Origin: Telopea speciosissima
Lineage: Eukaryota; Streptophyta; Magnoliopsida; Proteales; Proteaceae
Reading direction: 5' to 3'
Assembly (NCBI RefSeq): GCF_018873765.1
Contig: NC_057922.1
Location: 12,723,563 to 12,787,562, forward strand
DNA length: 64,000 nucleotides
Below are positions 1 to 64,000 of this stretch, piece by piece (within the stretch, counting starts at the first letter, position 1; every line of letters begins with the position of its first letter). Made by a program: the position numbers and the translations under genes. The notes below the pieces were generated by a model, which worked only from the letters and a program-made list of their open reading frames with translations, did no database searches and was not told where the DNA came from.

Positions 1-1363
1 TCTCTTACTGTTCTCTATAAAATGATCTCCATGCCTCCCATGGATTGAATTGGGGGGGGGGGGGGTAGTGATTGGGTCTCGCAAGCCACGTTCCCAAACA
101 GGAAACACTTCCCCATTTTATTTTATTTTATTGTTAGTCTATTGTAACGTTTTTAGTGAGGGTAATATCTATCATTTCACATGTGTATTCGGAAGTCGTA
201 TAAGACAATGGCATGTTCTTTATTTTAAAATTCTCTTTTATCTCTTAAAAAGTTGTAAGAATAAGACGAAGAATAATGAAAAGCAAGTTATAATTTCTTA
301 ATCGAAGGGGCTTGTCACAGGTGGGATGAGATGGATAAGGTGGTCCTTTCCCATGAGAAGGAGAGAGAGAAAGAGATAAACACATGTGGCACCCGGATGA
401 CATATCCACCATTTTCCCTTTCTTAATTCATCATTTTGGTAACAAGAAACGCCTACTATAAAAAATAAAAATTTGATTTTCCTGCTTAAGTCTCTAAGTA
501 AGGGATTTTTTTATAATATGTCCCTTACATTTTTTGCTTTATTAGTATAACACATTTTTTTCCCTCAAAGAAGCTAAATTCTGCCATATCATATAAAAAA
601 TGCATTAAATGATGCATTAAATTTTTTTTCAATTTTTGAAAACCCTTTTTGACCCTGCAATATATATTATATCAAATAACTTTTAAGAATAAAATAAAAA
701 GGCAATTAAAAGGATGTCTCAAGGTCTAACTTCTAAATACACACCCTTAGAGGTGTCATTTAAATAAGTTACCTTAAATAAAGAGATCTTCTTATTGACA
801 CCCTTCAAGTTTCAAATAACTTATAACTTTATATTTTTTTTTATCGTTTTAATATGGCATAAAAATTTTCAAATCAAAGTAAAATATTATTTCACATATA
901 TTAGAAAAATATGAATGAGAATAAGGATAATAAAATCCCTTTTTAACCCTTTTTGATTTTTTTAGTGATGAAATAGATGACAATATAAAGAGGGAGAGAG
1001 GGAGAATTAAAGGGTGGCTTCATGGTCTCTGGTAACATACACAGAGAATTAATAATAACTACCCAATAAGGATGATTGGGGAAGTATCAGAGATTTCAGA
1101 GCAGTTGCAGAAGGGGGGGCCTTTGGACTCTTTTTGAATAAATGTTTCCCTTGTTTTTACAGGAGAGAAGCGGTTGTCCTGCATTGGACCAAATCCCCTC
1201 ACACCTGTCCTCCTAAACTGTGTCCCTCTCTCTCTCTCTCTCCACCTTTTCTTCATCTTCTTTACTTCTGATATTATTTTCTTCACTGGGTATTTATCTT
1301 CTTCTCCTACTTGGTTTGGAGACTGGGAAACAGAGCAAACTTTGAGGAGCAGAGCCAGATAAA
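1..1363. other. Intergenic DNA and presumed promoter/leader of the RLCK gene
   Basis: AT-rich non-coding DNA with no ORF that resembles a known protein. It holds a run of 14 G at 52-65. A CT microsatellite at about 1225-1242 lies close upstream of the kinase start codon at 1364, a common place for such tracts in plant 5' leaders, so the transcribed leader probably covers about 1200-1363. The reading frame on the opposite strand over 1059-1577 shows no family resemblance and overlaps the first coding exon. Confidence 0.5.
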
Positions 1364-3973
1364 ATGCCCAACTTGTACCTTCGAAGTAGCAGCTTAAAAA
1401 GGCTGTTCTCGATTGGCCGTCGCAGTAGCTTTGAAGAGGTAGAGGTTTTGAAGGAAACTGGCACAACTGAGCATGATAGCAAACAAACCAAAGAAACCAC
1501 CTCCATTTCTCCAGTAGCAGAGCCATCTCCGAGACCCACTTGGAAATGCTTCTCTTATGAAGAGATTTTTGAAGCAACCAATGGGTTTAAAGCAGGTTTG
1601 TTTCTCAAACGGAAAAGCCCATTTTTGTTTATGTCATTTCATCTGTTTTTGTCTAGTTTTTACAGTTTTTGGTCGTTTTGCTTTGATGGGTATCAGAAAA
1701 TCTGGTTGGGAAAGGTGGGTATGGAGAGGTTTTCAAGGGAGTACTAGAAGGTGGACAAGAAATCGCTGTAAAAAGGCTAACCAGAGCTTGTTCAGAAGAA
1801 CAGAAAGAGAAGGAGTTCTTAACAGAGCTTGGAACAATCGGACATGTTCACCATCCAAACGTGACATCCTTGTTAGGTTGTTGTATCGACAATGACCTTC
1901 ATCTCATCTTTGAGTTCTCTTCACAAGGCTCTGTTGCTTCTCTTCTTCACGGTAATTGAAGAAAACGGATTTCAAGCCTGTAACTTCCAGATCGTAATTA
2001 GAACTAGTTCACTAAAAATGGTTTTGATTTTGACAGTTTTAATGGTGTTTTTCCAGATGAGAAATCGCCACTAATGGCTTGGAAAATAAGGTACAAGATT
2101 GCTATTGGAACAGCCCGTGGCCTCCATTACTTGCACAAAGGGTGCCAGAGAAGGATAATTCACCGGGACATTAAAGCTTCTAACATTCTACTGACTACAG
2201 ATTTTGAACCACAGGTGACTCTTTGAAACAACTTAATTAGTCCTGTTTTATCAAATTTCTATAGAAGTTTCACTTTTATTGATTCTGATTAATTTGCTTG
2301 CTTGAATATATCAGATATCTGATTTTGGATTGGCAAAATGGCTCCCATCTCAATGGTCTCATCACTCAGTCGTCCCTATTGAAGGGACATTTGGGTATGT
2401 AATTTCAAATTTCCAATCCTCTTTCTTATCCAAGTTTAACAATCTCTGTTGGGGCTTTACATTTATCAATCTTACTATTTTATTAGGTACTTGGCACCTG
2501 AATACTTTATGCATGGAATTGTTGATGAGAAGACAGATGTGTTTGCCTTTGGAGTCTTTCTACTGGAAATCATCTGTGGCCGGAAACCAGTTGATGGATC
2601 ACATCAGAGCTTACTTAACTGGGTAATTCTTGTTCTTACCTTTTTCTTTCAATGAATGAAAGTTAGTGTTCTTCACATTGGTTTCTCAGTAAACGACAGT
2701 TCTATATTGCATAAGAAGCAAAACCAACATAACAACTTTTCTTCATAGATTAGCATTAATATTTTTTTTAAAAACTTTTGTTTACTTTGTTATAATTATA
2801 CATAAATCCAATTTCAACAGGTAAAGCCTCTCTTAAATGATGGGATGATAGAAGAGTTGGTAGATCCAAGGCTTGGAGGGGATTATGATGTCACACAGCT
2901 TAAGAGGCTGGTTTTTGCAGCTTCCCTCTGTATTCGAACATCAGCTTCATGGCGGCCAATAATGAGTGAGGTGCTTCCCTACCATACCCAACTTATCTTT
3001 GTTGTTTGTTTCTCATTTTTGTCCTCATACACTTATCTAATTCTGCTTTTTTGAAAGAGATGTTACTGTTCAGAACATATAGTTTCTTCTTATGTAAGTC
3101 AATTGTTGTGGCACCTTTTCTCCTTTCTCAGGAAATCATATAACCAAACCTAAACCTTTTTTCAGTTTTGCTAAATCACCTTGGAAAAGGACCACAAAAT
3201 CATATTTTTCTGTGGCGTATATGAATCGAAATCGAACAATAAATTACTGTGTAATCATCCATGAAACGTATTGGTTTACTGTTGAGACCTCATTATATAA
3301 TTTTCATCAGTTGAGATTTGAAACTTCATTTTGTTGTCTTGTGTTGTTGGTGGGGGGTCTTTGAGATTTCCCACAAACTTTGAATAATCACTGATGTTCC
3401 TTCCTACCTAACCTACCTCTCAGTGTGCTTAACTAAGCAAAATATTGATTGAGAAAAACTAGAAGACCCTTTCATGGGTATCACAGGATCAAAAGAATGA
3501 TCCCAGCATCTAAATTTGATAGGGATGTGGACTTTTCTTTTGAATCAAACAAAACAGCTATTATTCTTAAGATAACCACTAAAATGACCTCAATCATTCC
3601 ATGCCAACTAAAATAATTTAAGATTTTTAATTACAAACCAAGAGCATCAACTGTCTTTAAGACATTTGCTCCTGGTTAAACCCAATCTAGGTGGCTAATG
3701 AGGTTAAAAATGCTATAAGAAGATGGTAAATTGGTAATGACTTCAAGTTTAAAAAAAAAAAAATTCAATCTTCTCTTTCTCAACACTGGTTGATATAATT
3801 TTGCTTGAAATTGACAGGTATTGGAGGAAATGGTGAATGGAGAGATGGACAAAGAGAGATGGAAAATGCCAGAGGAAGAGGAGGAAGGGTTCTGGGGTTT
3901 TGAAGAGCTAGAATGTGAATGTGAATGTGACAGTTCCTTCTCAACCTCTCCTTTGGACTCAATGTCTATCTGA
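1364..3973 (+). CDS. Receptor-like cytoplasmic Ser/Thr kinase, RLCK-VI (RBK1/RBK2-like)
   Basis: Seven exons read by eye: 1364-1595, 1697-1951, 2057-2214, 2315-2394, 2487-2622, 2821-2970 and 3818-3973. All introns are GT/AG, phases join without a break, and the product is 388 residues. A Ser-rich N-terminal part of about 65 residues precedes the phrase [13 protein letters not shown], typical of plant receptor-like kinases. The kinase domain is complete: glycine loop [11 protein letters not shown], lysine in AVKRL, catalytic loop HRDIKASN (an RD kinase), DFG, and APEY in the activation segment. There is no signal peptide or membrane segment, so it should be cytoplasmic. A short acidic, Cys/Glu-rich tail ends in DSMSI. 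Known members of this subfamily bind ROP GTPases (Arabidopsis RBK1, RBK2); that partner is inferred from the family, not seen here. This is a short form without the long N-terminal USP-like domain of group VI_B. The gene looks intact. Confidence 0.9.
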
Positions 3974-6639
3974 AGCTCACAGAGCTGGATAGTTAAGCTA
4001 ATTAACATTGGAACCTAAACCTACCTTCCTCAACATCTAGAGCTACACGTTCCATATATAGGTGTATATACAAGGATTAAGAAGATAGAATTGTTAGATC
4101 AACTCTTCTTCATTTATGGTTTTCTCTGTCTTTTTCATTAGAAAACTCTTGTGGATGTACAGTTTAATTGCTTATTAGTTTCCATTAAAGTTAGTGGATT
4201 TGTATGCCTCCATTTTCTTTTTCAATCCAACCTTTAATTTTCTCATTGGGGTTGGGACAGTTAAACAATGTTAAATAAAAAATTTGAAGTGTAGCTTCAG
4301 TAACATGTTTCTTTCTTCTGCAAACCAACAACCAAGAGATCATTCTGGTCTAGTTGATTCTAATCCATTGATATAAAATCATTCCATATTATTTATCCAA
4401 TCATGATTTTGGCTCTGTGGAATTATTAATGCAAGTTGATTGATGATTGGGAAGAGGGTGTCATCTCAATTGGACTGCCATGTGGACTACAGCTTGCACC
4501 TCAAAACTGCTGATAAGACTACACAAAACAAAGGGGATGGAGATTATTTGAACGATGGGCCCACAAACCTTTATATAATCTCTATCCAACACATTTCTCA
4601 AGTTCTCTGCAACAAGATTCCATTGTCGGTATATGTATGATTGGAATTCTAATGGATAATTTTGTTGGGGATGTATATACAATCACAAGGAAAAAAATCA
4701 AGTAAACAATTACACACAATACAAGGAATTTAATGTGGTCTGACACGTGTTTATATCTATTCGAGAGAATTCGAGATTTTCCACTAAACCTGATAACTCT
4801 TTACACCTCTTTCCACTTCACAAAGTGATCTCCTCTTTACTTGTGTTTAGTTTTTTCCCACATAAACAATACATAGGAAATCCAAAAAACCCTGATCCCC
4901 AAACAATTATAATTTTACTTTGTATATGTAATAGACCTAAAACCCGTTCCAATTACAAATACATGCCTAATAATAATCACGTGAACTCGCAGAATACATG
5001 ACACACTCAACCCCAACAAATTCAGTGATGGCAACAACTTTAGGAACCATTAGATTCGAATCCATGTGTTGAATGGGTCCCTTTTTAAACCCTTTCCACC
5101 CCCACCCCCACCCCCACCCCCACCCCAAAAAAACAAAGGGATTAATTAAGTGTTCATTGAGAATCCATCCATGTAGCCTATAAAATATGGCAGTTGATGA
5201 GCAGGTAGACTTGCCTTCTTGTTGGGGTGTGAGAAGGGGGAAGGGATGGAACATTGGGGCGGCTATTAAATACCAAATACATCTCTGTATTAAGCCTAAT
5301 GACATGGATAAACATTAGATCAATAAATACACTATTTGTGTTAGTTGAACGAGTTTGGTAAACAAAGAATTTCTGATTATGAGAAATAGAATTGTTAAAT
5401 GTTTCATTTTAATTTCTAATTATTGGGTGAAGAGTTGTTGAGCTTAACCAACTTATAGGAAGTGGTGCAACGACAATAAACGATAAGGGTTACAAGGATT
5501 TGCTGTTTAGTTTTAGAGTAAATAAACAAAAGAGTTGGAAGTGCTTTGGTAGGTGATTCATCAAGTACTGAAATCAAAGTAATTAAAGAATCTTTCCATG
5601 TGGCAGCCAAGCAACAGCCTTAAAAGGGTTCTCAATTGGCCACTCCACCTTGTATTTATGTGGCAATGTCAGTCCAAAGGGGGCTTGCCACGTTGCAAAG
5701 TTAAGTCCCTCTTCCTTGATTAGATTTAAAAGGGGAAGGTGGTGCAAGCCTAACATATGAGGCGATTTATAACTACTAATAAGTGACTTCTCATTTGTAT
5801 TTAAATTGGAGCACAAGTAGGCCCTACTATTTCTATCAACTTATGAAATTTCAAGAAAAAACAAAATTTGTCATGTGCCAAACAGAACTTTGAAAAATGG
5901 TTAAGGTTGAAGTAGAGTTGATTGAACCAAAAAAAAAAAAAATTCTCCCTTATTTGCATGTGATTTTGGGAATGCTTTAGTTATCCTATGGCTCACATTA
6001 GTTTTAATCAGATATTTGCATCACTCACAAGCAAGTACCAGTTTATCTTAGCTACCTTTCATTTTCCTGAAAAGGGAAAAAGATTTAAGAGAAAGGAAAA
6101 AAGAGGCAAAAAAGTTCTTTCAAGACCCATGCAAGAAAGGGTTCCTCAAGGGCCCACCTTATTATATCACATTAAGGATGATGTGGCAGTTGGGTAACAT
6201 GAACATGATTGATTAATCAGTATATCAAATTTCAAAGCCTAATTCAACAAGGCTGATCTGAATTTGCTTGAGCCTTTCCTAATCCTTCTTTGATTATGAG
6301 GAATGTTGATACATGGATTGCTTATCTGAATTTGCTTTAGTCTTCGTTTGGCGTTCCTCTTCTCATGCCTCAACCCTTAAACCTTATATAGAATACCATG
6401 AGTTGCTCGACCTTGGTACTTGTACAATATATGTGATGAAAGCTTTGTTAAAAAAACCATATGAAACAAGATGAACCTCGATTATTATCTGTGGGAAAAC
6501 TTTGGTTATTATTTTTATGGACTTTTTGTTGTTTAGGGAACACTTAAGAAGCCAAAGCTAGGGGAATGCTCTAATGATTTCAAAAAACAGGAAAATTAGG
6601 AGCCACAATTATTATCCTTTGAACTGATAGCCATACTTT
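3974..6639. other. Intergenic DNA with repeat remnants
   Basis: No gene seen. The first 200 bases are the likely 3' UTR of the upstream kinase. About 4690-5000 reads like a piece of a dispersed repeat (AC-rich, priming-site-like flank) that I could not assign. About 5560-5850 contains a stretch with the phrase GCACAAGTAGGCCC that recurs in the arms of the inverted repeat at 57860-59630, so both belong to one repeat family. Confidence 0.5.
5099..5126 (-). repeat. C5A tandem repeat, G-quadruplex motif on the - strand
   Basis: Four units of CCCCCA followed by CCCC. On the - strand this gives five G-runs of four or five separated by single T, a textbook intramolecular G-quadruplex motif with one-base loops. 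It lies in intergenic DNA with no gene within 1 kb. Confidence 0.9.
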
Positions 6640-6811
6640 GAATGAATGGGTGAATATAAGGACCTTGGCCATGGGAGTTTTTTACTATTCTCTTGGACAT
6701 TAAGTAGAGTAAGGATCAGATAGGTATAGCTCATGATATGGCTAAACGTGACTTAATACTTTTAGACAATCTTGTATCCTTCTTCTCTTCTTAATTAAAT
6801 TTCTCTTTATC

Positions 6812-6839
<28 letters not shown>
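6640..6839 (+). mobile_element. L1-type LINE 3' end (RNase H tail and poly-A)
   Basis: The + strand encodes the phrase AHDMAKRDLILLDN at about 6730-6770, matching the end of the RNase H domain carried by plant L1-type LINEs (usually A-D-x-x-A-K-x-G-L). It is followed by a short AT-rich trailer ending TTTATC and then 28 A, the usual plant LINE tail. The piece is short, carries stops in the coding part, and is a 5'-truncated dead insertion. Confidence 0.6.
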
Positions 6840-6842
<3 letters not shown>

Positions 6843-9261
6843 AATTTTTTTTTGTTAGGAAAAAATATCCCTAATCTGCAACAGCTTCTGTATTTCCTCC
6901 TATCCCTGTTGACAAACCATAACAAGTTCCTCCTGATCTGTGGTTCTCCATTCTGCTAGCTCAGACAACACTCTCCCTTTAATTAAATACCTTCTCATGT
7001 ATTGGTAGTCCATGTACCCTCTTGATGCTAGTCTTAGATTTTAAAAGATTTATGTTGTTAGATTACTAACTTTATTAAGGATGAATTTCATTTATGAATA
7101 CGGGTCCTTAGATCTAACTCTCAACAAAATTTAGGCCCCATCCGAACTGCCATATGGCAGGTATGGGCATCATAGAGTGAACTCTTCCTTGGTGGGCCAT
7201 CCAAGAGACCATCAATAGCTTGGGAAAATAAACTAAAAATTTGACAATCTTGAAGACCTTGTTGCTGAACCAGATAAGGCCTGAATTAGATACTTCAAAT
7301 GAAGAAATGTATATACAAAATTCTTAACAGATCTGTACCCAATAAAACAGGCTCAGGACTATTACAAATTTTAGGATACCAACATGGACCCTACAGTTCC
7401 TGCCACATGAAACAGAGAGACATACACTCTTAATTGTCTCTCTTGATTTGCAGATAAAGTAGGTTGGAGAGCCAAAATAGGGAAAAATAAAAACACCCTT
7501 AGACTTCAGCAGTACAAACGGAGCCCCTTTCTTTCTGAAAAAGATATAACGATGTACCATGGACCCTTTCGGCTGCCTCAATCACATGTCTATGGTCCAA
7601 AATAACAATAAATATAAGCAGGCTACTAGGATAAGGATGTGAGAGCTCAAAGGGCCCTAACATTTTTAACTATACGACTTCTTATGTCCTACTATTTTCT
7701 GTCAATTGAGGTTATGACGCCTCACTAAATGTAATGTGCTCAAGGAGGTAGAGGGACCCTTGAGAAGAACCACCAAACCATATCTTATGCTCTTATTACC
7801 TATATCACAACCTTTCAAACCAATAGATGATATTCAAGGGTTACCCTCTGGATTACAAGGCTTTGCACTGGAACTCAAGCCCAAGCAGACCCTTGAGCAG
7901 GTTTTTGGATTTTCTAGTCCAAGACCGGCCCAGGTTAAATCCAGCCTAAGTATATCTACTAGACAAATGGACCCCTTTCATGAACTTCAATAAGATTCAA
8001 AAACTTCCAAAAAGTAATGACTATGGATTACACTAGGAATCTATTTACATTAACAACAATATTTATTGACATTTATAAGGAAGGTACACTATAAAGTAAT
8101 CCAACAATTTGCAAAGACGATTACAGCTACCATCCTTAATCAGTTTTTGTTTGTTATAAGACTATTATTATAAATCAAAGATAATTTACATGACATGATT
8201 AGAAGATCCAGCTCTGCAAAGTAAAATACTTAATCATGCATAGTACAAAAGGGGCAGTGCCATAGGATCTCAATTGTGCATGCAATAAACAATCATTTCT
8301 CAATCTGATACATGGTTCTCTTACAATTAACCGTCACAGAAAGCTTACAAGCGAGCCTGGATGGAATGTACTCATACCAAACTTACCCAGGTTGGTTTAT
8401 TTTACACGATCCATCGCTGAGGAGGTTGGAACCATAAGTTTCAAAACCAAATGAACACCAAACCAAAAGGCCAATTACAAAGAAATCAAATAAGAAACAC
8501 TGAAGCATGAAATAATATCCAGTTCTAGTTTTGAAAACAACGGTTAAAAAAATTCCCAGAAACAAAGAAATCAAATAAGAAACGGTGAAGCATGAAATAA
8601 TATCCCCACTCCTTAACGCCCTGATTGGTGTGTGCTTTAATACAAGCCTGGTCATGTATTCAAACTTAAGTCATTGATAATTTTTTTAAAACAGGATAAC
8701 TGGTGGACAAAACCAGATTTTTTAGACAGGTTTTCTGTTGAGAGAGTTCTGTACCACATCTAAAACAAATAGGTGAACATCTTTGGTTCTGGCTGGTTCA
8801 ACCACTAGTTCTTTAAAAAATTTCAAAATATAGACCACAAATCATAATGCATTTTGTTAAAATTTCACCTAAAACATGTGCTGTTTTCCTTTTTTATGTG
8901 ATTATTATATATGGCAGCTCATTGACTAGTTTCCTTTGTTATATTTTGGGAGGTCAACCATTACATCACAGTAAGCTAATAACAGCACATATTACTGTTA
9001 TGAACCAAAAAAAGTAGACACATTGAACTAACACACATACCATAGAATATAAAACATGATATGTTCAAACAAGGAACTCAGGAAAGGGTCAGAAAACCTA
9101 AATATTTACTTTGGTCCTGTCCATCTTTAACTCAATACCTCCTTCCAAGGGTGGTGAAAGGGTAGAACTTGCACTATGAAAGGTAAGCCAAAACTTTGGC
9201 TTTTATGAATACAGTATGTCTTATACATATGGGGGGGGGGGGGTCAATTTTCAGGAAGGTA
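6840..9261. other. Intergenic DNA, no gene seen
   Basis: No convincing coding region. A local duplication is visible: about 45 bases containing GAAATCAAATAAGAAAC occur at about 8480-8522 and again at 8563-8606. A run of 13 G at 9231-9243 lies just beyond the stop codon of RPA2, within or next to its 3' UTR. Confidence 0.5.
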
Positions 9262-12200
9262 TTAACCATTGCCAGTTGACTTGTAGTGACATTCATCAAT
9301 TGTTGAGTAAATCAGGCCTTCCTCTTCAAGAGATCTAATGGATTCCCTGGTCAGATGAAAGCAAATAGTAAGATGATTAGTTTGTGCTTGTATCAATGCA
9401 TGGACACAAATGAGAGGGAGGGAGGGATAGTTACATGATCTTATCCAAGGGAATCTTTAGATGTTGAGCTAATTCATCTCTGTGCACACCCTTCTCCCGT
9501 CCACTGCAACATAGGAATTAGCCAATTAATTTATTTTATAGAAGATAAACAAAAACAGAAACACAGTAACATATTAATACAGGGTAGAGAAATTAATCGA
9601 GCATTTAGCAAGGCCTGATGGAAACATTTTGAAGGCACAATGATACAATGAATAGCAAGTAAATATCTGAAGGTGCACCAGAGGAACAAGGACATATTTG
9701 AACAGGGGCAGCAGCAGGACATTTGTCTAGTGGGGGCAACTAATTCAAAGCAAGGACCACAACAGGTCACACTTGGGGTTTTGCTAATATGAAACTGATA
9801 GATTTAAGTCTGAGTTCAACCCCAACTCTTCCTCCTCTTTAAAGGACGCAAGTTTGTCAATGACATTACAAGGTAACCAGAACAAGAGTCAGTTTAACCT
9901 ATAATAGCAAGCCAAAACACTACAAAAGGCAAACAAATTCCACCTATTAGACTTATTTTATGAAATTATAGCAGGAAAAGCTCACTTGACAATGACACAT
10001 AAAAGCCAAAGTAAAACCCTATCAGATGGAGCTCTCATTCTGAACACCAAGCCAAAAAGGCCAATTACAAAAATCCACCAAACAAGCAGACAAAAATAGT
10101 TGATGAAATTTATATTTGGGGCTGGGGGCAATTAGACTACATGGCCAAGCCCATGCATCTGAGCTGCAATATGCTAGTACACACAGTTAAACATGTAAAC
10201 AAACAAAGCGAATTTTGTTTAAACTGATATATCTTCAATAGTACACTAAACATCAAAGTGCATGTGGATTGGAGTAAGTCAAGCAATGGGTTCACTAAGA
10301 GATTTATTAGTCAATAACCAGCCTGACAAGGTGAAAGAACCATTTCAGCAAATCCATTGATGGCTATAGGAAGAAGTAGCTATCACATGGTCAGCATCAT
10401 ATGATTGGAACACATTGTGAAAATCTGGGTCAGGCTCATCAATGACAGTTATTCCTCTTTCCCTTTTCTCTTATGTAGTTCTGTAATTCATAAATGCTAT
10501 TTATGGAAAATGCAGATTCATGGTCCTTAGTTATAGTAACCAGAATCAAGAATTGATATAATTAACACATTTTATTTATAATCAACCACGAAACTGGAAT
10601 CAGTTCAAGTCAACTCATGCAGGATATGGAGAAACTAACAACATCCACTGAGCACACACAAATCCCCCCCCCCCCCCAAAAAAAAAAAACGACACACACA
10701 CACACAAATGGTCAATTTTGAGTAAGCAGACCGCTGCAATGAACCAGGAGAACACCAACATGACTCCACCCCATTTCCAGTTTTAAAAATAGCCCCAAAA
10801 CTGAAAATCAAAAGATAAAGCCCCTGAAGACAAATTGCAAGAAACAGAATCAATTAGAAAACTTTTATCACTGTTTTCAACCTAGAGATTCCAGGCCCAA
10901 TAGTTGATGTTCAAACTCCAATACCATGTCGCATCTGGCATGTAATTAATAATTCAGAGGATAATTGAGAAATATTAATTGTCAAGGACATCTGGTCCAA
11001 AGGAGGTATGACCTCGAATAGAGCTGATTGGAGGGCAAGATCCATGTAGCCAACCCCATTTAGTTGGGATAAGGCTGAATTGTTGTTTGTTGTGTCCGGT
11101 CCAAAGGAGGAAAAAATAATTGAACAGTTGGTTGAACAAGGCAAATTTCTTAGCCCACTAAACAGATATAATCAAGTATCAGTTGTCCAGTCCAGACCCC
11201 GTGCTAAACTGTTCAGCAGTCAACCAACCAATCCAGTGGTCCATGAAAGAAATGAGAACATTCAGTAGCTGGACATCTCCTTTGGCCCTTCATACCACTC
11301 TCTATAAATTACTCCTACTTGTGTATCATATAACACCCTTTACTTTAATACTCAACAATAGAGTATCACTCAATCATTTCTCCATGTTAACACCCATGCA
11401 AAATATTTTCAAAACCATGCTGAACAAGCAAATAACAGATAAGGAACACAATGGATGAGGTCAAAACTCTGTGCCTCTTGTTTCAATGTATCATTCAGTT
11501 GTACATGTCAATATTATCTAGGCATCAAAACCACATTGACAGTCTTTCAAATGAATAAGTATTAAAAAAAGAGAGGGACAGGCACACCATCCACGTGCAG
11601 TAAGCTAGCGGGTGGCACCAATGGGGGCAGAATGGGGCGTTATACAGGAGGGGCAGGGGGTCATTTCAAAGAGGGGAAGCGAAAGATAGACACAGCAGGT
11701 GCTAGCTCGCAGTACGCAAGCGGTGTGTACCTATCCTTTTCCCTAAAATAAAATTTAAAAAAAAAAAGTAAAAAAAGGGTTATTTCTGGAATCAAACAAC
11801 CTTTGAAGAAAAATTGCTGTCCATCAGCATGAAATGAGGTACTGTGAGGCTTCAGAGATAGTCAAAGCTTATGCATAATGCATTTGAAGGATCTTATGCT
11901 CACCTCAGTGCCTTTATCTCAAAATAGTCACAATAACTACATAATAAATCATCATTTTAATGACCCAATAGCTTGAGAAATTAACTTGCATGGAAGAAGC
12001 CCCCCACAACATACTGGTTAAGGCAATAGAAAATAATATAAAAGGCAACAGTGATCTATAGAATTAAGCAAGAACATGAAGAAGCTAGATGCATTGTGAT
12101 AACTTACAGGTTTGAAGGTTGTTGCAAATGGTCAAGGACCTTTTGATCGATATCTTTAAGTCCATCAATGCCGAATTGCCCAGAAAACTAGAAAAAGAAA

Positions 12201-15200
12201 AGGGGGGAAAAAAAAAATGTGATGTGAACAGTACAAAGTACAAACATCAATCAAGGAATCAGTTGGGAGCTAAATTCCCAAGATTCCCTTACTTGATTAG
12301 GTGTGGCAGCTTGGTATCCCTTGGATCCATTCTGCAAAGGGTTGTTCATTACTGAACTCATCATATGAGCCTGCGTTGGTGCCACACCCTGTGTCTGCGT
12401 TGGTGCCGCACCCTGTGTCATACATGAATGTCAATGCCGAAAATGTCAAGGAAACATACACAAAATCTACAGGCAAGCATGTTTGTATCAGAAAAAGCAC
12501 AAGCACAGCACAATTTGATATACCTTTACTTTTGTGTTGTACAAATGAACATATATACACTCAAGGAAGTGGCATGTTATCTCATTGAAGTCAGTTACAG
12601 GCCTGAAAACCACAGCCAAGTTCAAGGTGTTAAGCATAGAAAACATTTATTTCCCAAGTTGAAGGTACAAAAGTTATAATTTAATACAGCCAAGCAAATA
12701 TGGAACAGTGGAGAAGAAGTGTCTGTAATTAACAACAAAAATTGGGGGAAACCATAGTCAAATTGATTAGCAAACCCAATACCATATGAGAAATCTCTAA
12801 ACAGAAATATGGACAACACGCATGTCTGCTAAAGACAAAGGAAATTCCTTGTGTACGTCAAAAAACAAAAAGTGATATTCGATAAAACTGGTAAACATGG
12901 GTAATTTGAACCAATATGGATCCCAAAACTTCCAAACTTTTCTTCTTGGATTAGAATAAATTTTCTCTTGCAATACATGACCAATGCAGGAGATTTCTGC
13001 CAGAAGACATGCTTGGCTTTGTCCATGCTCTGATAACGATTTTTCATGCCGCCAAAGTTCACAACATTCTTCTCAAATTAATCCATATGAGGAAACCCAT
13101 TATACAGCTTCCCCACATTTTTCTTGCCAACAAATGGCGAGGGAAATGACCTTATCATCATCAGAACCATGGCAGAGAGGCCTCCCTAGCATTTTTTTTT
13201 TTGTGATGGGGATTGGGTAGGCTTAAAAATCTTTGCAAAGGAATGCAGTATACAGAAACCGACGAGCCATCCACCCAGGTATCATCACTAGGCCCACACC
13301 TGCAATGTGATTAGATCCCACCATTCCAATACAGGATGCCCTCCACATAAAATAATTAAAGAAATGCTGACTAAACAATGCGTATTTTGTCACATTGTTC
13401 CCTATCATTTGAAAGGATGTTAAGAAAGAAAAAGGGAAGGTGGTAGTGGACAGGCATTTCAGCCAAGCAGTAGATAACTGCCACATAGCAGCTTATCTGG
13501 CACTCAAATTTGGTGTGCTGGCAAGCCTTTTTCCCACCTGTAAATGTTAGCTCAAATGGAGTCTTCCACATGGCATAAAGGTAAAAAAATGATTAAAAAT
13601 TCAACAAGGGAACAAAATAGTTTAATAGTTGAAAATACACGAGAAAAAACACAGTACAAGGCATGCCATATATTTGAATTGGACCATTACATTTGACATG
13701 CGGCCAGTCAGAGGGACATCTAATGGGCCATGCCTTAAACTTAGGCATATGTCCAGTCAGAGCTGGCTAAGTGCCTATTCAGCTACATTTTTTCAGTAAA
13801 TTTATGATTCTGAGTGGAACAAATATCACTTGATGCTAAGAGATACCCTACAAAGGACAACCAACTGGGGAATTCTGAGCCTGAACATTCACATGCACAC
13901 TGCAGTCCAGAGCAGAGCTCCAAATGTCCTGAAGTAAATATCCAATTAACCACTTTGTATACCAATACAAAATACTCAAATCACTTGGTCGTTGTTTATT
14001 TTCATCTGATTTGGTCTTAACAAGGTAATTCTCATCAAGAGCAGTGGTCAATGACATAAAAATGGTACATCAAAGACTTCTGTAACCTCTCATTTCACTA
14101 AGAATAGATAGGACCTGAAGAAAGAATTGTAAAAAGGCAACCAACCATAAAAGAAGCATATACAAAATTTGACAAAATCTTATAGCTTATATTATTCCTA
14201 ACCATGAAGAGTTAGAAAGATATTTTAATATTAACGCAGCCGATAAAACCAAACCAAACAGAATTGTGAATAATCAATACAGTTTCAAGCTTGGATAATG
14301 AAAGAAATAATAGTTTGTTTTGGTTTTGGATCAATAACTGTCGATTCCAGACTGATAAAAACTGAAATAACCGAATGAAAATTCCCCTCTGCCTCTCTTT
14401 CCCATTTGTCTTTCTCAGGTTTAGGGGTTCAATCGCAGTCATTGTCCATATGAACTCTGCCAGAGATCCTCACAGTCAAGAGCTACGCAAAACCCAAAGG
14501 TCCGCATCTCTTCAACTCTCTTCCCTATTCCAAGATTGAAAGCCAGTCTCCACCACCCAGACATCAAGAAGCTTAGCGTTGGCAACATCCAAAGGCTGGA
14601 ATGGGATGCCCTGAAGTCCATGATCTGGTGCTGGATATGCACTGCCAAGGTCTCCAAGCAGATGCTCAATGGCCTCAACTGCTCTGCTGATTACACATGC
14701 TTCATGGAGACCATCAAGCATCCTGCCATCCAGCTTGTCAACTTTGGCTGGAGGTCTTTCTCAGTCACAGTAGGGAATTAGTGGGATTTGGATTTTCAGA
14801 GGTTTCTGGCCATCCGATGAGGCAGTATTTGATGGGGGTAAGCTTGCAATCAAACCATATGCAGTCAAGGTTTCATCCATTGGGTGCTTCTGACTTTGGA
14901 CTCTACTAACAGTAACATTTACAAGATTTCCCCACCATTGTCCCACTTTAAGTGGGTTGTGCTGTAATGACTTCAAAGCTTGGCTATATACCTGTTGAGA
15001 TCCTGCTCTTATTTTCCTATATGTTCTAGTATGAAGTTCTTGCAAATTATTTATGAAATTTTTTACTTTTTCATTTTGTTTCCAAAGATAATCAAGGCCG
15101 AAACAATAACAAACCATGTAACAGAAACCAATTACTAATTAACTTCGGTTTAGGAACTTGGAACCGATTGACACCTTATTCAACATGCAGATTCTCTAGA

Positions 15201-16245
15201 TTAATTGGTTCCATAAAATAAGCACTCCTTTAAAGGTCTAGTAAAGTAATACCCAAGAAATAAATTACGTAAACATTAAAACAAGTGAATGCATAGTGAA
15301 TTACCAATTGAACTAGTATTAAAGAAAATAAAAGAACCCAAATCCATACCTAACAGCGAAGGCGACCAAATGTCGTTTCCCCTGAAAGCCTTTCAAGTGT
15401 CCATGGATTTGAACATACATACCATCCCTAATATAGAAAAATGTCAACTACCAGATTTCTTTGATCTCAGAAGGAACATTCGGTTGAAGATACAACTAAT
15501 GATTTAAGCAATTAAGCAAGTTGCTAGATTACAAAAACAGTAAAATAGAAAAGGAAGACAAAAGGCATACAAATGTGTAAACTTACTGTATTCCCTCCAT
15601 CTCCTTACTGTCTACGGCTTCATTCACCCTGAAAAGGGGTTACCCCAGAAAAAAGAAGAAGAAGAAAAAAATCAAACCGTCAGAACATGGAATCTGCAAT
15701 GAGACTACTCAAGAAAACCAAACTGCGTTTCTAATGGAAAAAAAAGGAAATATTCATCACCATCTGTTACACTCGATTCGCCCTGTTCCATCGTCTAGGG
15801 TGAAAGCAATATCTGTAACCCTTTCTGTTCTATTCATCACCCTCCCAACCATCGTAACCTAAACAAAACAAAACATCAAAATCCCAACAAATGGAAAGCA
15901 AAATATGGGGAATTAAGAAAAGGGGGGGCGCAATTAACAGTTTGAGAAGCTCTACGTTGTTCACATCGACTCCATCAACGACAAAATTGGACTTGTCATC
16001 ATTCGAAAGAGAAGCCTCACTTATCTGCTTCACTGTTAGCGGTAGCAACCCCTGATTATCTCGATTCTGCAACAACATCCAAGCTTAAACACATCCTACA
16101 ATTGAGAGAGAAAGAGAGAGAGAGTTGAAGAAGTATTGGTTACCTTCGCAGAAGAAAAACCGGTATCTAGGGTTTGAGTAGCCTGAGAAGGCATGAACCC
16201 ACCGCCTGAGAAGGCGGCATTACCATCGAACTGGCTAGCGTACAT
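9262..16245 (-). CDS. RPA2: Replication protein A 32-kDa subunit (RPA2)
   Basis: RPA2 is part of the trimeric single-strand DNA-binding complex used in nuclear replication, repair and recombination. Exons placed: 16245-16144 (Met, then a Gly/Ser-rich N-terminus of the phosphorylated type), 16066-15956, 15858-15761 (FTLDDGTGRIECNRW, the OB-fold core), 15628-15587, 15427-15350, 12412-12293, 12187-12108, 9503-9435 and 9346-9262. The C-terminal winged helix is clear: DQKVLDHLQQPSN, EKGVHRDELAQHLKIP, ESIRSLEEEGLIYSTIDE. Splice phases of these exons fit. One exon of length 1 modulo 3, for the last OB strand (PVTDFNEV-HFIEC in the family), should lie between 15350 and 12412 but was not found; a poor candidate sits near 14045-14115. 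The coding sum is about 262 codons plus that exon, close to the usual 270-280. Large introns hold SINE and other repeats. The start codon gives the family's conserved SQF-GGGFMPSQ N-terminus. Confidence 0.88.
10664..10689. repeat. C14 run followed by A-run, in an RPA2 intron
   Basis: Fourteen C followed by twelve A, then a CA repeat. One of several C-run/A-run junctions in the window (also 25537 and 37522). Confidence 0.9.
11007..11097 (+). mobile_element. 5'-truncated Au-type SINE with target duplication
   Basis: The sequence contains the conserved Au SINE core ATCCATGTAGCCAACCCCA and TTAGTTGGGATAAGGCTGA followed by a TTG-rich tail. It is flanked by a perfect 13-bp direct repeat GGTCCAAAGGAGG at 10994-11006 and 11098-11110, the target-site duplication. 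The tRNA-derived 5' half of the family is missing, so it was inserted truncated. It lies in the large intron between RPA2 exons 12187-12108 and 9503-9435. Confidence 0.85.
11570..11730. repeat. Dispersed GC-rich repeat (MITE-like), copy A
   Basis: A GC-rich patch (GGACAGGCACACCAT..., TCATTTCAAAGAGGGG, GATAGACACAGCAGG) whose phrases recur at about 19000-19120 and 51110-51240. It is non-coding, with no clear ends; probably a short non-autonomous DNA element inside an RPA2 intron. Confidence 0.45.
12371..12412 (-). repeat. 24-bp coding tandem duplication in an RPA2 exon
   Basis: On the - strand the exon opens with a 24-base unit (12412-12389) encoding GAAPTQTQ, followed at once by a near-identical unit encoding GVAPTQ (12388-12371). 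Each unit is preceded by CACAG, so the splice acceptor has been copied too and a second in-frame acceptor exists eight codons downstream. The region encodes the flexible linker between the OB fold and winged helix, where length change is tolerated. Confidence 0.8.
14440..15117. other. Unresolved coding-like stretch in an RPA2 intron
   Basis: On the - strand 15117-14761 is open for 118 codons (phrases LQELHTRTYRKIRAG, SQALKSLQHNPLKV), followed in another frame by 14721-14512 (DGLHEACVISRAVEAIEHL). The base composition is less AT-rich than the surrounding intron. I do not recognise a family. It could be a degenerate insertion of a gene or transposon fragment; it is not part of RPA2. Confidence 0.3.
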
Positions 16246-16343
16246 CTTTGCAAAAACCCTAGTGGGTGCGTGTGTGTGAGGTAGAGAGAGAGAAAATTAG
16301 AGTAACTGATTGAATGATCGATTTTAATAGATAACCAAAACGG

Positions 16344-16374
16344 TTTCCCGCCAATTCTCGTCTACGTTTCCCGC
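16344..16374. promoter_or_regulatory. Two E2F-type sites upstream of RPA2
   Basis: TTTCCCGCC at 16344-16352 and TTTCCCGC at 16367-16374 match the E2F/DP consensus TTTSSCGC. They lie 99-129 bp upstream of the RPA2 start codon, the usual place for such sites in plant replication genes switched on at the G1/S transition. Motif match is seen; use is inferred from the gene's role. Confidence 0.75.
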
Positions 16375-17060
16375 TCGGAGAAAATGGCAAAAAAAAAAAA
16401 AAAAAAGGGGCTGTGAAATGATCCCAGGATAAGGAATGTGAGTGGTTTGTCGTTGAAGGTGTTTTAAAGGTTAATTTGGGCGCATGATTGGAGAAGGCAT
16501 TTCTGTTTGGATCAGGGTTTCACTGTTTTCGTAAGCGGTATCGGTCTCAGTCAATATCTATCTGGATTGGTCAGAGATTGACCCAGGACTCTATATCGGA
16601 AAAATGTACCTTTTTTGGATCGTTTCTTGAATCCGTCCGCAACGGTCCATAAAAGGGGTTCTATAATAAAACCAGAACACTCAAGGACTTGATTAACAAA
16701 TCGATAGATTTATGAAACAACTGTTCTACAGGCCACAGCATTGTAGACAAATAATTACCTCATTCCAGGGATCGAATAGAAAGACTTCAGAGTTCTATTA
16801 GGGTTTTTGTTTGAGATTAGGAGATACAGATTTGCAGCAATAGATTTAGAGGTTAAAATATCTTTTTTTTTCAATAAAACGTTCAAATACATATATAATA
16901 TGCGAACTTACTAACTAAGATTCAGAAAACCAACATCTCGTTCTCAATTCAAAAGGTGGTTCTCTTGCATGCTCAAGGTCTCTTACGACTATGGTCCTTT
17001 CAATTAAGTGGGGCTTCCCTTAGAAATTGGAGTCTTTGAAACTTTGGTTTTTAATAATGT
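16375..17060. other. Intergenic DNA upstream of RPA2
   Basis: No gene seen. About 16530-16670 holds a diverged patch with repeated phrases of the type CGGTATCGGTCTCAG and GATTGACCC that reads like an old MITE; its ends are not clear. Confidence 0.4.
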
Positions 17061-17400
17061 TTGCAGGGGTGGAAACAACAGTTTTTCTCCCAAACTGGCC
17101 ATGAGGTGATCATCAAATCAAATGAGTGGCTTCTATTATGACTATTATGTCGTGTGGCTTCTATGATGTCTATTATGCCACATCCCATTTTATATTGCCT
17201 GCCTTCTATTGGGATCAATAGGAAGATGAACAAAAAATCCATTAGATTTTTTTGGGCTCGTCTATGTCGTTCTAAAGAAAATGGTGGATTGGGTTTTTGC
17301 AACCCAATTTTTCATAATCAGACCCTCTTATCCAAGGTAGCGTAAAGATTTTATGAGAACCATGGATCTCTATAAACCAAATTTATGAAAGCTATTTACT
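17061..17400 (+). mobile_element. L1-type LINE fragment (end of reverse transcriptase region)
   Basis: The + frame over 17154-17342 encodes MMSIMPHPILYCLPSIGINR, NKKSIRFFWARLCRSKENGG and LGFCNPIFHNQTLLSK. This matches the region after the reverse transcriptase of plant L1-type LINEs (usually sIP-x-x-v-c-x-x-i, fWg, W-x-x-l-C-x-p-K-x-x-GGLGfr-x-l-x-x-fNqALLaK). It is a short internal piece with stops on both sides, so a dead fragment. Confidence 0.75.
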
Positions 17401-17859
17401 TCCCTCACTGTAACTTCATGGAGGCATCATTGGGGAATAATCCATATTGGGCTTAGAGGAGTGTAATGGTTGGGTGAAAAGTGTTGTCAAGCAGACTTGT
17501 TTGGCAAATAGAGAACGAAGTCAAGTAATTGGGTGCATTCCCTCCCCAATTTCAAAATCCAAGGCTCGCGACCCCCTCACTGCAACTTGGTGAAAGTGCA
17601 TGATCTAATTGACCATGTGAACCGCTCATGGAGGACTAACTCCATGAGTTAAATAAATAACGACTCTAAATGTTTAATATCATCGATGTAAGACTAAGTA
17701 TAATTTATTGGAATGCATTATCGACCTAGAATGCATACCAAACTTAGTCTTAAATATGCTTTAACTACTTCACCATCCCTAAGATGGTCATGATGGTTGA
17801 GTCCCTGACGGTGAAAGTCTGTTTCAAGGGACTGTACCATATTTCCAAACAGTGATCTA

Positions 17860-17990
17860 AAGGACATACCCAATGCATGAGGCTCCCATCACTACGGGGT
17901 ATGGTGAGGGTCATAATGTATGCAACTTCCCCCCCCCCCCCACTTTGTGGAGAAGTTGTTTCCTAATTAGAACCTACGAGCGTCATAGTG
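17860..17990 (-). mobile_element. tRNA-type SINE fragment (diverged)
   Basis: The + strand reads CATACCCAATGCATGAGGCT, then GGTATGGTGAGGGTCATAAT, a run of 13 C (17929-17941) and TTTGTGGAGAAGTTGTTTCC. This is the reverse complement of a common plant SINE whose body runs from a tRNA-like head through GGAAACAGCCTCT and ATTATGACCCTCCCCAGACC to the AGCC-TTGTGCACTGGGTACGCC end. The copy is diverged. A second, truncated copy lies at 60398-60459. Confidence 0.65.
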
Positions 17991-18080
17991 TAACAACCTT
18001 ACCGTTGTGCTGAAATCTACCCTCGTATGGAAGTAGAAAGTTTATTGGAGTCGAATAAAACTCAAAATGAATACTGATGC

Positions 18081-18936
18081 TTCGGTTGTCAATACCAAGT
18101 CCGCACCGGTAGGCCCGACCGAGCCCAATCAGAAAACCCAAAACTGACCTGATTTGTTTATTAAACATGTCGGGCTTGAGCCTAGGCTGAATAACAACAA
18201 CAACAAAAAAAACAATTGGTTATTCCCGGTGCAAGGGTCCAGTCCATCGGTTGTTCGATCAAGACCGACCGACTAATAGCCTGACCTAGCCCAACATGTT
18301 TAAAGCCCGCTCATGGTCCATTTGTGTGGGGCTTTAAAAGAATTGCTTAAGCTTGTTATCAGACTCTGTCCATTGAAAATCCTGGCAATGTATATAAATC
18401 ATAGATAGAGCTCTAACCCTCGTTAGCTAACCTCAAGCAGCTCGCATCTTGTATAAAACATAGTAAACAGCATCACATACGACCAATATAAAATTGACAT
18501 GATCAATAGGTGCGATGGGTATAAGACTTACGACCCAGTTGTTATAACTAGGGATCAATTCTATTAAGCAAATAAAATAGCATTGACATTGCAACCTTTT
18601 GCAGAGCATTTTTGTTGCAATGCAGGAGTTAGCCCGTAAGAACCTCCTAACAAAGACCAAAACCATGTGACATTTCAATAGTATACAGCTTAGAATTTAC
18701 TGATAAGGGATAAATTGAAGACCTCAATACAATAGGTATCTACTAAAAAGCTATGCACAATTGAATTACCTTGCCCATTTGGAGATAAATGTATCATTAG
18801 TCCATTAAGATCCATCTAACCCGATTATTGGTAGCCTGATTAAAGCCCGGCTTTTATAAATGGGAGCATGCCCAAAATGGTAAAGCCCGATTAGGTCCAA
18901 CCAAAACTGACCTGGTCTGACCAATTGACACCCCTA
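18081..18936. mobile_element. hAT-type non-autonomous element, older copy
   Basis: The right end CAATTGACACCCCTA and the CGGGC-rich sub-ends (CCCGACCGAGCCC, ACATGTCGGGCTTGAGCC) match the well-defined hAT element at 21363-22361. The left end is diverged (CGGTTGTCAATA instead of GGGGTGTCAAT). Flanking octamers are similar but not identical, so the target duplication is only suggestive. It has no coding capacity. Confidence 0.6.
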
Positions 18937-21362
18937 CTAATGGCAAGATACTTTAAATAAAGAACAAGGATTTTGCAGGCCTAACTAGTGGCATGCACCA
19001 TTGGGAAGCGAGTGATCGGCTGGGCAAAGGTGTCATTTCACAGGAGGGGCGGTGGGTGGGAAGAGAGAAAGAGAGATGGACAAATGGTTGGACAGCCACC
19101 GACTTGCCCAGCCTTTTTTCCAAAGAATCAAACAGATTAATTTGATAACATAAGAGATTTTATTTTCTTTTTCATTCATTTTTTTATTCAACTGTCCAGT
19201 TGATTCCAAGAAAATCTAAACTAACCAAAGCAACTACGGCATACTTACATATCAGTATGAAATGTCGATGTAAATTTGGGAGCTTTATATCTAACACATT
19301 TAAGGCACCTAGTGCAAAGAAACTACTGTGTGGGTTGTCCTAGAAGATGCTTCTTCTACATGCTTGACACAGCAAACACCCCAGCCCAATGCCTCCCAAC
19401 CATGAGGTCATGACTCATGACCACCAGAGTGTACGATTTCAAATGCTGTCTCATACTGCTTGCATTCAGAACCAACTTTGACTGTGCAACACTTCTTTTA
19501 CAGAGCTCCTGATCACAACCTTCACTCCCAAAACTTGGACCTGACCAACAAATTTGAGAGAGCAAAGTCAATCATATTCGAGGAAATAGTAATAAATTGG
19601 GACAATTATTCGATAACTAGCTATGAGATCAGTTGCCAAATAGGTTTAATGCTTTCTTCTATGGGTTGAAGACAAATTTATACTCTTTTGCCTGCTCAAT
19701 GCTTATTAAGAATGTAAGATGATTCAGAAACACTCATAGAAAACAATCCTCCAAAAAAATATGATCAATTCAAAGCCACAGCATCATCATTCCTCCAAAA
19801 CCCACCCTTCTGAAAACCTTTCATTACCGCTGGGTTAGCAGGTGCCAATAATGTAACCATAACATGTTTGCACATAGAACGCTGCTAAACTTCCATGAAA
19901 ATTCTGTAGCAACTTATCCAAGATAATTGCTTCCTGACCAAATAAATGATTTTAGCTAATATCAATCCTAATCTTGGACCTGAAACCTCAATTTAATGGT
20001 TAAGCAATAAAAGAAGGGTCTCTTGTTCCAAACAAACCATAGGTAACAGTGAATAGTCCACTTCCTGGCCATGCTTGATACCTTGAGGTCAAAGGTTTAA
20101 GGCTTGATAGAGGAAGAGAAAATAGTTGCTCTTGGGAAACAGATACCTGGGATCATATTTGTTGATTACATCAAATTACAAAAGCAAAAAAAAAATGACA
20201 CCTCAAATATATGAATATACATTAATGTACTTTAGGAGGACGGGTACTCTGTTCCATACAGATCTACAATTTCTTGTGCAGGTGTCTTGGACATGGCAGC
20301 AGCCATGAAAATGTTACACCGGTTCTACCCTCTCACATACCAGGTTTCAGCTGCCAATCCTCCCCCAACAAGGCCAAAACAGTGGTTTTTTTTTAAATTT
20401 AATATCTTCTTTTTAGATGGTCCTCAACGCAAAATTGAACACAACATATTGGCCAAGGATTGTGTTTGGCTTAAGAAAGCCATCATCCATACACCTCCTT
20501 TGATTGGAGAGGGTTATCTATTAGGCATCTGGACTCGATCATGTCAACAGTAAGGTGAGACAAAAAAAACATAATTTATCTGAGGAAAGGAGATGTCGCA
20601 AACCATGGAATCTTGTTCCCTTGTTTAATTACTGACATGTCATCTCCAAACACAGGATGACATTCTAAAGCAAACATAACCTATGCTGACATTGAAACGG
20701 TTTCTCTGAAGAGATACGAGAAAGATTATGCGCCAAAGTTACAAGAAAACGACTCATTTACAGCTGAAGTAAGATCAACAGGGTTTTGCATTGCAGTATT
20801 GCACAGTAAAAGAACGACTGTGAGACATAGCTATACCTAACTGTCATAGAAGCGGGAATGGCGCCTCCTAGATCTGTGACATACAATCAGAAAATAGAGA
20901 AATATATTAAATTAGTGGAGATGAAAAGGATATGTAACTACTACAGCAAGAAGGGATATTAGAACAGAACTGCCAATACAAAAGCACCTACTCGTAGTCC
21001 AACAAGAAGAGGAAGAAGAAAAAGGAGAAAAAGAGGAGTGTGGGTGAAAATTAGTCAAACTTAGTATTTCATATATCAAGCCTTTCTTTGTACTTCAGTA
21101 TACCAAAATTAGTAATTATTAGTCAGGAGCAAAGCCAGTATACATAGGGTAGGTCTTACTGCATGATGGTAAGGTAAGACCTCCCTATCATGCATTATGC
21201 TACTCATGCATCAAACTATGAATATACTTGATGTATCCATGTCGAATAAGAATATGCTTGATTAAAAAGGAGGAATTTTGATAATAAGACTTAGATATAG
21301 GTACAAGTTTGAATAGGAGAACTACTTGTTAAGTTTTAACTAGGTAAAAAGTGCATGAAAAC
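18937..21362. other. Intergenic DNA, no gene seen
   Basis: About 19000-19120 holds copy B of the GC-rich dispersed repeat also seen at 11570-11730 (phrases TCATTTCACAGGAGGGGCGG and GAGAGATGGACA). The rest is AT-rich. A stretch at about 20280-20550 is open for 88 codons but shows no resemblance to a known protein. Confidence 0.45.
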
Positions 21363-22361
21363 TAGGGGTGTCAATCGGTTGGGCCTAGCCAGGCCTCACG
21401 GTGCTTAAAGCCTGCACCGTGACCGCCCGTTTAAGTCTTCGGGTTGGGCCTGGTCGGGCTAGGTCGGGTTTCAGGCTACAATCGGGCTAATGTAATCGGC
21501 TATTAACTGGGATTTAACCGGGCTGTTGGCATGTTTAACTCTAACCAGGCCTTAACCGTGCTCTAAACGGTACAGCCACAGATTCAATGAATATTAAAAA
21601 ATAAAAACTTGTCACTTTACAAGAAGCATTAAACTTGCAACTTGCACATGAAACCCAAACCTTCATGGGTACTTGTTTGGGATTAGAGACTTGTAACTCC
21701 AAGGGATGTGGGTGACTGATGGTGGATTGAAAGAGGAGAATTCGAATTCGGATTTCCCATCTCTCACCCTCTCTATGAAGACTTTGAAGTGAAGAAACTC
21801 AAACACCCCAAATGGGTATTGTAGAGTGTAACCATGAAAGCTTGAATTATTGAACAATGCTTATGGTTTATTGTTGACTTCTCATTTTTTTCTAAGTCAA
21901 CTATACTGGTAATACACTTGACGATCATCAGAACCGCTTATTCCTGTGTTTGAGAGAGAGTGAGAGAGTTGGGGCAGCAAATTGGGCTTTGGATTTGAGA
22001 AGAGATTGAGGGGTGAGAACGTTGATGAAGCACAAGATTATGCCACATTTATAATCTAGTAGTGCATGTCAAGGAATTTTCCTAATAACCAATAGAAATA
22101 TGCCACAGAATAAAGTTAAGTAGTAGAGAAAGGGCTAAACAATGTCTGAAAGGAACAGAAAAGGGTCGGGTTAGGTCGGGCTACCATTCGGTCGGTCCGG
22201 TCGGGCGCCCGACGGGCTAAAACCCCACACCGGGACCGCTCACTTACTAAACGTGTCGGGCTTAAGCCCGACATGTTAAATAAACGGGCCGGACCGGGCC
22301 GGGCTTTATCCGGGCAGGCTAGGTCGGTTCTACCGGGCCGGGCCTGGAATTGACACCCCTA
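21363..22361. mobile_element. hAT-type non-autonomous element, 999 bp, with 8-bp target duplication
   Basis: The ends are perfect 13-bp inverted repeats, TAGGGGTGTCAAT and ATTGACACCCCTA. The flanks are a perfect 8-bp direct repeat ATGAAAAC (21355-21362 and 22362-22369), the length made by hAT transposases. Both sub-ends are rich in CGGGC/GCCCG phrases (TCGGGCTAGGTCGGG), which act as binding-site arrays in hAT elements. No transposase ORF is present, so it depends on an element elsewhere. The clean target duplication suggests a fairly recent insertion. Confidence 0.9.
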
Positions 22362-22679
22362 ATGAAAACAGATGTCAGTCTCTGACACAGGTACAAAATG
22401 TTCAACATGGCAACTACTACTGAAAATTTATACAGGCTCACACCGAAAACAGATGGGTCAGTGTCTGAATCAACTGTCCTTATCACGTAGATTTTTAGCA
22501 ACAAATTCAACCACTCTAGCTTGAGAAAGCATATCCTTAGTGATGCAGTTGCATTAGACATTAATTCCGAATGGAGGCTTTTGCACAAGCTTGAGAGGCC
22601 CATATGGAACAGTTGGCAGTTCAATGAGCTGAAACTGACCTTTAAGTAGCTATATAATAGGTTGAGCATTTTATTTTAT

Positions 22680-23695
22680 TTTTTTAGTTTTCATAGTAAT
22701 GGGCTAATTTATAAGCCCATAAAGTAGGGATAAAGTTAGCACACTTAAGTGAAGTGTTTGAGTTAGATAGGAATACTTAGTAGCTAAATAGAGTTCTATT
22801 TTGAGTTTATTTACTTTATTGAGTGTGCTAGTGTGACTAGGAGTCCTTTTCTCAGTCAATTTAGGAATTTTAGGTCCTTATATATGTAATACCAACCCCA
22901 TTAATTAGAGATGATTTGAGTACAGAATATAAGTTTTTTTTTTTTTCAAGAGTTTTGGTGTTATTGAGCAGTGCATACGGGATGGATATCCCAAACCTGA
23001 TTTATTCTCTCTTCTTCCTCCCAAGAAGATCGATCTCATTTCTTTTCCCTCCCTTCCATCGATCTGATTTGATCATTGAGCCTGCTTACATCAGAGATCC
23101 ATAATTTGGATTTTCAGATTGCATTATTTCATATCAGAGCAAACCCGGGAATGGATTCCTTTGTTTTCAGGACTAGAATTTGTTTGCTAATTTATTCATT
23201 GTTGAAGGGCAAAATGACAATTTGTGGTGGAGATGTTATAGAAAACCAACGAGATCATCATTGAATCTGAAGATGAAGTTTTCGTTGAAATTTCAATTTC
23301 TCCGAATTTTGATGGTGCTTATTGCGAGGTATTTGATTCTTCGAAACACATCATTAGAACTGGTCGACAATGGTTGGAAGCTCAACAAGGTCTTCTCGAC
23401 CCTGAAGCAACTGTATATATGTTAAAGCCCTCTCATCTACAACACAATTTTGTTTGCAAAGGGTTGCAACTTGACAACTCCTTAAAGCTGGTCGAAGCAA
23501 CACCCACACTGCAGCCTCAGGATGAGCTGAAAGAAGAAGACAGTGCGATCAATCTCATTTCTTTTCCCTCCCCTTCCATCAATCTAATTTCTTCCCTTAA
23601 CAACACAGTTGCTTCCTTTATCTCAGATCTGATTACAAATTTAATCATTCGGATTGCGTGCGTCTGTGATCCATAATCTGGATATTCAGATTGCA
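22680..23695 (+). mobile_element. Copia-like LTR retrotransposon remnant (fossil)
   Basis: A region ending in a CT-rich LTR-like trailer (about 22990-23120) is followed by TATCAGAGC at 23132-23140, the initiator-methionine tRNA primer-binding motif of plant copia elements. About 150 bases of the trailer recur at 23545-23695, as expected of a second LTR copy. The short interior (23141-23544) carries a coding-like stretch with no family I recognise. The element is broken and internally reduced, and looks old because the two trailer copies differ at many positions. It abuts the LINE remnant at 23697. Confidence 0.55.
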
Positions 23696-23696
23696 T

Positions 23697-25266
23697 TAAC
23701 TTACCCATCTCAACATCCTCATTTCAGTGACACCAAGTTTGTTTACATCATGTTTCTTCAGTGCCCAACATCCTCATTTAGCTACATAATTACTACTAGT
23801 TGTATAGCTTTTCTATAAAATTTATGTTTGAGACTTAAAGGAATACACCAATCACACAAAACTCTAGACACTTTTCATTTCATCCACCCTGCTCTAATTC
23901 TTTGTACATCATCCTCTATTTTTCTTGCTTATTAATGATTGAACCTAAGTACTTAAAATTACCACTTTGCAGTATCTCCCTATCATCAATTTTCACTACC
24001 CCACTTTCAATTCTATTGTTACTAAAGTTACTCACCATATACTCTGTTTTTATTCTATTTATCTTAGAACATTTAATAGTCCCAAGGTGGATCTCCATAA
24101 TTTCCACTTGGCATTTATCCCTGCTTTTGTTTCATTCCACCAAGACTATATCATAACAAAAAACATAACCCAAGGGACCAGATCTTGAATCTCTCAAGTC
24201 AGCTCATCTATGACTATTGATTAGCGCAAACAAATACGGGCCCAAAGCTGGTTATTGGTAAATTGGTAATTCCACACTTCCCCCCCCCCCCCCCCCCAAG
24301 TTCTTTCACCAGCCACTACACCATTATACATCTCTTTAATTATATTCACATATTTATTAGTCAAAACATTTTTCCTGACCAACACCCACCAGATTAACTC
24401 ACTAGGGACACTATCATATGCTTTTTCCAAGTCAATAAAGATCATATGGATATCTTTCTTACATCCTCTAAATATTTTCTTTAGTCTCCTATGCAAAAAA
24501 AAAAAAAAAAAACCTTCAATCTAGATCATCCTGGCATAAAACCAAAGTGATTATCCGAAATATTAGTTTCTTGTTCAATTACTCTTTCCTAGTATTTCAT
24601 TTTACAGCTTATAAGGTTTTATTCCTCTATAGTTATTACAACTTTGATTATCACCTTCACTTTTATGAAACAGTACCACATTGTTTGTCCTCCAATCATT
24701 TGACATTTGATTATCACCTTCATTTTTGTGAATCAGTGCAATGTTTCTCCTCCATACATTTGACATTTTTTCTTGTGCTCAAAATCTTATTAAACAACTT
24801 CATTACCCAAGTTATTCCATTGATTCATAACCTCTTCCACACCTCTAATGGAATACCATCTGGACCTAATGCTCACTGCTTTACCAATTTCATCTTCTTT
24901 AAAGGTCCTTTTACTTCAGACACCTTAATTTTCCATATATATTTAAAACGTGATTTCTTGATAGTCATTACGACCTTCTAAAACATTGTTACTTGTATTG
25001 TTTTCATTTAGTAAGTTTTAGAAATAGTTTTTTCATCTCTATTTAATCTCCTCATCATTTATTAATACATTATCATTCTCATATTTAATGCATCTAATAT
25101 GGTTGAAATCACTACTCTTTTTTCTCCTCATTTTAGCTAGCTTATGGACATTTTTATCCCCTTCCTTTGAGGCAAATGATTGATTGAATGTCTTAAACAC
25201 ATCTATAACCATTAATTTATGTACAAACCTAAAGTGGGGGGAGAGGCAAGATGGTGTTCCCCACAT
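23697..25266 (-). mobile_element. RTE-type LINE remnant (reverse transcriptase)
   Basis: Read on the - strand in order: KEGDKNVHKLAKMRRKKSSD and NDNVLINDEEIK (25190-25039), then IHMIFIDLEKAYDSVPSELI and KEMYNGVVAGERT (24440-24300), then KTEYMVSNFSNNRIESGVVK and GNFKYLGSIINKQE (24060-23918), then the GVLCDRRIP-like end and MRMLRW near 23700. These are the successive landmarks of the plant RTE-type reverse transcriptase. The catalytic F/YADD segment is missing between the second and third blocks, and several stops, frame changes and an 18-C run (24280-24297) interrupt it. It is a non-functional fragment lacking the endonuclease half. Confidence 0.85.
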
Positions 25267-25269
25267 GCC

Positions 25270-26330
25270 ATAGCCCCCTTCTCCATCAATAAGATAGAAG
25301 GCCTTAAAATTGTTTAAAGGCTGACGGCATGGCCTGAGTATCCTATCTCCTGGCCCAGCCCCTTCTTATGGGAGTGATGTAGATCACAAGTCCATATGTA
25401 CCTGCAGGAACAAGCCCCAAAACCAGCCCAGCAAGGTTGTGGGATTTGACTGCTGTGAGAAGCAGCCTGGTCTGATGATGTGGAAAGTTTTGTTGGTTCG
25501 ATGGAGCATCATCACCTAAGGCAGCCCGAACTACTTCCCCCCCCCCCCCCAAAAAAAAAGATGCTACTGTTCACATGAACAGTACCCGAACTACTGTTCA
25601 CATAAACAGTACCCGAACTACTGTTCACGTGAACAGTGTTATGAGTATATAAGCCTTGTATGGAGAAGGAAATCCAAGCAAATATTTGATATTCTGTGGG
25701 CCCCCCCTGAAGATAGGAAGACAAGGCAGATTGTATTGCTGATTTAGTTAGTTACTATTTACCTAAGTTTCTATTTTTGCTTACTTCATAACTTTATTTC
25801 AGTTTACTTAGTTAAGTCTTACTTAGTCGAGTCTTAGCTTACTTGGTGTACAAGCCTCAATATTCTCTTGTAAGAGGCTTATAGTAATTTCATTTTTCGT
25901 TACTTTCTAATTTTCAACTTTCTATTTTGTGAAGCTTAGGCCAAGCTATAAATAGGCCCCATCAGTTGTACTTGAATTAAGACTTGATTAATGGAATTTC
26001 TATTGCTTGCTTGCAAGTGTTTGGTCTGAGAAGACTTCAACAGCCGAGATAGCTGTGGGTGAGAGGCCCAAGGCTGAGATAGCCTACTATCCCTATCCCC
26101 CTTCTTCTCTATATCCTCTTCTTCTTATCCTTTTCTATATTCTTCTTTCATATGTGAACAGGAAAAGGGAAAAAAAAAAAAAAAAAAGCAATAAAAGTTT
26201 CACTTATTCAATTTGTTCATCCTTATTATGTTGATACTGACTGCAATCGATCTCCCACTGGTTTCCTTAGTTTGAGGTCGACTCTTGCATTAGGGAGGCA
26301 TCATTCAAAGTTCAGATCAATCAGATTAGC
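25270..26330 (+). mobile_element. LTR-like sequence, probably a solitary LTR (fossil)
   Basis: Non-coding DNA with LTR-like layout: an upstream array of palindromes, a TATA motif CTATAAATAGGCCCC at about 25946, downstream CT- and A-rich trailer, and no coding content. A second TATA-like GTATATAAGCC lies at about 25651. Termini and target duplication could not be fixed by eye. Family unknown; likely a fossil. Confidence 0.45.
25563..25640. repeat. Triple tandem array of near-perfect palindromes
   Basis: Three 26-base units of the form CTACTGTTCACRTGAACAGT plus ACCCGAA. The three palindrome centres are CACATG, CACATA and CACGTG; the last is a G-box core. The array directly precedes the TATA-like motif near 25651, an enhancer-like position. 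Confidence 0.85.
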
Positions 26331-26641
26331 CTTTTTTTTTTTTTTGGAGGGGGAAGGGGAGGGGACTACATCATGGCTTCCTATGATTTCATCAATTAAA
26401 ACATTCATGAGATGGTTGGATATAGTAGCTCATGATATTTGAATTCTGTAGAAGCCCAAGATGGCACATAGATCTGCCTGTTCAAATTCATGGATGCTGT
26501 GCAAATGGATTTGAAGTTATGATCACTTCTAGTAGGAATTTCAAATGCAACAAATGGATCTAAACCAAAAAAGGTAACAAAAAGAAAAATATATAAAAAG
26601 ACAACATAACCATCATACTATGGAAAATTAGAAGAAAAATA

Positions 26642-27523
26642 TCAGATAATGTGCTTCACTGACCTGCGCTGATTAGAGCTCCCTCTAGAGGATCCACTTG
26701 CAGCCACAGACTCATCATCGGTCTCATCAACTCTATAGTCTGCAATTTCTACAGATGTCACAGAGCCCTCGTCAGAATTTGAAGCCTCATAGCTTGACCT
26801 ACGACGTCCTCTCCTAGTCTCACTAGTTCTTGACCGTCTTCTATTTCTTGAATTCCTAAAGTTATCAAACACGTGATACAAGATGCATGAGGTCCACCAG
26901 TTGCCTTCATCCCCAGGGAAGTCCTCAAATTCACCTCCCGTTTCTTCTTCCCCATACTCGATCACATAGTCCCCCAGCACCACCCCATGAGGGACTTCTG
27001 AATGGATAGTGCTCAAAACATCTATTATCTCAGAGGACTGCTGGAAATTTTCCCAATCAAGTTGCCGAGCAGGGTCTATCTTTGAAGGACGAGCATGAGG
27101 GTGACTGAGTTTAGCATGCTTCTGGAGCTCTGAGTAGTTGCCAATGAATGAACAGCGTTCCTCTTCGCAGCACCGCTTCTTCTTATTCAAATGCAGACGA
27201 GCTTTTTCCAGGACAACCCACCCTGTTACTTCCCCTCTACACAATGGACAAGCTGGACGGCAATTACCATGCAATGTAACTGGCTGTGTGCTTTCAGTGG
27301 AAGCTGGATCAGATATTGAATGGTCCTTTGCAGTTGCTAACATCCCATTTGCACTTTTGAAACGATCAAGACAGTTTGAGTGTGTGTGGTCTGTGTCGCA
27401 CATGAATGGGCGGCATCCGATCTCAAAAGACGAACATTGAAGGAGGACCACATTATGGGGGTGATCTAAGCAAATAGGGCAAACCACATCTTCCCAATTG
27501 GTATTCAGCTGGACATCTTCCAT
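26642..27523 (-). CDS. DUF1644 zinc-finger-like protein
   Basis: One uninterrupted coding exon of 293 residues. The N-terminal DUF1644 domain is complete: CPICLDHPHNVVLLQCSS at residues 15-32, GCRPFMCDTDHTHSNCLD at about 36-53, a second Cys pair CPLCRGEVTGW at about 95-105, and a C2H2-like CCEEERCSFIGNYSELQKH...H at about 118-140. The C-terminal third is acidic, then Arg/Ser-rich (RRRSRTSETRRGRRR) and Ser-rich, and looks disordered. DUF1644 proteins are plant-specific; rice members affect salt and drought tolerance, but the biochemical role is unknown. A leader exon is likely at about 29280-29340 (- strand, ending AAAAG before GTTTGATT), with a long intron through to about 27600, which explains the AT-rich DNA between. 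Confidence 0.9.
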   Translation of the reverse strand: MEDVQLNTNWEDVVCPICLDHPHNVVLLQCSSFEIGCRPFMCDTDHTHSNCLDRFKSANGMLATAKDHSISDPASTESTQPVTLHGNCRPACPLCRGEVTGWVVLEKARLHLNKKKRCCEEERCSFIGNYSELQKHAKLSHPHARPSKIDPARQLDWENFQQSSEIIDVLSTIHSEVPHGVVLGDYVIEYGEEETGGEFEDFPGDEGNWWTSCILYHVFDNFRNSRNRRRSRTSETRRGRRRSSYEASNSDEGSVTSVEIADYRVDETDDESVAASGSSRGSSNQRRSVKHII

Positions 27524-29340
27524 GCTGGAAGGAATAGGATGAAGGCTCCTCTAGTCAAATGTATCAAAACCCAGAAAATCTATCTACATAAAACCCCTCA
27601 TGCAGAAAATTATTCACCTTTCTCTTTCAGGTCAGCAAGTTCGGATTTACATAGGAACCTACAAATTACAATTCCATGGAGAGAAAAAGTAAGATACCAC
27701 CACAAGGTCTAACAGAAGTATAGAAAAAATACTTGATCTGGTGGATGGTGCAATGAGAAATAGCTGCAAATGTTTGAAAGAAATGTCTATGAAACTGAGA
27801 GGAACATCATTATAATGAGTATAAAATAAAGTAGCATTAAAGTTCACCGAGAAATGGAAAGCCTAAAAATAAACTTTATTTTCATAATTGAATGGTTATA
27901 GAAAGCAAACAGGAAAAAAGACAATTCAACAAAGAAAATATAATTAGGGTGCAGGAAAATCCATGTAAACAGAGTATAAGATCCCCAGTCTCAAATACAG
28001 AGAAATTTTCAACCAATACCATTGGACTCCTCATCCACAAGAAGCCAGTTTTAGTGAAAGGAGTGATGTATTGCCTAGATAAAAAAAACACCATATTAAA
28101 ATTCAGTAATTTCATCAATAAGTGAATCATTCACGCTACATTCTCTGATTCCCAGCATGATACATGATAATGAATTACTAAATCCAAACACTTAAAAAAA
28201 CAATTGTAACAAATCCAAAAGCTTAGAAACATATATTATATTCAGGAATCCACACGTACTACTTGTTTTCTTTTGGACGAAGGGGAGTGGAGAAGCAAGG
28301 TTGCTATACACCAATTAGTGGAATATGATAACTTGTCCAGATATCACTGCATATTGCTATAAAATGAAATGTCTAAACATGGTTATACATGATGCAAAGA
28401 TTCAACCTAGACGTGCTTGCAAGTACTATCACTTGAACTGTGGACATGAGGATCAAATGATAGGTCACACAATTAAGTTATGCACAAAAGGAAATTGAGG
28501 AATTAACTAATGCAAAATACAATCTCTAAAACAAGGTCTCTATCTTATTGAATACTCAAACTACCATTTGAATACAGAAAATAAGACTAAAAGAGAAACC
28601 ATGGAAAACACTGAAAATGGGAAGAAAAAAAAGTCACACCCTTCCCGTGCAAATCCAATAGGGGAAGTATGAGATACCATTCTCAATTTCCCAACAGACA
28701 TACCTTCAACTAATCCTGAATCATCGAGAGCTTTTGGATATCATTTGAGATTGAACAAAATCATTCTCATTTTCCAATAAAACCTACTAAAAATTTTCGA
28801 GTGCGTGCTTCAGATTCTTCCGAACTCAAAATCCAAACGCTCAATTTTCCTTCAATTAAGCAAACCAAAGTCAAAGAACCCACATATTTATCTAAAATTT
28901 TTCTATATCATTTGATAACTGATAAATAAACTAAAAACCACACAAAACTTAACAAACATTTGATCATATTGGTTTGTTCAACAACCAAAGAATCGATCCA
29001 CACAGATAGTTCTCTCAGAAACCCATAACCAAGCACAAACAAAGTGATCCATCCACGATTATTATCCGATAAAAAGATGCTAAAAAAGTGAAACAGCCAA
29101 CTATTTTTAGACTAAAATCCTGGAAGAAAAAAACTGAAAATCAATAATTTCTGCTTAGGGAAAATAATCAATTAGCACAGATACAAACTGATATAGAGAA
29201 CCAAAATCAACACTATTGACGTAGCTAGAAAGCGCAGTTTATCCATTAAAGATAAAGAATCAAACCTTTTCGCTAGCAGAAATTCTTGCCCGATGCACCA
29301 AACCCTAGAAGGAAGGGGAGAGCGAGAATGATACGGAGGT
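27524..29340 (-). other. Leader region and 5' UTR intron of the DUF1644 gene
   Basis: No coding region seen. A plausible first leader exon sits at about 29280-29340 and contains AAACCCTAG, a motif common at plant transcription starts. The DNA between it and the coding exon is AT-rich and repeat-poor, as expected of a leader intron. The exact 3' splice site near 27540-27640 is not decided. Confidence 0.5.
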
Positions 29341-32300
29341 CTGTTTATGAAGTCGTCGTTGTGATGTTAAAAAAAGGTCTGTTATTTTGCTACTCCCCAG
29401 ATTCGAGGGCGTGTTCCGTAGCTTGGCTTTTATACTTTTCTTCTTATCCAATTTAATTAGGCAGAAATTAATGATCACCTACATCGCCGAGCTACCAAAT
29501 TAGACTATATCACTGCAAAGAAATTGTTCGGATCACATGATGACCAGACTTCCAACCCTGATTTGCCCTATATTTTCATTCTTAGTAATTGATTACTAAA
29601 TGGACCAGATCCGAACCATTCCATTACCATTTTCAACGTTTTATATATCAGTCAAAAGTCAAAACCTCTGAAATCAAGATAAAATGAAAAATGTGAAACA
29701 CAGGAATAATTTAATGAGGTAGCTTGTGACACAGGTAATCGGGTCATGATGTAAGAGAATATTCTCATTGGTACGCAGAAGTCGTACTTTTTGATGACCT
29801 TAATTACCATATTTGCCCCTATCTATGGGTGAAATTAACAGGAATACCAGATATTTTTATGGCCTATTTTTATATTTCAAAGTTCAAGAGTGGGCCCCAT
29901 ATAAAAAGTTAAATAAACTCAAAGTTGTGGGCCACCATGTCGATTGTGGGGAGGCTGAGGAAAACTATACCTTTTTTTCTTACTTTTAGAAAAGAAAAGT
30001 ATTTGACCTTTTTAATTCTGTCTAATTTGTTTATGGGATTTTCATGAGCAGAAGAATCAGAAAAAGTAAAATCTTAGCGACTAAGGGATATTTTGGTAAA
30101 TGATGCCAACATGTAATTGCAACTCTGACAGGACACTTGTCGTATTCTAATTATCAGCATGTCCAGTTTTATAGAAACGACGGACACGTAGTCTTCCAAT
30201 ACACACTCACGTTGTAGTGTCTCCACGTGGAAATGCAGGGCGTTCCATGTGTAAAACAAGCAATCAAATTTTTTTTTCTAAGCCACGTGTTAGTCATCAA
30301 GATATGCTAACGTGTGGAACTCCTCTTTCGTAACGTGTAGGGTTGAAACATGGCCGGCTTGGGCCAGAATTTTTAAAACCCTAACCCAACCTGGCCTAAG
30401 GTCGGGCCCAACCCTGTTGGGCTCTGCTTGCATGCCCAGCTCGCCCGGATTGACCCTGATCAGGGTGGGCTGGGTGGTATTGGCCTTGATTGGCCATGAT
30501 TGATCTTGATTCTTTCAATGATCATTATTTGTGTCTTTATATGCACTAAAAAATTCTGAGACATCGTCAATATTAATTATTCTTAAAAATAATCTTAAAA
30601 CCTTAAAGCCTCAACTATGATATGTAATAATTTATATATAGTTATATAAAATCAAGGTTGGGTTGGGATGGGTCGGGCTCGGTTCAACCCGAGGCTTCAA
30701 CCCAGATCCGGCCTCAGGCCTGAAAAAACTCAGCCTAAGCCCGTCCTACAGGCTAAAAAGCCCAACCAAGCCCTGTCCCGAGTTTACAGGGCCAAACACA
30801 CACCCCCTAGACCAGTTGGTTTGGACAACCTAATTGCTAATAAATTCGTTCAAGCTTCAAGAGAACAGAATTCGGGATAAGATTAGTTCCGGGTGATATC
30901 GGTTTTGGAATTGGTTGAAATCTTAGAATTGAATTTGATAAGTTGTAAATTAATGTCCCCTTATTTGATGCACCGTAATCTCCACCATTCTCTTGCCATC
31001 GTGCATAAAACTTCTCCCTTTTTGTCTTCTTGGGAGGAAAGAAAAGAGGAAGGGAGCATGGTTTGAGGTATCAATATTGAATCACCATTAAGTTGCTGAT
31101 TCAAAACATGGAAATAGCCTCTCTGTAAAGTGGGGGTAGGGCTACGTACATTTGGTCCTTTCAGATCCTGAAGTAGTGGGAACCTCATGCATTGGACATG
31201 CTTTTTTTTATAATGCGTCTTAACTATTAAATTTAGGTCAATCTATTTTAACTCTTATTTTATTCTTCTTAAATTATTCGAATCGTAAATATGTTATATT
31301 ATGAGAATGGATGATGTATGTACTGATAGTACTATATGAATTGTACTATATATAATACATTTTTTTCTCAATTTTTTTTCTACTATTATATTTATAATTA
31401 GGTCGATTAATGTCAATATATTTCTTATATTTTCTCATTTCTTTATTAATTTTAAGTTAGGTCAACTTTTTCAATCTAAAATATCTGAAAATAGGGATTG
31501 CATGTTGAGCATGCACAAATGTAGACATAGCTCCTGAAAATTATATATCATTATAATGCCATTTTAATATTTCTAATAAAAAAGCGTTCAAATATCTAAC
31601 ATTATAACTAGTAGCTAATGTTTACCAAAAAAAAAAAAAACTAGTAGCTAATAGGTATCTAAGGTAATACCTATTTAATAAGTAGTGTTTTTTCCTTAAC
31701 AGGGCCTTCCACATGCCTTGTTAATAGACGATATGCTCAGTTGAGATTGTTGAAACATGCCATCCATTCTTTTGACCATGTTTGTTAGTGGTTTGTGTAC
31801 GTTGCTATGTATTTAGACCAATTTTTTTTTTCAAAAACCAATTCTTGATTTATAATTTTGAATTGTTATATACGTTTAAAAGATTGTTGTGACCGCAGTG
31901 GTGAACTACGTAGTTGTAACATTTTTCTAATTGTTCCTTGTCTCATTTCCAAAGTTATTTAATGTAGGGTAAAAAAGAATTTTCAAAAAGTTGAAAGTTA
32001 TTTAATGCAATATTTATGTGAAATGACTAAACTTTCCCTCATTTAAAAAGTGATTCGTCTGTTTGTAACCGTACTTCGTATGCCCTTCAACATAAGTTGT
32101 TTTCACTCTTAACGTTTAGTAGTTGGTGTAATTTCACATATTATAGTGTCAATTGGGATCAATGACTTAAGATTTGTTAGGTGTGAGGATAAAAGAGGAA
32201 TTAAGCTTCACACGCAACCCTTGTAACTAGGCTTGTTCTTTTTGGTTTATTGTTGTAGGTACCGCGACCTAAAATTCTTTAGGATTGACGACCGGGGGGA

Positions 32301-33984
32301 TCGAGATATGCATGATAAAGAGTCACTACCTAGGATGAGGGCATAGGATCCATAACGGGATGCTCAATCCCTGATCAACGGAAGGAGCCAAATTTGATTA
32401 CACATGATATGGTCAGAGATTCAAGTAATGGTTAGGTTATAAAAATGGGAATGTATTAAACACTCTCCGTCCGATAGAACTAATATTTCTATTGGATGTT
32501 AAAGTTCAAACATTCCCCTAAGTTACATTGGTTATACCAACATGCATGGCTTATATTTGACTGATTATTGTGCACAATTGCAAAACAGAATCACATGCTA
32601 TCTCTACATGCATATTTGAATTTACACTACCCTCATGTTGCTTTAATGATCTACATTTTATTAGACTAATTAGAGGGGAAAGAAAATATACATGAGCTCC
32701 ACCCTAGATTAGGGTCAAAAGAGGTTTGCCTTGAAATGCGAACTTTAGTTGTTGCGACTGTCATTGTTGGGAAAGGTGAACAATACCTCTTTCAGTATTG
32801 GTAAAAAGACATTTGCATAACTTCCATGCCAAAATTGATTATTTAATCATTATCATTATTACAGATGTGAGACTGATATGATCTTTGTGCATGAGTGAAT
32901 CATTTCTCGAAAGAGATACAATGGTCAATCCACGTCTTGAAGTCATCTTTGCAAGGGTGACAAAAATTCAGTGTCTAATAATGCTCTTGACATCTATTTC
33001 GTATTCAGACTTCACTTTGTTCTGCACTCCACTCATCAAATAAGATGAAAGGAGCTCCCATAGTTTCCACTTTCTAATGATTGCATTGTAAGTGCTGCTT
33101 AAGTACTACAGGAGATGGGAATCCAATGCTCTCTGTTTGCGTTGTTGAGGATGAGCTTGTCGACCATTTTGCGTCGTTGAAGATGAGATTGATTCAAAAG
33201 TCTTGTAAACCTAACTAAAAGAGGGAAGTTTCATTGATATTCTACCATTTTACTGACTAAAAGGACAGATGACAAAAATTTGATGATCTCAATACATTCA
33301 TAACCAAGTCAACAAGCAAGAGGAACTTCTTGTCTGTTGAAGCAATTAAACTCTGAGCCAGTACAAATGAATAGAGATTACCTTCTTGCTGAACCTGTAG
33401 CTCCTCCCAATTCCTGAAATTGTAATACCAATCTCTTAAGCACCTGTTTGTAATATGCTGGCAACCTTCCTGTTAAGATTTAAGCCATTTCTTTCTCCTT
33501 ATGTGCATTTGTTGTCTTGGTGATGAATCATACCTCACATTCTACAATCCATTAGGTCTCAGTCTTTGGTTAGAGATTCCTCTCTGGGTTTCTTCATATT
33601 AGGCATCAGACAATGCCACGGACATGCCACGGACCACAGATATGGAAGAGACAGTAAAGAACAAGAGTAAATGAAAGCATCAACCTTTGATCAGAGGTTG
33701 CATGATTGCATCAAAGCAAGAGAGTCAGAGAGAGAGAGAATAAAAATACTAGCTTAAACTGTAATTCCCAACCGTAAAAGAGACTTTCTTTGGGTTATTA
33801 TTGTGCATCTTAAAAGCATGATTCCTTGAATCACCTGATACAATTCTGTGCACAACCTTGGCCTCTTTCGACAAGATAATTCATACTCGTTAATGTAGAT
33901 AAAATAACCTAACAAGAAGAACAATAACACTCCATGACAACAATACGTAGAACTGTCACTAAATTGAAGAAATTCAGCCAAAGA
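29341..33984. other. Intergenic DNA with repeat remnants, no gene seen
   Basis: About 30340-30830 is a CGGGC/GGCC-rich patch opening TAGGGTTGAAACATGGCC and closing GGGCCAAACACACACCCCCT, like a diverged hAT element of the type at 21363-22361. About 32255-32480 (phrases GAGTCACTACCTAGG, CAATCCCTGATCAACGG) reads like a conserved dispersed repeat, family not identified. The remainder, including 33000-33984, is AT-rich without coding signal. Confidence 0.45.
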
Positions 33985-36900
33985 CTAATATGGGACATTG
34001 TTGGGGAGATTCCGGATGACATTACTCTTCATTCCCATCTTGCTACGCATGGCTTCCACACCTGACCTATTCATCTCCCGCAACACCTTCATCCTTACAA
34101 TCGGCTCTTTTGACTGCACTGTTGCTAAGCCCATGCTCTTGTACCTGAAAAACAGAGGACAACCCATTGTCATCACATAATTATTTAGTCTTATTATTAC
34201 TTCCTTCAAATACAAGAGGACAGAAGATACAGACTTTTTGGCTAATGCAATAGCAATGGCAACATCTCTTCTAGGTGAGGGATGCGGTTTCTGGCGGTAG
34301 TAGCGCAAAAATTCCCAAGATCCGAGAGTTTTAACTGATATCCCACCATCCATTTTTCTTGTCAGCACTAGCTCAGCCCCACCACTTCCAAGTTCAACAG
34401 AGTTGTCCATGTCTTCCACTGTGACCAGCTGTTTCCCATCTCCATCCGCATAACTATAAGGGGGGAAACAAAACATCCAGTGACATCAAACATAAGTATC
34501 ATTCGTTTAATAAGGAAATAGGGACTAATGGAATGGATCCACCATCAGAGATGGGATCTGAAATTAATGGATTAGAACCAAGATTAAACCCTCTTTTTTT
34601 ACTGGGTTTGGATCTTAAAATCAGATATTTAAATGGAATGGATCCACCATCTCAGATCTGATGATGAGGCTGCAGATTAAACTTGGATCCATAGTTAGAG
34701 AGAGAGAGAAAAAAATTGGCGGTTGGATCTGATCAAAAGCTATAAAAACTCTTTGAAAAGGAACCGTACATAACATAATGCATGCTATCTTGGAGAGTTA
34801 TGTCGATAAAAACCTGTGGCTATAATCATAAAATTCCTCCAACTCGGCTTCCTCATCATCACTCCCATCCCCATAATGTACTTTGCAATGACTTTTTGCC
34901 TCCATATGCTTCCTCACTGCTTCTAAGCTGTTGAAGGAATGGCACTTGTCATTGCAATACAAGCACATGAAATCCCTTTTAACCTGTAAAAACAAACAAG
35001 TACATGAATAGTTCACGTAATTAAATGTGAAAAAGCAAAGATTACAAGCAAGAAACAAGAAAACATTCCAGTACCTTAAGCCCAAGATAAGTAAGGAGGC
35101 CCTTGGGATCCTTCAGATACTCAATATCGGGGATGAAAAATCCATGTTGCTTGTGCATGTGAACCATGCAGCTTTCTATGTTATCATGTTTTAAATCACA
35201 CATAAAGCAACAGGAAGGTTCCAATTCTTCTTCATCATCATCATCATCTTCATCCATGTCATCATTTGAGGCTTCATCCACATCCAACTGGGTTAATGAA
35301 TCAGTGGCTTCATCAACCAAATAGTCCTCTGCGTTGATTTCCTCCCACTCATCTTCACTCTCTTCATTCTCCTCGTTGTTAGCAGCCTCTCTTCGTGGGG
35401 CAGGCTTATTAGCAGCACGGCTTTGGAGAGGCTTAATCACTGTATCTCCAACACTTGATTGTGATGCCCGCATGAGATGAGTTCTTGATTTAAGATGTTG
35501 AGCATGCGCTTTCACACTTCTATAACCTTTGGCACATAGAGCACAGCTGTATAGCATAGGAGTCTCCTTTGACTTATTTTGTTCTTGGGCTAATGCAGCT
35601 TGCCTAGTTAGAAACAATGCTTCAGTCACTCCTGGAACGCCTGCAACCTGGTGAAAATGCATATATTAGAATTTCTACAGTTTGTTTAAACTCACACAGT
35701 GCATATAATAATAATTTTTAGAGTAAATTTCTTGGACACCCCCTGTACTATGGCCATTTTGCTTACGATTACCAACGTTTGAAACAATTACTTGAACACC
35801 CCCTGCAGTTTACCATTTCTTTCAAGTAGGTCAAGTCCGTCAGTTTAGTGATGATGTCATTGGTTAAATTTTTTGTAATACCTAAACTACCCTAAAAGGG
35901 TACTGAAGTGACAGATTTACCCCCTTTCCACAAACAAAAAAAAAGAAAAAGACAGATTTACCCCCTCCTCCTTCTTCTTCTTCTTCCTGCAACCATATCT
36001 GGACTTAATCGCATCGGACATGCCCTTGAGCTTCTCAGGATTGCGACCCACCAACACCAAATTAAGATGTTTCCGGGCCAACTCCAAGGCCAACCCCTTT
36101 CCGATGCCGTCTGTGGGTCCGGTCACAAGTGCCCAGGAACCGTATTTCTTGAGATCCTTTGCAGGTCTCAAGGAGTAGATGTAAACCCATCTGAGGGACT
36201 CTAAGCCAGACTGGAGCACCAGGAGGAAACCCAGAACCAAGGGCACCAAAACCCAAAAGGGCTGAGCTTTGACACAGAGCTCCATCTTTCTGTGAGAGCT
36301 CCAGTGAGACCGTGACCTTTCCTGCTTAATACAGAGCTCCATCTCTCAGATACAGTGAATGATTAATGAGCGGTGGCAGTGAGACCGTGACCTCTCCTGC
36401 TTAATTAATGATGTATTGATTAAACTCACTCTTAGTCCAGACATTGATCCCAAACCTCGATTTCAGAAAATTTTCTCTGTTTTTAAACAAATTTCAAATC
36501 AAAATAACTCAAATCCTTCTTCTTCCTGTAACCCACCGATTTCAGATTCAAACTCTAATCAATTTCAGAAAAAAGCAGAGTCTTGACAGATGTTTAGGGT
36601 TCGAATGAGGTTTCATTAAATTCACCTGCAGAGCTGCAGAGTACAGAGAAACATAAATCTCAGATGGTCATTAGTTTTTTTCATGAACCCATCAATGTGA
36701 CAATGTCTCCTTGAATCCCAGTGTTCCTAATTCTCAAAACCCAGATTTTATACCCTTTTGTTCATTTGGGTTTTTTCCAGATCGTAAGAGCTGCAACGAA
36801 GAACAGAGCTGTACCAGTAGTACTGGGGTGTCTTCTCATTTGAGCTTCTACGGATTGTTTTTCCTCTATTTTTTCGTCTAGGTTCAGGACTGAATCCCAA

Positions 36901-39900
36901 TTTGAAGTACCCTTTCCCTCATTTCTCAAAAGCTTACATTTGGGGAGAATCCATGTTGTTTTGGTGAGAGGATTGGTATAGGAAGTCTTTTATGTCTCAG
37001 GAACCATTCTTCTCATGGATTCAGGTGGTTTGGACAGCGGTGAGAGAAATGTTTGGTCTAAGAACAGATTGGTTTCTCCAAAACTCCATCTTGTAGAAGA
37101 GAAAAAGGAAAAATCAGATTCAAAACCTTAATCTGAAAATCGATTAAGGGTTTTGGGTTATTTTGATTTGAAATTTGTTTAAGAAAAGAGAAATTTTCTG
37201 AATCAATTAGGGTTTGCAATCAGTAGGGGTAGGGGCGGTGGGTTGCATGAAGAAGAAGGAGAAGGGGGTAAATCTGTCAATTTCACTGTTTTCTATTGAA
37301 TAAGTGATAAGGGTAAAATGGACATTTCCAATTAAATACTAACAGTAGACTAACACCGTCAGTTTTCAGGGGTGTCAAGTAATTGTTTCAAATGCTGGTA
37401 ATCGTAAGCAAAATGGCCATAGCACAGGGGGTGTCCAAGTAATTTACTCTAATTTTTAATAATAACACATACTGTTTGAGTACAAAACAATCTCAAAACC
37501 AGGACATCTTATCAGATATATCCCCCCCCCCCCCCCCCCCCAAAACCCAAAAAAAAAAAACAAAAGGATGGCAATGGAGCAGGTATCACCAATATCACAA
37601 TCTACCTTTTAAAATATTTCATTACCAAAGCAGGCCATAACCAAACAATTAGCTCAGGTACCCACTCTAACCCGCTCAACTGCAGTCCCTACTCCCTTCT
37701 TTCTAAAAAAAGTTGCAATACAAGACCAAACCAAGATCAAAACCACAATACTCTCTCTCTCTCTCTCTCACCTAAAGATCTTCCCAGAAAAAATAACTTG
37801 CATACAGGTTTGATTTGACCATCTTGATCCTACTTACAGACAAGGAGATGGAAGCCATCTGCCAACAAGTTCACAAGAGAAAATTTGACCAAACACTCAA
37901 AAAAGATCAACATGTAAAAAGAATCTCAATTGGGGAAAGCTCAATAATACCCCTCATTTGAGTGAGACAGATACAAGATAATACTCAGCAACTGATACGC
38001 CTAAAAGATGCCCAGGAAAAGGGCCAGAGCCTTTTGCAATTAGCCCAACAACATATTTTGGTTCATTTAGAACATTCAGAAAGTATCAAAGAAATACTGC
38101 CAGTCTTGACCTCCTAATTTGTAATTGTAGCCTATTATCATAATCCCTACCTTTGTTTTGTGTATTTGGACTTCAAAATGAGTAATGAAATGTGCATGGT
38201 TTGGCAAAGTCTCCTATACTTAATGTTGCCATGGTAATCTTAGTGTTGCATTGTTTGGCAACACCACCATCTGTTCCTGCACAGTACCACTCTAAAGTTC
38301 ATTTATCCCATCTTGATCTCAATTATTATTTTCTTTTTCACTTCTTGCCAATTAATGTTTTAACATCTTTCACATTTTTTGTTCTATTTCTTTTTTTGGG
38401 GGGTTGTAGACAAGGATGAGGGATTGGAGGACCTGTGATGTGGAATTCCAGCCATACTTCACTCTCTGCGGTCTGTGGGAATCTTTAAGGAATGGAGTGC
38501 ATATGGCGCAGGGGTGCCTTTAATACTGAACGACAGTGATTGTGTCATTCAATATTATGTCCCCTACTTGTCCGGCATCCAAATATATGGTGAATCAAGG
38601 TCATCGGCCAAGTCGAGGAACTAATGATGTTTCTCATATATATATATATATATTTTCCCCAAGCGAACCATTACTTGTAGACTTAACACACCTGCTGCTT
38701 TTTAACTGTGTATTGTTACAATCTGTTTTGATTATCTGTAGTATTGATTCCAATATCTTGTTTTTGTTTCTTTTAAATGCAATGCTGGTTCCTTAAAATC
38801 TATTTTTTGGTTATTGCTTGGTCAGTTCATGTTGGTGTGTGTTTCTTTCTCTGTAATTTTTGGAGCAATAGGTGGAGCTTCTTGTTCTTTAAACATAACT
38901 ACCTGAGTATATAAAAATAATGAAAAATGCACTACTGTATATATTGATTACTGGACTTTAAATCGTAAAACAGGATGTAGGACAAATATTAAATAACAAA
39001 TTACTAAAAAAAATTTGCTAAGAATAGTACATAGTTAATATTGCAATAAAGATGCTATTTCATCAAACAATTTAATGAGTGTGGCATACAACCTTTCAGA
39101 CACATATAAATCATAAGGAAATCAAAGATTATGGAATGAATATGAAAGCAAGGCATCCAATAACTTGGGCCCAAAGATTACCATGGCAACATTAAACGTT
39201 GCCAACCAATGCACATTTCATTACTCATTTTGAAGTCCAAATACACAAAACAAAGGTAGGGATTATGATCATAGGCTACAATTACAAATTAGGAGGTCGA
39301 GACTGTCAGTATTTCTTTAATACTTTCTGAATGTTTAAACCTGTTTTACAGGTCAACAGTTTGACTTGTCACCTAGGGTCAATATTGGTTAACTTCATAA
39401 CCCAATTTATCTTTCCATGAGGACTATTCCATTAACCTGCACAGATTGAACATTTACAACAGGTTAAACTGGATAGTTGAATTGTTTGAGCTGTAATGCA
39501 CAGCATTTACATGCCCAACAAAATATTGGTTCTAGAGATATAAGCAACCAACTCAATAATATTGGTTCTTGACATATGAGCAAACAACTTGATAAGCTTT
39601 CCACAACTAGCTCTTTTCAAATTGCATGTATATGATTCTCATGCTCAAGAAATTAGGTAAGTAAAATCAGAAACAACATCAGGAACTAATGCTGGTACCT
39701 AAGAATAAATTTACGAGAAAATCTTCGACAACGTTTCAGTATATGGCATAAATGCCATATGCTCTGATTGTAGAGGAATGCAATGCATCCAAAACATTTA
39801 CTATTCCACAAAATAACAAAGTAAATTTCTTGATAGAAGTATACAGCAGAAATAATGTTATTTACAGACTAAATTTCTTGATATATACTCCGCACATTTC

Positions 39901-40838
39901 ATTTAAGACATAGAATTTGAATCTCTTTTGCAGATTCAGTTTATTGTTTATTAAATAATTATATAGATATATATCTGTCATGTTATTGAACCATTTTGAA
40001 TCGTTTGAAAGGGATCAAAAAAATGGCTGAAAACCAACAACCAGATAGTCTAGAAAAGAGAATTGTTTGGTCGCCCTATGGCAACACAGCAATCAAACCG
40101 AGTTAATAAATGTTTAAAAGTATGAACATATTGGATTCGAAATTGCAGGACCTTTGCATTATTCAAAGATTAAAATTCTAGAACAGCAGGTCCTTCATCT
40201 ACACTTTTTTAGATATTTACAATTAAACATTGACATATTTAATATTAAAATTAACAAATAACATGATATTATGAAAAATAATTCTAAAATGTTATCTACC
40301 CCTGGGAAAAAAAAATCTAAAAGGTTAGAGCTGCAAAGGCTAATGAGCCAACCGCCATTATAAGGAGAAAATCAATATTTCAAGAACGCATACAAGGTAC
40401 ACGGGAAGGCTTCTCCCTTGCTCCAATAGTTTCTTTTCTTAAATTAGGTCTAAAAAGAATATCAAAATAACCCATCAAACAAAAACACAATCGGGTCACT
40501 GATGAAAAAACAGAAAATGGAAGGGGACAAGGAAACCTAAGCAGGATACCCAAATTTCTCGAATAGGCAACCGATTTATTCGTCATCAGAATCCCAAATC
40601 AAATAACCCATCAAATTAAAATTTCCTCATAATCATGGTTGTCGATCAAAAAGGAATTCATTAATATAACCTAAAGTTTAATCCAGGAGAAGGCTAAGGG
40701 AATGAAAAATAAAGACGGAAATGGAAAACATACCTTCCTCTTGAGATTGTAACGGTGCCATTCGGATTTGTAATGAAGCTTTTGCTGTAAATCATCTTCG
40801 AATTCCTTATTGCACGCATTGCAGGTGAGCCCTGGCAT
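33985..40838 (-). CDS. REIL: REI1/REIL-type 60S ribosomal subunit maturation factor
   Basis: Five exons on the - strand: 40838-40734, 35647-35075, 34983-34814, 34453-34235 and 34144-33985, all GT/AG with matching phases, giving 408 residues (Arabidopsis REIL1 and REIL2 are close to 400). Zinc fingers in order: [22 protein letters not shown] at the N-terminus, [22 protein letters not shown] near residue 70, [23 protein letters not shown] near 190, and [20 protein letters not shown] near 235. An acidic stretch ([12 protein letters not shown]) precedes the third. The C-terminus holds the conserved YYRQK and the Arg/Met-rich end. In yeast REI1 acts in the cytoplasm on pre-60S particles, recycling Arx1 and probing the exit tunnel; plant homologues matter in cold. 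Intron 1 is 5.1 kb because two gene-capturing transposons sit in it. Confidence 0.93.
35721..37449. mobile_element. Pack-MULE-type element in REIL intron 1
   Basis: Long terminal inverted repeats: the left end begins GAGTAAATTTCTTGGACACC and the right end is its reverse complement, with similarity continuing through GGCCATTTTGCTTACGATTA for about 270 bases (left arm interrupted by the captured DNA). The flanks are a perfect 9-bp direct repeat TAATTTTTA at 35712-35720 and 37450-37458, the length typical of Mutator-like elements. There is no transposase. Inside lies the first exon of a KCR1-like gene (about 35993-36290). Inner arms also match each other: TTTCAAATCAAAATAAC at about 36490 is inverted at about 37160. 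Confidence 0.9.
35993..36290 (-). pseudogene. Captured exon 1 of a KCR1-like 3-oxoacyl-CoA reductase gene
   Basis: From ATG at 36285 the - strand encodes [20 protein letters not shown], a membrane segment, [40 protein letters not shown] and [20 protein letters not shown]. This is the N-terminal part of the very-long-chain 3-oxoacyl-CoA reductase of the ER fatty acid elongase, with the TGxxxGIG NADPH-binding motif intact. The rest of the roughly 320-residue enzyme, including the catalytic Tyr-x-x-x-Lys, is absent. After the residues RYG the frame runs into transposon end sequence. It is open with no stop, so the capture may be recent, and is in the same orientation as the host REIL gene. It is a transposon passenger. 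Confidence 0.88.
37522..37560. repeat. C20 run and A-run
   Basis: Twenty C followed by AAAACCC and twelve A, just outside the right target duplication of the Mutator-type element. The longest C-run in the window. Confidence 0.9.
38068..39335. mobile_element. Second gene-capturing inverted-repeat element in REIL intron 1
   Basis: Inverted arms of about 170-180 bases: the left arm 38072-38245 (opening ACATTCAGAAAGTATCAAAG, containing ACCTCCTAATTTGTAATTGT and TTGTTTTGTGTATTTGGACT) is matched in reverse complement by 39165-39335. The arms are roughly 90 percent identical by eye. I could not find a target duplication. No transposase is present. The interior carries a DUF789 gene fragment. Long arms plus captured gene DNA fit a Mutator-type (Pack-MULE) element, older than the one at 35721. 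Confidence 0.75.
38410..38625 (+). pseudogene. Captured fragment of a DUF789 gene
   Basis: After a pyrimidine-rich tract and acceptor-like GTTGTAG the + strand encodes [15 protein letters not shown], then in a shifted frame [20 protein letters not shown] and [17 protein letters not shown]. This order ([23 protein letters not shown]) is diagnostic of the plant DUF789 family of unknown function. The frame changes once around 38485 and stops follow at both ends, so it is a dead passenger. Retention of intron sequence before the exon shows it was copied from genomic DNA, not from RNA. Confidence 0.8.
39336..40733. other. Remainder of REIL intron 1
   Basis: AT-rich intron DNA. Nothing recognisable as a gene or element was seen. 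Confidence 0.5.
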
Positions 40839-41066
40839 CTTCGATGTCTATTTGGTGAGAGAGAATCTGAAACTTCGCCACAAAAACTAGAACTTTAGAG
40901 CCTTAAATCGCAGAGACAGAAAAAAAAAAGTTTTCTTGGGTTACAAGTGCTCGTAGGGCAACAAAAGACGACTGTTCGTAGTCGGGTGACGTCTTCTTGC
41001 TCTTGGATGGCGCAAGCACCGACGAGAGGCATGAGATGTTTCACTTTCTGAGTTCTGAGGTTTTAA

Positions 41067-41151
41067 TGGGCTGGATATAGCAGATGGGCTTCAGAAAATA
41101 GGCTCAATGGGCCCTTTTTCTCAGCCCAATAAATCAGTCCAGCTTGGCCCA
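41067..41151. promoter_or_regulatory. Cluster of five site II (TGGGCY) motifs upstream of REIL
   Basis: TGGGCT at 41067 and 41085, TGGGCC at 41108, and the inverted forms AGCCCA at 41123 and GGCCCA at 41146. They lie 229-313 bp upstream of the REIL start codon. Site II clusters are bound by TCP factors and mark ribosomal protein and ribosome assembly genes in plants, which fits the product. The motifs are seen; function is inferred. Confidence 0.7.
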
Positions 41152-41159
41152 TGCCTATC

Positions 41160-42100
41160 AAAAGCATGGTGCATGGATGCTTGAATTTCTCTTTGGTACA
41201 TGTTGTCCCCTTAGTCATATCTCATAACTAACTAAAAATTTTTCTTTTCCTTTCATTTTTTTAAAATATCACCAGCCAAGGGATGATTAAAATTTAAATC
41301 CAGCTTTGTTGCTCATTTTTTATGCCACATGAATTAATTGTTTTGGTCTTTCTAAATGAATGGATAAGGATAGGGGGTGTCATACTTAGGCCCGCACCAA
41401 TAAATTTATCCTCTCAAGTACAGTGCATTGTCCAGTGTACCACACTTGAGCATCCGACAGTAGCCATGAGACTGAGGGGATGAATTTTAAAGGTGCACTG
41501 TCTAGTGCACCATTGGAGCACGAGTGAGTTGTACATTAGACTGAAACCAACCACCACTTCACAGAATAGGGTTTCATAAACTCAATCACTTTCTCACACT
41601 CACAAGGAAGAGAGAACAGATTTTTTTAAAAAAAAGATGATGAGTGTGAGATGAAAAGAAAAATATAAAGTTGATTTAATCCAGTAGTTGATTCTTCAAT
41701 TTAACAAATGAGAATTTGGATTATGGAATTCCATAGAATCATTAATGCGAGTTTTAGCTGTTAGGCATAATTTTTGAAACTCACAAATAAATGAAATTAC
41801 AAGTTACAAATTAAATCCCAAGTCATAAGGAGTCGTGTCATTTGATGAAATTTTGAGAGTAACCATTTGAAGGTCTTGACCCACTATTAGTTCACTCGAT
41901 CTCCAACTTGGTCTTATTGATGATAGAAGCTTGATCGAGTCCACTCTGCTTTTCCATCATCATGCCAGACTTACTGAAGTGTAGAATACTTCAAGCCAAA
42001 ATGGGTACGTGGGATTTACATAAGGTTAACGGTGACCTTGAAGTTGTCCAATGGAGGAAAAATAAAGAATCTTAATATATAAGAAAACCCCAAATCGGCC
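41160..42100. other. Intergenic DNA, no gene seen
   Basis: AT-rich DNA between the divergent-side promoter of REIL and the 3' side of the calmodulin-like gene. A repeated phrase about GTGCACTGTCTAGTGCACC (41490-41510) forms a short palindrome. No coding signal. Confidence 0.45.
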
Positions 42101-42103
42101 TGA

Positions 42104-42185
42104 GTAACTCAGCTTTATCTCAATTAAATGGGATCGACTATATGGATCATTGCCCTCCAATTAGCTTTATTTGAAATCATACTTG
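42104..42185 (-). mobile_element. Au-type SINE fragment (diverged)
   Basis: Read on the - strand: AATAAAGCTAATTGGAGGGC, GATCCATATAGTCGATCCCA, TTTAATTGAGATAAAGCTGA. This parallels the Au SINE piece at 11007-11097 almost word for word (GAATAGAGCTGATTGGAGGG, GATCCATGTAGCCAACCCCA, TTTAGTTGGGATAAGGCTGA). It is more diverged and its ends are not clear. Confidence 0.7.
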
Positions 42186-42565
42186 CTTCTTTTTTTTCGG
42201 TAAATGAAATCATAGATACGAGGTTAAACTATGTATGTTTTCCCACACCACTTCTCCCAAGTCATAGAAGATATTTTATTTTTACCGAACTATCTGCAAT
42301 AATTAATCTTTTGTTTGCATATATCCATGAGTAATGGGATGTTCTTCTTCATCTAATGATTTAAGATTGGTAAAGACATCTTAAGAAAGAACGAAAGAAA
42401 AAGGAAGAGAGACCAACTTATCTATGCAATCTCAATTATTATTCATATTAAAAAAAAAGAGAAGAGAAAAAAGTTCTCTATAGAGATTGTATCACCCGCG
42501 TCCAAACATAGAGGGGAATGAACTCCCTGTCCCCTGAAAGGGGAAAAACCACCCCATCAGCATTC

Positions 42566-42669
42566 GTCTCTCCTCCAGCCATGGCAGGAGTTGGAGGATC
42601 TAGCCCAGCAAAAATAGGGGTATTTGCATCCTCCAGCTCCCGTCATCCGTCACGGCTGGAGGAGAGACA
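42566..42669. repeat. Foldback MITE, copy 1 (CTCTCCTCCAGCC family)
   Basis: Left arm TCTCTCCTCCAGCCATGGCA with GGAGTTGGAGGATCTAGCCC, right arm CATCCTCCAGCTCCCG and ACGGCTGGAGGAGAGA, forming an inverted repeat of about 104 bases. Related copies lie in tandem at 46474-46606 and 46612-46747. Confidence 0.75.
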
Positions 42670-42805
42670 GGTCTGCCCCTTCATGCTAATGTGTGCGTTC
42701 TCATTGGGCTCCATGCACACGCTGGGACACGTACACTCCCTTAAAAAGAACTAAAATAAAAAAAAAAAAAAGAAAAACAGAAAAGGCAATAAAACTGAGT
42801 TGAAG

Positions 42806-43438
42806 TCACCCGTGTCTCTGCTTCAACTGGAAGCTGTTCTCCGTAAGTTTGAGAAATTCATTGAAATCAATTCTTCCATCTCTGTTTGTGTCAAAGGTTT
42901 CCATCATTCTTTTACAGTCCTCCATCTTGAATACTCCCAAGAAACCCAAACTGTGAAGAACTCTCTGTAACTCCATTGCATCTATGAACCCATCTTTGTT
43001 CTGATCAAACACATCAAAAGCTTCCTTCACCTCCTCCAAGCTTGGTTCCTCATTCTCAAACAGAACTGAAAACTCCTCATATCCTAATCTCTCTTCAAGT
43101 GTCTCATCATTTGGGTTACAAAAAATTCCCAAGTTCTCCATCACCATCTCCATATCTTTTCTGCTTAGTTTCTCATCATCTCCTTCATGAAAGCAGATCA
43201 ATGGCTTGCTTATTGCCTTATCCTCCAAAAACACCTGCTTGCTTGCTAGTTCAGGACAGTGGTTTTTCATCTCAACCCAAATTCCAAAACCATGTTTCAG
43301 TTGGAGAAGAGATCGAAAACTTGAATATCGTAACTGAATTTTGGGTACCCAGTTGAGAATTTTGTGAAATATTGGGATACCAACAAATCCAGCTACTGGA
43401 AGAGAAGTTGAGATGGTGTTTGGTGTTTTACTTTCCAT
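42806..43438 (-). CDS. Calmodulin-like EF-hand protein, CML45/CML46 type
   Basis: A single-exon gene of 210 residues. Two canonical EF-hands stand at the C-terminus: DVFDQNKDGFIDAMELQRVL (about residues 140-160, loop DQNKDGFIDAME) and ETFDTNRDGRIDFNEFLKL (about 178-196, loop DTNRDGRIDFNE), each with Asp/Asn at positions 1, 3 and 5, Gly at 6 and Glu at 12. The N-terminal 90 residues are hydrophobic and basic without EF-hands; the segment GFVGIPIFHKILNWV could be a membrane-associated helix. This layout matches Arabidopsis CML45 and CML46, calcium sensors linked to immune signalling (CML46) in the literature. The gene is intact. Its likely target proteins cannot be read from sequence. Confidence 0.88.
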   Translation of the reverse strand: MESKTPNTISTSLPVAGFVGIPIFHKILNWVPKIQLRYSSFRSLLQLKHGFGIWVEMKNHCPELASKQVFLEDKAISKPLICFHEGDDEKLSRKDMEMVMENLGIFCNPNDETLEERLGYEEFSVLFENEEPSLEEVKEAFDVFDQNKDGFIDAMELQRVLHSLGFLGVFKMEDCKRMMETFDTNRDGRIDFNEFLKLTENSFQLKQRHG

Positions 43439-44054
43439 TGCAGAGGAAAGAAAAATAGAGAAATGAGTAGCAATAGAAAATGAGAAGAATTAAGCTGGTT
43501 CAGATGCCAGTGTTTGAAGATAAGAAGGATTCATTAATTATATATACTTGGATCATGAAGTTATTTAATTTGCTTTTTCTTTGGGTGGGTGGAGGGGAGA
43601 GGGGGAGAAGTTCCCTCTGTGACTTGTGTGGGATGTAGAAGAGAACAGTAAAAGAAAAAGTGAAGAAGGAAATTTCTCTCCTTCTATTATGGGAGTTACA
43701 TGTGTTCTAGTCATTTTCAGCAAAAGAGACAGAGAGGGGGGATTGCTTTCTGTTTGGGTCTTGATGGGTATTTCCAGGAATGTGTTGTTGACTTGTTATG
43801 GTCTTCCATGATAGAACTAACCTGAAGTTTCTTGGAAATAGAAGTGAAAGGGAAGTTAGAAGGAAAATATTAATTGGGCTGGTCCAAACTTGTATGAACA
43901 CCAGATGTTTGATTAAAATAGAGTCGTAAGGGTGGATATAATTGTGTCATTGTACATCCAGTTGCTGACACACGTTTGCTGATCACATAGAAGAGAGTTG
44001 GTCTTTGTGGTAGATGTGATGAAAATTCCAATGAAATAAGTACAATGTGGTAAA
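43439..44054. promoter_or_regulatory. Upstream region of the CML gene
   Basis: A TATA-like TTATATATACTTGG lies at about 43537, roughly 100 bases upstream of the start codon on the complementary strand. The rest shows no gene. Confidence 0.4.
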
Positions 44055-44306
44055 TGAATAGCCGAAATCCGTTTCCGTATCCGTGTTCGTATCTCTTTAG
44101 CACTATCCGAATTCGTTTGAAAGCTAAACGGATACGGATACGGATAGGCTATAGCTATCCGAAAAGATATATTTACATGTAAATGGATAAAATATTTGAT
44201 CCGTATCCGTGTCGGTATCCGTTTAGCATTATCCGAATCCATGTGAAAGCTAATCGGATGCGGATATAGTACTATCCGAGCCGAATCCGATCCGTTTACA
44301 TCCCTA
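44055..44306 (-). mobile_element. hAT-type MITE (GGATGTAAACGGATCGG family)
   Basis: The right end reads CCGATCCGTTTACATCCCTA, the reverse complement of a common plant hAT MITE terminus. The interior is built of CGGATACGG and ATCCGTATCCG phrases. Flanks GTGGTAAA (44047-44054) and GTGGTAAT (44307-44314) differ by one base, an 8-bp target duplication. The open frames over this region are shadows of the repeated CGGATA phrase. Confidence 0.8.
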
Positions 44307-44681
44307 GTGGTAATAGATTAACCAATCAGTTATGTGGTGATATCTCAATATATGAAATCATACGATACATTAATATATATATATATATATATATACTATC
44401 CGAATTCGTTCGAAAGCTAAACGGATACGGATACGGATAGGCTATAGCTATCCGAAAAGATATATTTACATGTAAATGGATAAAATATTTGATCCGTATC
44501 CGTGTCGGTATCCGTTTAGCATTATCCGAATCCATGTGAAAGCTAATCGGATGCGGATATAGTACTATCAGAGCCGAATCCGATCCGTTTACATCCCTAG
44601 TGGTAATAGATTAACCAATCAGTTATGTGGTGATATCTCAATATATGAAATCATACGATACATTAATATATATATATATAT
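44102..44681. repeat. 293-bp tandem duplication spanning MITE and flank
   Basis: Copy 1 is 44102-44394 and copy 2 is 44395-44681. Each contains the right part of the hAT MITE, the flanking GTGGTAATAGATTAACCAAT and a TA microsatellite. Apart from TA length, I see two single-base differences. The junction lies between the TA run and ACTATCCGAATTCG. Confidence 0.9.
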
Positions 44682-44745
44682 GGTCAAGAAATTTATGAAA
44701 ATATAGTTTCGAAATATAAAATACTGTAGGGAAACAAACCTTGAA

Positions 44746-44880
44746 AAGCAGTGTGGCCCTTGCACCTAGATATGTACAGGGGGCGCTAAATGACCACCCA
44801 CCCCATGATAGGCAAAAATCATGCATTGTCTCTGTTGATGCTTTCACGCGCGCTCCCATTAGTCCGTGTCAATACGTTGC
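44746..44880. repeat. MITE of the GTTGATGC / CTCCCATTAG family, outlying copy
   Basis: GC-rich patch with AGTGTGGCCCTTGCACCTAG, AAATGACCACCCACCCCATG, TGTTGATGCTTTCACGCGCG. The same order of phrases occurs in the cluster at 50466-51443. Confidence 0.6.
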
Positions 44881-46473
44881 TTTGAGGCAAGCTCTTCTAT
44901 TCTGGTTCATGGTGTCTCTTGGTTATATGGTTCATCAGCGGGAGAGATCGAGCTTCAAGAAATAGTGAATGGTCTTATCAATACACAAACGTATAATTCC
45001 CCAGGAATTTCAATTGCGCTTTCAGGGAATCATCTCCCATATATAATATATATAAAAAAGAGAACAAAGTATGATTAGACAAGTGCATTTAATTGATTAT
45101 GTATAAATGGTGAGGTTTCTTACATTTACTTGTATTTAAAAAATGTTCTTTTCAATTTGGGGAAGATTGCCCAGATCATTGCCCAAAAAAAAAAAGAGTT
45201 TAATTTGATGCAATCATTCAAATTATTAATTTTTTAATCTATTGCAAAAAAAACAACAGAAAATTTTATTTGAGCAAAAAAAATCAAAATTTGATAGATA
45301 CTTTTTCTTGCAGAAAACTAGTTTCGATCCTTAATTGCAGGCTGTTTATCCCCAAATAATGATGAAATCAATATTAATATTAGAGTCGCTTTTACCAGTA
45401 GAAAAAAAAATTTCACTAAAATGCTTTAAATGAGCTCTCAATTAGTGTTTTGCAATCACATATTGTGTTTTGTAGTTTATAAGACACGTAACAAGCGTAT
45501 CAATAAGTATCAACCATGAATTGAGTGTATCAGGTTACGCATTGACTCAATATAATTGTTACAATTTTTTGAGGTATCGTATCAATTAGTATATGCAAAT
45601 ATGATAGGATACTTAAAACTTTGCATTAAACTAAAAAGAATCCTTCAGAGTTCACCATGGTTGTATAGTTTTACAATTCAGCACCTGCCATATGAGTGGG
45701 ACCATGTGATAGAGTACCAAAATGGACAAAAAAAGTTGCCCAGATAAGGTTTAAGCACAATCAACTGGCCATGGTGGATGACAAAAAAAATAGAAAAAAA
45801 CTTTTGATAAAGAAATTCCGTGCATAAATAAACATATCATTGTCTCGAATATAGACCTCCATGTTAAAAAGGCAGAAGGTTCTTTGCAAGACCCTCTATA
45901 TTGCAAAGGTTTCGTGTGAGATCCACCTAATTATGCCACATGGAAGGGTGATGTAGTAGTAAGTAGTTTAAGACTTTCGGATGGAAAAGGCATGGTTAGG
46001 TCACAACTCATTGTCCCTGCACTGCTATGGTCGCTCGGGCAGCTGGGCCATAGAGGATCTGTTTCAAACTTAACACCATCTTACTATTCTTCCATGTTGC
46101 ACTATGCTGTAGACTTCAATTAGTTCCGCCAAAACTTCTACTTTAGTGGAGTTTCATTTTCATCCAAATCCTAGTTTGAATTTACAAGTTTTCTCCCATC
46201 GAATCCTGTTCTGTTGTGCACTTGGGACTGAGGGAGCAGAGATAAGAGGAGCAGGGGAGAGAGAGAGAGAGAGAGAGGCAGAGAAAGACGCAAAGGGAAG
46301 GGAGTTGCAAGGAGCGGTGGCTTGCAGCGGCAAGTGGTGGAGAGAGAAAAGTTGTAATGGTGATAATAATAAAAAATGCAAAGGATTGGATAAAGGCTCG
46401 GTTTCAAAACTGGTCATCGGATTAGAATACACCACGTGTCAGTTTTTAAAGTGGATATTGAAAAGAGCAATTC
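44881..46473. other. Intergenic DNA, no gene seen
   Basis: AT-rich, with a GA microsatellite at about 46257-46277. The 185-codon open frame starting at 46146 runs across this microsatellite and into the foldback repeats, and is not a gene. Confidence 0.5.
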
Positions 46474-46747
46474 GGCTCTCCTCCAGCCGTGGCGCGGGAG
46501 TTGGAAGATCCAAGCCAGCAAAACAAGAGGTGTTTGAGTCATTTCATAGGTGCCCCTTATTTTTTATGGGCTGGATCCTCCAGCCCCCGCCATGGCTGGA
46601 AGAGCAATTAGGCTCTCCTCTAGCCGTAACGGGAGCTGGAGGATCCACCACAGTCAAAAGAGGGGTGTTTGGACAATTTAACTGGCGGCCCTCCCTATTT
46701 TGACTAGGCTGGATCCTCCAGCTCTGGCCACGGCCGGAGGAGAGCCA
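46474..46747. repeat. Two tandem foldback MITEs (CTCTCCTCCAGCC family)
   Basis: Unit A (46474-46606) opens GCTCTCCTCCAGCCGTGGCG and closes CCCGCCATGGCTGGAAGAGC. Unit B (46612-46747) opens GCTCTCCTCTAGCCG and closes CACGGCCGGAGGAGAGCC. Both have the central pair GCTGGAGGATCC and GGATCCTCCAGC. Units are about 133 bases and five bases apart. Confidence 0.8.
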
Positions 46748-48330
46748 GGTACTGGTAGATGGGAACTTGAGACTTGAGAGGATAAAAAAGCCACTCTATT
46801 TACGTTTTTTTAGAAGGAAGGGGATTGGGAATAGGAGGTTGATATTAATAGACCGTGTTATGCGTCTATAAACTTTTATTGGGTTCTTAGATGGGATATT
46901 GGCTTAGTTTTTTTTTGGGTAGATAACAAGGCTATTCATTCATGCATGCCCAACGCCAACAGAAAAATTGGATACATAAAAAGATACTAAAAAAATATAG
47001 GTAGCATGACCAACAGAAGGTTTGGGTATACAGAACCCAGACCGACGAAGTGGAAAGCGACCCGGTCTCGCATGCCAAAGACTGAGTCATCCAGAGAAGG
47101 GGATGGGTGAAAGCCATTGCCCCAGATAAAGCGCTGTCAACACAACAACTGATAAGCTCATGCACTTTCGTGCCAAAAGAAAGGACCCCAAAAGTGTCGA
47201 AAAGATCTGCGCCATCATGCCCACACGAGCCGGCACGCTGCAGCGCCGAGAGGAGCTTCGGTGACTGGTGACTGGGTCACAAGATTTGTACAGCGAGAGG
47301 GGTAACGGAGCCGGCCATTTCCATGGCGACACCAACTCCAGAACCTAAAAAAGAAAAAGAAGGTGGTGGAACTTGGCACCACCCAAATAAAAAAGAAAAA
47401 TCTTCCACACAAAACACCTCGGGGTTGCGCACAGCTAGCATTGTCGATACGTCCAACAACTGCAGGGACTGAAACTGCATCAGCATCAGTCACGTCCCCC
47501 TGTCTATGAGGCTTCCGCCATCGTATCGCCCAGGTTAAGAGCCCACCCGAAACCATCAGCAGAGATGAAGACGAAGACGCTGACACCGCCTTGGTGGAAG
47601 TCGAAGAGCACCCTGACGTGGGCAGTGAGCAGGGGAACCACGACCTTGCGCTTGAAGATCCAGAGAAAACAGAAGGTAACGCTGCTAGAAGGAGAAGGAG
47701 ATCTTGTATTGTCCATGCACTTGGGCTCAGCATCATTCCAAGCGAACCAGATGCAAAGGAAGATTCCAACGTTGGTCGACAGGGCAAGCTTCTGGCATTC
47801 CTTGTCCAGATTGAAGAGATCTGTTGTCGGAGGGTAGTGGTGCTTGAGAGATAGGTTGCGTTTGGACCTGAGCTCGCCGTTGGAGACGTCGTCGGCTTCG
47901 GCGTCTTCTTCGCTGGGGGATCTGATGAGCATGGTGAGAAAAATGGAACACGCACTAAGGCGGAGAGTTAAACACACACTGCGGCGGAGAAACTAACAAG
48001 CACGGCGGCAGAAAAATAAAATCACGCACTCTGTGGCGATAGGAGAAGAGAAAAGAAAAACCTAACCCTAAAACCCAAGCTATTGATCACTCTCAATAGA
48101 AGTAGCGGCAGCAAATCGATTCAGCATCAGTAAAATTAGGAATCAAATCAGAGGCAGCGAGAGCACAAAATCCGCAATCGGCAACCAATACGATTACTCT
48201 GAAGACTTTGCGTTGCTTCTTTGATGTCTCTTCTGCTTCGTTTTCTTCGTTCAGTGCTTCAAACAGAGTAGACACAGAGAAAGATTAAATCTTTGATGTC
48301 TCTTATCTTAAACATCATGGTGGAGGACCT
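46748..48330 (-). other. Unresolved coding-like, GC-richer block
   Basis: About 46930-48280 is GC-richer than its surroundings and carries overlapping open frames on both strands, the longest 47955-47215 (246 codons, - strand) and 47977-47504 (157 codons, - strand). The second starts with a Met-Leu-Ile-Arg-Ser-Pro then an acidic patch and ends with hydrophobic stretches, but I recognise no family. Near 48340 the - strand reads KEAMQNQGWRSS, a phrase that recalls the start of a copia-type polymerase, too short to call. It may be a decayed gene or a composite of captured fragments. Confidence 0.3.
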
Positions 48331-50465
48331 CCAACCTTGATTCTGCATTGCTTCTTTGATGGGCTTAGTTTAAAAGATATTTTTATTGAAAGCTTATATG
48401 GGCCTAAACATAAAACATAGTTTGGGCCTTATTTATACTGTAACTTAAAAGTGTTTTAAGTGAAAGTCTGCATGAGGATTGTATATTGAACCTAAATCCT
48501 GGCCCATTTAACCCATCTGGTTCTGACCCAACCCTGAGTGACCCAATTGTTCAATCACCAGACTCTAATAATTAATATTCTCCATAAGGGTAAAATCCCT
48601 AACAATTAATAATTTTTTAAATTATTAATTTGAGGCTCATTTATGTGTTTATTCTTTCTTGGCCCACTGGAGGGTTCAGTAAGGTCAGGAAGCTTATGAA
48701 AAATAATAAATTATTTTTTTTAGACTTTGATTATTTTCAAAACCTATTTATGACTAGATGACACCCATATACTATGTAAAATTGGACTTGAGAATTTTTA
48801 TGAACTTGCGAGTTGGACTTGCATTTTTAGGCACTTTAGATGTTATTTTGGGCTTGTAAACTCTAGTTTGCATTAACTAAGAGTTAATTAAATTAAATAT
48901 GGTTAATAGATTGTTAATTTTCATATTTGTAAATTATGAAGGGCCATATTATTGCATACATGGTGGTTATGGGATTTTAAAATGAGATGTATATTTTAAT
49001 TTTTAGTCACGAGATGTGATGCATGTGATGTATATTTGTAAACTCCCTATTTATACCCGTACTGAGAAAACAAGTATGATATGAGAACTGACCTTCGAAT
49101 TTTCACGAGCCATATATTGTTAGAATCATTTTTCAGAATACTATCCAATGATGTGAATATCAGACATAAATTTGACTGGGAGAATAGTTAAAACTATGCT
49201 CGAAGTGGAGAACCTGCAAAATAGTAATTTGAATAACAAGTGCCCAAATGGCGTCCTCTTCGCACCAGAGGCTAGATTCGGTCTTAAAATGACAAAACTC
49301 TTCTTATTATAAAAGTTCTGAGCAATTTTGGAAAGGTTACATTGTCTAAATTATACCAAGGGCAAAACGATCATTTTTCACCATGATCATCGAGCGAGGT
49401 GTAAAACTTAATTCTTCATCATAAAATTTATTGTTTGCAGACTTCGAATTTGGTTCTATTGAATCCCAAGTTAGCTATGTTTACCTCCTTTTGATTTCGA
49501 TTGATTTGCTTTAGTTTTTCATTTACTTTCTTCATGTAAAATGAGGTATACCGTTATTGTTTTTTTGTTTTTGCCTATAAGAGTGGTGGTAGGCAAAACA
49601 TGGATTTTACCTGAGGAAGACTCTTTTTTCTTTCGAGAAAATTCACTATTTCTCACACATGGGCTAGATTAAACTTGAGATTAGTTATCAAATATGCATT
49701 TTAAATTTTAAATTACTTCCTCAAGCTTCTAGTGCTCCCAAAAATTCTATGTTACTATGGAAGGCTACAACAACAATATGCAAAGAACACAAGAGATTAT
49801 TGGGGGTAATAATTAAAAGCAGAAATCAAATACACACTCAAGGATTTACTGTTTAGTGAAGAGAGAGACAACGTTCCCTTTTCTTCTAGGGTGATTCTCT
49901 GATTCTAGAGAGAGAGAGAGGAATTTTTCCTTTACTTTCTAATTTGACAAGGACCTGTTCTTATGTGATTATTTACCTTGACTAATTATTTACACATCAA
50001 GTATGATATAGTCTGGTTGACATATTCCTATCTAACCAAAAAAGAGGGGAAGTTGGGTTGACCTTTGAACACAATTGATAGTTTAAATGATAAGAAAAAG
50101 GGGTAATTATTATGAGTATCCTACACTTGGTCTATATTTACTAAAACTACCTTACTTTAAACTTTCGAAGTCGTAGGTATCATTAGATGGAATAATACTA
50201 AGGGCACAATATGTAATATGAGGTATAGTTTTCTTACCCAAAAAAAAATATATGAGGTATAGTTTCTTCATGTGCATTTCAATCATTGATGATGTTGGTA
50301 GTTTAAATAATCTCACATCAGCTACTAATTAGCCTACAATATAATCCGCGTTTACAGATAATATTAAATAATTAATTTTTGAAAAAAACAAATTAAAATT
50401 TTATTATAATAAATTGTTTATTAAAAACATTGCCTTTTTTTTAAGGAAAAAATAATGTTTACAGG
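48331..50465. other. Intergenic DNA, no gene seen
   Basis: AT-rich throughout. About 49780-49960 (phrases CAAATACACACTCAAGGATT, GAGAGAGACAACG) reads like part of a dispersed repeat similar in style to 4690-4800. No coding signal. Confidence 0.45.
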
Positions 50466-51443
50466 TAGTGTAGTTTTTGCACCCAGACTCGAGCGCAAGA
50501 AGTTATCGTTCCACCCTGTCCACCCTGTGGAAAATGAAAATCCCATCCACGTTGATGCTTGTGCACACGCTCTCATTGGCCCCCGCATTGATGCAGGGGC
50601 TACAAGCCTCGATAGTAATATCTTGCCCTTTTTCTTTATTATGTTTTATATTTTAACTTTGGGTCAACGTTCTCTGTGGAGGAGTGTGGCCCCTGTGGGT
50701 GTGTTGGCATCATGGGGGCAGGATTTTTGCCTTTCATGGGGGCGATGTGGTCATTTCGCCTCCCTCTATGTTTGGGTGTTGGCGGTACAGTCCCCCACAA
50801 AATTTTTCTCCTTTCATTTTTGTGGACTTTAGCTGGTTTGATAATAAAAAGGCTCATTTTTTTCTTTTCTTCGTGTGTATATAATCAGAAAAAGAATGCT
50901 GCTTGGTTGCGTGGCTCCTACACCTAGGCACAGGAACACGCAAAAATACCACTCAGCCCCTGCTAAAATTAAGTCTCTCATTCGTGTTGATACCCCTATG
51001 CACTCTCTCATTGGCCCCCCAATGGTGCAGGGGCTACACGACCAAGCAGCGAAATTGAGTTCTCTATCTGGCTATGTAGCGTACGCTGATGAATATGCCA
51101 TTTAATAGGGTTGAAAGAGAGAGATAGACATAGCGAGGCGCTAGTGTATGTTGCTCAGCCTGACAACGTTCTTGTCATTTCATAGGATGGGAAGAGGGAA
51201 ATAGACACAAGGAGACGCTAGTGTGCGCTATGCAATCTAATGACATTCTTTCTCCTATAAAATATGGGAAAAAATATCCTAAAAAACAGCATGGCTCCTA
51301 TGCTCCAACATAAAGGGTTGCAAAATGACAACCCCGCCTGTCATGAAAGGTGGAAATTCCACCCATATTGATGCTTCCAAACACACTCCCATTAGCCTTC
51401 GTGCTAGCATAGGGGTCATGCTTTTCAGGGAACCCTCTCCTAT
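50466..51443. repeat. Cluster of related MITEs (GCTGCTTGG / GTTGATGC family)
   Basis: At least three related units: 50466-50615, 50898-51050 and 51288-51443, plus a diverged piece at 50674-50830. The 50898-51050 unit is clearest: left end GCTGCTTGGTTGCGTGGCTC and right end the reverse complement of GCTGCTTGGTCGTGTAGCCC. All share TTGATGC, then CTCTCATTGGCCCCC or CTCCCATTAGCC. The gap 51110-51240 is copy C of the GC-rich repeat seen at 11570 and 19000. None has coding capacity. Confidence 0.7.
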
Positions 51444-52435
51444 ATAATATACGGAGGCTCACATTTAGCATTGGAAAAAATTTGCCTCCAAACCGAGCAA
51501 TGCGAATTTTCCTACTTCCCGTAATCGTGGGCATGGAAATGGAGTTATCCCTTTCCCTTTATGGCTCCACAAATCCCCTAGATTTGCAGAAAATTTTTGT
51601 CCTTTATCATCTATCCTATTTGGCAAACCCATGGCCAAGTCCTACATATAGTTGGCCCAAAACGTAAGTCTGAGTCTTGTCCTATTTACAATCCAACAAA
51701 ATAAGGGTTCTAGTGGAATAGAACAAACTACGTCGAGTCAAGAGCAACATGTCCTTCAAGTCACATGTTGCTTTCTATCGCATCGTTTCAAATGAAATTT
51801 TACCATAACACTTCTCTAATTTGGACCGCAAGGAATTGATTCAATATGTGTAATCACACAAACCACAAATCAATTCCAAAAGATTAATTGATTTTTAGGA
51901 CCGTAGAATGGCGGATATATACAACACACACCACACTCACACACCCGATTTGGGATGAAACCCGCACATCCCTTCTTTTTTCCTATTATATTATATGTAA
52001 TTTTTTTTTTGATGAAATATATTATATGTAATATTTGGATGAATATGCATTTATCCAGAGAAGTCTCAAGAAAGAATTAAATTTAACCCATACTTTATCG
52101 CTTAAATAAGCACAGATTTTGAGCAGTTGCTGATAGATGGGGGTAGCTAGCTAGTCATGTCCATCTTGGGTCAACCAGACCCAGGCCGCCATGTCTGACT
52201 GAGCCCACTTCGGACCCTAGGCTAGAAGGTTGACAAAGCACCGTACACATTAGATATGAAGAGCAATTCTTTCCGTGTGTATAACTCTGTTTCTTGAACT
52301 TTCTTCAAAATTTCAAAATTGCGTGTTTTGAAAGATTTTTAAACTCTTGAACATTGAACTTTGAACATTAAACTCTCCCCGAGAGCTCTCCATAGACTTA
52401 TTCCAAAACTAGATCCCCTGTGAAGAGCATGTTAC
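51444..52435. other. Intergenic DNA upstream of the LRK10L-type kinase
   Basis: No gene seen. Short AT-rich and CA-rich tracts only. Confidence 0.45.
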
Positions 52436-52450
52436 ATATATATATAAGAC
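52436..52450 (+). promoter_or_regulatory. TATA box of the LRK10L-type kinase gene
   Basis: ATATATATATAAGAC lies about 180 bases before the start codon at 52626. A TATA box so close leaves room only for a short leader, which supports the absence of upstream ectodomain exons. Confidence 0.6.
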
Positions 52451-52625
52451 TACAACAACACCTTATTCTCTCTTCATTGCTTCTTCGATCTGGTTCATCA
52501 TTAGCTTTTCCCTCTCTTCTTCTTCTTGTTTTCTTGTTTTTGAGATAGTGTGCATTAGACTTGGCTCATCCTCCTCTGCTACTTCCTCTTTGATATTTTT
52601 GTCATCAATCTACCCCTACAAAGAG

Positions 52626-53992
52626 ATGTCTTTCAATAATTTGACTACAGGGGTCATGGCTGCTATTATAGGTAAGCTATATTACTTTCTTGGTTTCATT
52701 AGAAATTCCTGCTCTTAAGCATTCTTTCTATTTATCATTATCTGTAAGTAATATACTTCTTTCTATTTTCTTATTTTTCTTTTGCAGTTACTGCAGTTGT
52801 TGGTGGTATTGCAACCATCGCAACAGTAATTGTAGTCATTAGATACTTGAACAAGGCTACAAAAGGGGCTATGCCACCATATGCCCATATCGAAATCGGC
52901 AGGAAACCTGTCTCGAATACCACACCACCGGATTTCTCTGTTCTTCCAGACCCACAAATTGAAGCAACAATGAAGAGATTTTTCAGTAACATTGCTAAGG
53001 AGAAGCCAATCCCTTTTTCACCTCAAGAGTTGTCTGGTTTCAGTCAGAATTACAAAACAAGATTGGGATCCGGCGGCTTTGGTATTGTCTATAAAGGAGA
53101 GCTCCCAAATGGGGTGCCAGTGGCAATCAAGGTCCTTAACAAAGCTTCAGACAAGCAAGCTAAAGAGCAGTTCATGGCAGAAGTAAGCACAATTGGAAGA
53201 ACATACCATGTCAATTTGGTTAGACTCTATGGGTTCTGTTATGATTCCACAGTGCAAGCTCTTGTCTATGAGTACATGGACAAGGGGTCACTTGATGGTA
53301 TATTGTTCGACAAGAACCAGAGAATGGAATGGGAAAAGCTGCATGAAATAGCAATTGGAACAGCAAAAGGGATTGCATACTTACATGAAGAGTGTCAGCA
53401 AAGAATAATTCACTACGATATAAAGCCAGGGAATGTCCTCCTTGATGCAGAACTATTTCCCAAGGTTGCAGATTTTGGATTGGCTAAGCTTTCTAATAGA
53501 GATAGTAGCCATATAACCATGACAGATTGTAGAGGGACACCGGGTTATGCTGCACCGGAGCTGTACATGCCATACCCAGTAACCCATAAATGTGATGTCT
53601 ATAGCTTTGGTATGCTTCTGTTTGAAATTCTAGGAAGGAGAAAGAACCACAATTCTAATCTAAGTGAGCCTGAGAATTGGCTACCAAGGTGGACATGGGA
53701 GATGTTTGAGAAAGGGAAGCTAAGTGAACTGTTGGAAATTTTGGGGATTGAAGAGGAACATAGAGAGAAGGCAGAGAGGATGTCAATGGTGGCTTTGTGG
53801 TGTGTTCAATACTTGCCAGATTCAAGACCTCTTATGAGCAATGTGGTGAGGATGTTGGAGGGAGGAACTGAAATGAAGACTCCTCCAAACCCATTTCAAC
53901 ATCTGGTGTCTACCACTCCAAATTTTAGTCTGAGCATTTGTAGCTCAGACTATTCTGTCTCAAAAGAAGAACCATCTTCTACCACAGCTTAA
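52626..53992 (+). CDS. LRK10L-type (Lr10-like) non-RD receptor kinase lacking an ectodomain
   Basis: Two exons, 52626-52671 and 52788-53992, phase 1, 416 residues. The N-terminus MSFNNLTTGVMAAII joins TAVVGGIATIATVIVVI, a single membrane helix at about residues 11-34, followed by a basic stop-transfer RYLNKATKG. The juxtamembrane segment has the family phrase PIPFSPQEL. The kinase domain is complete: GSGGFGIVYKGEL, AIKVL, HYDIKPGNVLLD, DFGLAK, GTPGYAAPELYM and DVYSFGMLLFE. The catalytic loop reads HYD rather than HRD, so it is a non-RD kinase, the class often tied to immune receptors. LRK10L/PR5K-like kinases normally carry a Cys-rich GUB_WAK or thaumatin-like ectodomain of 200-300 residues; here only about ten residues precede the membrane helix. 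The gene looks intact, with a Ser/Thr-rich tail. Confidence 0.88.
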
Positions 53993-55112
53993 GGGCATGT
54001 TCAATCAATTCTCATTACATAGAACTAAACTTGACTATGTAATTCCACTTTTGTTGATTTGCTTTTTGAGATCATTTATTATTGTTTATACTCTGTAATA
54101 GATTGTAAATCTTCAAATTTCATTTGTATCGAGGCAAATTTTATTTCAATAAGTAGGTAGTCCATTTATTGGAAATTTGAACTCGTAGCAATTTTACAAC
54201 AAAGAGAGTTAATTTGACATTCCCTCCCAATTTTGGTTTGGGCATTTTTTTTCCTTTGTTGGCTTTTCTTTTTAGATTTTAAATTTTCTTGTTTCATGTA
54301 ATATATCATGAGGCCTTACAAGTTGCAATCATCATTAAGTAATAAACTAATTTTTCAAACCAATCAAACTTATATAAATGTCAGTATAAAGCTTAAAAAA
54401 TTGTTTGAAGAACTGAGAATAAAGAGTAATAGCTCCTGTAGTGACCCCCGAGAGTTATTTGAGATCAGTTGCAAACAGTAAGCCAGATTTCCAGGTCTAA
54501 TTGTTTGAAACTTTCATACCACCTTCAATGGTAGTAATAGAACTGTTCCCTTAAATAAAACAACTGGGCGTATCCCGTCTCAATAGTCAATTCCTGAAAT
54601 AAGAAAGCTCCAGCGACCATGCTGGGTAAAGAAACAAAAGAAGACACTTTATGCTTAATGAAGACAAGGGCCTAAACATTTTCTCTTGCAGGAGCTATAT
54701 AGAATAATTTAACAAGCATTCCATATTCACAGATGTCTTCGGGAAATCTCAATATTATATATACTGGGTGATGCTTAGCACAAAAGAAGACCATCTGGAA
54801 TTTGATGGCTGACACCTCAGAGCCTAGTAGACACACCATACCCTGTTGGCTGATGCAGTATAAGAGATGGAGGAATTACAACAACGAACACCCGGGTGTT
54901 TGGTAGAAGATCCGTTGAGGGTGTCCAAAGAAAACTGCCGTCATTTTGTCCTTACATATGTCATAAATATGATTAAGTTGTGAAGAGCCTCTACAACATC
55001 ACAGTGCTGCATACCCACAAAATTTCAAGTTCAGAAATCATGATAACTTCGTCCTGTCTTATTACTACTCCTGAATGTTAAAAGAAATATTACCTGTCCC
55101 AAGAGCATCATG
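53993..55112. other. 3' region between two convergent genes
   Basis: The kinase 3' UTR probably ends near 54140-54160 after AT-rich AATAAG-like signals. The rest is the likely 3' UTR of the small - strand gene that stops at 55113; GGGACAGGTAATATT on the - strand at about 55100-55085 could be a donor of a 3' UTR intron. No other coding signal. Confidence 0.4.
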
Positions 55113-58100
55113 TTACACAGTCTGACCTTTGCTCGCAAGATCTTTTGGTTTTGCATCTTCCTTCCCCTGCTGTCAACAAATTTTAGTGGCTTAACCAAGG
55201 CATGAATTGAAGTTGTGGCTTAGTAACGATGTCCAATCACCGACAAGAGTCAAATCAAAAGAGACCAGGATAAATTCGTAAAAACCAATAAACAAGAGAT
55301 GATTTCACCAAAGCAAGAAAGGCAGACTGCAAGATCACACTGCTTGGGTATAAATTCTTGGTCCCTTGGAATAGTGTAAAATGCTGAAGGGCAGTGTGAC
55401 CACCTTGAATCATGCAATGTATTTAGTTAACAATAATCATCCATGCTTTTATGAACATTTGTGATTGAGATAATATTGTCCAACCAAGAACCACCGTATA
55501 GATGCATAACCAATTAGCAATTTAGCATGCATATATAATAAGTTAAGAACCCAAAAAGCTAAGAAATTCACATGATTGGCAAAGTAAATCTCCATGCAAC
55601 AAAAACCCATTTTCTTATGGAGGCTGTAGATGGCAATTTCATCTTGTCAAACAAACTGGTAACGCATCAGTAATTATTTTAATTGTCTCTATCATCTAGA
55701 ACCAACCATTGTACATTCAAGACTCCAAAACGAAGTCATAGGCACCATTTTCTATAAATCTATAATTCTGTTTATACAATTTCCATGCATAAATAAATGT
55801 CTGTGTATGAAAAATGTAAGCAGGGGATGTTACAGCCAAGCAGGATCTCTGAACATTGGTACAAAGTCACGACAGCATATATGCAACCTAAGCATGAAAG
55901 AATCATAAGGGGGAAAAGTGGAAAACTAGGTTAATAGAGAATCCAGCAGACCAATTACCATGTAGATTTTGTATTTTCTTTATTTATCCCACTCTATGAG
56001 CTTAAATAGAGTAGAATGGCAAGGCAGTTCACGTAACTAAACCCTCCCCCCCCCCCCTCCCCCAAGGAGTTGGTATAAGGCTTAGTTGAGCAGTGCAGAC
56101 AACTCATGTCTCACAAAAGTGAGATTATCTCAGGAAACTGCAACTTCAAATCATTAATGATTTATTCAAACATCTATCCAAAACTCGAGTGCTACAAGCT
56201 TAATTTTCAGGACACATTTTCTCAATCTGGCTAATCAACATGCCTAAGCAAGAATTGTTGTTTTATTTTTGAAAAGTTGATTTTTTTATTAATAATTAGC
56301 AAGTATCCTGAACTGCCTCTGCATCAAGTTTCTCACTTGAAAATCCATCATACACCATCTGCCACTACTAGGCCTGACAGAAACTCATTCTCTTTATTAT
56401 ACCTTCAAGGCTTTGTCTCAAGTTTGATTGGCCCAGGGCCAATTTGGTCATAGTATCTCACCGTATCTTATTTCCCCCACTTAAACCTATATGTTACCCT
56501 TTGTTAATTCTTTCGTAACCTTCCCTTCCTTCAAGAGTCAAAGATTTTTCTTACATAATCAATTTGATTATCTGGGTCCCATATAGGTAGGGTGTGACTT
56601 TTTTCTCTGTCCTACAGTACAAACCTAGTCTAAAGTTGGCTGCTTAAACCATTCTGCAGAGCTTTATAGCCCTTCCAGCAAATGCTTCAGTTGGTATTTA
56701 TTACATAATAAGATGATGTAGACAATTTGTTCACATGAAGGCCAACTAAGATTGCCACAACCAAAGACACACAGCATGGCAGATTTTAACCCATCAAGGT
56801 CTTATCTATGTGGCTTGTGGGCAACACAGGCAACACCTGCAGCATATAAAAATGCAAAAATCTACTCCATACGAAAAAGCATGTTATCCAGATATGAACC
56901 TTATATTAGCTCTACAATTGCACCTTTCATGTAAGTGGCGAATGCAAGGGATGACCATACATACCAAAAAGTACACCAGCCAGCAGAAATCCCAATGAAA
57001 AATTTAAATTTATATGCATATGAAATTAAAATTGACAATGAGTGACTATGCATTCAGACACTAACTTCTGTGGTTGTCCAGCCCTCAGTATTTACTGAAG
57101 GCAAAGATTTAACAAACTTGCCTGCACGGGACACCTAGGCCATATGTGGAGGATTATCTCTCCAATCCAACTATCGGGTACGTAATCACCCTCTAGATTG
57201 GCCATCTGATAAATTAGGCCCCACATCAATAAAATGACAACCAAATAATCAATATTTCCCTTGAATTTTCATCCATCAAAATTAAACCTAACTGTACTAT
57301 GTTGAATTTTCAACAAAGGTTTATAAATTACAAGATAGGTAGACAAAACCGAGGGCCGAATCAAGGCTTAGAGGGGGGGGATCATCAGCCATGCAACCAT
57401 GTACTTTGTGTTGGGCAGGCAACGGATGCATTGAAAGTACAAGCATGATATATTCACATAGAGTAGGCATCCAACTTCACAATAGGTTCTAATTCTTATG
57501 TAGTGGTGGGGGTTCCCACTACATAACATGATATTGATTATCGCATGTTATATTTGATCCCATGTTAAATACATGGATGAATCTTAGGATAGACTAAGAA
57601 CTTGCCAAATATGCCATGGTAAATGGATTGGATCCACCTTCAAATGGCTCTGACTTGACAAATTAACTAGACAACCAACATGAAAAAATGCTCCACCCTT
57701 TCTTTCAGATGTTCATTTCAACCGATTCAAGAAACCCTTATACTGGTAACTTAGTTTGTAATAGAAAGTAACCAAATTTCAGTAAGAGTAAGAATTGCCA
57801 ATTCCCTCGAGACTAATGGCATGGGTAGCTCATTGCTACATGCTAACTCAACTACAATCTAGATTTGGTGCACAAGTAGGCCCCACCCTCCCTTATTCAT
57901 GTGTTAAGTTTCATCCCAAACAATTTCACATGTAACAGAACAAAGCAATGAAAAGTTGACGTTTAAAAAACCATTGAAAATTTGAAAATACTTCAAGGAA
58001 AATCAAATACATGATGAGTCACACAAGTAAAATAACCTTTGAATTTTTGCAAGTAGTCAATCCAATGGGTACCTTTATATTTAACAACTCAAATTTGACT

Positions 58101-61100
58101 ATATCAGCCCTCCATATGGTCTGGTCAAAATCAAAATTCTACTAAATTGACTACAACCAATTTTTTTAAAATACAAATATTTTTTAATGTACTAATAAAA
58201 TGCATTTTATCACACTACATGTTCAAAATTAGGAAAAAGATGTCCAAATGCATGGCAAACAGAAGGGCCTACAATAGTGTATCACATTTTCTGCCACGTG
58301 GACTCATCATTTGGTCATTTACCCATAAGAGTCATGAGAAATGCCCCAAATAGGCCACATGTCAAATTTGGTGGCTCATCATGTATCGGGTTATATCCCT
58401 TGTCATTTCAATGGCACTTGTTCTAAAAGAGTTTACTATTGCAAACAATTTTGAAAGCATTATTCTAACACATGGCAATGTCAGATTGGGTTGACAATCA
58501 ACCCACGATTAGATGATTACATGGACAACATGTCCACAAAGTTTGGAGGCCAACAAACACTCTCATGATGCAGAAAAACAAAAAAAAACAAAAAAAATTC
58601 CATATCACATCCTACAACATGTAAGAGCATGATCCAACTTCCTAATTTTTTTTGCCACATGGCAGTGTTTGTTGGCCTCCAAATTTTGTGAATATGTTGT
58701 CCACATCATCATCTAATCATGGGTTAATTTTCAATCCAATCTGACATTTCCACATGTCAAAATAAAGCTTTGAAAATTGTTCAATTCAATCAACTCCTAT
58801 TTGAAAAATAAAAGTGCAAAAAATTGAAAAACAAGTGGTGAACCCCATATATGGTGGGTCAAACTGTTGACTTACGCCACATAGTTGACATGTGGCTTAT
58901 ACAAGGATTCTCAATCTATCCGATGTTAGAAGCAAAAAATGAGCCAAGCAATTGAAGTTTTGTAACAGCCAGGATCATGTCTCCCCTCCCCCTCCCCCCT
59001 TTTTATAAGTTTAAAATATATGAAATATACAATGAGGGAAGCAGGGGCATATGTCTGACTTTCAAAACAGTGTAGTCCTTACTTGTTATGGTCTACTCTC
59101 GCACTATATATCCCAATGTGGGTTTGTTAAAAATGGCGGATGGGGAATGGCAAGAACCTCACCTCCTTCCCCCTACAAGGCCCATGGTGAATGGGTGATT
59201 CTTCCCCTAACAAAGGAAAAGTTAAAATAACTGTGACAGACCGCCCTTGTCACTTACCTTCTTTCATCACCTATAAGGGGCATAATAAATGGTAATTACA
59301 AAATTCATCAAGATCAATCATCTTCTTAAACTTAACATGGTAGTAGCCTAATTGAGCCACATGGAAGTGTCCTCTAACCAATTCAAATTATTAGATAGAT
59401 AGGATATCCTATGGATTAATTGTAAGCAATTTTTTATTTATATCAATTATATGACCAACTATGTATTAGACTTTTCGGCTTTTCGCCTTGTATTTTCAAT
59501 TGTGAAATTGATTTTCAAAAATTTAAACTTCTAAATGATTTCTCTTGCTACATTGTGGATGTATATTTCTATGAAATTTGAACACATGAACAAATAAGAG
59601 TGGGACCTATTTGTGCACCAATTCTAAGTTCCAGTTTAACTAGCACATGATAGATGACTATTCATCCTACCAACCATGTAGAACTTGCAACTCTACGAAC
59701 GTTGAGTTATTTATTATGACAATGAGATAACTTTTGTTGTTTTGTCGATGGTGGAATGTTTTGTTATTATTCAAATGAACACAAACATGGTTGGACCATT
59801 GTTCACATTGCATTAGTCGATTAATTTGTCAGCAAAGACCCATCTAGAGCTAAATCCAACAAAATAATTATCATGCATTCGGCGATTTTAAGTTCCTACT
59901 TTATTGTGGGACTCCCTCGTGCATAGTGATGGGGACCCATTGTGTAGCACTTGAGTTATGGGAGCGATATCAAGTATAAAGAAATTGGATAACTACCATA
60001 GGTAAATGCATTAGTACTTGAGTTAGAGGGACTTCAATGTATCCATTCGTCTTCCCCCTCCACCTCCCCCATAAAATAAATATCCTGACTTCGACCCTAA
60101 CACTAATGCAGACAAAGTGTCCACAAAATTTCTGCCACCAAGCTGCAACATGGCAGATACTTAGGGCCATGTAGACAAGCTTATCTTGGCAGGTCATGAA
60201 AGGAAAAACAGTCCTTTATTGTACTACCATAGCTTATCCTTAGAGACTCTCAAGAAATTTGTTAAAGAAAGACCCTCCAACTATTAAACCATGTATGAGC
60301 ATTTTAACACTCTATGCATGCATATATGCATATAAAACTATTAACATTGCATATATGTTAATGTGTTATTATATGTACAAGTTACTACAAGCAAAAAAAA
60401 TTTTTAAAAAAAAAGGCGTACCCAGTGCACAAGGCTCCCGCCACTGCGGGGTCCGGGGAACTACAAGCAAAAATCAACTAAGATAAAATTCTCAAGATTC
60501 ACAAGATAGAAATAAACTAAATTCCAAGCATGTTTTCTAGATAGCCCTTTGGAATAATCATCCAACTGTATTAGGCTGGTAAACATATCTATGCATCCTT
60601 CCCCAAGGGGAAAAAATAAATAAACAATTAACATAATAACTTCTTCGTATTTTATAAAAAAAATATATAGAAAGCTTAGGAGATTGACTATGAGAGCATA
60701 TCCAGAAACAACTTGCCCTCCACCTTCTATCCATCAATTGACTTCACCTTAATGCAATTGATAAGGTATTGGGGAGTCTAGCTGATCAACATTCAACATC
60801 TAGGAATGCTTTAACCACATTCATCCAAAACCATATTCATTGCCCACTGAGGCTCCTGATAAAATACCAATGACTGTTCTGCCACATATACGCATCCTCC
60901 AACTCCTCTCCCCCCCCCCCCCCCAACCCAACCACAGAAAAATAAAAGAGAAGTAATAATGGCACATACTGCATATATCTGTCACTCAAACATATTAGAA
61001 TGTCTCCCAAATACACCCAACATGGACAAAACATCCTCCACTGCATCAATGTGCTCACTCAAATGAGCAAGATGCCATATAAGGTTTCAAAATCCATATG

Positions 61101-63929
61101 GTGGTCATAATGATATCATTAAATCCACAACCAACTTGACAGTCCCATAGCAAAATTTAAGGGTTACGAACAATATTTAGTCTGTGAAGTTCCCTTTCCC
61201 CAACCATCGCAGTGAAAGTATTTACGGAGGCAAAAACCATGATGTCCAATAAAGAGATTTGAAGGTTAGCTAATAAAACAAATTGCACGAGGTGGTCAAA
61301 AGAGCTACAAGGCACGACTGCAGCAGAATAGGATCTGATTTCATAGGATACCCCGCCCACAGATAGAGTTAATGCCTACCAAAGAAAAGACGAGTGAAAC
61401 CAACTGACAATCAAAATGAGAAACAAGACAACTATTGTCAACAGACTCACCACAGACAAGAAACAGAGACTGGTAACATAATAATCTGCTCAGCCCTTCA
61501 AAAGGATGAAAGGAAGCAGATAGAATCTAACAGTACAAATACACATAAAATTGGACTGATTAAATGGTCAATTCTTCTTAGGAGAGAAATTAATCAAATC
61601 AGGCTAAAAGAGTTCCAGACAACAAAAATCAAAAGCACTCAAACTTACACACTACTAGAATTAAATACACCTCAACCATGGATTCAGGAATCGGGATTGG
61701 ATTAGGTGAATTGCCCGATTTGAATCGTAATCAGCATCACCCGATCCTGATTCCTAGCAATTCTTCATTGCCTCTTTTGGATTGGCCAACTGATTAAATC
61801 TTCCTCTTCTGGCCGGAAAGAGTGATAGGTGGAGAGAGAGGAACAGGAGAGAGATTCACACCTGTTGGATCGAGCCATTCCGGCAACCCACCACCACTTG
61901 AAGAAAGCACGAATTGCATCCCATTAAGCTCTGCAATCCGATGGAGCTGTGACAAAGGGCAGGCTAGAACAGTTGCAGAGGGAGAACGAACAGTCTTCTG
62001 AAGACAAGAAGGCTCTACAAGTTATCTCGACACGGGCGAACATGCGGTTGGGCTGGAGACACAGGTCTCTCACCTCCAGCACGATCTCATCTCCTTGATG
62101 AATGATGACATAGCGATGAGAGGGCAGAACTGCAGAGAGGGGTGCACAGGGTACAACGGCTGATGGATGAGTGCCAGTGGATCACAGATGATGCAGTGGC
62201 AGAGGGGGTCGTGGGGATGGCACATCAGCTGAGCAGATACTGGCAGGGGAACCAGATCTGTGCAATCTGGCAGCGCAGGTATCTCTTTGAAACAGAAACC
62301 AATAGCAGCAGAGGAGCTCACGAGAGATAGGGGGTTGCAGGAGATGAGGGAGGAAACTCTGGGAACTACAGGAGAAGCAGACACTAGGAAGGAAGGGGAG
62401 GGAGGGAGAGAGAGAACAGGGAAGTTGCAAAGAACAGAGGGGATGGAGGAACTAAGGAAGTAGAAGACATTTTTTAGCCGATCCATCCTCAATTGGAAGA
62501 AACTGAACAATTCCAGTCTATTTCATTCCCAATTCCAAACACTGTAACCTTGACCTCAATCTTTTCATGAACTCAAAAGATACTAGCAAATAGTTAACCA
62601 TACACTAGCATTTTTGGTCATTTCAGTCTTCAATAGAACATCCCAACAGCACCATTCAGTACAGCAGACATCTGGACCAAAAGCAGAAGTTCCCAGGCTA
62701 GACAGTTGAATGGTTTAGGATGAATGGGCAACCCGACTTTTCAAACATCATTTTGGTTCAAGATACCACTGAATGGCAGATCAACCCAATAGTAACAACA
62801 AATACCAGGGAACCCAACCTTGCCGGTTCCAAGAAAGAAAAATCTACTGAACCTTGGACAGAATTATCTCACTAGGTAGACGATTGCGTTGGGGGGAGAG
62901 GGGGTGGATCTGATATTTTGTCTACCAGATGAGCATCAGCATATGTTTCAATGAATGGCCATAAATTATGATCTTTCAAGAAAAAACTATCTGGTCCAGT
63001 CTATAGTCGTGGATAGGTGTTCCTACTGCAAGAAAATGTGAAGAGAAGAAAACACAAGACCACTTCAAAGGCCCTCCACTACGTTCCCTAAACAAAGTTA
63101 TAGCAGCTACAAAAACGGTTAATAGCCCAAAGGAGCAATTCACTATGCCAGGCCGGAAATTTTGTATTTTGAAACTTTTTTTTGCTAAAAGTTTACAAAA
63201 TAAAAAAGGAAAATGGATAGAAAACGACAAGTTATTGCTTAATGTAATTCCAATCGCCCATTCACTTCAAAGAATAGTAAACCCCGCAAATCTTACAACC
63301 AAATCCGTCATGAAAGTTTAAAGGAAAAAAAAAAGCAAGCAATTTCGAGAGACTGCAATTCAACCTGGGAACAGGAAATCAGATCCGAAACTAAAACCAA
63401 CCATTCAAAAGCATTATTGAGGACAAAATTTGCAGTGAATCAAACTCACCATTCCCCTGCTTTCATAATAATCATTCAACGCCCACTGATACCTCGAATG
63501 ATTCAATCCAAACCAATCGGCCAAATGCTCATCCAAGCTCGAATGCGCTGCAACAAAACCCAAAACCCTCAAAAAAAAAAAAGTTACAAATGGTAAAGAT
63601 CCAAGTCATACAACAAGAAGTAAACCCTACAAAAACGCCAAAAAGATACCCTTCTGAACTTTAGCAACAGCATTCCAGAAGATCCCAAACACAGACGAAT
63701 TAGACGATGCAGGCTTCTCGAACTGCTGCGGGGGAGGCTGAACAGGAGGAGGAGCAACAACCTTCTTCGGAGACTCAATCTTCAGTGAAGACTCCGACTT
63801 TGGCGTTACCGAAGCAGCTCTTTCAGTAACTTTCGGTCCTTTCGGAGTCGCAGGAGGAGTTATGAACACTGTGTATCTCCCAGCTTTACCGATCACCGGA
63901 AGTGGAGTAGATTCTTTGGTGATTGCCAT
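55113..63929 (-). CDS. Small plant-specific protein of unknown function (MAITKES...)
   Basis: Three exons: 63929-63650, 63547-63450 and 55169-55113, joined in phase, 144 residues. The N-terminal half is Pro/Ser/Lys-rich and probably disordered (ITPPATPKGPK, VAPPPVQPPPQQFEKP). The conserved core is FGIFWNAVAKVQKAHSSLDE then HLADWFGLNHSRYQWALNDY and YESRGM. The last exon encodes GKEDAKPKDLASKGQTV. I recall similar small proteins in other flowering plants without a known role; I do not assign one. The last acceptor is a tandem CAGCAG (55172-55167), so one Gln may be in or out. The 8.3-kb second intron is filled with repeats and would make the last exon easy to miss; its assignment rests on phase, strand and the expected Gly/Lys-rich end. 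Confidence 0.72.
55170..57860. other. Intron of the small - strand gene, first part
   Basis: AT-rich intron DNA with a run of 13 C at 56045-56057. No recognisable gene or element. Confidence 0.45.
57860..59630. repeat. Nested inverted-repeat structure (foldback element)
   Basis: Inner arms: 58440-58570 (CAATGTCAGATTGGGTTGAC, TTTGGAGGCCAACAAACACT) match 58660-58790 in reverse complement. Outer arms: GGTGCACAAGTAGGCCCCAC at about 57869 matches the reverse complement of GGGACCTATTTGTGCACCAA at about 59604. A related piece with GCACAAGTAGGCCC is at about 5810. No coding capacity. Probably a foldback or Mutator-type non-autonomous element with a smaller foldback at its centre. Confidence 0.6.
60398..60459 (-). 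mobile_element. Truncated tRNA-type SINE with 14-bp target duplication
   Basis: The + strand reads A-rich, then GGCGTACCCAGTGCACAAGG, CTCCCGCCACTGCGGGG and TCCGGGG, the reverse complement of the 3' part of a common plant SINE. Direct repeats ACTACAAGCAAAAA at 60384-60397 and 60460-60473 flank it. The tRNA-like 5' part is missing. It is less diverged than the copy at 17860-17990. Confidence 0.85.
60474..63449. other. Intron of the small - strand gene, last part
   Basis: A run of 15 C at 60910-60924. About 61950-62460 is GC-richer and coding-like on the + strand in several frames (LERLQREKEQ-like and VGLETQVSHLQHDLISLMND), reminiscent of a coiled-coil protein fragment, but I cannot assign a family. 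Nothing else recognised. Confidence 0.35.
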
Positions 63930-64000
63930 TATCGAAGCTAATCAGAATTTTGGAACCAAATGTAGGAATGCACAGTAAGAAACCAACCACAAAACCAATT
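63930..64000 (-). other. Start of the leader of the small - strand gene
   Basis: The last 71 bases lie upstream of the start codon at 63929; the leader and promoter are cut by the window edge. Confidence 0.5.

Follow-up and report, generated by a model that had tools for sequence, protein, structure and literature searches.

The window analysed here, a 64,000-nucleotide stretch of the Telopea speciosissima genome, contains a DNA transposon at 35721–37449, delimited at both ends by inverted arms and a target duplication. The element is a Pack-MULE, a clear example of an already known kind of element. It is also a composite, in which 5′ sequence from a BT1-like carrier gene and from a CHUP1/IPGA1-like gene lies beside a piece of a ketoacyl-CoA reductase (KCR). 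With high confidence, we propose that it arrived in intron 1 of a REIL gene through cut-and-paste transposition, carrying a passenger already assembled, probably by template switching, that a transposase supplied in trans would move it, and that the passenger has drifted neutrally.

The element and its host intron

The original prediction described a Mutator-type element (Pack-MULE) with long inverted arms and a perfect 9-bp target duplication, and this description holds. The duplication, TAATTTTTA, is identical in its left (35712–35720) and right (37450–37458) copies. The left arm occupies 35721–35994 on the plus strand, is looser in its inner part and ends in ...CTGCAACC at the KCR junction; the right arm, with its inner extension, occupies 37149–37449, also on the plus strand. 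Read as inverted repeats, the outer 82 bp of the two ends share 94% identity (whole-genome search, E = 1.3e-25), and aligning the ends with gaps gave a score of 91, against a maximum of 39 among 200 mononucleotide shuffles. When the arms are aligned in full, as had been proposed, a weaker, gapped likeness extends inward to about 274 bp in the left arm and about 209 bp in the right, with 182 of 277 columns identical. (Positions 35706–35795 and 37375–37464 are 90% complementary over 90 nt, a span that also covers the target duplication and reaches slightly beyond it.) Inside the element a single frame reaches at least 130 codons, the length covered by the Pfam scan for a transposase; it is that of KCR, and adh_short is its sole match. 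Every Pack-MULE feature open to testing was found. Gene capture by a Helitron was considered and ruled out, since inverted arms and a target duplication are both present.

The host gene lies on the minus strand. Its first exon (40734–40838, from translation) ends ...LKRK in phase 0. The second exon, of the REIL/ZNF622 type, begins in phase 0 and, with a short 3′ read-through, covers 35042–35647; it matches zf-C2H2_2 in Pfam and ZNF622 and REH1 in the PDB. Intron 1 (35648–40733), flanked by these exons, holds the element 73 bp from the host 3′ splice site. The passenger, as had been claimed, runs in the same direction as the REIL gene, both being on the minus strand. Two further REIL copies (93.7% and 81.6% identity) both end at window position 35604, with unrelated upstream DNA that is common to the two, and from their sequence look like truncated duplicates. 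They were rejected as a source of an empty site because both stop before intron 1, and no empty insertion site was seen in these two copies from the same genome.

The KCR-like passenger

The captured piece (35992–36285, minus strand) corresponds to codons 1–98 in the first coding exon of the parent, and its final 3 bases are shared with the arm as microhomology. The proposed search for a parental gene gave C3:4871762–4872059 as the best candidate, 95% identical to the piece at the DNA level. A minus-strand stop-to-stop frame of 142 codons spans 35917–36345 and matches adh_short in Pfam (E = 3.8e-6, searched with one codon upstream of the captured ATG). From that ATG the frame stays open into the arm (35917–36285, minus strand), so that 122 aa precede the stop and the final residues are encoded by the arm. 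Upstream lies a remnant of the KCR upstream region at 36286–36432 (minus strand; assigned to the 5′ UTR by position only), which has undergone a deletion and contains a duplication of 29 bp (36302–36330 and 36377–36405); the related copies H and I retain more of this region.

We take the gene to be KCR1 from sequence resemblance, beside the Pfam SDR match and PDB matches, and the frame presumably includes the membrane segment and NADPH-binding motif. Among the NCBIfam matches listed, those of the parent are all to general SDR families and score under the respective cut-offs. The passenger is thus KCR-like, as had been stated, but it is not the whole of KCR1 exon 1: the parent's exon continues beyond the captured end, and because the capture ends inside that exon, no splice donor was captured. 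Could the piece be a retrocopy? In copies H and I the match to parental DNA, interrupted by a gap of about 93 bp, extends about 380 bp beyond the ATG on its upstream side and may or may not pass the transcription start. The arms and target duplication speak for transposition of the whole element.

Ten KCR-bearing elements were found among 24 matches, the other nine being 92–96% identical to the KCR region of the element in the REIL gene. Within the piece the copies differ from the KCR parent by 4–6% (9% in D, counting an unrelated tail). The arm/KCR junction is identical in nine of the ten, of which F departs directly after it; the tenth, D, is truncated short of the junction. Since ten elements carry the piece, nine with the same junction, KCR was captured before the insertion into the REIL intron. 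A recent capture had been argued on the grounds that the duplication is perfect and the captured frame still open. This is not supported, given that the capture predates the insertion and that half of the copies are broken. An open frame would be expected here by luck, because this copy has seven changes and only about 5% of random changes are nonsense; it is no sign of recency or of use. The REIL insertion itself may be fairly young, which is compatible with its short branch.

By eye, target duplications are perfect in A, E and H, perfect in C although there an A-run, mismatched at one position in B and F and at two in I, and not clear in D, G and J. The 500-bp flanks of the ten copies gave no pairwise match at E <= 1e-5 except between B and E. 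Copies at different sites mean mobility, as expected of a Pack-MULE.

The other passengers and their candidate donors

The BT1-like and CHUP1/IPGA1-like passengers had been overlooked in the original prediction. A 28-bp BT1-like piece around the start codon (36430–36457, minus strand) is 96% identical to positions 1456–1483 of locus L049. It is followed on the plus strand by a piece common to another Pack-MULE group (36457–36986), which consists of an inner arm remnant (about 36457–36578, with 36468–36516 inverted against 37149–37197) and then the upstream region of a CHUP1/IPGA1-like gene (36579–36985; 5′ UTR by position). The upstream piece of the BT1-like carrier gene (36982–37120, minus strand; also 5′ UTR by position) is 96% identical to C2:64208935–64209074, which adjoins a reading frame with a Mito_carr domain in Pfam; NCBIfam gave no match for this frame among the matches listed. 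The CHUP1/IPGA1-like donor candidate is 88% identical, and its frames have no Pfam match. A closer sequence (94%, C4:59361662) covers part of the piece and has no arms in the stretch examined, so that this donor assignment is uncertain. The names BT1 and CHUP1/IPGA1 are ones we presume from sequence resemblance, beside the Mito_carr and PDB matches. Each of the three named passengers derives from the 5′ end of a gene.

How was the composite assembled?

Several passenger sets coexist in this one genome with candidate donors and a transposase-bearing relative. BT1 occurs between arms without KCR (L051, L052), and the CHUP1/IPGA1 piece without KCR (L039, L040); H and I carry the pair KCR and BT1; the element in the REIL gene carries KCR, CHUP1/IPGA1 and BT1; and G and J represent a third KCR combination, with a further passenger for which a sequence search gave no name. 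Because relatives with other passenger sets survive, part of the order of assembly can be read. The order of events is not unique, however, since E and F are without parts of the 5′ region.

From these relatives we infer the following sequence of steps. The passenger was assembled elsewhere in the genome, before the REIL insertion. The 5′ end of the KCR-like gene, comprising 98 codons and the region upstream of them, was probably acquired in a single capture and joined to a BT1-like 5′ piece; then, in a branch that includes the present copy, a piece of another Pack-MULE, comprising its inner arm and CHUP1/IPGA1-like upstream DNA, would have been placed between. The finished element entered REIL intron 1 by ordinary cut-and-paste insertion, as its arms and target duplication show.

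The four joints examined share 3, 3, 1 and 5 bp of microhomology, for which a simple random-junction model gives a probability of about 0.0007; the four joints were picked by us, and one has only 1 bp. These shared bases suggest template switching, which would likely have been steered by such short matches while the DNA was being repaired or replicated. Alternatively, neighbouring insertions may have fused and moved as one unit. Such fusion has been proposed for Pack-TYPE elements (PMC8903248), and an inner arm remnant, as found at 36457–36538, is what two fused elements would be expected to leave. On the other hand, simple end-to-end fusion does not predict that KCR is joined directly to BT1 with a 3-bp overlap, nor that the CHUP1/IPGA1 piece splits two BT1 parts that are almost contiguous in H and in donor L049 (I has the same arrangement of matches), and the three donor candidates lie on separate contigs (C3, C2 and C244). 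Fusion is therefore the unlikely explanation, and we favor template switching. Whether the family, with its one-, two- and three-gene elements and donor candidates, is a surviving stepwise record of Pack-MULE construction by template switching is a more tentative proposal, to which we give somewhat less than even weight.

A candidate source of transposase

A 23-base arm-end pattern, allowing at most one mismatch, matched the genome 494 times, compared with none for a reversed control. At least three widely spaced arm pairs are present among the matches listed, including L067, L068 and a third on C3 (13.9 kb). L068, which came from such pairs among 100 of the 494 pattern matches, is 8.5 kb long and has arms related to those of the Pack-MULE (81% over 204 columns, 87% over 131). 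By eye, it is flanked on both sides by the 10-base repeat GTGTTTCTAA. Its longest frame matches DBD_Tnp_Mut (2e-15) and MULE (1.5e-6) in Pfam; its transposase coding region is broken up into three or more frames, two of which gave no Pfam match. L067 has no transposase-like long frame by eye. In a search for the MULE transposase domain (150 of 827 candidates scored, 150 matches), no listed match was seen by eye inside a KCR-bearing element, and the nearest among the matches listed is about 24 kb from copy J. Transposase from a relative, L068 for example, would presumably move the element in trans, a tie that rests on the arms, and better partners may exist.

Is the captured KCR piece used?

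The captured frames in the ten copies have accumulated 73 changes, of which 51 alter an amino acid, 20 are silent and 2 are nonsense. Silent changes are no more frequent than expected (20 of 73 against 24.9, p = 0.27; 19 of 68 against 23.2, p = 0.31, for distinct changes only), and five frames are open while five have stops or frameshifts. Purifying selection, as a functional coding Pack-MULE should display, was not detected in this pooled test, which is weak (98 codons, 10 copies, the consensus as ancestor and two copies with common flanks) and insensitive to constraint on a single copy. The changes appear to fit neutral drift.

Use of the piece, as an alternative REIL exon or as a short membrane-anchored KCR fragment, is highly improbable. 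It is true that the frame is open in this copy, that the captured ATG is present, and that the piece shares the strand of REIL in a phase 0 intron, with acceptor-like sites at 36210 and 36200 inside the frame; Pack-TYPE elements could merge coding DNA with neighbouring exons, as put forward in PMC8903248. However, the native donor was not captured, and no site inside the KCR frame matches at least five of the seven variable donor positions, the nearest donor-like site (35791) being past the stop at 35917. Half of the copies are broken, the changes fit drift, and in this copy the KCR upstream region is for the most part missing. The alternative exon that had been suggested is not supported.

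Antisense action on the parent, also suggested earlier, does not agree with the orientation: within the REIL transcript the passenger is in sense, so that this copy would yield sense KCR RNA. The copies might jointly be a source of small RNAs silencing the KCR parent. Their number and their identity (92–96%) to the KCR region of this element would suit such a role, as would the share of C>T or G>A (48 of 73 changes), which methylated DNA would give. Nevertheless, the copies have already diverged from the parent to the extent given above, and this copy would contribute sense RNA from the REIL promoter, making this reading improbable, though less so than use of the piece. Neutral drift remains our preferred reading: the element would be spliced away with the intron, the passenger is probably silent, and we anticipate that the KCR piece plays no part in the REIL gene. 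The element is probably of no consequence for REIL and KCR.

Relation to known elements

How the Mutator-like elements of plants acquire host genes is unsettled, and a family that retains the final composite alongside partial assemblies and candidate donors makes the question testable by sequence alone. No report of a Pack-MULE carrying a ketoacyl-CoA reductase was found in the open-licence PubMed Central literature. Rice has over 3000 Pack-MULEs, some expressed as chimeric transcripts, as summarized in PMC13317346. The present element resembles those of rice and other plants in its Mutator-type arms, 9-bp duplication, pieces of host genes from more than one gene, several copies at different insertion sites, and absence of a detected transposase. 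It does not differ from them in kind; what is particular here are the donors (KCR-like, BT1-like and CHUP1/IPGA1-like) and the surviving relatives. Like the MULEs with additional internal arms, as outlined in PMC3310237, it contains part of a second arm, and copies with and without it coexist; here, however, only the inner stretch of that arm is present, and it arrived with the gene piece of another Pack-MULE group. The animal Pack-TIRs, as outlined in PMC8277862, also have short breakpoint matches and multicopy members moved by later transposition. They are attributed there to gap filling or template switching, mechanisms that the same account calls worth exploring for plant Pack-MULEs; the present case, in contrast, is a plant element with three donors.

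Structure of the element

The element (35721-37449) is bounded by inverted arms: 35706-35795 and 37375-37464 show 90% complementarity across 90 nt, target duplication included. The outer 82 bp of the element's own arms are 94% alike; aligned end to end, the arms score 91, and none of 200 shuffles scored above 39. The 9-bp duplication, TAATTTTTA (35712-35720 and 37450-37458), is perfect, and a minus-strand frame at 35917-36345 is open and matches adh_short (E = 3.8e-6). The arms, the duplication and the open KCR-type frame of the original prediction are all present in the sequence. Just past the right end, about 20 C in a row (37522-37541) are followed by A-rich DNA, a possible weak spot in the assembly.

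Origin and assembly of the passengers

A DNA search of the genome with the KCR region of the element returned 24 matches, 10 of which sit in elements sharing the arms of the window element. These are A, the window element itself, B (C8:40.88 Mb), C (C9:12.92 Mb), D (C4:41.46 Mb, retaining the right arm alone), E (C6:5.07 Mb), F (C7:15.64 Mb), G (C8:58.52 Mb), H (C3:2.54 Mb), I (C10:40.08 Mb) and J (C10:58.33 Mb). Three more matches (95, 91 and 90%) are KCR-like genes clustered within about 21 kb at C3:4.87-4.89 Mb; the others comprise four more distant matches (72-76%), three second pieces (of H, of I and of the parent) as well as four short ones (64-130 bp). A fourth, more distant KCR match lies at C3 4.90 Mb, near this cluster of at least three genes. 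The best candidate parent, C3:4871762-4872059 (95%), has a 242-aa open frame. Because this frame continues past the captured end, what was captured of the coding sequence amounts to 98 codons (35992-36285, minus strand) from a longer exon; a KCR-like capture is thus upheld, but not the capture of an entire exon 1.

The junction between arm and KCR is identical in nine copies (F diverges just after it, and D is truncated before it), and this common junction points to a single capture that would have been followed by amplification. B and E have matching flanks: one side is shared for about 1.5 kb, the other piecewise across more than 1 kb. They come from a larger duplication rather than from two insertions, so that the ten copies represent at most nine independent insertions.

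KCR is not the only passenger. Two segments (36982-37120 and 36430-36457) match, at 96%, a gene on C2 that we take to be BT1-like; its adjoining frame carries Mito_carr (5.2e-19) and resembles ADP/ATP carriers (2.9e-10). The region 36457-36986 matches other elements having the same arms, and within it 36579-36985 is 88% alike to C244:49116-49509, upstream of a frame presumably of CHUP1/IPGA1 type, although that frame gave no match in Pfam. Another locus (L045), 94% alike to part of this piece and free of arms in the stretch examined, is a candidate donor. Pack-MULEs favour the 5' ends of genes, and judged by their position the KCR, BT1-like and CHUP1/IPGA1-like pieces are all such ends.

How were these pieces put together? 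BT1 occurs between arms without KCR in two related elements (L051, L052), and the CHUP1/IPGA1 piece does so in two others (L039, L040). In H and I, KCR retains a longer stretch of its upstream region and is joined straight to BT1; the match to the parent extends about 380 bp from the ATG, interrupted by a gap of about 93 bp. A to F have KCR, the CHUP1/IPGA1 piece and a right-hand BT1 piece, E and F being without part of the 5' region. G and J combine KCR with a further unnamed passenger, parts of which recur elsewhere, including at C11:48.73 Mb; neither matched the BT1 or CHUP1/IPGA1 donor loci (L049, L053, L042, L045). The bases shared at four joints, counted by eye, number three (arm/KCR), three (KCR/BT1), one (BT1/other element) and five (CHUP1-IPGA1/BT1). 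Since a sum of at least 12 has a probability of 0.0007, under a simple model that ignores local composition and for joints picked by hand, joining by template switching would be favoured.

The host gene and its intron

A C2H2 zinc-finger match falls in the host exon starting at 35647 (minus strand), which also resembles ZNF622 (E = 1.1e-16) and REH1 (8e-6) in the PDB; this fits the earlier naming of the gene, presumably correct, as REIL. Exon 1 (40734-40838, minus strand) ends in ...LKRK and exon 2 begins VAGVPGV, the intron between them being phase 0; the element lies 73 bp from the host 3' splice site. REIL-like copies at C3:34.97 Mb (93.7%) and C3:58.07 Mb (81.6%) are both truncated at window position 35604; the unrelated DNA upstream is shared by the two. 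The same intron holds a second pair of inverted arms (38071-38210 and 39196-39335; 140 nt, 95% complementary, 985 nt between them), probably another DNA transposon.

Could the KCR piece be spliced into REIL as an alternative exon, as had been suggested? Acceptor-like sites do exist within its frame, at 36210 and 36200, but the parent's splice donor is absent from the capture. GT sites were scored for at least five of seven variable positions of the donor consensus; four sites on the REIL strand qualify in the element (36937, 36625, 36429 and 35791), and none within the KCR frame (36345-35917). Since an exon using the donor at 35791 would also run through the stop at 35917, a coding cassette exon seems unlikely, barring use of a weak donor. 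In maize, siRNA from captured genes is described in a review (PMC13317346).

Age, drift and mobility

In a six-copy tree (D truncated on the left), A has the shortest terminal branch, at 0.017 substitutions/site, compared with 0.027 to 0.044 for the others; in a nine-copy tree of the left part, A is again shortest (0.020), with H near (0.021). At plant substitution rates of 0.7-1.5e-8 per site per year, a branch of 0.017 would correspond to about 1 to 2.5 million years, and to more in a slow tree. The KCR frame is open in A, C, E, G and I and broken in B, D, F, H and J. Measured against the copy consensus over 98 codons, with D's unrelated tail masked, there are 73 changes (51 amino-acid changing, 20 silent and two nonsense), 48 of them C>T or G>A. 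Given the observed spectrum, 24.9 silent changes are expected (p = 0.27); the result is 19 of 68 against 23.2 (p = 0.31) for distinct changes only, and 22 of 81 against 26.8 without the masking. The piece seems to drift as would be expected of a passenger.

Where might the transposase come from? The arm-end pattern, allowing up to one mismatch, occurs 494 times, against none for a reversed control. One relative (L068, C3:57353250-57361790) spans 8.5 kb from one arm end to the other; its arms resemble those of the window element at 81 and 87%, and it is flanked by a 10-base repeat. Its longest frame matches DBD_Tnp_Mut (2e-15) and MULE (1.5e-6), and two further frames had no match in Pfam; the coding part is split into at least three frames. 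It is a possible supplier of transposase. A genome search for the MULE domain, in which 150 of 827 candidates were scored, gave 150 matches. The window element itself falls in a known class, and its family is useful for studying how elements of the Pack-MULE type are assembled.
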